DNA of 64,000 nucleotides from Natronorubrum halalkaliphilum. GTDB taxonomy: Archaea; Halobacteriota; Halobacteria; Halobacteriales; Natrialbaceae. Below the pieces are notes generated by a model, which was not told where the DNA came from, searched no databases, and saw only the letters and a list, made by a program, of their open reading frames with translations. The DNA lies in assembly GCF_009834785.1 (NCBI RefSeq), contig NZ_WUYX01000026.1, forward strand, positions 69,252 to 133,251. Reading direction: 5' to 3'. The position numbers and the translations under genes are program-made. Of this stretch, positions 1 to 64,000 are shown piece by piece (positions within the stretch are counted from its first letter, which is position 1; each line of letters opens with the position of its first letter).

Positions 1-223
1 GAATTCAGGGGGTTGCTGGGTCAGATATGTATCAGGGACGGAGTTAGATCGGTCTGCGTCACCACTTGATCGTCGTGATGGTGACGTACGCGTTTATCCC
101 CGAACAGCGACTGTGTACTGGATCGGATGGAACGTATCTGGACATCATCAAAGACGCAGCTTACTGCCCCATCTATGGGTAGAATAATAATAGATAAAAA
201 TATCGTTGGATACAAACTGATTA

Positions 224-3200
224 TTATTCTTGTCGATATATCATAACACGAATTACACTATAGAGGACAGGAAGTGTAACGAGGATACTAAATCCAGGAG
301 TTGAGTCATCTGTTGTCCCGTCATCTGCTGCCGAGTCATCTGTTATCTCTTGGGCATCTCCAACAGTAACTTGCATTGATGTTTCGGATTTTGTTAAACT
401 CTTATCTGGATTGCCTTCCGGATAGTGACGAATTTCATATGGAATTTCCAATTCCTCGCCTCGCAAAGACTCATCGTGTACCTGTACGCTAAGACGCATA
501 GACTCTGTTTGCCCGGGAGCCACAGTGCCAACTCTCGCCTGAATTGCTGCATCCCCTTCAGAAACATCCTTTGTACTGGATATCGAAAGACCATCAGGGA
601 GTTCGGCGATGATCTCGACAGATATCACTTGATCATTAACATCTGGATTGCGAAACGAAAAGGTCAACAATTCTGTTGATCCGGCAATCTCAAGTTGTTC
701 AGATGAAGATTGGTCACTATATATTGGCATTGATCTATATGAATGCGCAGTAACATCCCATACAGTGGTGTCTGAGTGTTCTTCTGATTCTAATTGATAT
801 TCAACGGTATGTTCCCCATGGTCGTCAAACGTATGTGTATACCGTATATTTGATGAGTCTAGTTCAGACTCATTAACGAGGTCCCCATTAACGAAGACCG
901 ATTGAATGGGTGTAGGCGATGTTTCTCCATTGATTTTTGCTCTGAAATTTTCTTTGTCGCCAGCTTGCAGTATCACCGTTCGACTTTCTGGTGATATCCG
1001 TTCTAATTGGAATTCAGGCGTATCAGCCTGGCTGTCACCCTCACTGGGCGGTGATGACTCCCCCGGTGGTAAGGGTAACGGTGATGGCTGTGAGCCACTG
1101 CCACCATTATCGATTGAGATTTCAATAATTTCAGAGTCGTCATTACTACTAACGATCATAGTTTTGGATTGGGCACCCTCAATCACATTTTCCCATTGAA
1201 GGGTTATCGTCTCACTTTCACCACCATCTAGTGTTATAAAGCGAGAGTCCACTAATTCATTGTTCTCCTCAGTCTCCAGAGAGATTACCTGTGACTCAGT
1301 TAGTTCCCCATCATTACTAATTGTAACAGACACATCTAGAGTATCATTAGGTTCGACCGGCTCATTTGAGTCGATATTACTGAGGCTAAAGAAGGCTTCA
1401 TCTGGTTCATATACGGAGATCAACTCCGAGACGGTGTCGTTATTGGTAGCAACTGTTGTTTCAACTTCTGGTGTGTCGTCGGTGTTCGTTTGGTAACTGA
1501 ACGAACTCTCATAAATTTCATTCTCACCCAGTCCAATATTCTTCTCAACATCTTTTTCTGTCCCATCAACTTCGAATGAGATATTTTGAGAGCCCGTTGA
1601 ACTACCAATATTCTCAATACGGTATTCTACAGATATATTTTCCCCAACACGAACATTTTCTGATGTGTTTGTAATCTCGGCTTCAAAGAATTGATCATCG
1701 ATAACCGTCTCATGTTCCAACGTTTCACTAATTACGTTTCCAGCTCTCGCTCTGAACTCATATTCAGTATCAAATTTCAAATCCTGAGTATGCGTGAATT
1801 CGCCAGACTCGGTGACTGCCTTCTTACTAGTCTCTGTCCACTCAGAGTTACCAGTTTCACGGTACTGGAACGAGACTGTTGTTTCGTCGAGATTGCCAAG
1901 ACTAACGTTCCCAGTTAGAGCGGAAGATGACGTGTTCAACATAGTTGCTCCGACTGTCTCAACCGGGTTGCCTGTCTCAATGGTTATTGGATCATCAGGA
2001 GCACCGTCTGCTACTGCACGAACCTCAAACTCGGTGCCAGCATCCAAATCAACACCAGTCTCAATCTCGGTGTTGAATGTACCTGGGGTATCTACAGATT
2101 GCAACTCGCCGAGCATTCGCAAACTACTTTCTCCAGACGAACCGGAGTACTCATAACTTGAAAAATAGACCCACTCCTCTTCAATTCCTTTCGCTGTCCA
2201 CTCCAACGTATCATCAACATAGATTTGGACTTGATCTCCATCATGTTCGACCCGGAGAATCACCGTCTCTTCATCGTTCATAATGTTCTTATGAGACCCG
2301 CTCCAGGTGGAGTCGATACTGCCGTCAGCAACGTACTCTTCGCTCCGAAGATGTGGTCGAAAATTTGCACCTGAGCCAGCTTCAAAATATGCATACCGCG
2401 CTGTCTCTCCCTCTTCGATTCGATCGTTTAGGTGGGCGTAGTCCCCATCATGAGCCCACCCATTAGGCGAACTCCAGAAATCACCATCGGCAGATATCTC
2501 TGATGTGTTTTTGTGATATGCGAGTGGCTCCCAATCTAGATTGCCTGCTTGACGATATTCAAACCAGACGTTCGCACTGTTAAGGCCACCCAGATCAGTT
2601 ACTTCCCCGTGTAACACTGGCCCCATCGTGTTTGTGTTTGTTGCATCAAGCGTTTTGACCGTCTCTCCTGTTTCAATGGTTACTATCTCACCAGTCAATT
2701 CATTGGCTGCTGCTCTAATTTCGTAGGTCGTGTTTGATGCCAACGGTTGAGCAAAACTATATTCACCTGACTCGGTGACTGTTTTCCGTTCTGTTTGTTT
2801 CCAACTGGAGTCACCTGACTCTCGATATTCGAACCATGCTGTCGCCTCTTCCAGCGATCCTAGCTCAATATCTCCATTCAGAGTTGGACCTGTCGTATTC
2901 AACCTCGTTGCTCCGACTGTCTCAACTGGATTGCCTGTTTCAAAGGTTATTGGATCATCAGGAGCACCGTCTGCCACTGCACGAACCTCATATTCGGTAC
3001 CAGCATCTAAATCAACGCCTGTCTCGATCTTCGTGTTGAACGTATCCGGCGTATCTACTGATTGGAACTCACCGAGCATACGTAAACTACTTTCTCCAGA
3101 CGAACCGCGGAACTCATAACTTGAAAAGTGGACCCACTCCTCTTCAATCCCAGTTGCTGTCCACTCCAGAGCATCGTCAATATAGATTTGAACCTGATCT

Positions 3201-6200
3201 CCAGTATGTTCGACTCGGAGAGTTACCGTTTCCTTATCGCTCATAACGTTCTTATGATCCCCTGTCCAGATGGAGTCGATACTGCCATCAGCAACGTACT
3301 CTTCGCTCCGGAGATGTGGGCGGAAATTTGCACCTGAGCCTGCTTCATAATAGACATACCTCGCTGACTCTCCCTCTTCGATCCGATCGTTCGCGTGGAC
3401 GTAATCCCCATCATGAGCCCATCCGCTAGGCGAACTCCAGAAATCACCGTCCGCAGACATCTCTGATATGTTTTTGTGATATGAGAGTGGCTCCCATCCT
3501 AGAGTGCCCGATTTGCGATATTCAAACCAGACATTCGTACTGTCGAGGCCACCCAAATCAGTCACTTCCCCGTGTAATACTGGTCCCAGTGTATTCGCGT
3601 TTGTTGGATTGAGTGTTTTGACCGTCTCTCCTGTTTCAATGGGTACTATTTCACCAGTCAGCTCTTCGGTTGCTGCTCTGATTTCGTAGGTCGTGTTTGA
3701 TGCCAACGGTTGAGCAAACGCGAACCCACCTGAATTAGAGACCGGCTTCCATCCTGTTTTCGACCATTCAGAGTCGTCCGACTCTCGGTACTCAAATTGT
3801 ACCGCCGCTTCGTCGAGTGCTCCTAACTCGATATACCCCTGCAGAGTCGGACCCGTCGTATTCAACCCCGTTGCTCCGACCGTCTCAACTGGATCGCCTG
3901 TCTCGAATGTGACCGGTTCTCCAGGTGCATTGTCCGTTACTGCCCGAATATCGTACTCGGTACCAGCCTCTAAATCGACACCTGTCTCAATCTGGTTCTC
4001 AAACGTGTCTGGAGAATCTACTATTTTTTGTTCATCAAGCAGCCGAAGGCTACTCTCTCCACTCGAACCAGACCATTCATAGCTCGAGAAATAGATACTC
4101 TCTTGATGGATATTCGTCGCTGTCCATTCTAAAGAATCACCGACGTAGATTCGTACCTTATCGCCAACGTGTTCAACCTGTACAACCACTTCTTCGTTCG
4201 GCGATAGCACGTCTTTGTCATCACCACTCCAAATTTCATTAATTCCGTTATCAGCAATATATTTTTCATCACGAAGGTATGGCTGAAAGTCTGCACCTGA
4301 ACCAGCCTCATAATATTCAAAGCTCACTGCCTCACCTTCTCTGATTTCTTCGTTTATATGTACATAATCATTATCGTGAGATGCACCATATGGTCCATCC
4401 CAAAAGCTACCATCGGCAGAAATAGCAGGACCGTTTAATATTCGCTGCCATTCGGTAGTTCCAGATTGACGGTACTCAAACCAGACGTTCGCACTGTCGA
4501 GGCCACCCAAATCAGCCACTTCCCCGTGTAATGTTGGTCCCAGTGTATCCGCGTTTGTTGGATTGAGCGTTTTGACGGTCTCTCCTGTTTCAATGGGTAC
4601 TATTTCACCAGTCAGTTCTTTGGTTGCTGCTCTGATCTCATAGGTCGTGTTTGATGCTAACGGTTGAACAAAACTATATTCACCTGATTCGGTGATCGTT
4701 TTCTGTTCTGTTTGTTCCCAACTGGAGTCACCTGACTCTCGATATTCGAACCATGCTGTCGCCTCTTCCAGTGACCCTATCTCAACATCTCCATTCAGGG
4801 TTGGGCCCGCAGTATTCAACCCCGTTGCTCCGACTGTCCCAACCGGATTGCCTATCTCAATGGTAATTGGATTGTCGGGAGCCCCGTCTGCTACTGCACG
4901 AACATCGTACTCAGTACCAGCCTCTAAATCGACACCTGTCTCAATCTGGTTCTCAAACGTGTCTGGGGAATCTACTGTTTTTCGTTCATCAAGCAGTCGG
5001 AGGCTACTTTCCTCACTTGAACCAGACCACTCGTAGCTCGAGAAATAGATACTCTCTTGATGGATATCCGTCGCTGTCCATTCTAAGGAGTCACCGACGT
5101 AGATCCGTACCTCATCGCCAACGTGTTCAACCTGTACAACCACTTCTTCGTTCGACGATAGCACGTCTTTCTCATCACCACCCCAAATACCATCGATTCC
5201 GCCATCAGCAACGTGTTTTTTATCACGAAGGTGTGGCTGAAAGTCTGCACCTGAACCCGCTTCATAGTACGTAAAACTCACTGATTCACCTTCTCTGATT
5301 TGCTCGTTTATATGAACAAAATCATCATCATGGGATGCACCATATGGTTCACCCCAAAAACTACCATCGGCAGAAATAGCAGGTCCGTTTAATATCCGCT
5401 GCCATCCGATAGTTCCAGATTTGCGATATTCAAACCAGACATTCGTACTGTCAAGGCCACCCAAATCGGTCACTTCTCCTTGCAATACTGGTCCCATCGT
5501 ATCTGCGTTTGTTGGGTTGAGCGTTTTGACCGTTTCTTCTGTTTCAATGGGTACTATTTCACCGGTCAGCTCTTCGGTTGCTGCTCTGATCTCGTAGGTC
5601 GTGTTTGATGCCAACGGTTGAGCAAACGCGAACTCGCCCGAGCCAGAGACAGACTTCCATCCTGTTTTCGACCATTCAGAGTCGCCTGACTCTCGATACT
5701 CAAATCGTACCGTCGCTTCGTCAAGTGCTCCTAACTCAATATTCCCGTGTAGAGTCGGGCCCGTCGTATTCAAATCCGTTGCTCCGACCATTTCAACTGG
5801 ATCGCCTGTCTCAAAGATGACCGGATCTCCAGATGAATTGTCCGCTACTGCTCGAATCTCGTACTCAGTACCGGCCTCTAAATCAATACCAGTCTCAATC
5901 TCGTTCTTAAAAATATCTGGAGAATATGTTGTTTTTCGCTCATCAAGCAATCGGAGGCTACTTTCTCCACTTGAACCGGCATACTCATAGCTTGAAAAGT
6001 AGATACTCTCTTGATGGATATCCGTCGCTGTCCATTCTAAGGAATCATTGACGTAGATTCGCACCTCCTCGCCAACATATTCGACCTGTACAGTTACTTC
6101 TTCGTTCGCCGGTAGTACGTCTTTATGATTTCCACTCCAAATTTCATCTATTCTGCCATCAGCAACGTATTTTTCATCACGAAGATATGGCTGAAAGTCT

Positions 6201-6649
6201 GCACCTGAGCCAGCTTCATAGTATGTAAAGCTAACTGCCTCGCCTTCCCTGATGTGTTCGTTTATATGTGCATAATCATCATCATGGGATGCACCATATG
6301 GTCCATCCCAAAAGCTACCATCGGCAGAAATAGCAGGTCTGTTTAATATTCGCTGCCATTCAGTGGTTCCAGATTTGCGGTACTCGAACCAGACATTTGT
6401 ACTGTCAAGGCCACCCAAATCCGTCACTTCCCCACGTAGTACTGGGCCCATCGTGCCTGAACCATTGGCAGACAGAGTACTCACAGAGGCACTCTGGGAA
6501 TTTGTATCAGATGTGTTAATATTATCAGTGCCATCTTCAATCGAGCTATTATTAGGCTCAGCCAATACTACACCTCCTATTGCGACGCTAGCAATAAGGA
6601 GAGCGATAATATATATGATTATTATGGGGGGATTTTGTATTTTGGACAT
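224..6649 (-). CDS. Giant secreted tandem-repeat surface protein (2141 aa)
   Basis: Likely a cell-surface protein exposed outside the cell. A hydrophobic stretch at residues 9-30 is a Sec-type signal or anchor. Residues about 66-1650 are five copies of a ~319-residue unit: an Fn3-like strand-rich part, an inserted ~130-residue jelly-roll-like part, and a second Fn3-like part ending near ETVKTLNPTNA. Two CARDB-like domains and a PKD-like domain follow. The C-terminus is an acidic Thr/Asp linker, then STPGFS and a hydrophobic segment ending in RQE, which resembles a PGF-CTERM archaeosortase anchor though the final positive charge is weak. Many N-x-S/T sites suit N-glycosylation. The start is the ATG at 6649, directly before the hydrophobic segment. 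The next gene upstream is also a PGF-anchored exported protein. No catalytic residues were recognised; adhesion or envelope structure is inferred. Confidence 0.82.
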   Translation of the reverse strand: MSKIQNPPIIIIYIIALLIASVAIGGVVLAEPNNSSIEDGTDNINTSDTNSQSASVSTLSANGSGTMGPVLRGEVTDLGGLDSTNVWFEYRKSGTTEWQRILNRPAISADGSFWDGPYGASHDDDYAHINEHIREGEAVSFTYYEAGSGADFQPYLRDEKYVADGRIDEIWSGNHKDVLPANEEVTVQVEYVGEEVRIYVNDSLEWTATDIHQESIYFSSYEYAGSSGESSLRLLDERKTTYSPDIFKNEIETGIDLEAGTEYEIRAVADNSSGDPVIFETGDPVEMVGATDLNTTGPTLHGNIELGALDEATVRFEYRESGDSEWSKTGWKSVSGSGEFAFAQPLASNTTYEIRAATEELTGEIVPIETEETVKTLNPTNADTMGPVLQGEVTDLGGLDSTNVWFEYRKSGTIGWQRILNGPAISADGSFWGEPYGASHDDDFVHINEQIREGESVSFTYYEAGSGADFQPHLRDKKHVADGGIDGIWGGDEKDVLSSNEEVVVQVEHVGDEVRIYVGDSLEWTATDIHQESIYFSSYEWSGSSEESSLRLLDERKTVDSPDTFENQIETGVDLEAGTEYDVRAVADGAPDNPITIEIGNPVGTVGATGLNTAGPTLNGDVEIGSLEEATAWFEYRESGDSSWEQTEQKTITESGEYSFVQPLASNTTYEIRAATKELTGEIVPIETGETVKTLNPTNADTLGPTLHGEVADLGGLDSANVWFEYRQSGTTEWQRILNGPAISADGSFWDGPYGASHDNDYVHINEEIREGEAVSFEYYEAGSGADFQPYLRDEKYIADNGINEIWSGDDKDVLSPNEEVVVQVEHVGDKVRIYVGDSLEWTATNIHQESIYFSSYEWSGSSGESSLRLLDEQKIVDSPDTFENQIETGVDLEAGTEYDIRAVTDNAPGEPVTFETGDPVETVGATGLNTTGPTLQGYIELGALDEAAVQFEYRESDDSEWSKTGWKPVSNSGGFAFAQPLASNTTYEIRAATEELTGEIVPIETGETVKTLNPTNANTLGPVLHGEVTDLGGLDSTNVWFEYRKSGTLGWEPLSYHKNISEMSADGDFWSSPSGWAHDGDYVHANDRIEEGESARYVYYEAGSGANFRPHLRSEEYVADGSIDSIWTGDHKNVMSDKETVTLRVEHTGDQVQIYIDDALEWTATGIEEEWVHFSSYEFRGSSGESSLRMLGEFQSVDTPDTFNTKIETGVDLDAGTEYEVRAVADGAPDDPITFETGNPVETVGATRLNTTGPTLNGDIELGSLEEATAWFEYRESGDSSWKQTERKTVTESGEYSFAQPLASNTTYEIRAAANELTGEIVTIETGETVKTLDATNTNTMGPVLHGEVTDLGGLNSANVWFEYRQAGNLDWEPLAYHKNTSEISADGDFWSSPNGWAHDGDYAHLNDRIEEGETARYAYFEAGSGANFRPHLRSEEYVADGSIDSTWSGSHKNIMNDEETVILRVEHDGDQVQIYVDDTLEWTAKGIEEEWVYFSSYEYSGSSGESSLRMLGELQSVDTPGTFNTEIETGVDLDAGTEFEVRAVADGAPDDPITIETGNPVETVGATMLNTSSSALTGNVSLGNLDETTVSFQYRETGNSEWTETSKKAVTESGEFTHTQDLKFDTEYEFRARAGNVISETLEHETVIDDQFFEAEITNTSENVRVGENISVEYRIENIGSSTGSQNISFEVDGTEKDVEKNIGLGENEIYESSFSYQTNTDDTPEVETTVATNNDTVSELISVYEPDEAFFSLSNIDSNEPVEPNDTLDVSVTISNDGELTESQVISLETEENNELVDSRFITLDGGESETITLQWENVIEGAQSKTMIVSSNDDSEIIEISIDNGGSGSQPSPLPLPPGESSPPSEGDSQADTPEFQLERISPESRTVILQAGDKENFRAKINGETSPTPIQSVFVNGDLVNESELDSSNIRYTHTFDDHGEHTVEYQLESEEHSDTTVWDVTAHSYRSMPIYSDQSSSEQLEIAGSTELLTFSFRNPDVNDQVISVEIIAELPDGLSISSTKDVSEGDAAIQARVGTVAPGQTESMRLSVQVHDESLRGEELEIPYEIRHYPEGNPDKSLTKSETSMQVTVGDAQEITDDSAADDGTTDDSTPGFSILVTLPVLYSVIRVMIYRQE
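1700..6460 (-). repeat. Five in-frame tandem repeats of ~0.96 kb
   Basis: Unit starts recur near 6454, 5498, 4536, 3581 and 2620, a spacing of 952-962 bases. Units 1-3 share the NGPAISADGSFW-type insert and units 4-5 a different YHKN-type insert, so the array expanded from two subtypes. Long near-identical DNA stretches between units make copy-number change by recombination likely. Confidence 0.9.
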
Positions 6650-6731
6650 AGTTTGACCGGTTCTTAAACGACTGCGCAGCTATGGTCAGCGGAAACTGGG
6701 CAATGACATCTCCAGTTACACATCGCTACAA

Positions 6732-7475
6732 TTAATCACCAGTAAGTCGACGTTTCAAAATGTAACCAGCTCCGCTAAGACCAGCTAGTGCTCCTGGAAC
6801 TCCAAAACCAGGGACGCCATCAACTGTGCTCTCGTCATCATCCTCTGATTCTTCTGGAGCGGGGTTCGGTTCCTCGACTTCGATGGTATGTCTGATGCCG
6901 CTCTGCTGAACAGATTCTTCAGGATTGCCCTCAAACCAAAGCTCGTAGTCTGCGACAACAGTTACACTGTCACCGGCTTCAGCACCCTGCGTGTGGAGTT
7001 CGGCTCGGATGTCGCGGACCTCTCCGGGCCGAACCTCGAATGTACCAACCACGAGATCTGAAGTCGCTTGATCCCATTCTGCACCGCCACCCCACTGGAA
7101 GCCTGCGTCAGTAAAGCTAAATTCGAGATCAACAATGATCGTACAGTCATCCGAGATCATCTGATCCGGTCGGAAATTGGCCTCGACCACGGCTGGATCC
7201 TCGGTCGTGATCCGACTATTTGGTGTGGTCACGCTCGTCCGACTCATACTGGGCGATCCATCACACGTCGTCGCTTCTTCTTCCTCTTCGCTGGCTTCGT
7301 CTTCCTCCTTGTCGTCAGTCTCAGTCTCATCATCTGCGTCGGTCTCGTCTTCCTCAGCTGAGATTGGTGTCGAACCAACGCTGATAGCCGTTCCTGTAAG
7401 TAACCCAGCTGCTGTAGTTTGCAATACCTTTCTTCTCATCCAAGGAGTAGTTTCGGAGTCGGAGTTTTTCGTCAT
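6732..7475 (-). CDS. Tat-exported acidic protein with PGF-CTERM-like anchor
   Basis: A 247-residue protein from the ATG at 7475. A longer frame from 7559 exists, but this start puts the twin-arginine motif (RRKVLQTTAAG) at residues 13-23 and a TATA-like box 25-30 bases upstream. After the Tat leader comes a Glu/Asp-only stretch, then a ~140-residue beta-rich domain with one Cys pair (near residues 80 and 120) that could form a disulfide. An acidic Glu/Asp/Pro linker leads to GVPGFGVPG, a hydrophobic run and KRR. That is the PGF-CTERM arrangement, so processing by an archaeosortase and lipid anchoring is expected. The domain itself was not recognised. It lies 82 bases upstream of the giant repeat gene on the same strand, so the two may be co-expressed surface proteins. 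Confidence 0.8.
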   Translation of the reverse strand: MTKNSDSETTPWMRRKVLQTTAAGLLTGTAISVGSTPISAEEDETDADDETETDDKEEDEASEEEEEATTCDGSPSMSRTSVTTPNSRITTEDPAVVEANFRPDQMISDDCTIIVDLEFSFTDAGFQWGGGAEWDQATSDLVVGTFEVRPGEVRDIRAELHTQGAEAGDSVTVVADYELWFEGNPEESVQQSGIRHTIEVEEPNPAPEESEDDDESTVDGVPGFGVPGALAGLSGAGYILKRRLTGD

Positions 7476-7497
7476 ACCATATATATAATATTTCGTG

Positions 7498-7506
7498 TAT
7501 ATAAAA
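7498..7506 (-). promoter_or_regulatory. TATA-like box of a leaderless transcript
   Basis: On the minus strand TTTATATA lies about 25-30 bases before the ATG at 7475, the spacing of haloarchaeal promoters whose mRNA starts at the start codon. It supports the shorter start of the Tat-exported protein. Confidence 0.5.
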
Positions 7507-7713
7507 TCTCTGGCCGTGACGAATCGCCATACAGCGTTGAAATTGCTTACCCATAGCATGCTTGATATTTGGTTGGTGAGATAGTTTGAAAGTCGAGGTA
7601 GCCATCTGTGTGCGGTTGATCACAGTTATGAGTCCGTCATCAGCAATCCTACTCACGATCACTCGTTAAGTATTACCGCGCTGCTATTCAATCGATCAAG
7701 CCGTCGACTAGGA

Positions 7714-9120
7714 GTGAAAGTTGATGTCATTCTGGTCGGAATGTCTTTAAGGACTCATTACATTTTATCGTGTATGAGTCAGCTAGGGTTGGCAAAATCG
7801 TTTCGTGCTTATATGAAGGAAACTTCTGCAGGAGATTCTACTAGGGACGAGACTTCTAGCAATGACCAACAACGTGATCAAGAGAGTGATATTAATGCAT
7901 CTGATCTCGAGTCAAATTGGTGGATGACTTCGGATACGGTTGATGCGCCTAATCGAGTGCTCCGCTATCTCTACCCGGGATACTTCGAATCGGACGCGAA
8001 AGCACAGATTCCACTCTTTGAAGATGAGAGCGGCATTACAGTGACTGACGAACAGACGCCAGCACATGCCACTGGGACACGCAAAACCTACACGACTCTC
8101 TTTGATCACGACGAAACTCAATTCGATGTGGGGCATATGGATGTTATTTGGCCAACCTATTTTTCAGAGAATGAGTGGGCAGAACCTGTTGACGACCGGG
8201 AGAATTACACCGACGACATGATCAAGGTGCAAGTGGATACTGTTACAGTAGACGGCGAACTGCGGGCTATGCCGATTCATACTGATGCTAATGTACTCTA
8301 CTATCGAGAAGACAAACTCGAAGAATACGGGTACAGCGCTCCTCCAAAAACCGATTCAGAACTCGTTGATATTGCACAAGATATCCTGGACCGTGATGAT
8401 GAGATTGAGCACGGTTTCATTTGGCAGGGCGGCCAGAATGAGGGGCTCACAATTATGTGGTTGAACTGGCTCTGGGGACGCAACGGTGATCTCGTTGATG
8501 GAGATGATATTGTAGTAGACACTAAGGCAGGTGTCGACGCACTGCGACATGCTGTTAATCTTATACACGTTTATGATGTCACACCGGAGTCAGTCACACA
8601 CAGTTCGACTGACAAAAACCGGAAAACCTTCCAAACTGGGAACACTCTTTTCATGCGAAATTGGCCGTACGCCGTCTCTAGACTCGATGATGGGACACCA
8701 GTGAGTGATGATTTCAGCGTTGCTCCGTTACCAGTTCACGAGGAACATCCTGACGCGAATAACGCCTGTCTTGGTGGTTGGAATCTATTTATTAACCCCG
8801 AATCCGATCAAAAGGCTGCTGCACAAGAGTTTCTCGAATGGATGGCGTCAGAGGAGGTTCAACGACGCCTCGCTCTGGATCACAGTCGGCTTCCCGTCCG
8901 GAAATCAGTGTATGACGACGAAGATGTTCGTGAAGAGTTTGAAACACTAGATGTGTTCGAACAAGCTCTGGAACAATCGCAAAGTCGCCCATCAATTACG
9001 CAGTACCCTAGGTTTTCTGAAATAGTCTTCACCGAATGCAACGCTGCGTTGTGTCAGGAGAAAACACCGTCTCAGGCGCTCTCGGACGCCCAGTCTAAGA
9101 TCGATATGGAAGTGAACTGA
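7714..9120 (+). CDS. ABC-type solute-binding protein fold, no export signal
   Basis: The body (about residues 80-460) is a family-1-like extracellular solute-binding protein: a first lobe with YREDKLEEYGY, a hinge region, and the C-terminal LGGWNLFINPES and EEVQRRLALDHSRLPVRKS signatures of sugar-binding members. Haloarchaeal binding proteins normally begin with a Tat leader and a lipobox Cys. Here the N-terminus has neither: it starts at a GTG (7714; alternative ATGs at 7741 and 7774) and runs into a polar, Asp/Ser-rich stretch. No permease or ATPase genes are nearby; an FkbM methyltransferase follows after 33 bases. It is either an intracellular sensor derived from a binding protein, or a gene whose 5' end was replaced. 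Confidence 0.7.
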   Translation: MKVDVILVGMSLRTHYILSCMSQLGLAKSFRAYMKETSAGDSTRDETSSNDQQRDQESDINASDLESNWWMTSDTVDAPNRVLRYLYPGYFESDAKAQIPLFEDESGITVTDEQTPAHATGTRKTYTTLFDHDETQFDVGHMDVIWPTYFSENEWAEPVDDRENYTDDMIKVQVDTVTVDGELRAMPIHTDANVLYYREDKLEEYGYSAPPKTDSELVDIAQDILDRDDEIEHGFIWQGGQNEGLTIMWLNWLWGRNGDLVDGDDIVVDTKAGVDALRHAVNLIHVYDVTPESVTHSSTDKNRKTFQTGNTLFMRNWPYAVSRLDDGTPVSDDFSVAPLPVHEEHPDANNACLGGWNLFINPESDQKAAAQEFLEWMASEEVQRRLALDHSRLPVRKSVYDDEDVREEFETLDVFEQALEQSQSRPSITQYPRFSEIVFTECNAALCQEKTPSQALSDAQSKIDMEVN

Positions 9121-9153
9121 CCCGCCACTCGACTCATAATACGAATACAAACC

Positions 9154-9828
9154 ATGTCATTTACCGAAGACGAGGTTGAGAAGTTGCTAGATGGGAAGTG
9201 GGTACTCCCCTTTGATAAGGAAAGTGAGATGACCATACTCAGACAGCTCGATAACATAATCCCGTCGTCAGGTGTTTTCTGGGATGTTGGCGCTCATGCG
9301 GGACTGTACAGCATACTCTGTGCCCAACTTTCCGCTAATGTAGACGTATACTCCTTCGAACCGTCAGTATACACTCGGACCAATCTCCTACAGAGGAACG
9401 TAAGTGATTTCGAGAACGTTTCAATTGTTCCATATCCGTTAGCAGACACCGCTGGGATGGTTACGTACGTAGATTCAGAGGAGGGACACACAACGAACTC
9501 GCTTCTCTCAACACCAATTACTCCTGATGATCCGACCACCTTCGAACTGGATGCTCATACGGCGCAAACTGCAGTAAACGAACTCGGAGTGTCTCCACCG
9601 GATGTTGTCAAAATCGATGTTGAAGGTGCTGAACACCGCGTTCTACAAGGGTTTGGTGACGATTTGATGGAAGGAGTCTCGGCAGTGCTGTGTGAATTGC
9701 ATCACATTGATGGCGAGGATACGAATACGATTCCGTATTTGCAGGCACATAACTTTGACGTGACAGTTCTTGCAGATCGCGAGACGTACGACAACCGCAA
9801 GCAGGAACACATTCTTGCAACAAAATAA
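9154..9828 (+). CDS. FkbM-family SAM-dependent methyltransferase
   Basis: A 224-residue protein of the FkbM family, which O-methylates sugars or small molecules. The SAM-binding motif I is FWDVGAHAGLYS near residues 37-48, followed by an acidic loop (YSFEPS) that should hold the ribose. The family signature VVKIDVEGAEHRVLQG is near residues 150-166. The length fits a single-domain member with no fused glycosyltransferase. It begins 33 bases after the solute-binding protein gene and is probably co-transcribed with it. With no glycan synthesis genes beside it, the acceptor is unknown. Confidence 0.85.
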   Translation: MSFTEDEVEKLLDGKWVLPFDKESEMTILRQLDNIIPSSGVFWDVGAHAGLYSILCAQLSANVDVYSFEPSVYTRTNLLQRNVSDFENVSIVPYPLADTAGMVTYVDSEEGHTTNSLLSTPITPDDPTTFELDAHTAQTAVNELGVSPPDVVKIDVEGAEHRVLQGFGDDLMEGVSAVLCELHHIDGEDTNTIPYLQAHNFDVTVLADRETYDNRKQEHILATK

Positions 9829-9881
9829 TCCGTTGTCTGCCACTCGTTCAAATAAAGTGAGTGATTATCCCAGTTCGTAAC

Positions 9882-12800
9882 TCACTGCGCGACTGACTGA
9901 TAGTGAGATTTGATCAGTTCCCATTCGTATCCGAGATCGGACTCCGCTTCTGTCGCACAGGCCTTTGCTTCGTCATAGAGTCTCTGGATATGATCGATGT
10001 TCTCCCTCTCAAGTTCTGCTTCTATATGATGACGGAAGACACGTATCATGGTTAGTGGCGCGCCAATAGCAGCTAATTCTGCGTATGCGTCGTTGAGTTT
10101 GTGCCGCCCTGATTCCTCATTCCCGTTGGCTACCTGAACTGCACCGAGTAACCCAGCAGACTCTGCAGCAGCATGCTCGTCCTCAAATTTCGAGAAAATG
10201 TTTTGACTCCGCTCAAGCTTTTCCTGCGCTTTTTGATACTCCCCCTGAGCACGTACCATTATAGCAAGTCCCCCAAGGATCGTTGCCTCGCCATATTCAT
10301 CTGAGATTTCCTGGAAAATGTCAAGACTGCGTTCGTAGCTCTCTCGAGCGGTATTGAAGTCCTCCTGGTCCCTTGCAATTAGTGCTTTAACGCCGAGTGC
10401 TTTCGCCCATCCCTCCCGGTATCCGAGTTCACGTTCGATTTTAATACTCCGATCAATAAACTCAGATGCAGTTTCGTGATTTCCTTCATTACGAGAGACC
10501 AGTCCCAGTCCAATGAGTGCCTGTGCCTTTCCTCGTCGGTCATTCATGTTGCGCGTAATTTCGAAACTCCGCCGAAGATACTTGCGTGCTAACGGGAGAT
10601 CACCGCTATTCTGCGCGATAATCCCCAGATTTCCAAGACAAACTGCCTCGATATGGCCGCCAGCAACATCTCGGAAGAGACGTAAACTCCGCTCAAGATA
10701 CTCTTGAGCTGTCGTCAAGTCTCCTTCTTTCCGTGCAACTAACCCGAGATTGCTGAAACACATCGCTTCACCTCTCCGATCGCCAAGTTCACGGAAACAT
10801 TCCAAACTCTCTTGGAACCGGTCTCGCGCAGTTTCAGTGTCACCGCTAGCTTCGGCAACTAAACCAAGGTGATTGTAGCTTCGTGCAACCGCGTGTTTGT
10901 TTCCATGCTCAGTAGCGAGTTCAAGCGTGCGTTCATACTCGTACCTGCTTTTCTCGTAATTCCCTCGCAATCGGTGTGTATGTCCGCGCAGTTCCAACGC
11001 GCGACAGCGACTCTCATCTGGGCACATGTCCGGGAAGTCGTAGATTGCGGTTCGTGTCACTCCGAAAAGTGATGCCAGTGCCGGCCAGTTTTCCCCCATT
11101 TCGAAAATCATGTTGAGGAACTCGGTGACAACCACGTCTGGCTGATCGTTTATGCGATTGATGAGTTCTGAATCAGGAAACTCTAGGCTAAGTTCCTCTC
11201 GGTGTTCAGCGTCATCAAAGAGTGCAAATAACGATGTGAGGCAACGGGCGAAACGCCTATCGGACCGTTCACGTCGGCGACTATCACGTTGATTCACCTC
11301 ATGGTCGAAAGCGAGTCTTCTAAGGTAGAGTGTCGACCACAGTCGGTGCGTAGTACGAATAATCCCGTCGGTGTCGTCAGTTTCGACTGCGTAGAGAAAC
11401 CATCCTTCTAACGCAGCACGTATCTCTGCAATCTCGTCGTGCGTTTCCCAATCGTGGCCGTACTCATATCCAAGCGCGTGGACGAGTTCGGGTTTGATGC
11501 CGATCCCACTTGCGTTTAGCAGTGTCAACATAACTCCAACATCAGCTACTAACTCGGGATCAAACCGAGACAAATCTCTGATGGCAGTTTCGGAGTCCGG
11601 ATCCAACGTTTCATATCGGTTACGAACATTCCGTTCAAGTCCTGTATCACCATCTCCGCCAGTAACGGGTAACAGGAAGCTAAGTAGCATCATGTCACCG
11701 ATCTCGGCATTTGACCGTGATCGTATCTCGTTCCGTAGGGAGTCTGCATCGTGGTCAACTGTTCGGCCAGTCGCAGCCTCAAATCCCGCAATTACTCGTT
11801 CGATATCTGTTTTTGAGAGGCGAGGCAAGTGGTATCGGTGCAATGACTCAACGAGGTTAGACTGGCGCGGTCGGACGCTTGATTCAACTGGTCCAGTCCC
11901 GTCGAAGTCCTCTACTGCTGTTCGTAAATCATCGAACAGGAAGCTTACCTGCTCGTACCCGGATAATTTTTCCACCACCTCGAACACCGCACTTGCGCCC
12001 GGCTGTACTGCGTCTTCAACGACGACCAACGTGTGTTCATCTGAGGCTAAGATCGCCTGCTTCAACGCCTCAACGCTTTCGAACTGCGTTCCTCCCCCGG
12101 ACCCACTTTCCCGATACAGAACTGGGCCTGTTGATTGTGACTCGTACCAGCGAATGGCTACTTGCTTACAGAGCGTACTCTTTCCAGAACCCGGTCCACC
12201 AACGACGAAGTGGTCCTCTCCACTTTGGAGAGCTTCAAACAACTCCTGGCTCGCTGGTTTAGTCCCGTTCTTTCCAAGACGCTCGGCTGGCAGGCCGGCA
12301 TGAACATCTGCCAACGTAAATCCGATACGCCAGCACCGTTCAGGACGAGGATCGGGACCGTAAGCGAATCCACTTGGTGTTAACTGTTGGAACCCTTCTT
12401 CACGAGCCGGTTGTGATAGTAGACTTTCAATCGTAGCTCCCAACTCTGCTAACTGATTCCGGAGATCATCTAACTTCTCCGAAAGCACAAGTCCAGTCTC
12501 TGTCTCGAATACGTCCGCTAAATCTGTGCCCGCAATCCGCTGCTCAAAATCCGCGATAGCCTGCCGGTACGCTCGAGTGAGTGCTGCTTCAAGCGCCTGC
12601 CGCAACTGTGGCGTCTGTTCCAAATCATAGCCTTCTGTTGCAGCAATTGCGTCCGCGATTCGGCGTACAGCCGTTTCCTCATCTTCAAAAAGAAGGCTTA
12701 CTTGGTCTTTCTCTCGAGGCGATAGCTCGTGTGTAGAATCGGAGCCTTTAGCGAGCCGTACTGCTACGTCTGACCAGTTATCAACAACTCCGTTGAGTTC

Positions 12801-13001
12801 TTTCGTATCCCGACGCGCGTTCTCGTCTTTGATCGCTGATTCGAGTGCCTGAGTGAATTCGGTTGCAACCGCTTCCACTTCCTCCGAGTACCGCTGACGC
12901 CGAAGGATGTTTTGAACACGGCCAGCCGATACAGAAGTTGCTGTGGTAACACCTGCAGCAGTTAGATTAGTAACTAGTGAAACAACTTGATCCTCGACCA
13001 T
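9882..13001 (-). CDS. STAND-type ATPase with C-terminal TPR array
   Basis: A 1039-residue protein from the ATG at 13001 (a TTG at 13022 would add seven residues). The N-terminal ~200 residues are helical and unrecognised, beginning with a short hydrophobic helix. The NTPase has a Walker A GGPGSGKST near residues 268-276 and a Walker-B-like LVVVEDA near 330, followed by a long helical/winged region. About residues 695-1000 hold at least six tetratricopeptide repeats of the 40-residue Rapsyn/LGN type (GLVxxxxGDxxTAxxxxxxSL). NTPase plus TPR sensor is the plan of STAND regulators, which include anti-phage Avs-like proteins and transcriptional activators. No effector domain is evident at the N-terminus, so the output is unknown. 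It lies on the same strand as the AAA+ pair, 427 bases away. Confidence 0.75.
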   Translation of the reverse strand: MVEDQVVSLVTNLTAAGVTTATSVSAGRVQNILRRQRYSEEVEAVATEFTQALESAIKDENARRDTKELNGVVDNWSDVAVRLAKGSDSTHELSPREKDQVSLLFEDEETAVRRIADAIAATEGYDLEQTPQLRQALEAALTRAYRQAIADFEQRIAGTDLADVFETETGLVLSEKLDDLRNQLAELGATIESLLSQPAREEGFQQLTPSGFAYGPDPRPERCWRIGFTLADVHAGLPAERLGKNGTKPASQELFEALQSGEDHFVVGGPGSGKSTLCKQVAIRWYESQSTGPVLYRESGSGGGTQFESVEALKQAILASDEHTLVVVEDAVQPGASAVFEVVEKLSGYEQVSFLFDDLRTAVEDFDGTGPVESSVRPRQSNLVESLHRYHLPRLSKTDIERVIAGFEAATGRTVDHDADSLRNEIRSRSNAEIGDMMLLSFLLPVTGGDGDTGLERNVRNRYETLDPDSETAIRDLSRFDPELVADVGVMLTLLNASGIGIKPELVHALGYEYGHDWETHDEIAEIRAALEGWFLYAVETDDTDGIIRTTHRLWSTLYLRRLAFDHEVNQRDSRRRERSDRRFARCLTSLFALFDDAEHREELSLEFPDSELINRINDQPDVVVTEFLNMIFEMGENWPALASLFGVTRTAIYDFPDMCPDESRCRALELRGHTHRLRGNYEKSRYEYERTLELATEHGNKHAVARSYNHLGLVAEASGDTETARDRFQESLECFRELGDRRGEAMCFSNLGLVARKEGDLTTAQEYLERSLRLFRDVAGGHIEAVCLGNLGIIAQNSGDLPLARKYLRRSFEITRNMNDRRGKAQALIGLGLVSRNEGNHETASEFIDRSIKIERELGYREGWAKALGVKALIARDQEDFNTARESYERSLDIFQEISDEYGEATILGGLAIMVRAQGEYQKAQEKLERSQNIFSKFEDEHAAAESAGLLGAVQVANGNEESGRHKLNDAYAELAAIGAPLTMIRVFRHHIEAELERENIDHIQRLYDEAKACATEAESDLGYEWELIKSHYQSVAQ

Positions 13002-13428
13002 GCGCGGCCAAGACACTATCAAATATTGAATGTTACCCCGCGTACGGTAGCACTGGAAACCTTGTTCTCATGGAAGCGGGTTTATATTGAGGGGTTCAGT
13101 GATGATATTGACGGAAACGTCTCGGCAGGAATTTCGTCGAAAAAATTGGAAATAGAACGGGTCGGAGATGAGGACATTTTCCCGCCCCTCTACGAATCTC
13201 AAATGAGTGTCCGTCTCCTGCGATAGTGAACAGTACACGTAGATTGAAACGTCGATTGCACAGCCAATGGGATACATCTACGACCCTTCGCAATACGTCG
13301 AAGTGAGCGGTATTGATGACTACGTATGATGTCAATTCTATACTCGTAATCTGCCGATCAAGCGCCTAGCGGTCAACCAACAATCGAGGAGGTACCGAAC
13401 TGACCGTACCGTGTCGGACCGAACCGAC
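13002..13428. other. Intergenic stretch between STAND and Cdc48-like genes
   Basis: It should hold the promoter of the STAND gene and the 3' end of the AAA+ operon. Frames up to 79 codons exist on both strands, but none has a recognisable product or ribosome-binding site. No repeat or strong hairpin was noticed. Confidence 0.4.
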
Positions 13429-15777
13429 TCAGTCTGCCGATGCGAATCCGCCGGTACTACTCGAGTCGCTCTCACCAGTCAGTTCCATCACTGCCTCTTC
13501 GAAATGGCGCATCTCTATCGTGGTCGGAACGGCACTCTCAGCCTCGAGGGAGTCGGTGTTGATCGCTTCTTCGAGCGCGATTGTGGCCGCGCAGTCACAG
13601 ATCGCCGCCAACGTACTCCCTGAGACACCGTCTGTCTCTTTCGCGATGGTATCAAGTGCGACGTCGCCGGCGAGTGGCTTCTCTTCGGTGTGGATCTCGA
13701 GGATCTTCCAGCGGGCGGTGAGATCGGGGAGACCAACAGTTACCGGGTCACCGAGGCGCCCGTCACGGAGGACCGCGTCGTCGATCCGGTCGGGGCGGTT
13801 CGTCGCCGCGATGACGGTGACATCACCGCGGTCGGTCACCCCATCGAGCTCGGTCAGGAACTGACTGACGACGCGTTCGCCGACGGGACCAGTCGTCCCA
13901 CGTTCCGGGACGAGGCTGTCGAACTCGTCGAAAAACAACACTGTCGGTCCCGTTTCACGGGCTGTTTCGAACACCTCTCGGACTTCCGCCTCCGCACTGC
14001 CGACGGCGCCACCGAGCAATTCCGGCCCGTTGACGAGCATGAAGTTAGCCTCGGCTTCGGTGGCGACAGCGTTCGCGAGCATCGTCTTGCCCGTACCGGG
14101 CGGGCCAGCGAGGAGGACGCCCGCTCGCGGTGAGATATCCATCGCGTCGAACGAGTCGGCGTACTCAGTTGGGAGCACCGCTGCTTCGTAGAGCTGGTGT
14201 TTGACGTCTTCGAGCCCGCCGATATCGTCCCAGTTCGTTTCCGGGACGGTCACGCGATGGTCAACGAGGCCGCTTGGCTCGACGGTCTCGAGTGCTGTCT
14301 CGATATCCCCGGCGGTCACCTCACAGCGGTCGAACCAATCGATGATCTGTTCACGATCCCTCCCCGACCACTCCGTATCGAGGAGGTAGGTGACATCCAG
14401 GTTGGCGTCGTCGAGGTGGCGGCTGAACGCCTGTTGCTGAGCCGCGTCGACGACGGCTTCGATATCCGCTCCGGTGTAGCCGTGTGTGCGGGCAGCGATC
14501 GCCTCGAGGTCGACGTCGTCCGCCAGCGGGACGTCGCGGGTGTGAACACCGAATATCTCTTCGCGACCCTCCGCCGAGGGCGGGCCGACCTCGATCGTGG
14601 CCCCGAGGCGACCCGGCCGGCGTAGCGCGGGGTCGATCTGTTCGGCGTTGTTCGTCGATCCGATGACGATAACGTCGTCGTTCTCCTCGAGTCCGTCCAT
14701 GACCGAGAGGAGCTGGCCGACGACCCGTCGTTCGGTCGTGTCCGTCGGCGACGCGGTCCGGACTTGCCCGAGGCTATCGAGTTCGTCGAAGTAGATGATA
14801 CTCGGCGCGTTTGCGCGAGCGGCGTCGAACAGGTCACGGAGCCGGCGTTCGGCTTCGCCGTACCACTTGCTCATCACCTCCGGGCCGTCGATACGGTAGA
14901 AGGCGGCGTCGGTTTCGTTGGCGAGTGTCTTCGCCAGCAGCGTTTTGCCGGTGCCGGGCGGACCGCGAAGGAGGATGCCCGTCGATTGGTCGTCGCCGAG
15001 GAACGATTTGAGTTCGGGGAACGCGAACGGAAGTTCGGTGACTTCCCGGAACTGCTCGATGATGTCGTCGAGGCCGCCGATGTCGTCGTAGGTGACGTCG
15101 GCGATTTCGTCGTCGGTGAGGCGGAACTCGTTCGTACCGGCGTAGCTCCTCGAGTCATCGCCGCTGGCCGGTTCATCGTCCTCGTCAGTAGTCTCACTCG
15201 AGTACCGGTCGCCACCAGTATCGGGCTGGTACTCGTAGACGACTTCGTGGTCGTCACGGTCTGTCGAGTACGGGGCTCCGGGACCGTCGTTGTGGGCGAC
15301 GAACTCGAGAGTCGTCTCAGCTGTAATGGTAACGACCGATCCCGGAAACGTGCCGACGACGTTGGCGACCCCAGTGTTTCTGTCAATGGCGTCGATGCCG
15401 ACTAAGACGTTTTTGGAGGCGTAGACCGGACGGCCGAGTAGTGCCTCGCGGAGCTCTTGGTAGGCAGCGGACGTATCGGACAGTGACGGCGGGATCCGGA
15501 CGGTAACACGGCTGGCAGGCGTTGCGGGAACGGGCGTGATGTAGACCGTTGCACCAGGTGCGAGACTCAACGCGTTTCGGTCGGGCCGCCCGAGTGCGAC
15601 GATCCCTTCGTTCTCTCCGTCGGTCCGTGTCAAGCGCAGGAGGAGGTCTCGGTCACCGACGCTGACGGAAACGGCATCGCCGACGGAACACTCGAGGTCG
15701 GTGTAGATGTCGTCACTGACAGCGGCGATGCCTTCGGCGTTCAGTTCGGGGGAGAGTTTGGTGAGGGTGGCTTGCAT
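13429..15777 (-). CDS. Cdc48/VCP-like tandem AAA+ ATPase
   Basis: Residues 1-190 resemble the Cdc48 N-domain (double-psi barrel). D1 has Walker A GPPGTGKT at 272-279, an aromatic pore loop SKWYGE near 303-308, Walker B IIYFDE and a sensor STNN. D2 has Walker A at 558-565, Walker B VLFFDE and ATNRPD. Compared with canonical Cdc48, the D2 pore loop lacks the aromatic residue (ELLGGAVGSAE), and the second arginine of each arginine-finger segment is altered (RRPGRLGAT, RDGRLGDP). Canonical Cdc48 unfolds tagged proteins; this divergent paralogue probably works on a narrower set. It follows the 555-residue AAA+ gene by 66 bases on the same strand, so the two form an operon. Confidence 0.85.
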   Translation of the reverse strand: MQATLTKLSPELNAEGIAAVSDDIYTDLECSVGDAVSVSVGDRDLLLRLTRTDGENEGIVALGRPDRNALSLAPGATVYITPVPATPASRVTVRIPPSLSDTSAAYQELREALLGRPVYASKNVLVGIDAIDRNTGVANVVGTFPGSVVTITAETTLEFVAHNDGPGAPYSTDRDDHEVVYEYQPDTGGDRYSSETTDEDDEPASGDDSRSYAGTNEFRLTDDEIADVTYDDIGGLDDIIEQFREVTELPFAFPELKSFLGDDQSTGILLRGPPGTGKTLLAKTLANETDAAFYRIDGPEVMSKWYGEAERRLRDLFDAARANAPSIIYFDELDSLGQVRTASPTDTTERRVVGQLLSVMDGLEENDDVIVIGSTNNAEQIDPALRRPGRLGATIEVGPPSAEGREEIFGVHTRDVPLADDVDLEAIAARTHGYTGADIEAVVDAAQQQAFSRHLDDANLDVTYLLDTEWSGRDREQIIDWFDRCEVTAGDIETALETVEPSGLVDHRVTVPETNWDDIGGLEDVKHQLYEAAVLPTEYADSFDAMDISPRAGVLLAGPPGTGKTMLANAVATEAEANFMLVNGPELLGGAVGSAEAEVREVFETARETGPTVLFFDEFDSLVPERGTTGPVGERVVSQFLTELDGVTDRGDVTVIAATNRPDRIDDAVLRDGRLGDPVTVGLPDLTARWKILEIHTEEKPLAGDVALDTIAKETDGVSGSTLAAICDCAATIALEEAINTDSLEAESAVPTTIEMRHFEEAVMELTGESDSSSTGGFASAD

Positions 15778-15843
15778 GGGTGGATGGGCTCGAATTCCGT
15801 CGCCGTCGTTCAGAGACAGTACGCCGCCAACTGCAGTGAGCGA

Positions 15844-17511
15844 TCAGTAGAACCCGCCGCGGCCGGAGTCGTCGCTACTGGCCGCTGAGTCATCCACGTC
15901 GGTCGGGTAGTCCTCGAGTGCGGCCCTGATATCGTCCCGTCGGATTTCGAGCTCGTCGTCGCTGCCACCGGCGTCGGCGACACGGCGCATGGCGTACCAG
16001 CGGAGGGCGTGGTCGCAGACGCCAGTCATGGTGGCTGCGGGAACGTCGCTGTCGAACTGAGCGGCAATCCAGTCCGCGGAGACGTCGTCGGCAAACGGGT
16101 AGTCGCCGGCGTGAGACTCGATAACCGCGTTCGCTGTCTCACTGTCGGGCACTGGGACGCGGATGTGGCGTTCGAGTCGCCCGGTCCGCAGGAGGGCATC
16201 GTCAAGCGCGTGCGGGCGATTGGTCGCCCCAACGACGAGCACGTCGTCGATATCTTTGAACCCGTCCAGTTCGGCCAGGAGGGTGTTGATGAAATCGACC
16301 TCGTAGGAGGCGTGAACGTCGTTGCGGCTGGGGGCGAGCGCATCGATTTCGTCGAAAAAGACCACGCTGGGGGCGTTCTCCCGGGCGGACTCGAAGACCT
16401 TTCTGATGTTCTTTTCCGTACTGCCGACGAGGGAGTCCTGGAGTTCGGGTCCTTCGACGGTGATGAACGTCCGGTCGTACTCATTGGCGACCGCTTTTGC
16501 GAGCATGGTCTTCCCGTTACCTGGCGGTCCGTAGAGGAGGACACCGGCGGCGGCAAGGCCACACTCGTCGTAGGTTTGTGGGAACTGTTTGGGGTACTCG
16601 ATCGCGGCTTGGAGCTCGGCTTTCACCTCCTCGAGGCCACCGATATCGTCGAAGTTCACGTCCGTCTCCTCGACGAATCGGTCGTCCGTTGCATCTGCCG
16701 ACTGCGGCCCGAATCGGGAACGCGGTTTCGAGTCGGCCGTGACGGACAGGCTCTCGATGAGCGTGTCCGTCTGTACTGTCTGTTCGACACCGACAGCCAC
16801 CCGCTGGAAGGCCTGTTTGGTTCCCGTTCGGAGTTCGAGGGCGGACAAGCCCTCGACAGCCTCTTGGAGGGTTTCGTCCGTCGTGTCGACGGTGACCCCG
16901 ACATCGCTTTTCGCAGCGAACTCCTCGAGGTAGGTCTCGAGGAGCGCACACGCCCGGTCCGTGTCGGGTTCGTCGACTTCGATCGCAGCCTCGAACGGGA
17001 TCGATGACGAACTGAACGAGTCAAATGCCGTAGTCGCGATGACGAGGACTCGCGCATCGGTTTGCTCGATGCGTGCGAATTCGGCGCGGAGCGTGTTGAG
17101 CAGGTCGTCACGGTGCCACTGGTTGAACTGGTCGAGAACGAGAACACTCGGGGCGGCCGCGATGGCGTCGCGAACGGCTTGGCCCACGATCTCAGTGGCG
17201 TCTCCAGGGGTGTTCTGGAAGTGTTGTAACCAGCCGATGGAAAATCCGTCTGCGGCAAGTTCGCCACAGATGGCATCGACGAAGAGCGTCTTCCCGTTTC
17301 CGCTCGGCCCGTGAACGAGCAGGTTGGAGGTCGTGATCCCAGCATCGACCGCGAGCGGTTCGATAATGTTCCGCGCGAAGGCTTTCGAATCGGCGAGTCC
17401 GACGATGTCCTCCAGCGTCGTTTCCGGGGTCGCATCGAACGTCAGGTCGAGGTCAACGTCAGCGGGGTCGCTGTCAACCGTGGCGGGCTTGGGGGTGAAG
17501 TATTCAGACAT
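15844..17511 (-). CDS. Tandem AAA+ ATPase, partner of the Cdc48-like gene
   Basis: A 555-residue protein with two AAA+ modules and no Cdc48 N-domain. D1 (about 35-240) keeps Walker A GPSGNGKT (68-75), but its Walker B reads VLVLDQ, with Gln128 in place of the catalytic Glu; such a module would bind ATP but hydrolyse it poorly. D2 (about 285-530) is intact: IGGLEEVK entry, Walker A GPPGNGKT (328-335), Walker B VVFFDE, sensor ATNRP and RTGRLERH. The D2 pore loop is ELQDSLVGSTE, without the usual Trp/Tyr. The acidic tail ends in GRGGFY, which could be a docking peptide. It is first in a two-gene operon with the Cdc48-like gene. A hetero-oligomer of the two is an inference from adjacency. Confidence 0.82.
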   Translation of the reverse strand: MSEYFTPKPATVDSDPADVDLDLTFDATPETTLEDIVGLADSKAFARNIIEPLAVDAGITTSNLLVHGPSGNGKTLFVDAICGELAADGFSIGWLQHFQNTPGDATEIVGQAVRDAIAAAPSVLVLDQFNQWHRDDLLNTLRAEFARIEQTDARVLVIATTAFDSFSSSSIPFEAAIEVDEPDTDRACALLETYLEEFAAKSDVGVTVDTTDETLQEAVEGLSALELRTGTKQAFQRVAVGVEQTVQTDTLIESLSVTADSKPRSRFGPQSADATDDRFVEETDVNFDDIGGLEEVKAELQAAIEYPKQFPQTYDECGLAAAGVLLYGPPGNGKTMLAKAVANEYDRTFITVEGPELQDSLVGSTEKNIRKVFESARENAPSVVFFDEIDALAPSRNDVHASYEVDFINTLLAELDGFKDIDDVLVVGATNRPHALDDALLRTGRLERHIRVPVPDSETANAVIESHAGDYPFADDVSADWIAAQFDSDVPAATMTGVCDHALRWYAMRRVADAGGSDDELEIRRDDIRAALEDYPTDVDDSAASSDDSGRGGFY

Positions 17512-17768
17512 GGATTTGGGCGATGGCTGCGGTGTGGTTTGCGAGCGGTTCGTCGCAGTAGCTACTATGTGGATGCACCTACATAATACTAGGGGAAGTC
17601 GGGTTTGCAGATACGCCTTTCTAATATATTCTGTACCGAGAATTCAGAACCGCTACGTGGGTAGGTGAAGATGAATCGATCAGTTCCCAGCGCTCGCTCG
17701 GTGCCATCCCTATCGAACAGTTGGTCTGCAGACACAAAACCAATACCTGGTCGGTCAGCTACTCGAAA

Positions 17769-19424
17769 TCAAATCGCTAGTAGCAGCAACCAGAGCGGGA
17801 CATAGTAGATTGTATACCCGTCCTTTTCGACTTGGAGCGTTTCGGCGGTCTGGCAATCTCGTGGAACAATATCAGTCAAAACGATTCGGTATGGAGACTG
17901 GAATTCTCCTTCATCGTGGGCTGGCTGTGCGTCAGTCGGATCAAACGCTTCGACGGCCGCTGCGGCTTCGGCCGGCGTTTTCACGCCCTGATACGCCAGT
18001 GAGATCGGAACGAGCAGCGGTTCCGTATCTGATCGGATGACAAAGTCGACGAGGCCGCTCGAGGTTTCCGCGTACTCAACGTTGGAATCGTAGTTTTCGG
18101 AGAGATGAGTGAGACGTTTGAGGTGATCGAAACACACCTGCTGAGCGACTGCACTCTCGAATTCACGATTCCAGTCTGCATCGGATCCACGAAGTTGCCG
18201 TTGAGAGAAAATCGCCATATGATGTGGATCGCGGAGATACAGCCGTCCCTCTCGGTGTGATTGCAGCGAATAATCGTGCGAACGCGAGAGGACGATCGCC
18301 TGTTCGAGATAGTCGAAATAATCATCGAGCGTTCGACGATCGATCCCGGTGCTTCTGGCTAACGCAGTATAATTGATCGGCTCATCATCGGGAAGCGCGG
18401 CGGCAGCACAGAGCTTGAACAGATTCTCCGGATTTCGCAGGGAATGTTGCTCCGCCAGTGACTTGTAGACTAACAACTGCAGATTCGTACGACCTTGTTG
18501 AGCGCCGTCGTGCTGACTGTCCGTAACGGGTAGTCCACCGTGATACAGATACGTGTTCACGCCCTCCTTCAGGTTCGGTTTCAACTCGGCAATGTCCTTG
18601 TCGAAGTAGATCTCGTCGAAGGCAGCGAGACTCTGCTCGAAGCCGTCTCCCGTCCCATCTTTTAACCGCTTTCGGGCAGCTTGCAGCGGCTCTCCATCTG
18701 ATCCACCGCCTTTGTGCCGCGTTTTCACGAACGCACGGGTCTCTCCCTCTTCAGTCCGTTCGACCCAATCTGCAAACTTCTCCGGCATCAACCGAAAATG
18801 CTCGTGGTCTCCCTCGAGGATAGCGTGCTTTTCGGAATCCGCCGAAACGATAAGATACGTATTATCATACATGACGTCCAGAAGTGGCTCTTTCCAGGCG
18901 TCTGGATCGTCAGATGCGAGGACGTCGATATCGTCGACGATTATGAGATGGGCACCCTGCGTTACCTGCGTTTGCTGATACCACTCGATGACCTCTACAA
19001 ACTTCTGAATGCGCGACTCTTCCGGCAGCAGTTGATACTGACTGTCTTCAAGGGGGAGATACAGGATCTGTTCTTTCGCGAGCGCGTTCTCGAGTTCGTA
19101 ATCGCCGTTCGTTTCGCCGATCCGATCCGTGAGTTGCGCATCGGTCGACGCCAGAGCGACGTTGATGAATTTCTGTAACAGGGTCGTCTTTCCGATCCCA
19201 TACGGACCAGTGATCGTACGAGAGACGGCGGTTTTCTCGTTTGCGTCGTCAACTAACTTGGTGCTGTGAAATGACTTCACGAGATTGTAGAGGTCGGATC
19301 GTTCCTCTTTGTCTATCGTCGGGAGACCGGTATCGGCAGTTGACCGCCACCACGGGTTTTGCGCCTCTGCTTCGCTAATGAAATCCAGTGTATCGCTAAA
19401 TGAGCTGGCTAACTCTGCTGACAT
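17769..19424 (-). CDS. Archaeal ATPase of the AAA_14/DUF4143 type
   Basis: A 551-residue P-loop ATPase. Walker A GPYGIGKTT is at 73-81 and Walker B LIIVDDIDVL follows. A winged-helix-like segment (YTALARSTGIDRRTLDDYFDYL) comes next, and the C-terminal part has the restriction-endonuclease-like DUF4143 layout (SGLVDFVI then LLVPISL). In active nucleases of this fold the last element reads E-x-K; here it is P-I-S, so the site looks dead. The last residues (YYVPLWLLLLAI) are hydrophobic. DUF4143 ATPases are common and mostly unassigned. It is divergent from the orc1/cdc6 gene across a 612-base region and may belong to the same accessory module. Confidence 0.7.
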   Translation of the reverse strand: MSAELASSFSDTLDFISEAEAQNPWWRSTADTGLPTIDKEERSDLYNLVKSFHSTKLVDDANEKTAVSRTITGPYGIGKTTLLQKFINVALASTDAQLTDRIGETNGDYELENALAKEQILYLPLEDSQYQLLPEESRIQKFVEVIEWYQQTQVTQGAHLIIVDDIDVLASDDPDAWKEPLLDVMYDNTYLIVSADSEKHAILEGDHEHFRLMPEKFADWVERTEEGETRAFVKTRHKGGGSDGEPLQAARKRLKDGTGDGFEQSLAAFDEIYFDKDIAELKPNLKEGVNTYLYHGGLPVTDSQHDGAQQGRTNLQLLVYKSLAEQHSLRNPENLFKLCAAAALPDDEPINYTALARSTGIDRRTLDDYFDYLEQAIVLSRSHDYSLQSHREGRLYLRDPHHMAIFSQRQLRGSDADWNREFESAVAQQVCFDHLKRLTHLSENYDSNVEYAETSSGLVDFVIRSDTEPLLVPISLAYQGVKTPAEAAAAVEAFDPTDAQPAHDEGEFQSPYRIVLTDIVPRDCQTAETLQVEKDGYTIYYVPLWLLLLAI

Positions 19425-19460
19425 TGGTTCTTCTTCAAACCGAAAACAAATAAACTCTGT

Positions 19461-19501
19461 GTCTATAATCGCTGTCTTAGAGAAAAGACGATATTATAGA
19501 C
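19461..19501. repeat. Nested 41-bp palindrome
   Basis: Outer 9-bp arms GTCTATAAT (19461-19469) and ATTATAGAC (19493-19501) enclose inner arms GTCTT (19474-19478) and AAGAC (19485-19489). It sits 37-77 bases upstream of the DUF4143 ATPase start codon, where a promoter-bound regulator could act; it could also form a cruciform. Confidence 0.65.
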
Positions 19502-19885
19502 ACGCTTTATTGGAGTTAATTCAGTTGTAGGTTAGGTGACACAGGAGGCTTTGATGACTCCTTCGGCGTAGTTCACCCTCTGAATCCAGCCTCGAGGCGC
19601 TCACCTTGGTTATAAATAGAACTCTCGATTTTGGAAGTCGCGATCTCTGAAATCGTAATTTCCTCTCAGACTCACAGGATGATTCCCTCACAGAATTTAT
19701 AACAACCTGCTTCGGTCGGGTATCTCCGACTACTGAAGCCGATTTTTTGACGGATTGTCTCGCTATCGCTGAAAGCTTCGGAAACGGTGGAGGGGGTATA
19801 GCTAATCAACCGAATCAGGCGCTCAATGGTCGAATGACAGCAGAGGAGGCGCGAAACTAGACCGTACCTCCAATGGAAATAGCCA

Positions 19886-19895
19886 TTTCCGGAAA
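19886..19895. promoter_or_regulatory. TTTCCGGAAA palindrome, distal site before orc1/cdc6
   Basis: A perfect 10-bp palindrome, preceded by GGAAAT-AGCC-ATTTCC so that two overlapping inverted repeats occur. It is one of four TT(T/C)CCGGAAA-type sites noticed, all upstream of orc1/cdc6 or of the polymerase cassette. Confidence 0.5.
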
Positions 19896-19973
19896 ATCGA
19901 GCTCAGATCGCGCCAGTACCCGGAGAAACGCGGTAGCTTCCTATTTTTCTTGTTCGAGAAGTTTAAAAGGAGC

Positions 19974-19985
19974 GTTTCCGGAAAC
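19974..19985. promoter_or_regulatory. GTTTCCGGAAAC palindrome, proximal site before orc1/cdc6
   Basis: A perfect 12-bp palindrome. The TTTCCGGAAA core ends 53 bases before the orc1/cdc6 ATG, just upstream of the likely promoter. The polymerase cassette has TTCCCGGAAA ending 52 bases before its ATG, which suggests a shared regulator. Confidence 0.55.
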
Positions 19986-20036
19986 CACCCAGTCACGCTT
20001 TTGTAAGTTGGCGAAAAAGCAGACAGTCACTAACGT

Positions 20037-21065
20037 ATGATCCGTGATGCTCGAGTTCTACGCGCTGGGTTTGTCCCTCGAGAAGTCGAGCATCGTGACG
20101 CCGAAGTCAACCATCTCTCCAGCGTTCTCGAACCCATTACGAACGGCGAACCCGCTGACACTGCTATCGTGACCGGTCCGAGCGGAATTGGAAAGACCTG
20201 TATCTCGAAATTCGTCACCGAACGCCTTCGCGAGGAAGTCCTCGAGGTTGAAGCGACCTACGTCAACTGCTGGCGGAACTACACTCGATTTCGAACGCTC
20301 TATCAGATCCTCGACGATCTCGGAACAACGATCGACATTCACCGACAGTCAACACCTCACGACGAACTTATCGAACGGCTCCAACAGTACAACGGGCCTC
20401 GAACGGTGATTATTCTCGACGAGGCCGATCAACTCGAGGATCCCAGTGTTCTCTACGATCTCCACAGTCTCCCCCAGTTCGCGGTCATCTGTATTGCGAA
20501 CAAGGAGGAGGACCTGTTCAATCGTGTTGACGACCGACTCGTGAGTCGCCTCCGCTCGAGCGAGCACGTCCGGATGGACAAGTACCACAACGAGCAACTC
20601 TATGATATTCTGCAAACTCGAACAAAGTGGGGACTCGAACAGGACGTCGTCACGGAGGAGCAACTCTATCGGATCGCAGATGCAGCAGCTGGTGATGCTC
20701 GGCTCGCAATCGGTGTTCTTCGTTCCGCTGCGAGCAAAGCCGACCGGGAAAACCACGAGCGAATCACCGACGATGTGCTTCTTGACGCGGCGACGGATGC
20801 CCGTGCACAGATCAGGCAACGAAGCCTCGATTCGCTCACTCCTCATCAACAGGCCGTCTACAATGTCGTCCGGGACCACGGCCCCCTTGGGCCAAGTGAG
20901 ATTCACGAACACTATGTCGATGAAGTCGATGATCCCCGGACGAAGCGAACTGTTCGATCATATCTCTCGAAGATGGCCCAGTACAACCTCCTCGAGGCAG
21001 AAGGAACAAGTCGTGATCGACAGTACTCGCTTGTCGACTCAACGGCAGCCTCATCTATTCAGTGA
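20037..21065 (+). CDS. Orc1/Cdc6-family replication initiator-like ATPase
   Basis: A 342-residue AAA+ protein of the archaeal Orc1/Cdc6 family, which binds origin DNA and loads MCM. Walker A GPSGIGKT is at 47-54, Walker B VIILDEADQL near 123-132 and sensor 1 CIANKE follows. The C-terminal winged helix (about 265-340) contains TPHQQAVYNVV and SYLSKMAQYNLLE. It is shorter than most origin-linked haloarchaeal Orc proteins, as are the many plasmid or accessory paralogues. The start is the ATG at 20037. An upstream region with palindromes and no other replication gene next door leave its status open: initiator of an integrated or plasmid replicon, or an accessory Orc regulating the polymerase cassette 2.4 kb away. 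Confidence 0.88.
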   Translation: MIRDARVLRAGFVPREVEHRDAEVNHLSSVLEPITNGEPADTAIVTGPSGIGKTCISKFVTERLREEVLEVEATYVNCWRNYTRFRTLYQILDDLGTTIDIHRQSTPHDELIERLQQYNGPRTVIILDEADQLEDPSVLYDLHSLPQFAVICIANKEEDLFNRVDDRLVSRLRSSEHVRMDKYHNEQLYDILQTRTKWGLEQDVVTEEQLYRIADAAAGDARLAIGVLRSAASKADRENHERITDDVLLDAATDARAQIRQRSLDSLTPHQQAVYNVVRDHGPLGPSEIHEHYVDEVDDPRTKRTVRSYLSKMAQYNLLEAEGTSRDRQYSLVDSTAASSIQ

Positions 21066-21104
21066 AGGAGTGTCAACTCAAATAATTCTGTATTCCATCA
21101 ATAT

Positions 21105-21190
21105 AGGGTGATTATTCTCTATATTCAGAAAGCATTTCTGGGAAGATCTGAATGATATGTTCAGCTTCTGCTGAATACAGAACACGAATG
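21105..21190 (-). repeat. ~90-bp dispersed repeat, copy 3 (inverted)
   Basis: Read on the minus strand it begins CATTCGTGTTCTGTATTCAG and ends with CTGAATATAGAG, the same framework as the copies at 31668 and 32719 (TGTATTCAGCAG, ~37 bases, CTGCTGAATA-GAG). The rest of the 300-base gap before the next gene holds nothing recognised; the short minus-strand frame across it is not convincing. Confidence 0.55.
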
Positions 21191-21387
21191 TGGTACGACA
21201 CGGTATCGGATAGGGCGCGAATGTTGCACTGGATATTGGCCCAGTCAGGTCCGTTGTGATCGGTCACTCTAGAAGGTATTGGTACCGGAGTTTTCATCGA
21301 TAGTTCCGGCATCTGTCAAGCACACTGTGATATTACACCTCAATCTGCTCCAGAAGATGTAATACTGGACCTGTGTTAACGACTAGC

Positions 21388-22215
21388 ATGAAATCACCCA
21401 TCGAGGAAATCGAATTTATCGCCAGTTCGAAACACCGCGTTGGAGTTCTTGAGGCACTCGCAGAGGCTGGCCATGATCGACGCGACCTAGAGTCGAGGAC
21501 TGGAGCCCATTCCTCAACCATCGGACGTGTACTCAGTGACTTCGAAGAGCGGCGATGGATCATACGAAACGGGCCGACGTATGAACTGACACCGCTCGGT
21601 GAATTCGTCGCCGATCAGTTCGCGGAGATGTGCGACGCGATGGAAATCGAAGGAAAGCTCCGGGATGTCTGGCAGTGGCTTCCGCGGGAAATGGAAGGGT
21701 TCTCACCGGAGTTGTTTGCAGATGCCGTTATCGCCTATCCGCCTACTGGCTACCCGTACGAACCCCTCGAACGGGTCATCCAACTGTACGAAGAGAACGA
21801 CTCACTCCGCGGATTTGGGGCGACAATATTCAAAGGAGCTGCGTACGAGGTGTTCACTCGAGAGGCTCTCGACGGGATGGAAATGGAATTTATCTACCCC
21901 GCAACGTGCCTGTCAGCGATCATCAACTGGAATCCAGAACTATTCCAGCAAACGGCCAACCTGGAACATTGCAACATCCTTGTTCACGATGACCTCCCCG
22001 ACATGCGACGGTGTGGCATCGATATCTTTGATGACCGTGTCGCGATTTGCTGTCACGATCCAGAAACTAGGGCCTTCCGTGCATGGTTCGATACTGCTGC
22101 ACCCGACGCCAGAGAGTGGGCGAAATCTATCTTTCAGGAGTACCGCAGCGAGGCTCAGCCAGTCGACGAGGAAGTGTTGGCCACACCGGTACCGGAGCAA
22201 TTTACATCGCCATAG
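21388..22215 (+). CDS. Winged-helix regulator with C-terminal sensor domain (paralogue 1)
   Basis: A 275-residue haloarchaeal regulator. Residues about 8-75 form a winged helix (GVLEALAEAGHDRRDLESRT, then STIGRVLSDFEERRWI). Residues about 95-260 form a domain like the FilR1 middle domain of archaeal regulators, where FFDDR-type and LVHDDLP motifs recur. The ATG at 21388 is preferred over a GTG at 21373 because the paralogue at 27031 aligns from here, and both are preceded by GTGTTAAC. An alpha/beta hydrolase starts 111 bases downstream on the same strand and is the likely target. The ligand is unknown. Confidence 0.78.
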   Translation: MKSPIEEIEFIASSKHRVGVLEALAEAGHDRRDLESRTGAHSSTIGRVLSDFEERRWIIRNGPTYELTPLGEFVADQFAEMCDAMEIEGKLRDVWQWLPREMEGFSPELFADAVIAYPPTGYPYEPLERVIQLYEENDSLRGFGATIFKGAAYEVFTREALDGMEMEFIYPATCLSAIINWNPELFQQTANLEHCNILVHDDLPDMRRCGIDIFDDRVAICCHDPETRAFRAWFDTAAPDAREWAKSIFQEYRSEAQPVDEEVLATPVPEQFTSP

Positions 22216-22326
22216 AAGGCCAGACCGATCCGTCTATGTGTTTCGGTTGCACGCCGTGCAATATTTCACTAAATAGTCTCATTATCGCACATCTCGCCAT
22301 CCTACGTGCAGGAAGGTGGCTAACCC

Positions 22327-23166
22327 ATGACCGAATTTACAGAATCCGACACGCGAAACGAAATGGAAACTGTCACGTCTCCGGATGGGACCGAGATTGC
22401 CTACAAACGGACCGGGAGCGGACCACCGCTCGTGCTCGTCCACGGCGCGGATGTCGACCACAGGTTCTGGGACGTCTCCGGCGTTCGAGAATCCCTCGCG
22501 GAACACCACACGGTCTACGCGATGGACTGTCGCGGCCACGGCGAGAGCGAGTACCTCGGCGAGTTCGAACTGGAACAGGAGTTCGAGGACATCGTCGCGG
22601 TCGTCGACTCGGTCGACGAGCCCGTGCATCTGGTGGGGGAGTCCGGCGGCGCATTCTTCTCGCTGGAGGCCGCCCTGCGAACCGACAACGTCCGTACACT
22701 GACCCTGCATGAACCCCCCGTTCCGGGGTTCGAAGACGCTCGCGCCCGGGAGGGCTTCGAAACGATGGTCGCCATGTTGGATGAGGGGAACCGCGATCGG
22801 GCGCTGTCGACCTTCCTGGAAGGGCCCGCTGGGGTCACCCTGGAGGAAGTCGAGCAATTGCGCAACCATCCCATTTGGCCGGAGTACGTGGAGACCTTCA
22901 TCGAAACCGTGATCCCCAAGATAGAGGCTGAAGCCGAAGCCGACTACCAGTTCGACCCGGACCGCTTCGCACAGTTGACCGTCCCAACGCTGCTGTTGGC
23001 CGCCAGCGAGACCGCTGAGTGGCTTCTCGACGCAACGAACGCGGTCGCCGACGCGCTCCCGAACGCCCGGGTCGTCAGCATCGACGGATACGGCCACGGA
23101 GCAGTCGCCAGCGCACCGGACTGGTTCACGAGCGAAGTACTCGGGTTTGTGCGTGAATCGAACTGA
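22327..23166 (+). CDS. Alpha/beta-fold hydrolase
   Basis: A 279-residue hydrolase. The oxyanion-hole region is LVLVHGADVDH (35-45), the nucleophile elbow GESGG has Ser106, and the catalytic His is probably in GYGHGA near residue 257. The usual acid after strand 6 falls in the LLLAASETAEWL segment, where Glu may take the place of Asp. The length and the MDCRGHGES motif fit the esterase, epoxide-hydrolase and haloperoxidase-like branch; the substrate cannot be read from sequence. It follows the winged-helix regulator by 111 bases in the same direction and may be induced or repressed by it. Confidence 0.85.
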   Translation: MTEFTESDTRNEMETVTSPDGTEIAYKRTGSGPPLVLVHGADVDHRFWDVSGVRESLAEHHTVYAMDCRGHGESEYLGEFELEQEFEDIVAVVDSVDEPVHLVGESGGAFFSLEAALRTDNVRTLTLHEPPVPGFEDARAREGFETMVAMLDEGNRDRALSTFLEGPAGVTLEEVEQLRNHPIWPEYVETFIETVIPKIEAEAEADYQFDPDRFAQLTVPTLLLAASETAEWLLDATNAVADALPNARVVSIDGYGHGAVASAPDWFTSEVLGFVRESN

Positions 23167-23320
23167 CGGTTCAGCAACCGTCTCCGATCTTCCACAGGGT
23201 CCGTTTTTGCTGACTATATCTTCTATACTCAGCAGGCCGTTTTTGACGCCTATCCGAGAGATCGGAAACTGCTCCGGTAACGTGTTCGCCTGTACTGACT
23301 GTTCACTGATTCAGGAACCC

Positions 23321-23330
23321 TTCCCGGAAA
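23321..23330. promoter_or_regulatory. TTCCCGGAAA site, distal, before the polymerase cassette
   Basis: This motif matches the TTTCCGGAAA sites before orc1/cdc6 with one base changed. It lies 119 bases before the first cassette ATG and 67 bases from the proximal copy. Confidence 0.45.
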
Positions 23331-23387
23331 CGACAGCCGAAATTCGGACAACGGGTGTAGAGCAGTGAATTTCCCCGTTTAGTAGTA

Positions 23388-23397
23388 TTCCCGGAAA
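23388..23397. promoter_or_regulatory. TTCCCGGAAA site, proximal, before the polymerase cassette
   Basis: It ends 52 bases before the ATG at 23449, just upstream of a TATA-like TTATTGAAA at 23420-23428. Its position matches the proximal palindrome of orc1/cdc6 to within one base. Confidence 0.55.
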
Positions 23398-23448
23398 TGC
23401 GGAAGCGACACGCTTCGGCTTATTGAAAGAGCGAGTGTCTAGTCGAGT

Positions 23449-24396
23449 ATGCCTAGAAACGACACGTCAACATCGAATCGGTTTGTGGCCGATCGACAGA
23501 CTCGAGGTGCCGATCGCAATCGTGACCTTGTCAAGCGAGCTGACCCGGCAAGCGATGATCTCCTACTACCTTCCCTCGAGGACGGCATTACGCTCCTGGA
23601 CATCGACGGCAACCGCGGGGTTCCAATTTTGCAGTCGCTCGTCCTCGATCATCTACTCCTACACGATGGGGCTGCCTTTTGGGTTGATGGAAATGGTCAC
23701 GCTACGACGACTGCACTCGCTCGGATCGCACCCAGTCAGCGGTTACTTGATCGGATCAACGTCGCTCGCGGTTTCACTGCGTATCAACACTACGGCGCAA
23801 TCTGTGCTCTCCCGAAGGCGATGAATCGGTCAATCCAGCAGTCGACAACCGATTCGAACGCATCACGTCAACGGAGAGCAAATCGCGACGAGGCCTCCTC
23901 CCATACGCCCTCACTTCTCGTGGTTCCAGCGGTCGACGTGCAGTATCGGAGCGATGAGACACTCCGAGGAACACAGGCGGAGACTCTCCAGGCCCGAACA
24001 CTCGCGCGATTGGCGACCTATGCCGAAGGGTACGATATCCCCGTACTCGTCACCCGCAGTAGGAACGACGAATTTACGGCTTCGATCGAGACCGCTGCTG
24101 ACCGTCATCTGAGGTGTGAGCAAACTCGAATGGGACCGCGGTTCGTGGGCGATGAGTTCGAGACGCTCGTATACCCGGTTGGCGACGGCACGTACTATCA
24201 GACCACGTTCGCGTATTGGCAACAGCTGCTCAGTGCTCGAGCAAAGCAACTCGGTATAGAGCCGGTAACTCCGTCGGCTTCAGCGGAGAGCGCTGGAGGC
24301 GTCGGGGCTGGCGTAACTGCCGGCGGTGAGACGACAACGCTCAGTGTGAATCCACTGCTCGATGCGTGGACTGCGGCTGGTACAGGAGGGCGATAG
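23449..24396 (+). CDS. RecA/RadA-like protein with a lost P-loop (cassette gene 1)
   Basis: A 315-residue protein laid out like a RecA-superfamily core. GITLLDIDGNRGVPI stands where Walker A should be, GAAFWVDGNGH resembles the strand that carries the first acidic residue in RadA, INVARGFTAYQHYGAI parallels the VAYARAF segment, and SLLVVPAVDVQY stands where Walker B would be. The Lys-Thr of Walker A is absent, so ATP binding is probably lost. A Gly/Ala/Thr-rich segment near the C-terminus is a flexible linker. The gene is first of three tightly packed genes ending in a family-B polymerase, an order reminiscent of bacterial ImuA plus polymerase mutagenesis cassettes. The RecA relationship is inferred by pattern only. 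Confidence 0.6.
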   Translation: MPRNDTSTSNRFVADRQTRGADRNRDLVKRADPASDDLLLPSLEDGITLLDIDGNRGVPILQSLVLDHLLLHDGAAFWVDGNGHATTTALARIAPSQRLLDRINVARGFTAYQHYGAICALPKAMNRSIQQSTTDSNASRQRRANRDEASSHTPSLLVVPAVDVQYRSDETLRGTQAETLQARTLARLATYAEGYDIPVLVTRSRNDEFTASIETAADRHLRCEQTRMGPRFVGDEFETLVYPVGDGTYYQTTFAYWQQLLSARAKQLGIEPVTPSASAESAGGVGAGVTAGGETTTLSVNPLLDAWTAAGTGGR

Positions 24397-24398
24397 CG

Positions 24399-24704
24399 AT
24401 GGGCCGAACCAACCCGACGTACCGGGACGCGCTCCGAGCTATCGAGGAGCGGTGGACGGAGTTCCGGCGAGTGCTTCGGCGTCGTGATCAGCCTCGCTTC
24501 GACCAGTTGTTCGAGTACGCTCGCGAGCATGCTGATGCCGGCGGACTCCTGAACCACCAAAATCCACTACTACCGGCGCTGCTCAGCGTGGATCTCGAGC
24601 AAGAGGCTCGTCTGGATGCACACGAAGAACGCCTCGAGGAACTCGAGGCTGCGCTCGACGAAAGAGACGGCCGAGAGGCCGATTTGCGTGAGAGAGACGA
24701 ATAG
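24399..24704 (+). CDS. Small acidic coiled-coil protein (cassette gene 2)
   Basis: A 101-residue protein from the ATG at 24399; a longer frame from 24366 overlaps gene 1. The choice rests on a GGAGGG ribosome-binding site at 24385-24390 and on a two-base gap after gene 1. The N-terminal half is basic and helical (RTNPTYRDALRAIEERW, FRRVLRRRDQ); the C-terminal third is a strongly acidic coiled coil (LDAHEERLEELEAAL). No known domain was recognised. It lies between the RecA-like gene and the polymerase with gaps of two bases on each side, so it is surely co-translated and may bridge the two. Confidence 0.78.
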   Translation: MGRTNPTYRDALRAIEERWTEFRRVLRRRDQPRFDQLFEYAREHADAGGLLNHQNPLLPALLSVDLEQEARLDAHEERLEELEAALDERDGREADLRERDE

Positions 24705-24706
24705 CC

Positions 24707-26860
24707 ATGCCCTTCACGATCGATTTCCTCGATGATGGCCGCGTCCTCGAGTGGGAACCAACGCCAGACGGTGCCGTCGTGACCGAGTGTGATGAGTACA
24801 CACCGCGTTTCTACGTTGCACCTCGCTCGCCTGAAAGAGATCTCGATCTTTCGAAACTCCGGGCAGTCTACGATCGACATCCTGACGTCGTCTCAACCGA
24901 GATTCGTTCCCGACGACCCGGCTTTCGACGTGCTGAGGGACCTGTCCTGGCTGTCGACGTTGTCCACATCGATCGAGTTACTGCGCTTGCTAACCGGACT
25001 CGACAGCTGTCCGAATATCCGATTGGCGACCTCGCCTTCTTCAACGTTGACTTCTCTCGAGAATTCCGGTACTGCTTGGAGAGGGGAATCGATCCGATAC
25101 CGACGGCAGACCTATCGAGACTCCGTCTCGGCGTACCGCTGACGGAAGCAGGCGATGAGACATACGCTGAACTGTCCGTCGCTGGGGAGACGGTCAGCGG
25201 TCAACCAGCGGATATCCTGACCGCGGTTCAAACCGCGCTCGAGAGACGCGATCCGGATATCCTGGTCTGCTCGACGAGCGAGATCATTCCGACGCTGTAC
25301 GGGATGGCCGCGACTGCCGGTGTCGACGACTTTTCCCTGAGTCGGTGGCCCGATATCGACTACCAGCAACTCGCAAGTCAGTCGACGTACTCGAGTTACG
25401 GCCGGGTCGGCCATTCTCCCGCTCGATATAACGTCCCTGGAAGAGCGATTATCGACGAGTCGAACACGTTCTTCTACGACGAGACAAATCTTGATGGCGT
25501 CCTCGATCTCGTCTCGCGCTCGAAGAAACCCGTTCAAGAACTCGCCTGGGCATCGATCGGAAACGTTCTCACGGCGATCCAGATTTGTGAGGCTCACGAC
25601 CGCGGCGTCCTCGTGCCCTGGAACTCCTGGCGACATGAATTCTATAAATCAATGGGAACACTCCACGACGCCGACCGCGGGGGATTCATTTTCGCACCGG
25701 AAGTTGGATTTCACGAGGACGTTCACGAACTCGATTTCTCGAGTCTGTATCCGAACATCATCTGTACGCGAAACGTTTCTCCGGACGTTATCCGATGTGA
25801 GTGTCATCGTGACCGCGACGATGTCCCTGGACTCGGTTACTCGATCTGTGACGAGCGCGGCTATCTCGTCGACGTCCTCGAGCCGATAATCGACGCCCGC
25901 GATGAGATCAAAGCCGCCATCGGCCGCGAACAGCAGTGTGACGATCCCGATGAAAACCGACTCACAGAACTCGAGGGACGATCGGCGGCGCTAAAGTGGA
26001 TCCTCGTTGCCTGCTTTGGGTACCAGGGGTTCAGCAACGCGAAGTTCGGTCGAATTGAATGCCACGAGGCGATCAACGCGTTCGCTCGAGAAATTCTGCT
26101 GACGGCCAAGCAACGTCTGGAAGCCGGCGGATGGCGAGTCGTTCACGGCATCGTTGATTCGATCTGGGTGACCCCAGACCCGAACGGTGACGAAGGCGAT
26201 CGGACCGATCTCGAGACGCTCTCGAGTGAGATTTCGGCGGCCGTAGATATCCGACTCGAACACGAAGCCCGCTACGACTGGGTCGCGTTCGTCCCGCAAC
26301 GCGAGGGTACCGCCGGTGCGTTGACGAAGTACTTCGGGAAGGTCGATGGCGAAGATGAATTCAAGATCAGAGGCATCGAAGCGCGGCAGCGATCGACGCC
26401 GACATTCATCGAGGACGTCCAACGGACATGTCTCGAACGCCTCGATGCAACCCGATCACCAGCGGCCGTGCTCAGCCATCTCGAGACTGCAATCGAGAAC
26501 CTTCGTTCGGGAGATATCGCGGTAGAACAACTAGTCGAGAGAAATCGCGTCTCCAAACCGCTCGAAGGGTACACGCAAAACACACAGAACGTGGCGGCGC
26601 TGAAACGTGCCCGTGATCAGGGTCTTGCCGTCCATCCAGGACAGGACGTTGAATACGTGGTCGTCGACGACGAGAAGGATTCGAGGGAGCGGGTTGCATT
26701 GGCTCACGAAGAGAGCAAGTCGTATGATCCGTCGTACTACGAAACGGAACTCGTCCGAGCCGTCGAGAGTGTACTTTCACCGCTGGGGTGGGAAGAGACA
26801 GACATTCAACGAGAACTTGGCGAGACTCGAGAAACGGATCTGACGAGTTTCACTGGATGA
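24707..26860 (+). CDS. Divergent family-B DNA polymerase (cassette gene 3)
   Basis: A 717-residue DNA polymerase B. Motif A is LDFSSLYPNII with catalytic Asp343, motif B is KWILVACFGY (430-439) with the usual Asn-Ser replaced, and motif C is HGIVDS (480-485). Motif C keeps the second Asp (484), the metal ligand in known structures, but has Ile where the first Asp of DTD stands. The 3'-5' exonuclease domain (about 80-300) lacks the acidic DIE motif and the Asp of NxxxFD (here CSTSEIIP), so proofreading is probably lost. Short for a replicative PolB. A proofreading-less PolB next to a RecA-like partner suggests translesion or repair synthesis rather than replication; activity itself is uncertain. 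Confidence 0.85.
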   Translation: MPFTIDFLDDGRVLEWEPTPDGAVVTECDEYTPRFYVAPRSPERDLDLSKLRAVYDRHPDVVSTEIRSRRPGFRRAEGPVLAVDVVHIDRVTALANRTRQLSEYPIGDLAFFNVDFSREFRYCLERGIDPIPTADLSRLRLGVPLTEAGDETYAELSVAGETVSGQPADILTAVQTALERRDPDILVCSTSEIIPTLYGMAATAGVDDFSLSRWPDIDYQQLASQSTYSSYGRVGHSPARYNVPGRAIIDESNTFFYDETNLDGVLDLVSRSKKPVQELAWASIGNVLTAIQICEAHDRGVLVPWNSWRHEFYKSMGTLHDADRGGFIFAPEVGFHEDVHELDFSSLYPNIICTRNVSPDVIRCECHRDRDDVPGLGYSICDERGYLVDVLEPIIDARDEIKAAIGREQQCDDPDENRLTELEGRSAALKWILVACFGYQGFSNAKFGRIECHEAINAFAREILLTAKQRLEAGGWRVVHGIVDSIWVTPDPNGDEGDRTDLETLSSEISAAVDIRLEHEARYDWVAFVPQREGTAGALTKYFGKVDGEDEFKIRGIEARQRSTPTFIEDVQRTCLERLDATRSPAAVLSHLETAIENLRSGDIAVEQLVERNRVSKPLEGYTQNTQNVAALKRARDQGLAVHPGQDVEYVVVDDEKDSRERVALAHEESKSYDPSYYETELVRAVESVLSPLGWEETDIQRELGETRETDLTSFTG

Positions 26861-26943
26861 CGTGACAATTGTGTATTTCAAAGCGGAGGCAGCTTACTCC
26901 CTCCCCGACATCGATGTGTAATCTCCCAACTTCGGCCGAAATT

Positions 26944-26971
26944 CTTCCACCTTCAGGCGGAGGAGGATGTC
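26944..26971 (+). mobile_element. IS200/IS605-type right-end relic
   Basis: A short hairpin (TCCACC-TTCA-GGCGGA, one mismatch) is followed by AGGAGGATGTCA. This is the usual right end of haloarchaeal IS200/IS605 OrfB elements; no tnpA or tnpB remains nearby. Two similar ends occur at 33407 and 35126. Confidence 0.45.
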
Positions 26972-27030
26972 AACAACTGTGACGTGAGCAGGGGGCAATC
27001 GTTTTCACAGTTGTTGGTGTACTCTAATTG

Positions 27031-27852
27031 ATGGGTGTTAACATGGACCACTATAGGCAAGACTCACCGATTGGAGACGTCGCGTATTTAACCCGGTCCG
27101 AACATCGCGTCCCGACGCTTGTCGCGTTGACAGACCGTCCCCGGAGTCGCTCCGAACTCTGCGAGTTGACCGGGGTGTCGTCGTCTACCATCCGCCGGAC
27201 GCTAACCGAATTCGGAGACCGAAACTGGATCCGGAAAGAAGGATACCAGTTCGTGGCAACGACTCTGGGAGAGGGTATCGCCTCCGGGATGGAGGACCTG
27301 CTCGAACGAGTCGAAGCCGAACGGAAGTTGCGTGACGTGTGGCACTGGCTTCCGGACGATGTGATCGAGTTCACGATCGAGATGAGCTCGGAGATGACGG
27401 TGACCGTCGCCGACCACGACGCGCCGTACCGTCCGATTGGACGATTCAGGTCGTTGCTCCAGGATGCCGATCGATTTCGGTTTCTTGGAGTCGACATCGC
27501 CTTGCTCGAGCCCTGCCGGGAGGAATTCCGTCAGCAGGTCCTCGGCGGAATGCAGGCTGAAATCATTAATCCGCCGAACGCCGCCAGATACGTTCTTTCG
27601 ACGTACCCCGAACTCTGCTCGGACATCCTCGAAAGCGGCAATCTGAATCCGCTCGTCCACGACGATGTGCCTCCCTACGGGCTCAGCTTCTTCGACGACC
27701 GAATCGCTGTGAACGATTACGACCCCGACAGCGCAGGAGTTGAGGTGTTGATCGACACCGACACGCCGGCGGCAGACGAGTGGGCAGAATCGGTGTACAC
27801 GACATACAGAGCCGAGGCTCGACCGCTCGAATATCAACAGCTCATCGGATGA
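27031..27852 (+). CDS. Winged-helix regulator with C-terminal sensor domain (paralogue 2)
   Basis: A 273-residue paralogue of the regulator at 21388. Both have the same length, a winged helix (VALTDRPRSRSELCELTGVS, STIRRTLTEFGDRNWI), a conserved EAERKLRDVWHWLPDD linker, and a C-terminal sensor with LVHDDVPPYG and FFDDRIAV. The start is the ATG at 27031; the ATG at 27043 and a TTG at 27028 are alternatives. It is followed after 158 bases by the OsmC-like and methyltransferase genes on the same strand, which are its likely targets. As with its paralogue, the effector is unknown. Confidence 0.78.
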   Translation: MGVNMDHYRQDSPIGDVAYLTRSEHRVPTLVALTDRPRSRSELCELTGVSSSTIRRTLTEFGDRNWIRKEGYQFVATTLGEGIASGMEDLLERVEAERKLRDVWHWLPDDVIEFTIEMSSEMTVTVADHDAPYRPIGRFRSLLQDADRFRFLGVDIALLEPCREEFRQQVLGGMQAEIINPPNAARYVLSTYPELCSDILESGNLNPLVHDDVPPYGLSFFDDRIAVNDYDPDSAGVEVLIDTDTPAADEWAESVYTTYRAEARPLEYQQLIG

Positions 27853-28010
27853 CGATTTACCGACGTGTGCGTGGCGGGCTCACGCCACGCCAAATCGCAA
27901 CCGTTGACGTTTCTTCAACGACTGCAAAACTGGCTGCACCTGCCGGAACGGCACGAAATAGCTACAACAGTTTTCCCTTCGTAGTCTCGCTCGCAGGGGG
28001 ACAATAAACC

Positions 28011-28616
28011 ATGTCAAACGAAAGTCAAGTAGCCCACGGAGTAGACCTCGAAACGCTCGAGGAGTTCGCTGAACACGCATCCGAACACCCCGACGCAGTC
28101 GAGCTTGGCCTCCGAGCATCTGCGACCTACGAAGGGACGGCTGCACACAGCCTGGCGAAAGTCGATAGCTACGAGCTCGGGGGCGAAACGATCGCTCGTG
28201 GAACGCGCGAATACACGATTCCCTACGGCGCCTGGAAGGAAGTGTTGGACGCTGGCGGGTGGGTAGGCGGGATCGATCGGCTCGAGCCGATAGAAGCGGC
28301 GCTGTCGGCGCTGGCCGCTTGCATCAACGTCGGAATCACCATCAACGCCGCCGCCAACGGCGTGGATATCGACCACCTCCAGACGCGCGTCCGGACCGAT
28401 TTCGATCCAGCGGTGCTCTTCAACCTCGAGGAACTGAAGGAGGCCGACTCGGTTTTCGAAAACCTCACCGCCGAAGTCGAGATCGATGGCGCCGACGTCG
28501 ACGAGGATCTGATCGACGAATGGGCGCGGCGTGCGCCCGTTTACACGTTCGTCTCGCTCAGCCAGGACGTCGATATGACCATCAACACGCCCGCCAAGGT
28601 GGCAGGCGGCGACTAA
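28011..28616 (+). CDS. OsmC-like protein with a single active-site Cys
   Basis: A 201-residue OsmC/Ohr-fold protein. The segment ALSALAACINVGITINAAA (near 100-118) carries the first cysteine typical of OsmC peroxidases. The second conserved Cys, normally just before Pro-Val near the C-terminus, is Ala here (RRAPVYTFV), so a two-cysteine hydroperoxide reductase mechanism is not expected. The N-terminal ~40 residues are helical. A methyltransferase starts 13 bases downstream, so the two are one operon. Its role might be binding or transferring a reactive or sulfur-bearing compound that the methyltransferase then modifies; this is inference from the pairing. Confidence 0.82.
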   Translation: MSNESQVAHGVDLETLEEFAEHASEHPDAVELGLRASATYEGTAAHSLAKVDSYELGGETIARGTREYTIPYGAWKEVLDAGGWVGGIDRLEPIEAALSALAACINVGITINAAANGVDIDHLQTRVRTDFDPAVLFNLEELKEADSVFENLTAEVEIDGADVDEDLIDEWARRAPVYTFVSLSQDVDMTINTPAKVAGGD

Positions 28617-28629
28617 CAGGTGATCAACA

Positions 28630-29403
28630 ATGAGCAAATCACTCGACACGGAGAAACTCGAACACGAAGTCAAATCGATGTACCGCGACGTCGCGGAGTC
28701 CGCCGACGCGGAGTTTCACTTCGAGACGGGCCGCGAACTCGCCGAACGGCTCGGATACGATCCGGACACTCTCAGCTACGTTCCCGACGAAGCGATCGAC
28801 TCGTTCGCAGGCGTCGGCTACTACTTCGAGATGGCGGAGCTCGAACCGCGCGAAGACGTCCTCGATCTCGGCAGCGGCTCCGGGATGGACGCCTTCTACG
28901 CCGCGATGAACGTCACCGAGACCGGGTCCGTCACGGGTGTAGACATGACGAGCGAGCAGGTCAAGAAAGCTACGGACCTCGCCGCGGCCAACGGCTTCCA
29001 CAACGTCAGCTTCCGACAGGGATACATCGAGGACCTGCCGTTTGAGGACGAGTCGTTCGACGCCGTGATCTCGAACGGCGTGATCAATCTCTCGGCAGCG
29101 AAAGACCGGGTGTTCGAGGAGGCACACAGAGTGTTGCGGTCGGGCGGGCGGCTCGCCCTCTCGGACATCATCAGCGAACGGCAGCTGCCCGAGGGCATCA
29201 AGAACGACGCGGATCTCTGGGCAGCCTGTATCGGTGGAGCCGAACAGGTCGATAGCTACACGTCGCTCATCGAAACCGCCGGGTTCGGCCTCGCGGAGGT
29301 CCGAGAGAACGCCGAGTACGACTTTATCTCTGATCAGGCTGCGAATGCGTGTCAGAAATACGGCGTGAAGAGCATCTCAGTAGGTGCTCAGAAAACCGGC
29401 TGA
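28630..29403 (+). CDS. ArsM-like SAM methyltransferase lacking one key Cys
   Basis: A 257-residue class I methyltransferase. SAM motif I is VLDLGSGSGMDAFYA, followed by TGVDMTSEQ, and a late motif VLRSGGRLALSDII. The segment LWAACIGGAEQVDSYTSLIE matches the arsenite methyltransferase family, including its Cys. The Cys-Gly element that precedes motif I in true ArsM enzymes is missing (SFAGVGYY), so arsenic methylation is doubtful. A ribosome-binding site AGGTGA lies before the ATG, 13 bases after the OsmC-like gene. The pair sits downstream of a winged-helix regulator. Confidence 0.83.
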   Translation: MSKSLDTEKLEHEVKSMYRDVAESADAEFHFETGRELAERLGYDPDTLSYVPDEAIDSFAGVGYYFEMAELEPREDVLDLGSGSGMDAFYAAMNVTETGSVTGVDMTSEQVKKATDLAAANGFHNVSFRQGYIEDLPFEDESFDAVISNGVINLSAAKDRVFEEAHRVLRSGGRLALSDIISERQLPEGIKNDADLWAACIGGAEQVDSYTSLIETAGFGLAEVRENAEYDFISDQAANACQKYGVKSISVGAQKTG

Positions 29404-29539
29404 GACCGTGAGACACCGACTGACAACACCGAACCGACGGACAACATATTTCCCGCTTGTTGGATCGCAAACAATTCTTTCTAGTCACAACAATTCATGC
29501 GCCCCATTTTTACGAACGGGAGGGGAGGATTGAGATACG

Positions 29540-29692
29540 ATGGCGTACAGCTGTACCACCAGTAACGAACCGTTCCGGTCAGCAGACGGCGTCACCCAGC
29601 ACGTTGCCCTGCATCACAGCACCTATGCCGCATACGACGAGGAATTTGGCGATGTGGACGATCTCCGCGAGGACGTTCACGAGAAGCACTAA
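29540..29692 (+). CDS. 50-residue degenerate C2H2-finger-like protein
   Basis: An ATG at 29540 preceded by GGGGAGG opens a 50-codon frame ending at 29692. The protein (MAYSCTTSNEPFRSADGVTQ, then HVALHH) has the spacing of haloarchaeal one-finger proteins: an aromatic and Cys at the front, Phe in the middle and a His pair. The second Cys of the CxxC knuckle is Ser/Asn, so zinc binding is probably weak or lost. It stands alone between the methyltransferase and the Dps genes. Role unknown. Confidence 0.6.
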   Translation: MAYSCTTSNEPFRSADGVTQHVALHHSTYAAYDEEFGDVDDLREDVHEKH

Positions 29693-29808
29693 GGAGAGGC
29701 ATTTAGCTCGACTGAAAATCTAACCGGTCAGATTCGAACGCTAGAAACGCCTCGCGTTCCCAGACCCGCACACGAGTATCCTCGAAGAAGCGACTCACCA
29801 AAGCACCA

Positions 29809-30384
29809 ATGACTAAGAGACAGATCGGCCTCGTTCGCCAGCCCGACACTGGTGAACGCCGTCAAGAATGGGGCACCGTCAGTGAAAACGAACTCCGCAT
29901 CGACCGCGACGACGCCGAGGTCATCATCGACGCACTCAGTGTCGATCACGCCGGCACGTTCAATCTGTTTTATCTCCTCCGCAAGCACTACTGGACGGCG
30001 GAGGGGGCCGAGTTCGACGAGGTTGCGGACTTTCTCGCCGACGCGTATAAGCGCGTACGCACCATCAATGACGATCTCGCCGTACGCATCGTCGAACTCG
30101 GTGGCATTCCACCGAACACGCCGCCGACGATTCAGGACCATGCCGAGGTCCACCTCGAAGCCGAGGACCTCTACGACCTGCGAGCCTCACTGGAAGGGGA
30201 CCTCGAAGGATACGCGACGGTAGTCGCAAGCGTACGTGAACACGTTGGGCTCATCGAAGACCTGGGTGATACGGGAACGGCAGAGCGTCTTCGTAACCAC
30301 CTGAACGTCCTCGAAAACGACGCCCACGAGATCGAACGGTTTCTCGAAGACGACACGCTCGTTCGGGAGGACGCACTCGAGTAA
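29809..30384 (+). CDS. Dps/ferritin-like protein with altered ferroxidase site (1)
   Basis: A 191-residue four-helix-bundle protein of the DpsA family, recognisable from ENELRIDRDDAEVIIDAL, LRKHYWTAEGAEF, VELGGIPPN and the DDTLV tail. Against the E. coli Dps ferroxidase ligands (His51, His63, Asp67, Asp78, Glu82) the aligned residues appear to be Tyr, Ala, Ala, Asp and Val, so iron oxidation by the canonical site looks lost. The basic N-terminus could bind DNA. It is followed after two bases by a paralogue, so the two are translated together and might form a mixed dodecamer. Confidence 0.82.
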   Translation: MTKRQIGLVRQPDTGERRQEWGTVSENELRIDRDDAEVIIDALSVDHAGTFNLFYLLRKHYWTAEGAEFDEVADFLADAYKRVRTINDDLAVRIVELGGIPPNTPPTIQDHAEVHLEAEDLYDLRASLEGDLEGYATVVASVREHVGLIEDLGDTGTAERLRNHLNVLENDAHEIERFLEDDTLVREDALE

Positions 30385-30386
30385 CC

Positions 30387-30956
30387 ATGGGGAGTACACC
30401 ACATCTACGGAAGCCTGATCCGGACCACCTTCGCCAACAGTGGGATACTGTCAGGGGGAACGAACTCCGACTCGAGCGGGAAACGGCGAAACGGATCGTG
30501 GAAGCGCTGAATGCCGAACTCTCGGGGCTCTACATCCTCTTCAATCAGGTACGGAAACACTACTGGCTCGTCGAAGGAGCAGAATCGAACGACGTCGGTG
30601 ATTTCCTCGAAGGCGCCGCCGATCGGCTCACTGGAATGACTGATGCCCTGGCGATTCGCGTGCATGCACTCGGCGGTGTGCCGGTCTGTGGTCCGATGGG
30701 TGTTCGTCAGCACGCTCCAATTGAGATCGAAGATTCACACCACTACGACGTGCGATCATCCCTGGAACGTGATCTCGATGGGTACGCGACGCTCGCAGTT
30801 CAGATGCGCGACCACGTCGAGTTAGTGGACCAATTAGGCGACGAGACCACTGGTGAACTTCTTCGCGAGCACCTCACGACGATCGAAGCGGATGCGCACA
30901 CGATCGAGAAGTATCTTGCCGACGATACACTGGTCTGGCGTGGACCGGGCGACTAG
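30387..30956 (+). CDS. Dps/ferritin-like protein with altered ferroxidase site (2)
   Basis: A 189-residue paralogue of the preceding gene (GNELRLERETAKRIVEALN, VRKHYWLVEGAE, HALGGVPV, YLADDTLV). The aligned ferroxidase positions appear to read Tyr, Gly, Glu, Asp and Ile, again not the canonical set. It starts two bases after the first Dps gene. A truncated alpha/beta hydrolase pseudogene begins right behind it, so the right border of this pair is a rearrangement point. Oxidative-stress protection of DNA is the family role; here iron-independent DNA binding is more likely. Confidence 0.82.
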   Translation: MGSTPHLRKPDPDHLRQQWDTVRGNELRLERETAKRIVEALNAELSGLYILFNQVRKHYWLVEGAESNDVGDFLEGAADRLTGMTDALAIRVHALGGVPVCGPMGVRQHAPIEIEDSHHYDVRSSLERDLDGYATLAVQMRDHVELVDQLGDETTGELLREHLTTIEADAHTIEKYLADDTLVWRGPGD

Positions 30957-30986
30957 TCCCTCTTTTTCGGGGAGCGAATCCCACCG

Positions 30987-31661
30987 TTCAAGGCGTCCTC
31001 AGAACGCGTCGCTCCCCGAGAGAGCGCACGAGAGATTCGTTCTCGTGACTGAACTGGGACACACAGTGGCGCAGTATGCCCGTGATTTGCACGCTTTTCC
31101 CGACCAGCACGAACTCGACGACGTCGTCTTGATCGGATGGTCGATGGGTGCGCTTGTTTCCTGGGACTACGTCGATCAATTCGGAACTGGCAGGCTTCGA
31201 GGACTGGTGGATGTCGATATGGAAGCCACCCGCTTTCAGTGGGACGACTACGACTACGGCATCACCGATCTGGAGGGACTCAAAGCCACGCTCGAACTAG
31301 TCCAGCAGGACCAGACGAGTCTCATCGAACGGGGTACGGAGCAAGTCTTCAAGGACCCACCCAGTGCCGAGATGAGAACTATGCAGTTCGACGAACTCTC
31401 GCGGACGCCCGCGCCGATCAAAAGTGCAATCCTCTTCGACGCGCTCACGCACGATTACCGGTGCTTCCCGAAATCGACGTTTCGATGTTGGTGTGTGCCG
31501 GCGCGGACGAGAAACGAGGAACCGTCGCGTCTGTTCGTCACGTCACGGAACTCGTTCCAGATAGTCGTTTTGAACTCCTCGAAGACAGTGGGCACTGTCC
31601 ACTCCTCGAATAGTCCGAGCGATTCAATCGGGTAGTGAGTCAATTCGCCAACTCATTGTAA
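30987..31661 (+). pseudogene. Broken alpha/beta hydrolase
   Basis: One frame gives GHTVAQYARDLHAFPDQHEL and the nucleophile elbow GWSMGALVSWDYV, up to about 31455. The homologous sequence continues in another frame (LPEIDVSMLVCAGADE, then GHCPLLE), so there is a frameshift near 31440-31460. That frame then meets TAG in place of a sense codon before SERFNRVVSQFANSL and the natural stop at 31661. The first ~50-60 residues, including the oxyanion-hole strand, are missing next to the end of the second Dps gene. The gene is dead. Confidence 0.75.
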
Positions 31662-31667
31662 CCGATA

Positions 31668-31759
31668 CGCGCTGTGTATGCAGCAGAGCTTGATTGAACT
31701 ACCGAATTACTGCAAAGAATGAACTGCTGAATCCAGAGGATGGATGCAGTACAACGACC
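31668..31759 (+). repeat. ~90-bp dispersed repeat, copy 1
   Basis: It begins CGCGCTGTGTATGCAGCAG and has CTGCTGAATCCAGAGGATGG near its end. It aligns along its whole length with the copy at 32719 in the same orientation, and with an inverted copy at 21105. The inner arms CAGCAG/CTGCTG are an inverted repeat ~37 bases apart, as in MITE-like elements. It lies directly upstream of the vapB-like gene. Confidence 0.6.
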
Positions 31760-31880
31760 CCGTTTGTTTCACGCCGTAAGATGTGTACCATCTGCTCACT
31801 ACAGATGCGAACTGATCAACATTTCGAGTGGCGCAAGAGTTTTGTATGTCAACACAGTAGTGGGAATCAGGTGATTCAAA

Positions 31881-32150
31881 ATGGGAAAGTCCGCATTTGA
31901 AGCGAACAACGGGGAAGAACTCACACTCACAGTGGACGATAGAGGGCGGGTAACACTCCCAAAAGAGGTTCGGGACCGATTAGGAATCGAATCAAACGAT
32001 GAGATTCCTGCAACCCTCGTCGGGTCGGTCCTTGAAGTCAACCCCAAACCAAGCTCGAAATTAGAGACAGCAACAGCCGGTCAGAAGAACTGGGAGAACA
32101 CGACACCAACTGATGCCGGAGAAACCCTCTTCGGTCCGATGGACCAGTGA
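31881..32150 (+). CDS. AbrB/SpoVT-type antitoxin (VapB-like)
   Basis: An 89-residue protein with a swapped-hairpin DNA-binding domain at about 12-52 (LTVDDRGRVTLPKEVRDRLG) and a C-terminal toxin-binding tail with conserved Trp (QKNWENTTP). An AGGTGA ribosome-binding site ends six bases before the ATG. Its stop overlaps the start of the PIN-domain gene, the usual antitoxin-then-toxin order. It should neutralise the toxin and autoregulate the operon. Confidence 0.88.
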   Translation: MGKSAFEANNGEELTLTVDDRGRVTLPKEVRDRLGIESNDEIPATLVGSVLEVNPKPSSKLETATAGQKNWENTTPTDAGETLFGPMDQ

Positions 32151-32641
32151 GCGACTATCTGATGACTGATTCTCTCCCTACTGAAGTGACAGTTCTTACT
32201 GACGTGAACGTACTAGCAATCGCGCTCACCGATGATCATCCTGCACATGACGATGTGTATCCATGGGTCCAAAACGCAATTGATGGACCAAACGTCTTGC
32301 TCGTGTTTGATTATTATCCGTTGCGAGCGCAGTATCTGATGACGAGCAATTTTGGAGTAGACGCAGTTGATGCTCGGAATGCTATCCAATCACTTGTTCG
32401 TAGCCCTGCACGAATCGTCAGTGCTACCGAGACAACGCTGCTTGAGGCGTACGAGATCAGCGCTGAGAAAAACCACGACGTGTACGATTCGTTCATCGTC
32501 GCGCTTGCTCGAGCATATGACGCCGATTACTTGATTACAACTGACGGCGATTTCGACGGTCTTTGTGACGACGAAGATGTGAAATACGTCAATCCAATTC
32601 CAACTGAGACACGTGAGAAATTAACCCTAATTGATGGATAG
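32147..32641 (+). CDS. PIN-domain toxin (VapC-like)
   Basis: A 164-residue PIN-domain ribonuclease. The catalytic acidic residues visible are Asp19 (LTDVNVLAIAL), an acidic position in the middle helices, the Asp of HDVYDSFIVALA, and the Asp of LITTDGDF. The GTG at 32147 overlaps the antitoxin stop; an ATG five codons in is the alternative. VapC toxins cut tRNA or rRNA. The pair is flanked by direct copies of a ~90-bp repeat ~1 kb apart, which suggests it can move or be lost as a unit. Confidence 0.85.
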   Translation: MSDYLMTDSLPTEVTVLTDVNVLAIALTDDHPAHDDVYPWVQNAIDGPNVLLVFDYYPLRAQYLMTSNFGVDAVDARNAIQSLVRSPARIVSATETTLLEAYEISAEKNHDVYDSFIVALARAYDADYLITTDGDFDGLCDDEDVKYVNPIPTETREKLTLIDG

Positions 32642-32718
32642 TATGGTCTGTGATGCATATGCGGTCTATACTGACCGTTCGATCTTGGCGTTGACCCCTC
32701 CTCAGCCCGTGCAACATT

Positions 32719-32809
32719 CGCGCTGTGTATTCAGCAGATCTTGACCGAACTCCCGAGTCGCTGCCAAGATCGGCCTGCTGAATAGAGAGGAAAGATGCAG
32801 CAAAAGACC
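32719..32809 (+). repeat. ~90-bp dispersed repeat, copy 2
   Basis: It begins CGCGCTGTGTATTCAGCAGA and has CTGCTGAATAGAGAGG near its end. It is a direct repeat of the copy at 31668, with the toxin-antitoxin pair between them. Confidence 0.6.
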
Positions 32810-32883
32810 GTCTTTTTGACTGGTCTGTGTCGAGTCAGATATCTGTGTCTGCAAGCTGAACTGCTGATAGCAAACGCATCCAG

Positions 32884-33057
32884 TTAGCAGTAGTAGACCC
32901 AGAAGATATGCCCGTCCAAGCATTCGATTTTCGTGTAGTCGCCGAACGCACGTCTGTACGGGCTGGTTTTCAGATCCACCTCCGCTTCAGGGACTGGCAC
33001 GTTGCTGATTTTTCCACACTTCGGACACATGACTTGCCGTACTTCTGATGTTTGCAT
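32884..33057 (-). CDS. 57-residue zinc-ribbon protein
   Basis: A minus-strand frame from the ATG at 33057 gives a protein starting MQTSEVRQVMCPKCGKISN and ending in FWVYYC. The pairs CPKC near the N-terminus and C-LDGH/YYC near the C-terminus would hold one zinc ion in a treble-clef or ribbon fold. Compact, Cys-bounded sequences of this form are common among small haloarchaeal proteins. No partner gene is adjacent; both neighbours are relics. Function unknown. Confidence 0.65.
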   Translation of the reverse strand: MQTSEVRQVMCPKCGKISNVPVPEAEVDLKTSPYRRAFGDYTKIECLDGHIFWVYYC

Positions 33058-33272
33058 CTTTTCACCGTCCCAACGAGAACCGCTACTATGCGAAAAGGTA
33101 GATAGCTATCTTCTGCAATTTCTGCAGTCTCTGACGTCCGTGCAGACGATGATCCGGTGTCAGCTGTTGCAACGCAATCAACGACTGCTGAAAGAACAGT
33201 GAATAGCTATCTGTACCCGTTTCTCGTAGTTCGTTTCGCAGAAAGTGATACAAACAAGAGTGGTCCTATCCC

Positions 33273-33389
33273 GAAGTCGACGACCCCATCGTGGTCGAGT
33301 TGGACGATGCCTCCACAACCATGTTCCTCGAAGCTCGCTGGGAGCCGGGAGGCACAGGTGGCTGGCACACCCATCCTGGCCACTTATAG
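33273..33389 (+). pseudogene. Fragment of a cupin-domain gene
   Basis: The frame from 33273 reads EVDDPIVVELDDASTTMFLE, then WEPGGTGGWHTHPG. This is the first metal-binding half of a cupin barrel (GxxxxxHxHPG). It then stops at TAG, and the second half of the barrel is absent. An IS200/IS605-type right end begins ~18 bases later, which may have cut the gene. Confidence 0.6.
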
Positions 33390-33406
33390 AAATTAGGCGA
33401 GAAAAT

Positions 33407-33434
33407 CCACGACGTTAGTCGTGGGAGGATGTCA
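33407..33434 (+). mobile_element. IS200/IS605-type right-end relic
   Basis: A perfect hairpin CCACGAC-GTTA-GTCGTGG (33407-33424) is followed by GAGGATGTCA. This is the clearest of three such ends. No transposase or TnpB frame accompanies it, so it is a solo end or the tail of a non-autonomous copy. Confidence 0.55.
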
Positions 33435-33692
33435 CGCTCTACCAGATTCTAATAGGATATTTGGCGGCTTGGATTCAGGGCGTGTATTCTTCACTACCCG
33501 AACGACCCGTACGTGGCAGTTCCTGCTCAGCCCGTGCAGATTAGTCACGGAGTGACTATATGTGGTTGTTTCGCATAGTCTCCCATCAGATGACAGACGC
33601 TAGTAATCAGTTAGAAACCGAAGACAAACAGATCAACCGGGATTCTTCCGGGAGCAATCGCGCTGAGCGTCTGACGACGCCGGTGGTTCGAT

Positions 33693-35099
33693 ATGACGGC
33701 GCTTGAGACGGACTACCTGGTAGTGGGTGCCGGGGCGTCGGGGATGGCGTTTACGGACACGTTGATCGACGAGTCCGACGCCGATGTCGTGATGGTGGAC
33801 CAAAGAGCGAATCCGGGTGGCCACTGGAACGACGCCTATCCGTTCGTGCGGCTGCACCAGCCGTCTGCGGTCTACGGGGTCAACTCGCGGCGGCTGGGCG
33901 ATGACACGATCGACGAAGTCGGTTCCAACGCTGGGTTCTACGAGCGGGCCAACGGTGCGGAGATCTGCGGCTACTACCGCCGCGTACTCGACGAGGAGCT
34001 GCTCGCCTCAGGACGGGTCCGCTTTTTCGGGATGTCCAACTACGTCGGTCCCGATGCTGGCTACCATCGGTTCGAGTCGCGGCTGACCGGCGAGACGACC
34101 AAGGTGCAGGTCCGGCACCGGGTCGTGGACGCCACCTACGTGGAATCGTCCATTCCCGCAACTCATACGCCACCGTTCGACGTGGACCCGGACGTGCGGC
34201 TGGTCACCCCCAACGAGCTCCTCGAGCTTACCGATCCAGCCGACGGGTTCACTGTCATCGGGTCGGGGAAGACATCCATGGACACCTGCGGCTGGTTGCT
34301 CAACCAGGGCGTTCCACCGGCAGAGATCCGGTGGATTCGACCACGCGACCCATGGACGCTTCCCAGGCGCAATCTGCAAACTTTGGAGCTATTGCCATCA
34401 TTACTGGAGTGGTCTTCGCTGAGGTTGGAAGCCGCCGCGGAGGCCGAAGACGTTCCCGACTTTTTCCAACGGCTTGCAGCCAACGGGGTGGTCGTCCCGC
34501 TCGACCCCGAGATCGAACCCGAAACCTGGCGCGGGGCGATTCTCAGCCAGGACGAACGCGACGACCTGCGCCAAATCCGCAACGTCATCCGCAAAGGATA
34601 CGTCCAGCGTCTCGAGGCCGACCGCATCGTGCTCGACAACGGGACCGTGCCCACCGACCCACAGCGTGTGCACGTCGACTGCACCGCCCGCGGACTCAAG
34701 ACCCCCTCAGTGCGGCCGATCTTCGAACCCGACCGGATCACCGTGCAGTATATTCTCATCCCCATTCCGTTCAGTGCCGCTATCACCGCCTACGTCGAGG
34801 CGACCCGCAACGACGACGCGGAGAAAAACCGGCTGTGCCCGCCCACTCCACTTACCGGCGACGCGGAGAACATGATCCAATATACCCTTAACACCCAACG
34901 GGCTCGCGCCGCGTGGCGAGAGGAACCCGACATCGAGAACTGGCTCCAACACTGCCAGATCGGCTTCGTTCAGGGTATCGATGATCACCTCGATGATCCG
35001 CGCATGCAGGACGCACTCGAGCGGATCAATGAGCACCGCGAACCGGCGATTGCCAACCTCGAACGGCTCCGCGAACTCGCCAGGTCCTCGACCCCCTGA
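33693..35099 (+). CDS. FAD/NAD(P)-binding oxidoreductase
   Basis: A 468-residue flavoprotein. The N-terminal FAD-binding Rossmann motif is YLVVGAGASGMAF (8-20), followed by VDQRANPGGHW, where a His-Trp flavin contact is typical of monooxygenase-like members. A second dinucleotide motif FTVIGSGKTSMDTC lies in the middle. The C-terminal half is alpha-helical, with a conserved-looking RARAAWREEPD. The ATG at 33693 is preceded by GGTGG. The substrate is unknown; Baeyer-Villiger or N-hydroxylating monooxygenases and tryptophan-halogenase relatives share this plan. It stands alone, and an IS200/IS605-like end lies 30 bases after the stop. Confidence 0.8.
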   Translation: MTALETDYLVVGAGASGMAFTDTLIDESDADVVMVDQRANPGGHWNDAYPFVRLHQPSAVYGVNSRRLGDDTIDEVGSNAGFYERANGAEICGYYRRVLDEELLASGRVRFFGMSNYVGPDAGYHRFESRLTGETTKVQVRHRVVDATYVESSIPATHTPPFDVDPDVRLVTPNELLELTDPADGFTVIGSGKTSMDTCGWLLNQGVPPAEIRWIRPRDPWTLPRRNLQTLELLPSLLEWSSLRLEAAAEAEDVPDFFQRLAANGVVVPLDPEIEPETWRGAILSQDERDDLRQIRNVIRKGYVQRLEADRIVLDNGTVPTDPQRVHVDCTARGLKTPSVRPIFEPDRITVQYILIPIPFSAAITAYVEATRNDDAEKNRLCPPTPLTGDAENMIQYTLNTQRARAAWREEPDIENWLQHCQIGFVQGIDDHLDDPRMQDALERINEHREPAIANLERLRELARSSTP

Positions 35100-35121
35100 A
35101 CGATTTTTCGATGATCTGCCT

Positions 35122-35143
35122 GTCCCAACGCGGGAGGATGTCA
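35122..35143 (+). mobile_element. IS200/IS605-type right-end relic
   Basis: The sequence TCCC-AACGC-GGGA followed by GGATGTCAAC resembles the other two right ends, with a shorter stem. It lies just downstream of the FAD oxidoreductase. Confidence 0.4.
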
Positions 35144-35164
35144 ACGGAATACTACCCCGCTCAC

Positions 35165-35715
35165 CATCGTGTTCGGGTAGGCTGATTCCGTGCAACGACG
35201 AACGATTTAAACCACTGGTCAGCAGTTGCTACCCACACGTTACCGAAATAGTTTGGGAAAATAGGAGTTGTGTGTCCTATTTCAAAAAATGCATGTTTAG
35301 CACAGCTCCAACTCCATGTCGCTCACATCTGAAATTGTGACCATGTTGTCGACAAGTATGATTTAGACGGCTCATCTCCACCGACGAGAAATACGGCGTC
35401 TTGACGTCGTGTTTCTCGCGTGACTCCATGAAGAACACATCAGAGTTAACCTAGTTTAGAGTCGTCTCAAGCGTTGTCCGGAGTGGTCGTTTAACTCCGA
35501 ATCGACAGCAGCGTACAGCCAATACTGTTCCTTGACGAGCCGAATCACCGTCTTCTCAACTGCGACGTGATTCGAACTTCGACAGAGATCGGGCTGGAAA
35601 TATACCTTGTGAATCCAGCTTCGACTAGCTAATTGAACCCACTTTGCACCAATCATGTCGGTGATTCGAATACTATTCGAAAGCGAGACTTCAGTAAGGG
35701 AAAACCAAATATAAG
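35165..35715 (-). pseudogene. Decayed IS6-type transposase
   Basis: On the minus strand, homologous pieces appear in several frames: EVSLSNSIRITDMIGAKW, then CRSSNHVAVEKTVIRLVKEQ and YWLYAAVDSELND. After a frameshift comes RTTLETTLN, then FFMESREKHDVKT and GHNFRCERHG, and after a further shift NYFGNVWVATADQWFKSF. These follow the order of haloarchaeal IS6-family DDE transposases (HVAVDET, YWLYAAVDPE, REKHDV, RHG). Multiple shifts and substitutions, including loss of DDE residues, make it inactive. The ends of the element were not found. Confidence 0.7.
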
Positions 35716-35971
35716 ATTCATAAACAGCTATGATGTTTCTTTGCGCTTCACAAACTCCAAGCCAAACTGAGAGAGAGTGTGTATCACAGATGCGTGCGTT
35801 TTCGAGCTCGGATCGCCCAGAAAACGCAACGTCTCACTTCCCTCACTGGGTTTGGAGTTGGACCTCTGGCTGAACTATCGGCTCACTACCCAATGGGGAC
35901 CGAACACCTCGAGGATCTCGTCCCACGGCCCGTTTTGGAAAGGTAAGCTGTGAGCGTTCTGTAAGCGTTTC

Positions 35972-36106
35972 TCATCCGATGGTAGCACTCGTGTATAATA
36001 GCATAATGAATCCAGCTGCTATTACTAACATTAACCAAGCAAAAAAGATCATCGCGGCTTGCCGGCCGGTGATCTGGTCGCCGTTGAGGATCTCGTCAAG
36101 CGCCAT
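35972..36106 (-). CDS. 44-residue single-span membrane protein
   Basis: The frame from the ATG at 36106 to TGA at 35972 encodes a short polar head (MALDEILNGDQITGRQAAM) followed by one hydrophobic helix (about 20-38) and a short tail. The clean helix and the GRQAAM segment before it look like a real small membrane protein rather than chance. A 59-residue frame lies 61 bases upstream on the same strand. Function unknown; small single-span proteins often modulate a larger membrane complex. Confidence 0.6.
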   Translation of the reverse strand: MALDEILNGDQITGRQAAMIFFAWLMLVIAAGFIMLLYTSATIG

Positions 36107-36167
36107 ATTCAGTAGTATCCATTAGGCCGAGATAAATTGTTTGATCTGGATTTGTTCTCCGACTGAG

Positions 36168-36347
36168 TCACGGTTTGTTCGACTTAATTTTCTGGAGATT
36201 CTCGAGGAGTTCGTCAGTCGAACTGTCCTCGTCGAACGTTATTTCCCCTCGATACTCGTTCGGTTGATCGTCCGAATCCAACTGAAACTCGGAGATCGCT
36301 CGTTCGCGACGCTCGTCGGCATGCTGGTCATCGGTTTCTATACCCAT
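36168..36347 (-). CDS. 59-residue acidic protein
   Basis: The frame from the ATG at 36347 encodes a highly acidic 59-residue protein (MGIETDDQHADERRERAISE, later RGEITFDEDSSTDELLENLQ). The composition is typical of haloarchaeal soluble proteins and the codon use fits a coding region. No domain was recognised. It is upstream of the small membrane protein on the same strand and may share its transcript. Confidence 0.55.
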   Translation of the reverse strand: MGIETDDQHADERRERAISEFQLDSDDQPNEYRGEITFDEDSSTDELLENLQKIKSNKP

Positions 36348-36377
36348 ATGAAATCGAGTATAGGTGAGGAGTCGTAA

Positions 36378-36866
36378 TCAAGGTATCGCTCAGCCATACA
36401 ATAGCGATACAGACGATGTAGCGTCGTTCTGACAGACATCTATTTAATAGTCCACTATAGCTGGATTTCGACTACTCCACGTTCAACTCCGCCATCAGGA
36501 CTTTACATGCGTATCGATGTAAAAGAACGGTTTCGGGCGATTTATTCTACAATCGGATACTAAAATATACAGGATAGGGTGTTCAGTCGGAACGGGAGAA
36601 ACGGTTCTCGAACAAGCGTTGCTTATAATAGTACATCCATTTCGAACATATAGTAGTATCCCGAACAGAAATCGACACGCAATTGCGGAGATCGGCTCAC
36701 TCGGGCCATGTGCCTGATTGGAAAATGATCGACGGACAGTACCAGATTCACGCGGACGATTACTCACGTCATGTTGCTCGTGGCGACAGACGTACTGGAC
36801 TATGTCATCGGTGTGATCTGGCGCGGATCAACACGACTTATAGGGTGTGGCCGCCAGTACAGTAGT
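36378..36866. other. AT-rich gap without a convincing gene
   Basis: Short frames of 60-90 codons exist on both strands, but they lack acidic composition, ribosome-binding sites or recognisable motifs. The right end should hold the promoter of the gene at 36867. No repeats were recognised. Confidence 0.35.
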
Positions 36867-37148
36867 ATGGCAGACCTCAACCCGATCGCGAAGCGAATAC
36901 ACCAGTTCAGTCCTGGACCCGTCGAGCTGACGCTCGACGACGGAACAGTAGCTGTCTTTCGTATCTCCGGTGCTGAGTTCTTCCAGCGGGAATTTCAGGC
37001 GGAGGGCATTTGCGAAGCCGATGACGCGGACTATCGATTCGTCTCGAGTGCCGATACCGAATCGATTCTGGTCGGACGAAAGGGCCCAGACGAATCGGAA
37101 TGGACGATGACGGGAACGGTTACCGAAGTTAACAGAGCGGAATCGTGA
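36867..37148 (+). CDS. Conserved small haloarchaeal protein, 93 residues
   Basis: From the ATG at 36867 (a longer frame from 36771 begins with unlikely sequence) the protein starts MADLNPIAKRIHQFSPGPVE, continues LTLDDGTVAVFRISGAEFF, and ends in a strand-rich part (WTMTGTVTEVNRAE). It looks like a compact beta-rich domain of a family common in haloarchaea. No catalytic motif is visible. It stands alone, upstream of a convergent IclR regulator. Function unknown. Confidence 0.68.
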   Translation: MADLNPIAKRIHQFSPGPVELTLDDGTVAVFRISGAEFFQREFQAEGICEADDADYRFVSSADTESILVGRKGPDESEWTMTGTVTEVNRAES

Positions 37149-37277
37149 CTTCGCAGTGACCGGCGAATTTTGAGAGCCGGCATCGGACTATGGGATAGCA
37201 GTCGGGTTCCACCGGTCGACAGGATATAGTGATACAACGTGCGGAACGGACGCTGGAACTTGTGGGGGTCCGAACGG

Positions 37278-38078
37278 TCAGCGATAATCGTCCAAGTACG
37301 AGTCGTCGATCTCGTTCTCGAGGTCGTGGACGTATTCCGTTAGGATCTCCGGCAGTTCGGACGTGTACCGTTCGTCCGTGAATCGGTACTTCGGACCGAT
37401 GATAGCAATCGCACCGAGAACGCTCCCATCGGGTCCGTGGACGCACCGACCGACTTCTCTCAGGCCGTCGACGTACTCTTCGTCTGCGAACGCGATGCCT
37501 CGGTCTCGAATCTGCTCGAGTTCTCGGAAGAAGTCCTCTCGGTCCGTAACGGTTCGTGCTGTCTGTTTGGGGAGTCCCCAGTCGTCCAGTACTGCTTCGA
37601 CGCGTTCGTCGGGCGATTCGGCGAGAATCGCTTTACCGGTTGCGACGCTATGGAGATAATAGTAGATTCCGGCTGAACTCGGCGCAGTTGAAATATGTCG
37701 TTCCTTGGACGGGAAATGGCTGTCGGGATGGAAGGATTCGTGGACGAGAATACCGCGATTGTCGCTTTCAACGACGAATTCGACCTCTTCGTCGATCTGG
37801 TCGGACAGGTCAGTCACGGTCTGCTTCGCCAGCGTGTACGCTTTCTTGCGTGAGCGCGCGTACTCGCCGTGATTGAGAAATCGTAAGCCGACGTGATATA
37901 CGGCACCTTCCTTGGTGAGATACCCTTCCTCGAGAAGGGTCTGGAGGTGCAGGTGAATCGTACTTCTTGCAATCTCTAGTTCACCGGTTAATTCCTCGAG
38001 TGTTGCACCGCCTAAGCTCTGAACCGTATTGATCACGAGGAATGATCGTTCCGTAGTTTTCGCTGTTTGTTTGGTCAT
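37278..38078 (-). CDS. IclR-family transcriptional regulator
   Basis: A 266-residue regulator with an N-terminal winged helix (about 15-70; TLEELTGELEIARSTIHLHL) and a C-terminal IclR effector domain (about 80-255; SVATGKAILAE, GIAFADEEYVDGLREVG, VLGAIAIIGP). IclR proteins in haloarchaea control sugar and aromatic catabolism as dimers or tetramers. No catabolic gene lies next to it: downstream is a convergent small gene and upstream is an 875-base gap. Its target is not in view. Confidence 0.9.
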   Translation of the reverse strand: MTKQTAKTTERSFLVINTVQSLGGATLEELTGELEIARSTIHLHLQTLLEEGYLTKEGAVYHVGLRFLNHGEYARSRKKAYTLAKQTVTDLSDQIDEEVEFVVESDNRGILVHESFHPDSHFPSKERHISTAPSSAGIYYYLHSVATGKAILAESPDERVEAVLDDWGLPKQTARTVTDREDFFRELEQIRDRGIAFADEEYVDGLREVGRCVHGPDGSVLGAIAIIGPKYRFTDERYTSELPEILTEYVHDLENEIDDSYLDDYR

Positions 38079-38953
38079 AGTTCTCTGTAGAGATCGAATC
38101 GATATAAAGATTCGGCTGGACCGGATTATTATATAGAAAGGGGCCGTAGTGAATCGCTATACGACGTTAGATTTGCCTAACTCACCGCATTCACCTTGGC
38201 CAATAACTGACGAAATCTACAGCCGATCGGATATTTATACCATTATTTGTTCATAGACTTGATTCTGATATGAATGGTAAATTACATTCAGTTAGCGGAC
38301 TCATAGAGATACGAACTAGAAAAGACGATTCTAGCCCGATATGGCATGTAAACCAAATTGAGAAGAAGTAGATTGAATGTATAGAGCGATTTCCAGGAAA
38401 AGTCTCGAGTAGATCCAAATCCTGCCTAGAGGAGGATCTTAGCACTTCAAATTCGGACCTGGGAATGTATTGCGATGATTCGGATACTGAGTCTCAATGG
38501 AAAACCATCATATCTACTATTTGAGTACTATAGCAATAGATACTATTATTGATAGTAAAACCCGAACGTACTGTCCTCAATTGTGGGCTGGGGATTCCCT
38601 ACAGACCACTGCCATCTCTACCCCTGAAGTCGAGGATGTCTGCGTTGGGATATCGTGAATCACGACGTCAACACCCACTGACTTGCTGTGGAGACATTCG
38701 TTCGTTTTGGATCGGCAGCGGCAAAGTCAGTGCACACCCGATCGCACGACGGGAGTGCGGTTGAGGACGCGAGAAGCAGAGACGCGAATAGCGCGGGATC
38801 ACCGATCCCGCGAACCGTGTGAACGGCAGCACGCCGCCGTGAGCAGACGGGGAGCGACCGACCCGTGAGCGACTGCGATCGGTGTGTAAACAGCTCCAGT
38901 TGGTACCATAGCACCGCGGATCGGTAAGGTAAATTGCCCAATTCACCTTTCGA
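38079..38953. other. 875-base gene desert with a strong hairpin
   Basis: The left part should hold the IclR promoter. A weak IS200/IS605-like end (CCTGAAGTCGAGGATGTC) lies near 38627-38644. A perfect 9-bp stem (CGCGGGATC/GATCCCGCG, three-base loop) is at 38792-38812, in an abruptly GC-rich stretch from 38700 to 38900. Frames here are not convincing. The right end must hold the promoter of the nuclease-helicase operon. Confidence 0.4.
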
Positions 38954-41716
38954 GTGCGATCAGACGACACCGGAGATGACAGAGCACTCGACAATATCGA
39001 CATACAGACTTATTGTCCGGTACCGCAACCGGTAGACATCGTGTCACTCAAACAGTCGAAACCGATCGATCGACTGTATCACGAGGTTGCCGACTACGAC
39101 CTCGTGATCGTTCCCGACTCACCGCTTGCAGATGCGCTCAATCGCCGCCTCGAGCGAGCCCATTTCGGGCCGTTCGCTATCACGCCTCGGCGCCTCGCGA
39201 CGCGCCGCCGGGAGACCGCGGAGGACCGAACGGCGTTTCTCGAGGTGATCGACGAGACCGATCTCGGCTGGAAGGAGATCGCCTACACCGTCGGCAACGT
39301 GCTCCAGTGTTGGGAGTACCGGGGTAGCGCCGACGCGATTCTCGAGTACGAGGCGTTCGACACGCCGGCGGCCAGAACCGTCGTCGATATCGTCGGTTCG
39401 TTGCAGACGTCTTCGCGACTGCTCGCAGCGTACGAGATCGACGCCGATACGGACGAATCGGTCGCGGTCGTCGGCGAGTCTCAATTGACGAACCTCGAGC
39501 GGTCGATTCTTCCGGCGGAGTACGATTCAATCGACCGGTTCACCGAGGACGCGTTCGATCTCCCGGCGTTTCGAATCTTCGAGTCGCCAGCAGCGATCGT
39601 CGACGCGATTCTCGACACCGTTTCGCAGGAGAACGCGGACGATATCGGCATCGTGCTCGATTCGAGCAGCGAATATTCTCCGCTCGTCGAGTCGGCCCTC
39701 GAGACGGCGGCGGTTCCGTACTACGGTGGTCCCGGCTTCATGGACGACCGCGATCACCGCGCGTTCGTCCAGTTGCTTCGCTGTACGACGGCGGGGTCCG
39801 ATACCCGCGTGTACTCCGTGAAGCCGCTGCTGTCGTGTCTCGGTGCAACGGTGCCGGTCGAACACGACGAGAAACGACTCCTCGACGTGGACGATCCCGA
39901 AATCGAGTGGCTCTGTGAGTTCATCGATCGGACGGACGCGCTAACCTTCGGAGAGACGCTGAACGCGTACGAAGATCGAGCAGGGCGAACGCTTGATCCG
40001 TTCCGCGACGAACTCGAGGAACTGGGGATACTCGAGGAGGCGATCACGACGGACGCGATCGATCGACTGGCCTTCTACCTCGAGACCTATGAGGTGCCGA
40101 TCGATCGCGACAACGAGGGAGTGTTGCTGGCGGACGCAAAATCAGCGTCGTTCGTCGATCGGCCGGTCGTCTTCTATCTGGGGCTCGACGAGGACTGGAC
40201 CCACGACTCGCCAAACCGCCCGTGGGTCGACCGCGAGGAGGAGTACGAGCGAAACGTCGACAGCTTCCAGTCGCTCCTCCAGAGCGGCGTCGAACAACAG
40301 TATCTCGTGCAGGATACGGCCGGCAGCGTCCCTATCACGCCGTGTCTATACTTCGACGAATTACTGGAGAGCGAGTTCGAGCGGTTCGGCGATCTCGAGT
40401 CGATCCGCCACGCACGGACGAGGCGAACGGCCGGTGACGGCTTCGAACGAGAGCCACTGGATGCGGCCGTCGACCCCGATCACGTCGAGACGGTCAGCCA
40501 GTCGGGTCTGAACGCATACGCAAACTCGCCGCGAGACTACTTCTTCGGGCGACTGGTCGAGTCGCCGGACAAGCACTACTTCGCCGACGGCAACCTCTTT
40601 CACGACTTCGCCGAGTTCGTCGTCAACCACCCCGAGTTCGTCGACAACGGCCGTCTCGAGGAGGCCGTCGACCTCATGATCGAAGAGACGCGTGCGTTCC
40701 ACCGGCGTATCGACCTCGAGACCCAGCGGACGCGGTATCGGATCGGCCTCGAGACGATCTGTGACTACCTCGAGGAGAACGCGCCGACCGAGACGACGTT
40801 CCTGACGCCGGCCAGCGGCCGGGGAACGAATTTCTTCGCAGCGTCCTTCGATCGCGACGTCGACTCGCCGGCGACCGAGCGGTGGTTCGAAGACGACGAC
40901 CTCCGACTCAAGGGAAAGATCGACCTCGTCCAGTCGCCGACGCGACTCGTCGATTTCAAGAGTGGGAGCAGAACCTCCGCGTCGCAGGTGACGAAACACG
41001 CCTCGATCGACGACCCGAGCGACAGACCGAACTTCCAGGCGCTCCTGTATCTCACCTACTGGCGTCGGCAACGGCCCGACGAGTCCCTCGAGTTCACGTT
41101 CTTCCACTTCCTCGAAACGCTCGACGATGTCGTTGCCGGCGAGGCAACGCTCGAGGATTGCCTGACGACGATAACCTACCGTCCGGTCCCGTTCGACGAG
41201 TTCGTACAGTCCCGGACGGTCTACGACGAACTCCGTGAAGACGCGGCGAACGACTGTAATAAGACGTTCTCGAAAAGCGACTACGAGACGTATCTGGCGA
41301 CGTTCGACGCCTACGACGTCCCCAGAACGCGAGACGCGGACGAAATGGCCGACTCGCCGTTCGGCGAGGCGCTGGTCGATCGCCTCGTCGACGACGTCGG
41401 CGACTACAAGTACGTCAGAAACGGCTGCATGCAAGCGTTCAGGCACCTCTGTGGCTACCGCAAAGCGGGCTACTTCGTCGACGACCTCGACGAATTCGAA
41501 CGCTTCGTCGACGAGCAACTCGAGGAGTTGAACCGCTATCGCCGCGGCGAGGACCGCTTCCCGATCGACGGGCGCGCCGGCGAACCGAACTACCGCTACG
41601 TGGACAACCGCGATATGCTACTGACCGAATCCCGGCCGACTCGAGACGACTCCCCGGACGCGCAGACCGACGAAGCGCTAGCAGCCGATCCGGCGGACTC
41701 GGAGGTGCAACGATGA
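38954..41716 (+). CDS. AddB-like nuclease/inactive-helicase protein
   Basis: A 920-residue protein. About residues 30-500 have the layout of an inactivated UvrD-like helicase (VPDSPLADAL, RRLATRRRE, then VFYLGLDEDWTHDSPNRPW). The C-terminal third is a RecB-type PD-(D/E)XK nuclease: KGKIDLV, LVDFKSG and a QALLYLTYW helix. Cysteines at CNKTF, NGCMQAF and HLCGY hint at an AddB-like iron-sulfur cluster, but a full set was not verified. The start is a GTG at 38954 with no clear ribosome-binding site, so a few residues are uncertain. The stop overlaps the next gene by four bases (ATGA). Together they resemble bacterial AddAB, which processes double-strand ends. Confidence 0.78.
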   Translation: MRSDDTGDDRALDNIDIQTYCPVPQPVDIVSLKQSKPIDRLYHEVADYDLVIVPDSPLADALNRRLERAHFGPFAITPRRLATRRRETAEDRTAFLEVIDETDLGWKEIAYTVGNVLQCWEYRGSADAILEYEAFDTPAARTVVDIVGSLQTSSRLLAAYEIDADTDESVAVVGESQLTNLERSILPAEYDSIDRFTEDAFDLPAFRIFESPAAIVDAILDTVSQENADDIGIVLDSSSEYSPLVESALETAAVPYYGGPGFMDDRDHRAFVQLLRCTTAGSDTRVYSVKPLLSCLGATVPVEHDEKRLLDVDDPEIEWLCEFIDRTDALTFGETLNAYEDRAGRTLDPFRDELEELGILEEAITTDAIDRLAFYLETYEVPIDRDNEGVLLADAKSASFVDRPVVFYLGLDEDWTHDSPNRPWVDREEEYERNVDSFQSLLQSGVEQQYLVQDTAGSVPITPCLYFDELLESEFERFGDLESIRHARTRRTAGDGFEREPLDAAVDPDHVETVSQSGLNAYANSPRDYFFGRLVESPDKHYFADGNLFHDFAEFVVNHPEFVDNGRLEEAVDLMIEETRAFHRRIDLETQRTRYRIGLETICDYLEENAPTETTFLTPASGRGTNFFAASFDRDVDSPATERWFEDDDLRLKGKIDLVQSPTRLVDFKSGSRTSASQVTKHASIDDPSDRPNFQALLYLTYWRRQRPDESLEFTFFHFLETLDDVVAGEATLEDCLTTITYRPVPFDEFVQSRTVYDELREDAANDCNKTFSKSDYETYLATFDAYDVPRTRDADEMADSPFGEALVDRLVDDVGDYKYVRNGCMQAFRHLCGYRKAGYFVDDLDEFERFVDEQLEELNRYRRGEDRFPIDGRAGEPNYRYVDNRDMLLTESRPTRDDSPDAQTDEALAADPADSEVQR

Positions 41717-44598
41717 CGTCGCCATCCGAGGAGTCGGCCCCTGCAGCACCGACGCCCAACGCGGGCCAGCAAGAACTCATTGAGAGCACGGACGGACTCT
41801 ACCTCGTCGACGCCGGCGCGGGGACCGGGAAGACGTTCACGGTCACGCACCGATACGCGAACATCGTCGCCCAGGACGACGTCGAACCCGACGATATCCT
41901 GCTGATCACGTTCACCCGAAACGCGGCGACCGAAATGAAAGACAGGATCGTCGCCAACTGCGACTACGACATGCGGGCGCTAAACGACGCGCCCATTCAA
42001 ACCTTTCACAGCCTGTGTAACGAGATTCTCGATCAGCACGGCTTTCACGCACCGTCGTATCTCGGAATCGACGATGCGATTACCGGGTCGACACAGATCC
42101 TCGAGAACAAACCGATCGAGCAGGAGTACTTCCGCGAATTCATCGACCGATTCAGCGACGAACACGACGAGTACGCCGATCAACTCCGGTGTCTCTCAGA
42201 GCCGACGGAACTGCTTGATCTCATCAACACCCTCGCCGCGAAAGGCGTTTTTCCGACGGCTGATGGCTGGTATCGCGACTCCAGAGACGCCCTCGAAGGG
42301 GAGTTCGACGCGTTCAAAGACGCGTTCGACGAGGTAAATCGACCGCGAAACGGCGGCAGCAAGCAGTCGACGCTCCGATCGGCTCTCGGTCGATACGGGA
42401 AGGACAAGTGTTACCTCCCGGACGCTCCCGACCGCGACGAGTTACGCGGTGAGTACGGGTCGAAATCCGTTCCAGAGGACGTCGCCGAACGCGTCTTCAC
42501 CGAGGATCGCGACCGGCTCATCGAGTTCGTCCACGACGTCTACTTCGACTACCTCGAGTTTGCCCTCGGACGGAACTACCTCAACTTCTCCTTCCTCCAG
42601 CTGTTCGCGTTCGTGCTGTGCTGTGAAGACGACGACCTCCGCGAGTCGCTTGCGTTCGAGTACGCGATGATCGACGAGTTCCAGGACTCGAGCGAGATTC
42701 AGTTCAAACTCGCCTTACTCCTCTCGGGGACGAACAACGTCTGCGTCGTCGGCGACTGGAAACAGAGCATCTACTCGTTCCAGTACGCCGCCGTCGAGAA
42801 CATCACCGCGTTCGAATCGCGACTCGAGCGTTTCGCCGCGGAGTTGAACGACGACGCCGATCGCGTCTCGTTTCCGCTCGAGCCCGTCACGCGGATCGAA
42901 CTCGAGCAGAACTACCGCTCGACGCAGTCGATTCTGGACTTCTCCGAGAACGCGCTCGTCGCACCGGGGAGCAGTCGGGAGTCGGTGGATCGAGAATCGG
43001 TTCTCGAGCAAGTTGTCTCCTTGTTCTCGAACACCGAACGGGATCACTCACAAATTGAGGCGTTTCAGCATCCCGACGAACACGAGGCGATCCTCACGAA
43101 AATTCAGGAAATCGTCGGCAACGACGAGTACGCCGTCGAAGATGATGGTGAACTACGGTTGCCGACGTACGGTGATATCGCCGTCCTCACGCGGACCCGA
43201 GATTTCGGCCGCGAGTTGCTCTCGACGGCCGAATCGTCCGATTTTCCGATGGCCTACGAAGGCGGGATCGAGCTCTTCCGTACCGACCAAGCCAAACTCC
43301 TGCTGGCCTGGCTGCGCATTCTCGAGGGCGGATCGGCAGCGAAGCGGGGATGGGCGGTCGTCTTAGAGCGTGCCGGCTACGTGCTCGACGAGATCGATTA
43401 CGTCCTCGAACACGGGCGCTATCCCGACGCGATGGAGGGATTCCGGTCCGAACTCGAGGCCTTCGAGACGCACGCGGCCGTCACGCGGCGCGTGTTCGAT
43501 CGCTACGGCTACGACGGAGCGACGGCCGACGTCCTTCTCACGACGATCCAGTCGCTGCACAGCTCGACCACGATGACACGCGGCGACCTGATTCGAATCA
43601 TCGAACGGGGCGTCGAAAGCGGCTACACGCAGGAGGTTCAGGCCGCCGCAGGCACCGATTCGGTCACCGTCCAGACGATTCACTCAGTGAAGGGTCTCGA
43701 GCATCCGATCGTGATTCTCGGGAACATGAACAGCGGAGCGTTCCCGCCGTCGGGCGGCTCCGGCGGCACCGTCACCTACTCCGAAACGACCGGCCTCCGT
43801 CAACGGAAGCGTTACGACGACGCCCACGGCGACCCACACGTCTACGACAACTGGCGTGCCGACGTGCTGCGGCGCTGTCAGCCGACCGAATACGACGAGG
43901 AACGACGGCTCCTCTACGTCGCGATGACTCGCGCCGAAGATCACCTGCTGTTGGCAGCCGGCGAGGAACCCAACACCTTCCTCGAGGAGTTACCGGTCGA
44001 AATTGCGACACTCGAGCCGAACGTTTCGTCAGTAGACCTCGACGAACGGACGCAGACACAGTTCAGTATCGATCTGCCAGCGTCACCGGGACCCGAAGGC
44101 TACTCGCCGCACTCGCTCATGGACGACGGCATCTACGAGGCCGTCTCCGACGGACGAGGGACGGAGTTCGGATCTCGGGTTCACGAGTTCGCCGAAGACT
44201 ATGTGCTTCGAACGGACGCCACACCCGATACTGACGACGAACGGCACGTGAAGGCGTTCCTCGATGGACTTCCGGGGGAGCTGCGAGTCGAGGAACGCGC
44301 CTATCTTCCGCTCGAGGCCGACGGGAAACGGGTCACGCTATCAGGGGTGATCGATCTGGTTCACGTAACTGACGACACCGCGGAGATCGTCGACTTCAAA
44401 ACGGACCTCAGTCGCCACGCCGAGTCCGAGTACCGAATCCAGCTCAGCGTCTACTACCACGTCCTCGACGAGTGGTTCAGCGATCGCACGGTGACTGCAT
44501 CGCTCTTCTATACGGCCGAGGACACTCGCGTTGAGATCGACCCGTTATCGGAAGCAGAGCTAGCGGAGTTGGCCACCGAGAACGGATTGAGACCATGA
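41713..44598 (+). CDS. AddA-like UvrD-family helicase with nuclease domain
   Basis: A 961-residue SF1A helicase. Motifs in order: I DAGAGTGKTFTVTH, Ia TFTRNAATEMKDRI, TFHSLCNEIL, II MIDEFQDSSEIQ, III VVGDWKQSIYSFQ, IV NYRSTQSIL, V TIHSVKGLEHPIV, VI RRLLYVAMTRAEDHLL. The C-terminal ~180 residues are a RecB-type nuclease (FGSRVHEFAEDY, SGVIDLV, IVDFKTD, YRIQLSVYYHVL). Helicase plus nuclease is the AddA plan. It overlaps the AddB-like gene by four bases, so the two are a co-translated complex for resection of broken DNA; a role against foreign DNA is also possible. Confidence 0.9.
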   Translation: MTSPSEESAPAAPTPNAGQQELIESTDGLYLVDAGAGTGKTFTVTHRYANIVAQDDVEPDDILLITFTRNAATEMKDRIVANCDYDMRALNDAPIQTFHSLCNEILDQHGFHAPSYLGIDDAITGSTQILENKPIEQEYFREFIDRFSDEHDEYADQLRCLSEPTELLDLINTLAAKGVFPTADGWYRDSRDALEGEFDAFKDAFDEVNRPRNGGSKQSTLRSALGRYGKDKCYLPDAPDRDELRGEYGSKSVPEDVAERVFTEDRDRLIEFVHDVYFDYLEFALGRNYLNFSFLQLFAFVLCCEDDDLRESLAFEYAMIDEFQDSSEIQFKLALLLSGTNNVCVVGDWKQSIYSFQYAAVENITAFESRLERFAAELNDDADRVSFPLEPVTRIELEQNYRSTQSILDFSENALVAPGSSRESVDRESVLEQVVSLFSNTERDHSQIEAFQHPDEHEAILTKIQEIVGNDEYAVEDDGELRLPTYGDIAVLTRTRDFGRELLSTAESSDFPMAYEGGIELFRTDQAKLLLAWLRILEGGSAAKRGWAVVLERAGYVLDEIDYVLEHGRYPDAMEGFRSELEAFETHAAVTRRVFDRYGYDGATADVLLTTIQSLHSSTTMTRGDLIRIIERGVESGYTQEVQAAAGTDSVTVQTIHSVKGLEHPIVILGNMNSGAFPPSGGSGGTVTYSETTGLRQRKRYDDAHGDPHVYDNWRADVLRRCQPTEYDEERRLLYVAMTRAEDHLLLAAGEEPNTFLEELPVEIATLEPNVSSVDLDERTQTQFSIDLPASPGPEGYSPHSLMDDGIYEAVSDGRGTEFGSRVHEFAEDYVLRTDATPDTDDERHVKAFLDGLPGELRVEERAYLPLEADGKRVTLSGVIDLVHVTDDTAEIVDFKTDLSRHAESEYRIQLSVYYHVLDEWFSDRTVTASLFYTAEDTRVEIDPLSEAELAELATENGLRP

Positions 44599-44700
44599 CG
44601 ATCAGCGGGCTGATGACGCGTCCGTCAGAATCAAGCAGCGAGGGACGTCCACGATCGTCCCCGGGAGCGAGTTTTGCAGCGGGCAACAACGGCTCGGACT

Positions 44701-45369
44701 TCAGCCGAGCGGAGAGTCGCCAACGATCGTCGGAAGCAGTTTCCGCTGGGCCGATGCGAGATGTTCCGCAAAGGTTGCCCTGTTGATATCGAGCGCGTCG
44801 GCGACGTCGCCCGCAGTGGCCTCTCGCGGTCGTTCGAAGTACCCCATCTCGAGGGCCGTCCGCAACACCTCGGTCTGCCGGTCGGTCAGGGTGTTCCGAT
44901 CGATGTGTACGGGCCTCGAGTCGGCTCCCTTCGTCCCGGAACGGACGATCCGTTCGACCGACATCCCGGCGTAGCGCGATCGAAGCTCCGAGAGGACGGT
45001 TCGAATCTCGTCGAGTTCCGAGACGTGGAAGGTGATGACGAGCGATCCCTCGCTCGCTTCGACGTTCGCGATCGGATAGCCGTAGCGCTCGATCGACACG
45101 CAGGGACAGCCCTGCTCGCAGTCCCGGTCGAACCGGTAGATTTCGCTTGACGCGTCAGCAAACACCGTCTCGAGGGGTACCTCGAGGTCGCGTTCGTCGG
45201 CCGATTCGTCCGGCGCCTCGAGAACGAACTCCTCGACCGTCTGACCCGTCTCCGGATCGTCGGACCAGGTGACGGAACGGCCCGTTCCGCCGGTCGCCGC
45301 CGAGACGTCCGCGACCGGACACGTCTCCGGTGCGGTGATCCGTACTTCAACGCGTACGCCACCAGTCAT
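44701..45369 (-). CDS. HTH-10 (Bat-type) regulator, DmsR-like
   Basis: From the ATG at 45369 (a longer frame from 45474 begins implausibly) it encodes 222 residues. The C-terminal HTH-10 domain of haloarchaeal Bat regulators is clear (LTDRQTEVLRTALEMGYFER, ATAGDVADALDINRATFAEH). The middle carries a Cys-rich motif DCEQGCPC (CxxxCxC) that may bind a metal or iron-sulfur cluster, as proposed for DmsR, the oxygen-responsive activator of DMSO respiration. It is divergent from the molybdoenzyme operon, 271 bases away, with a palindrome and paired direct repeats between. Control of that operon under low oxygen is the obvious inference. Confidence 0.85.
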   Translation of the reverse strand: MTGGVRVEVRITAPETCPVADVSAATGGTGRSVTWSDDPETGQTVEEFVLEAPDESADERDLEVPLETVFADASSEIYRFDRDCEQGCPCVSIERYGYPIANVEASEGSLVITFHVSELDEIRTVLSELRSRYAGMSVERIVRSGTKGADSRPVHIDRNTLTDRQTEVLRTALEMGYFERPREATAGDVADALDINRATFAEHLASAQRKLLPTIVGDSPLG

Positions 45370-45502
45370 GTTCACTGGTATCGACCCCCATCCCCAAAAC
45401 AGGGTGCAAGCGTATGCAGGGGAAAGGTCACAAAAGACAGTACTCGGGGGATTATGTCCAGTATTTCTGGTCATTCAGCAAATCGTGGGCGGGATCGGTG
45501 GC

Positions 45503-45587
45503 CATATGAAACCCCACAGCCCTGTGGGGTTGTCCGTTTGTCGCCGTGTCACGCAGTAACGATCGATGACGCTCCCACATGAAACCC
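45503..45587. promoter_or_regulatory. Palindrome and paired direct repeats before the molybdoenzyme operon
   Basis: A perfect inverted repeat with 10-bp arms AACCCCACAG and CTGTGGGGTT (two-base spacer) starts at about 45510. CATATGAAACCC at 45503 and CACATGAAACCC at 45576 are direct repeats 73 bases apart, about seven helical turns. All lie between the DmsR-like regulator and the operon, upstream of a TATA-like element near 45608. Confidence 0.5.
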
Positions 45588-45639
45588 GATCGCGAGCCGA
45601 ACCGCGCGTAAAGCGCCCGACCGGTGTCCCACCGAGCCC

Positions 45640-46851
45640 ATGACGACGAAGCCACCCACTCGCGCCGGGAACCCGTTCGCAGCGATCGACCTCCCCGACG
45701 GCAGCGATCCCGTCTCGAAGGGAATCGTCCGCGGGTTCGACAGGCGGGACGGGACGGTGACGGTCGAGGTCGCGATCGACGGCCTCGGAGACGGTCTAGC
45801 CGAGCGCATCGTTGAACAGATCCGCGGCGCCGCACTGGCCCTCCCGGAGACCCGACGCGTTCGGGTCCTCCCGGCGCGACACGAGGACAAAGACGTCGAG
45901 CTACCCGCGGTCGACCACGTGATCGCCGTCGCGAGCGCGAAAGGCGGCGTCGGCAAGACGACGGTCTCCGTCGCGCTCGCCCGGACCCTCTCGGCGCGGG
46001 GGTACGACGTCGGGCTGTTCGATGCGGATATCTACGGTCCGAACGTCCCGCACCTCCTCCCGGAAGTCGAGGGGCCGGTCCTGACGAACGGACACGGCCA
46101 GCCGGTTCCCCTCGAGGGCGACGAGGGGCTCCAGGTGCTCAGCCCCGGCGTCGTCGGTGGCGATCCGCCGACGGCTCGTCGCGGCGCGATCGCCTACGGC
46201 GCGGTCGAAAACTTGCTCGGCCAGGGTGCCTGGGACCAACGCGACGTGCTGATCGTCGACATGCCCGCGGGATCCGACGACGTGGTCGGCGCGGCGCTCG
46301 AGCACGTGCCGGTCGACGGGGCCGTCTTCGTGACGACGCCGTTCGACGCGAGCGTCGACGACACGCGACGGACGATCGAACTGTTCGACGAACGAGGCGT
46401 CACCCCCGCCGCGGGGGTGGTCAACATGAGCGGGTTCGAATGCGAGTGCTGTGGCACACAGAACACCCTGTTTGAGGGCTCGGTCGACCTCGACGTTCCG
46501 GTCGTCCACGAACTCCCGTTCGATCGATCGCTCCAACGAAATCCCGGCGGTCGCCGCGAGTACGAGGCCTTCGACGCCCTCACCGAGACGGTCGGCGCGT
46601 TCGTCGACGAGGTGCTCGATGACGTGCCCGACGATGCACTCGACCTGCGCGGGTTGCCTCTGGAGAGCCAGGTCCGGCAGTTGAGCGACGAACTGGGAAC
46701 GGTGACGGCCGGAACTCGCGTGCGGGCCGTCGTCGAGGACCCGACCGGCGTCTGCGACGTGCTCCGGCGTGACGTCGGCGACGTGCTGGCCGCCGCAGAC
46801 CGCTCGCAACTGGGGACGACCGGCGCGATGATCGAACTGAGGAGGGGGTAA
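45640..46851 (+). CDS. Mrp/NBP35-type P-loop ATPase
   Basis: A 403-residue ATPase of the Mrp/ApbC family, which carries or assembles iron-sulfur clusters. Residues 1-85 resemble the MIP18/DUF59 domain that often precedes Mrp. The deviant Walker A is ASAKGGVGKTT near 103-113, with DADIYGPNVPHLL and IVDMPAGSDD after it. A Cys cluster FECECCGT stands in the position of the cluster-binding CxxC. The last ~75 residues are an extension not recognised. First gene of the molybdoenzyme operon, so it may be a dedicated cluster-delivery factor for the five predicted clusters of the reductase. Confidence 0.85.
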   Translation: MTTKPPTRAGNPFAAIDLPDGSDPVSKGIVRGFDRRDGTVTVEVAIDGLGDGLAERIVEQIRGAALALPETRRVRVLPARHEDKDVELPAVDHVIAVASAKGGVGKTTVSVALARTLSARGYDVGLFDADIYGPNVPHLLPEVEGPVLTNGHGQPVPLEGDEGLQVLSPGVVGGDPPTARRGAIAYGAVENLLGQGAWDQRDVLIVDMPAGSDDVVGAALEHVPVDGAVFVTTPFDASVDDTRRTIELFDERGVTPAAGVVNMSGFECECCGTQNTLFEGSVDLDVPVVHELPFDRSLQRNPGGRREYEAFDALTETVGAFVDEVLDDVPDDALDLRGLPLESQVRQLSDELGTVTAGTRVRAVVEDPTGVCDVLRRDVGDVLAAADRSQLGTTGAMIELRRG

Positions 46852-46853
46852 CG

Positions 46854-47009
46854 ATGGCGGACTCGAGCGAACGCACAACGACACGCACTTGGACCATGAT
46901 TCGAACACGACGCTTCCGCGCGGAATCGGCGTTCAGAAACGCCAGAAACGACGAACCGCGAGCCAACTGGCACCGAACGCGACCGAAACCGAGGTGGTTC
47001 GATGGTTGA
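46854..47009 (+). CDS. Possible 51-residue basic protein coupled to the reductase gene
   Basis: The frame starts at an ATG six bases after GGAGGGGG, one of the best ribosome-binding sites in the window. It ends in TGA inside the first codons of the molybdoenzyme gene (ATGGTTGA), a layout of translational coupling. The product (MADSSERTTTRTWTMIRTRR onward) is Arg-rich and unlike an acidic haloarchaeal protein. It may be a leader peptide that only sets translation of the next gene, or not be made at all. Confidence 0.35.
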   Translation: MADSSERTTTRTWTMIRTRRFRAESAFRNARNDEPRANWHRTRPKPRWFDG

Positions 47010-50000
47010 TACCGACCCGGACCGCGAGAGCGGCCCGTCTCGCCGTACCGTCCTTCAGGCTGGCGCAGTCGCGGCAACTGCCGGGCTCGCGGGCTGTCCG
47101 GCCCTCGAGGATGACGAACCCGACGACGACGACGAGCGGCCGATGAACGTCTTCTCGGAGTATCCCGACCGCGACTGGGAAGAGTTCTACCGCGATATCT
47201 GGGACGTCGACGACACGTTCATGCTGACGTGTACGCCGAACGACACGCACAACTGTTACCTCGAGGCGCAGGTCACGAACGGGACGATCACTCGCCTCCA
47301 GCCGTCGATGGGGTACGGGGAGGCGACGGACCTCCAGGGCAACCAGGCCTCTCATCGCTGGGATCCCCGCGTCTGTCAGAAGGGGCTCGCGATGATCGAA
47401 CGCTTCTACGGCGACCGTCGGGTCCACGCCCCGATGGTCCGCGAGGGCTTCCTCGAGTGGGCCGAAGACGGCTTCCCCCGGGACGACGACGGCTCGATGC
47501 CCGAGGAGTACGCCCAGCGGGGCGAGGACGGCTGGGAGGAGGTCTCCTTCGAGGAAGCCTACGATCTCGCCGCCGAGACGATGTTGGAAATCGCCGACCA
47601 CTACAGTGGCGATGAGGGCCAAGAGATGCTCCTCGAGCAAGGATACGACGAGCGCGTCGTCGAGGAGACCCAGGGCGCCGGCGTTCGGACGATGAAGGTT
47701 CGCGGTGGGATGCCCCTGCTCGGAATGATCCGCCTGCAGGGGATGTACCGCGTTGCAAACCAGTTTGCGCTGGTCGATAACTACGTTCGCGACGTCGACG
47801 AGGACGACGCGCTCGGGGCCGTCGGCCTGGATAACTACTCGTGGCACACGGACCTGCCGCCGGGCCATCCGATGGTGACGGGTCAACAGACGGTCGACTT
47901 CGACCTCGCGAACGTCGAGTACGCCGACAACATCGTCATCATGGGGATGAACTGGATCTGCACCAAGATGGCCGACTCCCACTGGTTGACCGAGGCTCGC
48001 ATGAAGGGCGCGAAGGTTACCGGCGTCTTCACCGACTACAACGCGACCGCCACGAAGTGCGATGAACTCGTCACGGTCAGGAACGGCACTGACGGCGCGC
48101 TCCTGCTCGGCGTGGCCCGACAACTCCTCGAGGAGGATATGTACGACGAGGAATTCGTCCGGTCCTACACGGATCTCCCGCTGCTCGTCCGGATGGACGA
48201 GGGTCGGTTGTTGCGCGCGAGCGACCTCGACGAGGACTACGAACCCGCGGAACTAGAGAAGACAGTCGTCACCGACGACGATGACGACGAGGAGGTCGCC
48301 GACGACCGCCTCGAGGACGGCGAACTCGACGTCTGGGAGAACATCCTCTCGGAGGACCTCCGCACCGAGTGGGGTGACTTCGTCGTTCGCGACGAGGACG
48401 CCGAGGAGTTCGTTCCCGTTACCCGCGACGAGATCGGTGACGACTTCGACGTGCCGGCCAGCCTCGAGGGCACCTTCGAGGTCGAGACGGTCGAGGGCGA
48501 CACCGTCGAGGTACGAACGGTCTTCGACCTGCTCGCGGAGTACCTCGAGTCGACGTGGGACGCCGACAGCGTCGCCGAGGTCACGGGCGCCAGTCCCGAC
48601 GCCGTCGAGAGCCTCGCGGAAGACATCGGAACCAGTCACGAATCGACGCTGTTGCTGACCGGGATGGGACCGAACCACTACAACAATCAGGACCTGTTCG
48701 GCCGGGCCTCGTTCCTCGTCACGTCGCTGACGAAGAACGTCGGCCGGTTCGCGGGGAACGTCGGCAGCTACTCGGGGAACTACCGCGGCGCGTACTTCAA
48801 CGGCCGCGACCAGTGGTCCGGCGAGGACCCCTTCGACATCGAACTCGATCCCGACGAACCGGCGACGACGAACGTTCGCTACGACATGCAGTCAGCCCAC
48901 TGGTACTCCCACGGCGACCGGCCCCTGAAGTTCGACGACGACGGCGAGTACGACCCCGAAGACGGCGAGTACTACATGGGCGACTCACACATGTTTACGC
49001 CGACGAAGTTCATGTGGACGAGCGGTTCGAACTCGATCCTCGGGAACGCGAAGGGTGCCTACGATATCATCCAGAACATGCTCCGGAACGGCCGGATCGA
49101 GGCCTACTTCACCAACGAGTGGTGGTGGACCAAGACCTGCGAATACTCCGACATCGTCTTCCCGGCCGACTCCTGGGCCGAACACCACCTCCACGATATC
49201 ACCGCTAGCGTCACCAACCCCTTCGTCATGACGATGCCGACGACGGGTCTCGATGAGCGCATCTACAACACGCGCAACGACGCCCAGATCTACGCCGGTG
49301 TGGCGGAAGCCCTCGCCGAGCGCACGGACGACGAGCGGTTCACCGACTACTGGGAATTCATCGACGAAGACGAGTACCGCGCCCGGCCGTACCTCCAGCG
49401 GGTCATCGACCACTCGAACCCGGTGGCAGGATACGATATCGACGACATGCTCGAGGAGGCCGAGGAGGGGGTTCCGAAGCTCATCATGACGGGAACGTAC
49501 CCGAAGTTCATGGGCAGCCGCCAGACCCAGGAGGACGATCCCTGGTACACCAAGACCGGCCGGATGGAGTTCTTCCGCGAGGAGGAGCCGTTCGCCGAAG
49601 CCGGCGAGTCGCTGCCGGTGTTCCGGGAGATCGTCGACGGCACGCCAAACGAACCCCACGTTCTCGTCGACGGCGGCGATCACCCGCTAATCGACCCAGA
49701 GACCCCCGAAGACCGCGGGTGGGATCCCGATCAGCGGGACGGCGACCTCCGGCAGGTTCGAAACGTGGTGTTGAGTCCCGACGAACTCGGAGAGACGTCA
49801 CATCCGCTGACCGATCGCGACGAGGGCTTCCGCTACAACTACATGACGCCGAAGTACCGCCACGGCGCACACACCTTCGCCAACGCCCTGCCGAACATCG
49901 CCGTCTGGTGGGGTAACTACGGCGACTTCGACCGCGAGGACGAACGCCGCCCCTACATCGGCGAGGCCTACCTCGAGATGAACCCCGAGGACGCTCGAGC

Positions 50001-50592
50001 GGAGGGGCTCGAGGACGGCGACTACGTCTGGGTCGACGCCGACCCCGAGGACCGACCGTACCGCGGCTGGGACGAGGACGACGACGATCAGTACCAGGTG
50101 ACGCGAGCGATGTTGCGCGTTCGGTACCAGCCGGCGCTGCCCCCGGGAATCGTCAAGAGTTGGATGAACCTGAACGCGGCCTCACACGAGACGGTTGCGG
50201 CCCACGAAGCGGGCCTCGAGGACGACGAGGGCGACGGCGAGGCGCGCAACGAGGAGACCGACTACGTCTCCTACTACCGCTACGGCAGCCACCAGAGTGC
50301 GACCCGGACCTGGTTCCGGCGGACGCTGCTGACCGACACGATGGCCCGCAAGGAGTACGCAGGCCAGGATATCGACGTCGGATTCCGGGACGACGTCCAC
50401 TGCGCGAACGGCGCGCCGAAGGAGGCCTTCGTTCGCGTCGAACACGCCGAGGACGGCGGGCTCCTGGACGAGGACGACGACGAGCGCGAGCGGCTCTGGC
50501 GCGTCGCCGAGATGGGGCTCCGTCCCGGCTACGAGGACGACGCCATGGAACAGTATCTGGACGGCGAGTTTATCGAGACCGGAGGTGACTAA
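47002..50592 (+). CDS. Type II DMSO-reductase-family molybdopterin catalytic subunit
   Basis: A 1196-residue oxidoreductase. The leader has RRTVLQAGAVAATAGLAGC: twin arginines, then a lipobox with Cys32, so it is exported folded by Tat and probably lipid-anchored outside. Cys77, Cys85 and Cys125 are candidate ligands of the FS0 cluster. HTDLPPGHP near 282-290 matches the segment giving the Asp molybdenum ligand (here Asp284) in nitrate, selenate, chlorate and perchlorate reductases and dimethylsulfide dehydrogenase. Longer than most relatives, with Asp/Glu-rich insertions near 410-500. An iron-sulfur subunit and a chaperone follow. The substrate cannot be fixed; a DmsR-like regulator favours DMSO/TMAO or a related oxyanion. 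A heme subunit is absent. Confidence 0.85.
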   Translation: MVDTDPDRESGPSRRTVLQAGAVAATAGLAGCPALEDDEPDDDDERPMNVFSEYPDRDWEEFYRDIWDVDDTFMLTCTPNDTHNCYLEAQVTNGTITRLQPSMGYGEATDLQGNQASHRWDPRVCQKGLAMIERFYGDRRVHAPMVREGFLEWAEDGFPRDDDGSMPEEYAQRGEDGWEEVSFEEAYDLAAETMLEIADHYSGDEGQEMLLEQGYDERVVEETQGAGVRTMKVRGGMPLLGMIRLQGMYRVANQFALVDNYVRDVDEDDALGAVGLDNYSWHTDLPPGHPMVTGQQTVDFDLANVEYADNIVIMGMNWICTKMADSHWLTEARMKGAKVTGVFTDYNATATKCDELVTVRNGTDGALLLGVARQLLEEDMYDEEFVRSYTDLPLLVRMDEGRLLRASDLDEDYEPAELEKTVVTDDDDDEEVADDRLEDGELDVWENILSEDLRTEWGDFVVRDEDAEEFVPVTRDEIGDDFDVPASLEGTFEVETVEGDTVEVRTVFDLLAEYLESTWDADSVAEVTGASPDAVESLAEDIGTSHESTLLLTGMGPNHYNNQDLFGRASFLVTSLTKNVGRFAGNVGSYSGNYRGAYFNGRDQWSGEDPFDIELDPDEPATTNVRYDMQSAHWYSHGDRPLKFDDDGEYDPEDGEYYMGDSHMFTPTKFMWTSGSNSILGNAKGAYDIIQNMLRNGRIEAYFTNEWWWTKTCEYSDIVFPADSWAEHHLHDITASVTNPFVMTMPTTGLDERIYNTRNDAQIYAGVAEALAERTDDERFTDYWEFIDEDEYRARPYLQRVIDHSNPVAGYDIDDMLEEAEEGVPKLIMTGTYPKFMGSRQTQEDDPWYTKTGRMEFFREEEPFAEAGESLPVFREIVDGTPNEPHVLVDGGDHPLIDPETPEDRGWDPDQRDGDLRQVRNVVLSPDELGETSHPLTDRDEGFRYNYMTPKYRHGAHTFANALPNIAVWWGNYGDFDREDERRPYIGEAYLEMNPEDARAEGLEDGDYVWVDADPEDRPYRGWDEDDDDQYQVTRAMLRVRYQPALPPGIVKSWMNLNAASHETVAAHEAGLEDDEGDGEARNEETDYVSYYRYGSHQSATRTWFRRTLLTDTMARKEYAGQDIDVGFRDDVHCANGAPKEAFVRVEHAEDGGLLDEDDDERERLWRVAEMGLRPGYEDDAMEQYLDGEFIETGGD

Positions 50593-50594
50593 CG

Positions 50595-51803
<1,209 letters not shown>

Positions 51804-51805
51804 CT

Positions 51806-52735
51806 ATGAGTGACAGCGACTTCAGCATTCTCGGTGGACCACCGAGCGAACGAAACGACGAATCGAGCGGAGGAAACAGGACGGCCCGTGACGACCGCGA
51901 CACTGACGCCGATCCGACGCCGGAGTTGCCGCCCGGCGATGCCGCGACGGCACTGCACCGTGCTCGGCTGTACTCGCTACTGGCGCTCGGGCTGGAACGA
52001 CCGGACGGTAACGGCGGTCTGGAGATGGACGACACTACCGCGCTCGTCAACGCCGCGGCGGCACTCGACCGAACCGTCGAAGACGCAGCGACGGCCGTCG
52101 ACGACCATCTCACCGATACCGCGGAACGCAAAAAACGGTGGGCGTCACTGTTCGGCGTCGAGGAAGGCCACACCGTTTCACCGTACGAACTGACGTACTT
52201 GCCGGGCCCGTTGCTGACCACCGTCAGACAGCTCGCCGACATCAGGGGATTTTACCACGCTTTCGGTATCGACGTCGGAGAAAAGATGCCGTATCGCGGC
52301 GATCACGTCTGTTACCAACTGGAGTTTCTCGCCCACCTCTGCCTGCGTGACGCACGCTTGCGTCGAGCAGGCGACGACGAAGGAGTGACGATCGTTGTCG
52401 ATGCCCGCCGCACCTTTCTCGAGGCCCACCTCGGCCGATGGTTCTGGCGGTTCGCCGGTGAGATAAGCGCCCACGACGACGGCTTCTTCGCCGCGGTGGC
52501 CGATCTCCTGGCGGCGCTCGTCGAAGACGAGATAGCGATACTCGACCTCGATCCGGAGTGGGTGCCGGATACGTCCGAGGTAACGGAGTGGAACGAGGGT
52601 ATCTTCGGAGCGGCCGGCCGTAGCTGCGGTGGGTGTGGAGCCGACGCCACCGGTCTCGAGGACCTCGAGGGGAGTCCGGGGAACCCAAGGAATCCGGGGA
52701 GTCAAACAGCGCAGGACGGTCTCGATGACCGATGA
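51806..52735 (+). CDS. TorD/NarJ-type molybdoenzyme chaperone
   Basis: A 309-residue protein from the ATG at 51806, two bases after the iron-sulfur subunit. After a disordered acidic ~50-residue head comes an all-helical TorD-like domain (ARLYSLLALGLERP, then YELTYLPGPL, FYHAFGIDVGE, YQLEFLAHLCLRDA, LGRWFWRFAGEI). The tail has CGGCG and a disordered end. Such chaperones bind the Tat leader of the catalytic subunit until the cofactor is inserted. Its place in the operon supports that it serves this enzyme. Confidence 0.85.
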   Translation: MSDSDFSILGGPPSERNDESSGGNRTARDDRDTDADPTPELPPGDAATALHRARLYSLLALGLERPDGNGGLEMDDTTALVNAAAALDRTVEDAATAVDDHLTDTAERKKRWASLFGVEEGHTVSPYELTYLPGPLLTTVRQLADIRGFYHAFGIDVGEKMPYRGDHVCYQLEFLAHLCLRDARLRRAGDDEGVTIVVDARRTFLEAHLGRWFWRFAGEISAHDDGFFAAVADLLAALVEDEIAILDLDPEWVPDTSEVTEWNEGIFGAAGRSCGGCGADATGLEDLEGSPGNPRNPGSQTAQDGLDDR

Positions 52736-52823
52736 GGCGTAGGACGAGTACATGCTCGCCTTTCCACGATAGTTGCCGATTCATACTGCCGGACAGAACT
52801 ATTCGAAGCTCGGTCGCGCTACT

Positions 52824-52850
52824 GCGGCCGTCGTCCTCGAGGACGGCCGC
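52824..52850. terminator. Strong hairpin after the molybdoenzyme operon
   Basis: Arms GCGGCCGTC and GACGGCCGC (9 bp) enclose a loop with CTCGAG, ~90 bases after the chaperone stop. No T-run follows, so it is a candidate processing or termination structure only. Confidence 0.35.
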
Positions 52851-52980
52851 GACTTCGCGACCGACTGCTGTCCGACAGTATCAGACCCGAGGGAGAGGAT
52901 TCGAACGGGAGTCGGTCAAATTCCCCACCGTACTGTGGATCCAATGGTATGTGATGGGGTCACGTATCGACCAGTAAACG

Positions 52981-53136
52981 ATGGGGCCCGAACTGTACGA
53001 GTTCGAATGTCCGCACTGTCACGAACGAACCGTCGTCGATTCACAGGTTCTGACGGAACTGGTCAGCACCGGCTGCGTGTTTTGCGGCGCAACCGTCTCG
53101 GAAAGCGACTTCGAACCGGCGAATCCAACCCCATGA
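52981..53136 (+). CDS. 51-residue zinc-ribbon protein
   Basis: The frame from the ATG at 52981 encodes MGPELYEFECPHCHERTVVD, then a second knuckle GCVFCGATV. CPHC plus CVFC is a complete zinc ribbon. Such small ribbons are frequent beside anaerobic and nitrogen-cycle genes in haloarchaea. Its stop overlaps the ATG of the DUF2249 gene by four bases, so the two are translated together. Confidence 0.72.
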   Translation: MGPELYEFECPHCHERTVVDSQVLTELVSTGCVFCGATVSESDFEPANPTP

Positions 53137-53402
53137 ACGTCTCGAACACGACCGCACACTCGAGTGGGTGTACGACCATCCCGACGCGGAACCGCGGGGA
53201 ACTCCGGCTGGGCGTCGGCGAGTCGATCGACGGTGCGTACGGAACGATCGACGTTCGGGATCTCAAACCCCAGCGGCGCCACCAGGGCTTGCTCGCGATC
53301 TTCAACGGGCTGGACGCCGGCAACGGGTTCGTCCTGGTGAACGACCACGGTCCCAAGCCGCTGTACCACCAGTTCGACGCCGAGGCCGGCCCGTGGGTGT
53401 GA
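53133..53402 (+). CDS. DUF2249-domain protein, C-terminally short
   Basis: An 89-residue protein. IDVRDLKPQRRHQGLLAIF and FVLVNDHGPKPLYHQFDAE are the DUF2249 (SirA/TusA-like fold) signatures. The family usually continues past the Tyr-His-Gln-Phe strand with a further helix or strand; here it stops a few residues later (GPWV), so it is short at the C-terminus. It overlaps the zinc-ribbon gene by four bases. DUF2249 proteins cluster with denitrification and anaerobic respiration genes in haloarchaea; a redox or sulfur-carrier role is inferred. Confidence 0.78.
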   Translation: MNVSNTTAHSSGCTTIPTRNRGELRLGVGESIDGAYGTIDVRDLKPQRRHQGLLAIFNGLDAGNGFVLVNDHGPKPLYHQFDAEAGPWV

Positions 53403-53562
53403 AACGTGAGTGCTGACTGCGGCCACGAACATCTCATTCCGGATTTTCCCTGGGATCGTGCAATTTTCACGTCCGACAACACGTCCGGTCGTAACGTCAC
53501 GGAGGGTGTGGTCGTATATTGCGTTCCAACACTACTATGCTGTCCACGCACACAGTGATAGC

Positions 53563-55575
53563 ATGGCTCACTGGCGTCGTCTCGTCTCTGTACTCGGAGG
53601 AAGGCGCATTATCGGGGCTCTTGGAGTTCTCTACGTCGTATTTTCCGTTTTCCGGATGGGTATCGGGTTCAATATTGGCGCACCAACCGGTAGCATTTTT
53701 ATTATAACAGTGCTCATCGCGGTCCCTGGATTCGTCCTCATCTACGAGGCGTATTGGCTCTCACAGAGCGATATCAACACCGAGTTCCACACCGACATCG
53801 CCGGCTGGTGTCTCGCCGGGTTCGGGACGATGGCGGGCCTCCTCATCTTGTTTCATCTCCAGCCCGAAGGCGGTATTTCCGAACCACTGACCGGGATTCC
53901 GATTCTCACGGCGCTGGGTAGCGTCGGAGGTCTCGGTGTCGGTATCTATGACGGCCGGGCCAAAACGCAAACTCGGCAACTCAAACGTCGAGCCAACCAG
54001 CAAGATGCTGTGGCCGATCTCGGTCAGCTCGCACTCGAGACCGACGACCTCGACGACCTCATGTACGAGGCAGTCCGAAAGGTCGCCGACGCACTCGACA
54101 ACGACTACTGCAAAGTGCTCGACCTCGATCCCGAGAACGAGGAACTGCTACTTCGACAAGGTGTTGGATGGAAGGACGGGATCGCCGGAGAGGCAACCGT
54201 CTCGTCCGTTGAAGCGGACTCACAGGCGGCGTATACGCTGGCTACTTCTCATCCCATCGTCGTCGAAGACCTCGAGACGGAGACGCGGTTTAGCGGCCCA
54301 GACCTCCTTCGAAGCCACGACGTCCACAGCGGCATCAGCACCATCATCGGACCGTTCGACGAGCCGTGGGGGATTTTGGGAACGCACGATACCGACCGGC
54401 AAGAGTTCACCGAGGAGGACGTCAACTTCGTCCAGAGCGTCGCCAACATCCTCGCGGAGGCGATCGAGCGGACGGAAACGGAACAGCAGTTACGGGAACG
54501 CCAGGCGCAACTGGACGTGGCGACCGAGGCCGCGTCGATCGGGATTTGGACGTGGGATATCCGGGAAAACGTCGTAACTGGTGACGAATACCTCGCGGAA
54601 CTGTACGGAACGGATTCGGTAATTATCACGGAAGGGGCTCCGATAGAAGTCTTCTACGATCAAATCCACGAAGACGAGACGGAGGAAACGAAGAACGAAA
54701 TCGAACGGGCTGTTACGGACACGGGTAAGCTCAAAACCGAGTACCGGCTCAAAGACGACGACATCACCTGGGTAGAGGTACGGGGAGAGGTCGAATACGA
54801 TGGTTCCGGCGACCCGATCCGGATGCATGGAACGGTTGCTGATATCACCGACCGGAAGGAGCGAGAGCAACGGCTAGAACGCCTGGTCGCTGAACTCGAA
54901 GAATCGAACGAGCGGTTAGAGCAGTTCGCGTATGCGGCCTCACACGACCTACAAGAGCCGTTGCGGATGGTCTCGTCGTACCTCCAACTCATCGATAGTC
55001 GCTATGAGCTCGACGAGGAGGGAGAGGAGTTCCTCGAGTTCGCAGTGGATGGGGCCGAGCGAATGCGGTCGATGATCGACGGGCTTCTCCAGTACTCCCG
55101 CGTCGAAACGCAAGGCGACCCGTTAGAGCCGGTGGACCTGGAATGTATTCTTGACGATGTCCGTGATAACCTACAAATGACGATCACGGAGAACGATGCA
55201 ACGATCGAAGCGGATTCGCTCCCGCGTGTACAGGGCGACCCCGACCAATTGCGGCAGGTGTTTCAGAACCTCCTCGATAACGCCATCGAGTACAGCGACG
55301 ACCGACCAACGGTTCACGTAACCGCAGAGCGAAACGGCAGCGACTGGATCATCTCCGTCGAGGACGAGGGGACCGGGATCGATCCGCAAGAACAGGAGCA
55401 GATCTTCGAGGTGTTCCAGCGAGGCCACAGTCATAGCGATGGCAGCGGCACCGGCATCGGGCTTGCGCTCTGCGAGCGGATTATCGAACGCCACGGCAGT
55501 GAGATTTGGGTCGAGTCCGAACCCGACGAGGGAGCGACGTTCTCATTTGCCCTCCCCGCGAGCGGTAGCCAGTGA
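53563..55575 (+). CDS. Membrane sensor histidine kinase (GAF-PAS-HisKA)
   Basis: A 670-residue kinase from the ATG at 53563; the upstream extension to 53410 looks non-coding. Four hydrophobic segments occupy about residues 10-125. A GAF domain (about 145-310), a PAS domain (about 320-450, with VEVRGEVEYDGSGDPI and a TDRKERE exit) and a coiled coil follow. The HisKA box is AASHDLQEPLRMVSSYLQ, with the phosphorylated His, and the HATPase domain has NLLDNAIEY, VEDEGTGID and GSGTGIGLALC. No response regulator is adjacent. The GAF may sense redox or a small ligand. A link to the preceding respiration locus is possible but unproven. Confidence 0.9.
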   Translation: MAHWRRLVSVLGGRRIIGALGVLYVVFSVFRMGIGFNIGAPTGSIFIITVLIAVPGFVLIYEAYWLSQSDINTEFHTDIAGWCLAGFGTMAGLLILFHLQPEGGISEPLTGIPILTALGSVGGLGVGIYDGRAKTQTRQLKRRANQQDAVADLGQLALETDDLDDLMYEAVRKVADALDNDYCKVLDLDPENEELLLRQGVGWKDGIAGEATVSSVEADSQAAYTLATSHPIVVEDLETETRFSGPDLLRSHDVHSGISTIIGPFDEPWGILGTHDTDRQEFTEEDVNFVQSVANILAEAIERTETEQQLRERQAQLDVATEAASIGIWTWDIRENVVTGDEYLAELYGTDSVIITEGAPIEVFYDQIHEDETEETKNEIERAVTDTGKLKTEYRLKDDDITWVEVRGEVEYDGSGDPIRMHGTVADITDRKEREQRLERLVAELEESNERLEQFAYAASHDLQEPLRMVSSYLQLIDSRYELDEEGEEFLEFAVDGAERMRSMIDGLLQYSRVETQGDPLEPVDLECILDDVRDNLQMTITENDATIEADSLPRVQGDPDQLRQVFQNLLDNAIEYSDDRPTVHVTAERNGSDWIISVEDEGTGIDPQEQEQIFEVFQRGHSHSDGSGTGIGLALCERIIERHGSEIWVESEPDEGATFSFALPASGSQ

Positions 55576-55777
55576 CATCCCCAACCTGGCCGAAAGCAAG
55601 CCAATCCCCAACGAGGGGAATTCAACCTGCTACTGGAGCGGTTTCAGCCCCGCTCCGCGAGCGTCGTCTGTGCGTCGAGAAAGGGTAACTCGATCGTCGG
55701 TCAAGTCACTACGATATCGACGGCTTGGGACGAACGGCAACCGAGAAACGACGAGAGTGGGAATCGCGGTGCGTGGA

Positions 55778-55987
55778 TTAGCCAATGGAGACTTCGTAGT
55801 AGTCAGTATACTTCACGAGGTCACAGTCTTCGAGTCCGTTCGCGATTGTACTGTCGACGGAGACGTCGATGTTTTCGGTGAGGGTCGGGAACTCTTCCTT
55901 CGCGTCTTCGTCCAGTTCGTCGTAGTGGCAAACTCGGGAATCCGAGGGGACGTTTTCAACCGGTTCGAGTGTGATGGTCCTACTCAT
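55778..55987 (-). CDS. Small acidic haloarchaeal protein, 69 residues
   Basis: From the ATG at 55987 (an earlier one at 56017 is less likely) it encodes MSRTITLEPVENVPSDSRVC, continuing HYDELDEDAKEEFPTLTE and ending DLVKYTDYYEVSIG. The composition and the phrase HYDELDEDAKE fit a family of small haloarchaeal proteins with no known role. It stands alone. Confidence 0.62.
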   Translation of the reverse strand: MSRTITLEPVENVPSDSRVCHYDELDEDAKEEFPTLTENIDVSVDSTIANGLEDCDLVKYTDYYEVSIG

Positions 55988-56244
55988 GGTATACAATACC
56001 AATTGCAGCGTCTTCAATATTTTTGTGGTGATAATCCATGACCGTCAATTTGAAGCGGGTTTTGAGGTGCGTTATATTGACAATCGTCTACCGGGATAGT
56101 TGTCGAGGGTGTGTTACTCGTCGCCGAAAATAGGTTCAGCAATGAGGAATGGAGTGAGCTACCTCGTTCTCCTCGCCCACCGCTATCGCGATTCGTCTTG
56201 CTCGCTGTGGTGTTCCATGCGAACGGAGAGGTACCGTTCGAAAA

Positions 56245-56518
56245 TCAAACCGATTCGACCGCCTCGAGCAGATCGTCGTAAGGCGGTTCGTTCGTCGGGT
56301 CGTCGGCAACCCATCGGTACGCGACCGTACCCCTCGAACTCCTCGAGTCGGTCCTGTAGGGCGACCATTTCGTTCGTGCAGGGCGGCGTGAACGCACCGG
56401 CGAAGAACGCGAGGACGACCGGACCGTCCCCGAGGTGGTCCGTGAGGTCGAACGATTCGTGGTCGCTTGTGCCGACCGTCGCCGTGAACGTCAGAGCAGT
56501 GTCTCAGGTCGTGGGCAT
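56245..56518 (-). pseudogene. Peroxiredoxin gene with nonsense codon and internal deletion
   Basis: From the ATG at 56518 the frame reads MPTT, TGA, then DTALTFTATVGTSDHESFDL and VVLAFFAGAFTPPCTNEM. This is the start of an AhpC/TSA peroxiredoxin with its peroxidatic Cys. TGA at codon 5 could come from GGA by one change. After RLEEFEG the middle of the protein is missing, and the C-terminal part follows in another frame: GTVAYRWVADDPTNEPPYDD, then LLEAVESV and stop at 56245. Two independent lesions make it non-functional. Confidence 0.78.
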
Positions 56519-56723
56519 ACGCATATATTGGATACCGTCATGATAGGCGCCGTTCTCGCATCAAAAACGTTGAGCGGGACATATTCCGGATCCCGACGAA
56601 ATGTGATCCGGAATGCAATATGTGGGCCCCGACCGAGTGGTACCGTTCCTTGAACGCGTCAACGGGCACCCGTCGTCGTGTTGAGCTATCGTTACAAACC
56701 GAATCCGTCGTATCCTCCGGCCC

Positions 56724-59700
56724 CTATCGCCGTCGGAGCCCGATCGCCGTTGCGAGGAGGATAGCAACGATGGCGATGATCACGCCGAAGCCGGGAACGG
56801 TGTCATCGTAGCCAGCCGCGTCGTCCGGGCTACCACCGGTGTCGTCTACTCCAGTACCCGCTCCATCAGCGTCGTCAGCCGTATCGCTGGCCGATTCGTC
56901 ATCGGTACCATCGCGGTCGTCTCCGTCGTCCGGTTCGCTCTCGTCGGCGTCGTCGTCAGCTGGATCAGACGGCGGTATACCGGGGAAGCCACCCGAACCA
57001 CCGGAGTCATCGGAATCCGTCGACTCTACCACGGTGAACGTCGTCTCGAAGGTTGCTTCTTCGCCGGCTTCGTCGACGACCGTCACCGTAACGGTATACT
57101 CCTCGTCGTACTCGATCTCGAGGTCGTGGGTCGCCTTCGTCGAGTGGATGTTCGTGGCATCGTCGTCCGTGACGTCCGCGCCGTTTACGTCCATCGCAAC
57201 GGCGCTGGCATTCACGCCGGAGATCGCGTCATCGTACTCGAAGACAACCTCGATTGTTTCGGACGCCGTCGAAACCGTTTCGCCGTCCGCAGGCGTAACC
57301 GAGCCGAGTTCTGGCGGTTCCGTGTCGGTCACCAGAACGCCGTACGTGGAGAAGCCCGGAACGGCCGAAACGACGGAGATGTCGTTCCCCACCTGAGTGA
57401 TCTCGGCGTCCTCGACGGGGGTCCACTCACCGCCACCGTCGTAGTGGTGAAGTGCGAGGTCGTCCGTACCGACGCCGTCGGGGAGGTCCGCCCCCGAAAC
57501 TGTGAGTTTGATCTCCGCGCCCTCGAGGTGGGCCTCGAGCAGTCCGGGGAGTTCGGTCTGGAGGAATCCCACGCCGACGGCGCCGTCGTCGAGGTTCGCA
57601 TTGACCGTACTCTCGGAGACGGCGAGGAACAGTTCCTCGTCGGAGAGGTCCTCGTGCACCCCGTCGACGTCGAAGGTGACGTTCGAATTCGCCCCTTCGA
57701 ACGCGAGTTGACCGTTCGAGAGAACGAGGTCGGTGTTTACGACGACCGACGTCTCGTCGGTGTCTTCCTTTCCGGCACGATCAGTGCCGGTGACCGTGAC
57801 CGTGTACTCGCCGGATTTGTCGAACGTCAGCGTCCCCTCGAACGTCGTGTTCGTCGGGTCGTGGTCGGTCAGTTCGACCGACGGATCCGACGATTGCGTC
57901 GACGAATCGTCGAAGTCGAGTTCGATCGTCGGCACGCCCGACAGTGGCACGTCGCTCTCGACAACGACCGTGGCGTCGTCGGCGGTGACGTCTTCGATAC
58001 TGACCGACATCGTGGGCTCCTCGCGGTCGATCACGAGGAGTTCGGTTTCGGCGGTCAGCCCGAAGTACCCGTGTTCGTCGACCGCGATCGCGCTGAGTTC
58101 GTACGCCCCGTCGTCGGCGATCGCATCCGGGCCCTCGATCGGAATCTCCGCAGCCAGCGTGCCGTCGGCGGCGGATTCGGCTTCGACTTCCACCTGGTAG
58201 TTCGACTCGAGCGAGGAGACGTGGACGAACACCGACTCGAGCGGGAAGTCCGACTCGGCCTTGAGTTCGACCGCGACGTCGTCGCTCGCGTACGTCACAG
58301 TGCGCTCGTCGAAGTCGGGGTCAATGGCCGACGAGTGGCCGTCGACGTCGACGATCGACGGCTCGACGATCGGTTCGCGAACTTTGATCGTGCCCGCGGG
58401 CCGCTCGCCGAGCTCGAGTTCGTACGTTCCGAGTTCGTCGGCCTCGAACGCCGCGCTGACGTTCAGCGCACCCAGGTGGTAGAACCCCGGCGAGAGCGAG
58501 ACATCCTCCTGGACGCCGAGTTCGAGCGTCTCGCCGTCGGTCACGGACTCGCCGGCCGCGTCCTCGACGAGCGTCGCGTTCAGCGCGACGTTCTCCGGGT
58601 CGTCGACCGTTCCCGCCTGGTAGATGCTGCCGATCACGTTGAACGACTCCCCGGCGGCCACCTCGTTGGCGTCGGCCGAGGCCGCGATTACCTGGACGTC
58701 CGACTCCGCGGGCAATGCCTCCACGGTCCCCGCAGGACGGTCGCCCAGCTCGAGCGTGTAGTTGCCCGGCTCGTCGAGCGTCCCCGTGAGGTTGATCGCC
58801 CCCAGGTGGTAGTATCCCGGCGCGAGCGAGACGTCCTCGGAGACGCCGAGCTCGATCGGGTCCCCGCCGTCCTCGTGCGTCGCGGTCAGGGCGATGTCTT
58901 CCGGTTCGTCGACGTTCCCCGCCTGGTAGATGCTCCCCACCACGTGGAACGACTCGCCCTCGATGACTTCCGTCGCCGACGCCGAGGCCGCGATCACCTG
59001 AACGTCCGAGACCGCCGGCTCGACGTGGATCGTACCGGCGTTCCGCTCGCCCAGCTCGAGCGTGTAGTTGCCCGGCTCGTCGAGCGCCCCCGTGAGGTTG
59101 ATCGCCCCCAGGTGGTAGTATCCCGGCGCGAGCGAGACGTCCTCGGAGACGCCGAGCTCGATCGGGCCCCCACCGTCCTCGTGCGTGGCGGTCAGCGCGA
59201 TATCTTCCGGTTCGGCGACGTTCCCCGCCTGGTAGATGCTCCCCACCACGTGGAACGACTCGCCCTCGAGTACTTCCGTCGCAGAGGCCGACGCCGCGAT
59301 TACCTGGACGTCCGAATTGGTTTCCAGTACCTCGAGCTGTCCAGCGTCGTGACCGCCCAGCGTGAGGTCGTACGTCCCCGGCTCGTCGATGGCGAACGAG
59401 ATGTTGACGGCCCCCAGGTGGTAGTATCCCGGTTTGAGTTCGACGTCTTCTTGGACGCCGAGGTGGCGTTCGTCACCGGTCTCGTTCGTCGCCCAGAGTT
59501 CGATGTCCTCCGACAGCGAATCACCGCCGTTCGCGGTCCCGTTCTGGTAGATGCTGCCGACCACGTACAGCTCCTCGTCCTCGAGCACCTCGATCTCGGA
59601 GAGCGAGGCAGCGATGACCTGGATGTCGGACGGTGATTCTTCGACGCCGATGGTACCGACGTCGTGCTCACCCAGCGTGATATCGTAGGTACCCGTCTCG

Positions 59701-62700
59701 TCGAGCGTCCCCGTGAGGTTGATCGCCCCCAGGTGGTAGTATCCCGGCGCGAGCGAGACGTCCTCCGAGACGTCGAGCTCGATCGGCTCCCCGCCGTCCG
59801 TGGGCGTCGCGTTCAGCGCGACGTCCTGTGGATCGTCGACGTTCCCCGCCTGGTAGATACTGCCCACGACGTAGAACTCCTCGTTGACGCTGACGTTCAT
59901 CTCGGAGAGGGACGCGGCGACCACCTGAACGTCCGATTCCCTCGGTTCGACGTCGATCTGACCAGCCGATCGGTCCCCAAGCGTCAGGTCGTACCTTCCT
60001 GGTTCGTCGAACTGTGCGGTGAGGTTGATCGCCCCCAGGTGGTAGTATCCCGGCGCGAGCGAGACGTCCTCGGAGACGCCGAGTTCGAGCGTCTCGCCGT
60101 CGGTCACGGGTTCGCCGGCCGCGTCCTCGACGAGCGTCGCGTTCAGCACGACGTCCTGTGGATCGTCGACGTTCCCCGCCTGGTAGATGCTGCCCACCAC
60201 GTGGAACGATTCGCCCTCGACGATCTCCGTCGCCGATGCGGAGGCGGCGATCACCTGAACGTCCGATTCCCTCGGTTCGACGTGGATCGTACCGGCATTC
60301 CGCTCGCCCAGGTGGAGCGTGTAGTTGCCCGCCTCGATTCCCACGGATTCGTCGAGATCGATCTCGCCGGTGAGGTTGATCGCCCCCAGGTGGTAGTATC
60401 CCGGCGCGAGCGAGATGCCCTCGGAGACACCGAGATCGACCACTGCACCCGTGTCCTCGTGCGTCGCGGTCAACTCGACGTCCTGTGGATCGTCGACGTT
60501 CCCCGCCTGGTAGATGCTGCCCACCACGTGGAACGACTCGCCCTCGATGACCTCCGTCGCCGACGCCGAGGCGGCGATCACCTGGACGTCCGATTCCCTC
60601 GGTTCGACTTCCACGGAGCCAGCGTTCCGCTCGCCGAGTTCGAGCGTGTAGTTCCCCGCTTGCTCGGGCGCAAACGTCACGTTCAGCGCACCCAGGTGGT
60701 AGTATCCCGGCGACAGCGTTACCTCCTGGCTCCCCACCATCGTCTCCGTTCCGTCTTCGTGCGTCGCCGTCAGCTCGATCTCCTCGGTCCCTTCGATAGT
60801 ACCCGCCTGGTAGATCGACCCGATCACGTACGCCTCCTCTTCACCCCCGATCAGCTCGGTCTCCGACGTCGACGCCGCGATCACCTGGATGTCCGAGTTG
60901 CGATCCTCGACGGCGACCGTGTCGACGAGCAGGTCACCGAGGTAGACGTCGAATTCGACACTGAGGTTCTCACCGAGGTCGAATTCGTCGTCCGCGTCTG
61001 GGTCCCAGGACAGTTCGAGAGGGTCGATCTCACCGGGTGTGACGTCGAACGATTCGCTCTCGACAGTTCGAAGATCCGCGCCCGTCCCCGACTCGCGGAC
61101 GCGGAGTTCGATCGTCTCCGTCCCCGGCACGTCGCCGGTGTTGATCAGGCTGGCCGAGACGACGACGGCCTCCTCACCGAGTTCGACGGCCGCTTCGTCG
61201 ACGTTCGCGCCGTAGACGACGAGGTTGGGACCCGCGTTGACGGTGACCGTTCCGGCGTCGACGCCACCGACGGACACCTCGTACTCGCCGGACGTATCGA
61301 ACGCGTGCGTGAACGCGACGGGAGTCGTCTTTTCGACGTCGAGTTCGACGGTCTCGGTGTCGATGACCTCGCCGTCGACCTCGAGGGGCACGATCAGTTC
61401 GCCATCCTCGTTGCCGACGTTCTCGACCGACGCGGTGACTGTCACCACGTCGCCGGTTTCGAGTTCGAGCGGCGTCACGCTCGCCTCCTGGACGGCGAGT
61501 TCCGGACTCCTGGTGTCGGGGGCGACCTCGACGTTGGCGGTCGTGGTCTCCCCTTCGGTCACCTCGACGTCGCTCGTTCCGGTCATCGGCGGCACGTGCT
61601 CGGTGGTCACCTCGATCGTGTGTGTCCCGGTTTCGACCTCGAGTTCGTACCACCCGTCTTCGTCGGTGAATTCGACGCCGGGATCGCTGCTCACCGAGAC
61701 GAATGCGCCCTGGACTGGATCGCCGGTCGACTGCTCGGTCACCTGTCCGACCACAGTTCCAGTCGGGGATTCGGGGGTGAGTGCGACGTCACCGCCCGTT
61801 GGATCGTCGAGGAGGGCGTCGTCAGCCGTGAGCACCTCCGGGTAGAATCCATCGGCGGTGAACCTGACCGAGGGCGTCTGGGAGTGGTGTTCGGGAACGT
61901 TGATCGCGTACGCTCCGTCGGCGTCAGTCGTGGCCGAAAACTTCGGCTCGCTCGGGAAAAAGTGCGATTGGATCTCGACACCCTCGACCGGATCGTTCGT
62001 CTCCGAATCAGTCACCGTGCCGGTCAGAACCGGAACGGTATCGAGTTCGATCTCACCGATCGCCTCGTGTTCGCCTGCCTCGACCTCGACGTTCTGATAG
62101 AGGCCGTCGTCGTAGCCGAGCGTCTCGACGGTGATCTTGTAGACGCCCGGTGGAACGTCGACCTCGAACACACCGTCCTCGTCGGTCGAGAGGGTCGCCG
62201 TGAATCCGTCCGGGGCGGGGTCAGGGTCGCCGACGTCGACCTGTTCGATGACCTCGACGTCCGCGTCCGAGATCGGCGAACTGTCGCCAGTGACGACGCC
62301 CTCGAGCGCCCCAGTCTCGGGCACTTCGGCGTCTCGCTCACCGAAGAGTCCGATTTTTCCGTCCTCGGTCGTCGTCGCCGTCGCCGTCCGCGCGTCCGGA
62401 TCAATCTCCCCACCGATCTCGCTCCACTCGGCGCCGTCGTGGGACCAGATGCCGAGCGTGTCCGGATCGTCGACGTCACCGACGTCGTAGTGGAAGGTAA
62501 TTTCGAGAGAGCCGTCCGTCGGATGCGACTCGACGTTGAGCACCGTTCCAACGGCGGTCAACTCCTCGGGAACACTCGGTCGCACGATCGAACCGAACGC
62601 GACGTCTGTCGCGACGAAGTCGATCGTCATCTCGGCGTATGCGTGCCCGACCGTGACGTCGCTCGCGGTGACATTGTCGACCTCGGCGCCGGTCGAACTA

Positions 62701-64000
62701 CTGTCGAGATAATCGCCGGCCCTGATGTCCCAGTTGCCGCTGTCGAAAATCGTGTCGCCCGAAAGCGTGACGCCGTCGGATCCGCGAACGTCGACGCCGC
62801 GGTCGCCACTTCCGCGAATCGTGTTGTCGATCAGTCTGGCGTCGTTACTCGATCCCTCGATGAGGATACCGTGTTGTTCGTTGTCGATCGCTCGATTGTC
62901 GACGAAGGTGTTTCTGGACGCACCGTTTTCCGCACGGAACCCGGTTGCGCTGTTCGCGACGGCGGTGTTGTTCTCGAACCAGTTATCGGTGCCGCTGGCG
63001 ACGTAGACGCCGTGGTTGTTCCCTTCGAGATGGTTGTGGACGACGGTGACGTTCGCTGCGTACGGGTCGACTTTGATCCCCGAGCCAGCGTTTCCCGTCG
63101 CGTTCGTGTACTCGACGACGGTTCCCTCAGTTGTGTAGTCGACCAGGATGCCGTGGCCGTAGTTGTCTAAGACGTTGTTGTGCGTGTACGTGTTGTCAAC
63201 CGACGAACGATCGTCGACAATCCCATTGCCGTTGTTCCCAGTCGCCGTGTTGTTCACAACGACTATCTCGTCACCGGTCACGCGAATGCCGTCGCCGTTG
63301 AAGTCCTGGCCATTGTCGGTGACAACGTTGTGCGCGACGGTGACGTTCGTGTTGTACCCGGGGTTGTCGCCCGACGGCATGAAGAAAGAGATACCCGAAT
63401 CGTCGTTCATGGACGCCGTCACGTACTCGACCGTACTGTCGTGGACGTCCCCGAAAGAGATGCCGTCTCCTCCGTTGTTGGTCACCTTCGCCTCGCTGAT
63501 TTCGATACCAACGCCGTCCCGTACTCGAATGCCGTCGCTGGCACTGTTCTCGGCGGTAACTTCCTCTACGGTGAGGCGTTCGACACTCCTCGCGGTGAGC
63601 CCGTTGTCCCAGCCCTCGAGCGTAACATCGTGGACGTGGACGTTCCAGGGTTCGATATCCGTCGAGTACGGGTGGTCGACGACCCCAACCTCGATCCCGT
63701 AACTGTCACTTGAGCCACTGCCAGTGATGGTGTGGCCGTTGCCATCGATAGTGACGCCGTCAGCCTCAACCTGAAGGCAGGTCTCTGAGCCTTGAAGATC
63801 ATTCTGCAATTCGTATTCGCCAGGTTTATTGAGTGTCCTGCACTCGGTGATTGGTTCGGCCGAACGCGAGATTTGCGTGCCAACGAGGTCGTCAGACTTG
63901 TCCTGGGTACGCTGTTCCCCCAGAGAGTCCTCGTCCGAGTTTGTAGTAGTGGACTCGAATGTGTCGAGAGTGCTCGAATCCCCCTCCGTCTCGTTCTCGT
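56724..64000 (-). CDS. Giant surface protein: beta-helix, CARDB-like repeats, PGF-CTERM (partial)
   Basis: At least 2361 residues from a TTG at 63809, but the frame stays open to the window edge with homologous sequence (CRTLNKPGEYELQNDLQG), so the N-terminus and signal lie outside. In order: NosD-type right-handed beta-helix with repeated DGNGH and NxVxDN turns (first ~330 residues), two or three carboxypeptidase-regulatory-like beta-sandwiches, CARDB-like domains, eight ~105-residue repeats, Ig-like domains, an Asp/Glu/Ser/Gly linker, and DDTVPGFGVIIAIVAI ending LRRR, a textbook PGF-CTERM anchor. Beta-helix domains often bind or cut polysaccharides. An extracellular, lipid-anchored, probably glycosylated protein. 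Confidence 0.85.
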   Translation of the reverse strand, partial: ENETEGDSSTLDTFESTTTNSDEDSLGEQRTQDKSDDLVGTQISRSAEPITECRTLNKPGEYELQNDLQGSETCLQVEADGVTIDGNGHTITGSGSSDSYGIEVGVVDHPYSTDIEPWNVHVHDVTLEGWDNGLTARSVERLTVEEVTAENSASDGIRVRDGVGIEISEAKVTNNGGDGISFGDVHDSTVEYVTASMNDDSGISFFMPSGDNPGYNTNVTVAHNVVTDNGQDFNGDGIRVTGDEIVVVNNTATGNNGNGIVDDRSSVDNTYTHNNVLDNYGHGILVDYTTEGTVVEYTNATGNAGSGIKVDPYAANVTVVHNHLEGNNHGVYVASGTDNWFENNTAVANSATGFRAENGASRNTFVDNRAIDNEQHGILIEGSSNDARLIDNTIRGSGDRGVDVRGSDGVTLSGDTIFDSGNWDIRAGDYLDSSSTGAEVDNVTASDVTVGHAYAEMTIDFVATDVAFGSIVRPSVPEELTAVGTVLNVESHPTDGSLEITFHYDVGDVDDPDTLGIWSHDGAEWSEIGGEIDPDARTATATTTEDGKIGLFGERDAEVPETGALEGVVTGDSSPISDADVEVIEQVDVGDPDPAPDGFTATLSTDEDGVFEVDVPPGVYKITVETLGYDDGLYQNVEVEAGEHEAIGEIELDTVPVLTGTVTDSETNDPVEGVEIQSHFFPSEPKFSATTDADGAYAINVPEHHSQTPSVRFTADGFYPEVLTADDALLDDPTGGDVALTPESPTGTVVGQVTEQSTGDPVQGAFVSVSSDPGVEFTDEDGWYELEVETGTHTIEVTTEHVPPMTGTSDVEVTEGETTTANVEVAPDTRSPELAVQEASVTPLELETGDVVTVTASVENVGNEDGELIVPLEVDGEVIDTETVELDVEKTTPVAFTHAFDTSGEYEVSVGGVDAGTVTVNAGPNLVVYGANVDEAAVELGEEAVVVSASLINTGDVPGTETIELRVRESGTGADLRTVESESFDVTPGEIDPLELSWDPDADDEFDLGENLSVEFDVYLGDLLVDTVAVEDRNSDIQVIAASTSETELIGGEEEAYVIGSIYQAGTIEGTEEIELTATHEDGTETMVGSQEVTLSPGYYHLGALNVTFAPEQAGNYTLELGERNAGSVEVEPRESDVQVIAASASATEVIEGESFHVVGSIYQAGNVDDPQDVELTATHEDTGAVVDLGVSEGISLAPGYYHLGAINLTGEIDLDESVGIEAGNYTLHLGERNAGTIHVEPRESDVQVIAASASATEIVEGESFHVVGSIYQAGNVDDPQDVVLNATLVEDAAGEPVTDGETLELGVSEDVSLAPGYYHLGAINLTAQFDEPGRYDLTLGDRSAGQIDVEPRESDVQVVAASLSEMNVSVNEEFYVVGSIYQAGNVDDPQDVALNATPTDGGEPIELDVSEDVSLAPGYYHLGAINLTGTLDETGTYDITLGEHDVGTIGVEESPSDIQVIAASLSEIEVLEDEELYVVGSIYQNGTANGGDSLSEDIELWATNETGDERHLGVQEDVELKPGYYHLGAVNISFAIDEPGTYDLTLGGHDAGQLEVLETNSDVQVIAASASATEVLEGESFHVVGSIYQAGNVAEPEDIALTATHEDGGGPIELGVSEDVSLAPGYYHLGAINLTGALDEPGNYTLELGERNAGTIHVEPAVSDVQVIAASASATEVIEGESFHVVGSIYQAGNVDEPEDIALTATHEDGGDPIELGVSEDVSLAPGYYHLGAINLTGTLDEPGNYTLELGDRPAGTVEALPAESDVQVIAASADANEVAAGESFNVIGSIYQAGTVDDPENVALNATLVEDAAGESVTDGETLELGVQEDVSLSPGFYHLGALNVSAAFEADELGTYELELGERPAGTIKVREPIVEPSIVDVDGHSSAIDPDFDERTVTYASDDVAVELKAESDFPLESVFVHVSSLESNYQVEVEAESAADGTLAAEIPIEGPDAIADDGAYELSAIAVDEHGYFGLTAETELLVIDREEPTMSVSIEDVTADDATVVVESDVPLSGVPTIELDFDDSSTQSSDPSVELTDHDPTNTTFEGTLTFDKSGEYTVTVTGTDRAGKEDTDETSVVVNTDLVLSNGQLAFEGANSNVTFDVDGVHEDLSDEELFLAVSESTVNANLDDGAVGVGFLQTELPGLLEAHLEGAEIKLTVSGADLPDGVGTDDLALHHYDGGGEWTPVEDAEITQVGNDISVVSAVPGFSTYGVLVTDTEPPELGSVTPADGETVSTASETIEVVFEYDDAISGVNASAVAMDVNGADVTDDDATNIHSTKATHDLEIEYDEEYTVTVTVVDEAGEEATFETTFTVVESTDSDDSGGSGGFPGIPPSDPADDDADESEPDDGDDRDGTDDESASDTADDADGAGTGVDDTGGSPDDAAGYDDTVPGFGVIIAIVAILLATAIGLRRR
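58370..60905 (-). repeat. Eight in-frame ~315-bp repeats (CARDB-like)
   Basis: Each repeat runs DVQVIAAS, then VVGSIYQAG, then LAPGYYHLGAINLT, then LELGERNAGTI. Eight were counted in the protein; the second, third, sixth and seventh are closest. The conserved GSIYQAG and GYYHLG segments are far more constant than the rest, so they are probably structural or binding elements. Confidence 0.88.

Follow-up and report, generated by a model that had tools for sequence, protein, structure and literature searches.

We conclude that the Orc/Cdc6-family protein encoded by orc2 is likely not an initiator but a transcription factor that regulates itself and the PolB2 mutasome, like Orc1-2 of Sulfolobus, a reading that draws on comparative sequence analysis and on analogy with that system. 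In the 64,000-nucleotide stretch of haloarchaeal DNA analysed here (the window), short palindromes stand before orc2 and before an iRadA-PPB2-PolB2 cassette 2.4 kb downstream. We propose that they are the binding units of a promoter operator, the "Orc2 box," which would be read by the winged helix of Orc2, and that the protein would thereby control the cassette promoter as well as its own.

Palindromes and genes of the locus

The boxes, promoter elements, orc2 and the cassette genes described here all lie on the forward strand. Two copies of TTTCCGGAAA occur at positions 19886-19895 and 19975-19984, the distal one 89 bp upstream of the proximal one, and two copies of TTCCCGGAAA occur at 23321-23330 and 23388-23397. 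The proximal palindromes end 53 bases upstream of the orc2 ATG (20037) and 52 bases upstream of the cassette ATG (23449). Both distances and the distal copies are as originally described. Within the window, the 10-mer TTNCCGGAAA has six strand-hits where 0.40 ± 0.68 would be expected, and 0 of 100 shuffles reach that number. Genome-wide, its occurrence also departs from a random frequency (29 strand-hits at 23 sites, compared to 5 for the reversed control). The bare 10-mer is nevertheless weakly specific at this scale, as the other 19 genomic sites lie mostly inside open reading frames, and we rejected it as a target finder because it is too short and its remaining matches in the source genome are mostly intragenic. 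Perfect copies were also observed near a BAT/HTH_10-type regulator (C43:25529) and before two other genes, one of the HTH type (C43:10393) and one of the IclR type (C50:14451).

The orc2 gene (20037-21065) encodes a 342-amino-acid AAA+ protein with a C-terminal winged helix, assigned from domain and family matches (Cdc6_lid and TIGR02928), a match over nearly the whole length with DNA-bound Orc1 (2v1u), and an AlphaFold model. The model has a pLDDT of 88, its best fold matches are 2qby and 2v1u (both DNA-bound Orc1 structures), and its winged helix, consisting of helices at residues 269 to 315 and a wing, is confidently predicted. The protein carries a Walker A motif (GPSGIGKT) and a Walker B motif (LDEAD), and residues R326 and R328 are nearly invariant.

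The first cassette gene (23449-24396) is assigned as a putative iRadA, the PolB2 mutasome subunit that resembles an inactivated RadA, from its position, size, and gene order. Its product has no Pfam or NCBIfam match, and the RadA similarity of such a diverged arCOG is detected by sensitive methods only (PMC4104785). The second gene (24399-24704) lies directly upstream of the polymerase gene and encodes PPB2 (arCOG07300-type); its translation starts MGRTNPTYRDAL, with the N-terminal MGRT motif defined in PMC11791011. The polymerase gene, polB2 (24707-26860), encodes a PolB2-group type B DNA polymerase, which matches NCBIfam NF004418 with 1371 bits (cut-off, 692) as well as Pfam DNA_pol_B.

Conservation of the Orc2 box and its register

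A box of the TTCCGGAA/TTCTGGAA type lies 46 to 54 bp before the ATG in 80 of 80 close Orc orthologues from named haloarchaeal genomes, so the motif is kept upstream of homologous genes in relatives, as the original prediction expected. In a profile of 32 dereplicated orc promoters, conservation is about 2 bits per base within the box compared to about 0.1 bit upstream, and the left end of the box forms a sharp edge; the box is followed by ACCCRGTCACG and the TATA element. Distal copies occur in 69 of 79 orc promoters, compared to 1.2 expected. Three genomes whose Orc2 comes without a close cassette (G007, G020, and G064) retain the box at orc2, and a recognisable box is missing at a few Orc2 genes (L091, L092, L097, L178, and L179). 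Because the position of the box is conserved across orthologous orc promoters, these comparisons indicate that the four palindromes are an operator and not a coincidence, and that the cis-element is conserved across haloarchaeal families.

Related tandem boxes occur at iRadA, the first cassette gene, and at polB2 genes that have their own promoter. Where polB is separated from the cassette, the box stands at its own promoter in 15 of 16 loci, and where the iRadA and gene2 units are split (G013 and G014), it stands at both. The common register is a GGAA(R)C sequence 19 bp before a TATA-like TTWT, found at orc2, in 40 of 40 scored iRadA promoters, and in 14 of 15 scored promoters of independently transcribed polB genes. 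In the orc2 promoter, GGAA begins at 19980 and TTTT starts 19 bp after it, within the conserved stretch CCACCCAGTCACGC and TATA-like TTTTGTAA (19985-20006). In the cassette promoter, the GGAA of the upstream tandem unit TTCCCGGAAA (23388-23397) begins at 23393, 27 bp before TTAT; the unit in the orc2 register is the degenerate TATA-proximal one, GCGGAAGCGAC (23399-23409), with GGAA at 23401, 19 bp before the TTAT of TATA-like TTATTGAA (23420-23427). The equal spacing of the palindromes from the two start codons, on which the original prediction was built, is therefore incidental, and the operative relation is that of the register at 23401. The proximal cassette box of relatives is usually TTYCCTGAAAC and not TTCCCGGAAA, and relatives have TTCTCGGAAAC at the place of the distal cassette box.

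The pattern GGAARCRACMC-N8-TTWTNG has 26 matches in 125 genomes (control, 0), with 23 of them at orc2, iRadA, or polB2. A further pattern, TTTCCGGAARCNAC, was set aside as less specific, since many of its 57 matches fall elsewhere than at orc2, on sites of a recurrent TTTCCGGAAGCTAC type. The specific patterns target almost only the promoters of orc2, iRadA, PPB2, and polB2, together with integrase genes in one genome; no broad regulon of the kind first suggested was found in these genome scans. The SRAP gene, which in many relatives follows orc2 in convergent orientation, has a box match in only 1 of 38 cases and thus lies outside the proposed regulon. Overall, conservation across haloarchaeal families bears out the idea of a single cis-element and supports its serving both the orc2 and the cassette promoters. 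We found no description of this element in the literature, in a search mostly outside subscription journals.

Orc2 as the candidate regulator

The box varies together with the Orc2 clade. In the diverged, chromosomal clade (~49% identical), the box is instead TTTCGGAA-N-TTTCGGAA, and the cassette carries the same variant as orc2. Of the genome-wide matches to this chromosomal-type box, TTTCGGAANTTTCGGAA, 26 of 26 lie 44 to 46 bp before orc2-type genes, and at least two WTCGGAA units occur in 23 of 30 chromosomal-type iRadA promoters versus 0 of 71 plasmid-type ones. On the Orc tree, the box types require two changes and are missing at the eight initiator-type Orcs of the source genome. Part of this match is expected from descent alone, as gene and promoter are co-inherited. 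Relatives do not conserve the genes that separate orc2 from the cassette, so the DNA-binding protein that stays constant at the locus is Orc2. Sequence evidence thus makes the linked Orc2 the best candidate regulator, and to this extent the original prediction of one Orc acting on both promoters stands. Its description of that Orc as a replication initiator is not supported: Orc2 is probably not an initiator, because it groups apart in the tree from the eight placeable initiator-type Orcs of the same genome and because its box has no origin recognition box (ORB) G-string.

It is quite unlikely that another trans-acting regulator, encoded elsewhere, reads the boxes, with orc2 and the PolB2 cassette as just two among its targets. 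Haloarchaea possess many HTH regulators, the tie between Orc2 and the DNA is drawn from sequence comparison, and in one genome (G049) the cassette box is present with no Orc2 match as close as E ≤ 1e-100; moreover, a different UV-B motif, TTTCACTTTCA, is known at radA1 in Halobacterium (PMC2556686). However, one regulator acting globally would leave unexplained why two or three box types coexist in one genome (G000), each before its own Orc2 paralogue, or why cassettes of the plasmid and chromosomal types each track the corresponding Orc clade, and the specific patterns match almost nothing beyond orc2, iRadA, and polB2. The FilR1-like regulator encoded at 21373, in the interval that separates the cassette from orc2, was discarded as a candidate for this role, as it is missing from the loci of relatives.

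Very improbable, in our view, is that the boxes are ORBs of an orc-adjacent replication origin, even though such origins are widespread in haloarchaea, with ORBs that are tied to the cognate Orc (PMC3528665). The dyad does resemble an ORB-like sequence upstream of initiator-type orc genes in the source genome (e.g., TTTCACCGGAAACGTGG), and it shares with the haloarchaeal ORB a TTTC/GGAAAC dyad adjoining an orc gene and a family-specific pairing of box and Orc (PMC3528665). In contrast to the ORB, the Orc2 box lacks the ORB-type spacer and the adjacent G-string, and its one or two copies are locked to the TATA element and also occur at polymerase promoters, including those of separated polB and gene2 units that do not adjoin orc2. 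In Haloarcula hispanica, orc intergenic regions without ORBs showed no autonomous replication, those regions being defined by the missing ORBs and not by Orc2 type (PMC3528665).

Returning to Orc2 as the regulator, we expect activation rather than repression. The box lies directly upstream of BRE/TATA, a position typical of archaeal activators, and the distal boxes may add cooperative binding or looping. A variant in which both promoters are held shut by Orc2, as a repressor, until damage occurs seems unlikely. Autoregulation and a damage-inducible cassette would equally follow LexA logic, and LexA adjoins PolB2 operons in bacteria (PMC4104785); against this, the box overlaps neither TATA nor the start, and the characterised relative, Orc1-2, activates Dpo2. 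We suggest that DNA damage would switch on ATP-bound Orc2, yielding more Orc2 and more of the PolB2 translesion mutasome. Damage induction is suggested by the biology of PolB2 and Orc1-2 in Sulfolobus; the induced genes named in the accessible text of Halobacterium UV-induction studies include neither orc nor polB2.

Relation to known systems

The many orc paralogues of haloarchaea are largely unexplained, and we found no haloarchaeal damage-response master regulator in the literature searched. It was observed in 2007 that orc and polB2 are linked in Halobacterium and Haloarcula, the function of this linkage then being unknown (PMC1906834). If our reading is true, the Orc1-2 damage regulon extends from Sulfolobus to Euryarchaeota, and an initiator fold has been turned into an inducible regulator of a translesion polymerase. 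Tentatively, and with somewhat less than even confidence, we extend this to a family of orthogonal archaeal transcription factors in which each Orc2-type paralogue has its own GGAA-dyad operator, control of the PolB2 mutasome predates the split of Crenarchaeota and Euryarchaeota, and a counterpart of the LexA-polymerase pairing, built from an initiator fold, is carried between genomes on plasmids. The defined operator, precise target promoters, and clade-specific variants make binding and reporter experiments directly possible.

The cassette resembles the PolB2 mutasome operon (PolB2-iRadA-PPB2) described in PMC4104785 and PMC11791011 in its gene order, the MGRT start of PPB2, and the nearby Orc gene; euryarchaeal PolB2 neighbours are named arORC2 in PMC4104785. 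The accessible parts of both papers cover gene neighbourhoods and complexes and describe no common operator. The radA1 UV-B motif of Halobacterium is likewise short and lies immediately before the TATA element of damage-induced genes (PMC2556686), but it is a direct TTTCA repeat without the GGAA dyad and serves other genes (radA1 and top6B). The closest parallel is Orc1-2 (Cdc6-2) of Sulfolobus/Saccharolobus, which binds its own promoter and activates Dpo2, i.e., PolB2 (PMC9738581); UV induces cdc6-2 and DpoII together (PMC2246294). The haloarchaeal system differs in being often plasmid-borne, in the much narrower target set seen here, and in a damage link that comes from analogy. Its operator is a TTTCCGGAAAC palindrome or a TTTCGGAA tandem and not the Orc1-2 DDRE hexanucleotide ANTTTC, as the conserved box, TTTCCGGAAAC, has no conserved A two bases before TTTC. 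Both systems have an Orc/Cdc6 AAA+ protein with lid and winged helix and a PolB2 target, and in both an own-promoter element is common to the orc gene and the PolB2 gene, as would be expected of an Orc1-2-type regulator.

Boxes before orc2 and the cassette

The cassette comprises a putative iRadA gene (23449), which was assigned by position because no family model matches its product, PPB2 (24399, with the diagnostic MGRT start), and polB2 (24707; NF004418, 1371 bits). Two earlier papers describe the iRadA-PPB2-PolB2 operon as the PolB2 mutasome (PMC4104785, PMC11791011). As originally described, the palindrome TTTCCGGAAA lies at 19886 (distal) and 19975 (proximal) before orc2 (ATG at 20037), and TTCCCGGAAA lies at 23321 (distal) and 23388 (proximal) before the first cassette gene (ATG at 23449), with the proximal copies ending 53 and 52 bases, respectively, from the start codon. 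The pattern gives 6 strand-hits in the 64-kb window, compared to 0.40 expected. Genome-wide (4.56 Mb, 72 contigs), the bare pattern is in moderate excess (29 strand-hits versus 5 with a reversed control), and the other sites are mostly within ORFs. Therefore, our argument rests on conservation and register. Perfect copies of TTTCCGGAAA also occur near genes for MarR/HTH-type, BAT/HTH_10, and IclR proteins (C43:10393, C43:25529, and C50:14451 of the window's genome, G000; loci L009, L010, and L015).

The box is conserved at orc2 in relatives. A TTCCGGAA- or TTCTGGAA-type box is present in 80/80 named haloarchaeal loci with Orc2 orthologues (81-87% identical), at the same place, ending 46-54 bp before the ATG. 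Across 32 dereplicated orc2 promoters that are <55% identical outside the box (aligned on the box, with none discarded), conservation is ~0.1 bit/base upstream of the box and then ~2 bits from the first T of TTTCCGGAA, after which the conserved stretch runs on past C-ACCC-GGTCACG as far as TTTTA. Distal copies, often in tandem and mostly 82-96 bp upstream, were found in 69 of 79 orc2 promoters (1.2 expected). Some orc2 genes have no recognizable box (L091, L092, L097, L178, and L179).

In the iRadA promoters of relatives, the distal box is TTCTCGGAAAC, and the proximal one reads TTYCCTGAAAC-GC-GGAAGCGACACGCC...TTATCGG. Common to orc2 and the cassette is the register, GGAA(R)C 19 bp before a TATA-like TTWT, and the in-register GGAA in the window is at 19980 for orc2 and 23401 for iRadA. 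This register holds in 40/40 scored iRadA and 14/15 scored polB promoters. At orc2, almost every promoter, whatever its clade, has a GGAA-TTWT spacing of 18-19 bp. The equal distance from palindrome to ATG, which drew attention originally, is incidental, since TTCCCGGAAA (23388) forms the upstream unit of a tandem whose in-register unit is the GGAA at 23401.

The polB gene is apart from PPB2 in 16 loci; in 15 of these, it is served by a separate promoter carrying a box of this kind. In two genomes (G013 and G014), iRadA and gene2-polB (gene2 being PPB2) are separate units, each with a TTYCCGGAANTTTCCGGAA tandem. Thus, the box stays with the mutasome genes where the operon is split. Boxes precede RR_RS02255 (Orc2), RR_RS02230 (iRadA), and RR_RS02215 (polB) on Haloarcula marismortui pNG600, and polB2 (VNG_RS11805) on Halobacterium NRC-1 pNRC200. 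Neither polB2 nor orc4 is essential in NRC-1, and linkage of orc to polB2 was described as being of unknown function (PMC1906834). One genome, G049, has the cassette box and no close Orc2 at E<=1e-100.

Specificity and covariation with Orc2 clade

Among 125 genomes of the family, GGAARCRACMC-N8-TTWTNG has 26 matches (control, 0): 9 before orc2, 11 before iRadA, 3 before polB, 2 at orthologous, apparently coding sites, and 1 unexplained. A second Orc2 clade, mostly chromosomal (~49% identical), has TTTCGGAA-N-(T/A)TTCGGAA-type tandems at the same promoter place. In the 125 genomes, TTTCGGAANTTTCGGAA also has 26 matches (control, 0), and each of the 26 lies 44-46 bp ahead of a gene of the orc2 type (17 positions checked on the DNA, 9 taken from coordinates). 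The iRadA promoters linked to this clade share its variant: at least two WTCGGAA units occur in 23/30 chromosomal-type iRadA promoters versus 0/71 plasmid-type ones, and the other box type occurs in 62/71 plasmid-type versus 4/30 chromosomal-type promoters. The recognition helix/wing reads RTKRTVR/GTSRDR in one clade versus KTNRTLR/GERRGR in the other. In the Orc tree, boxes are limited to the Orc2 clade, with none at the eight initiator-type Orcs of the window's genome, and two changes explain the box types; that genome encodes three Orc2 paralogues, each with a different box.

Shared descent of gene and promoter accounts for part of the match between clade and box. However, the co-switching of two separate promoters is not readily explained by co-inheritance.

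In G104, genes whose products have a phage-integrase N-terminal domain are accompanied by chromosomal-type Orc2 boxes (TCGGAACTATCGGAA) nearby (L205:1501; L208, L211:1501 and 1576), with two copies at a 75-bp interval in both L208 and L211. The arrangement looks like a mobile element coupled to the Orc2 switch.

Other genes and elements

Polymerase motif C usually holds DTD. The motif is HGIVDS in the window's polB, which thus is without the first aspartate. A degraded PolB2 remnant adjoins a full-length initiator-type orc at G000 C34:56347-59064 (L239, L021, L035). Two FilR1-like regulators (HVO_A0261_N plus FilR1_middle), at 21373-22215 between orc2 and the cassette and at 27028-27852 behind it, are missing from the relatives' loci. 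On the minus strand near the orc locus, two adjoining genes (13429-17511; 782 and 555 aa by ORF) resemble Cdc48/VAT-kind AAA+ ATPases, and a 551-aa AAA_14/DUF4143 ATPase (17769-19424) is divergent from orc2 across ~600 bp.

Many relatives have a SRAP (HMCES-like, abasic-site protection) gene convergent behind orc2 (L165:12841-13155, with matching places in ~38 of L098-L177; L241:3202-3891); it is without an Orc2 box in these loci, and the window has no SRAP gene behind orc2. Also present in the relatives' plasmid loci is an element of 40-43 bp, TTAACCAACA-N(20-23)-TGTTGGTTAA, whose arms are near-perfect and whose middle varies (153 complete pairs; 297 half-sites versus ~6 expected). It lies at module boundaries, where it precedes iRadA, polB, and SRAP, immediately follows polB, or separates cargo genes (L098-L177, e.g., L099:11816, L100:13432, and L111:14030; L241:6846, 8773, 15290, and 18721; L240:7091), and was not found in the window. 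Possible readings are a second operator and a recombination site.

Proposed mechanism and comparison with Sulfolobus

The genes between orc2 and the cassette are not conserved among relatives, so the locus has Orc2 as its constant DNA-binding protein. Its AlphaFold model is confident (pLDDT 88), with the DNA-bound Orc1 proteins 2qby and 2v1u as top structural matches. Based on the promoter sequences, we infer that Orc2 would act through the box on its own promoter and on that of the cassette. Where a genome has Orc2 without a close cassette, the box at orc2 is retained, as expected under autoregulation. The position of the box upstream of BRE/TATA favors activation as the predicted effect.

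A precedent exists in Sulfolobus, where Orc1-2 binds the promoter of its own gene and activates Dpo2 (PMC9738581) and where UV induces cdc6-2 together with DpoII (PMC2246294). R381 and R383 are the residues mutated in one Orc1-2 wH pair (PMC9738581); R326 and R328, nearly invariant in the haloarchaeal Orc2 family, have the same R-x-R spacing, a suggestive parallel drawn from the spacing. In contrast, the haloarchaeal box differs from the ANTTTC of the Sulfolobus DDRE. Therefore, we limit the claim to the analogy that haloarchaeal Orc2 probably works like Orc1-2, which we consider the best explanation, and do not propose that its box is a DDRE.
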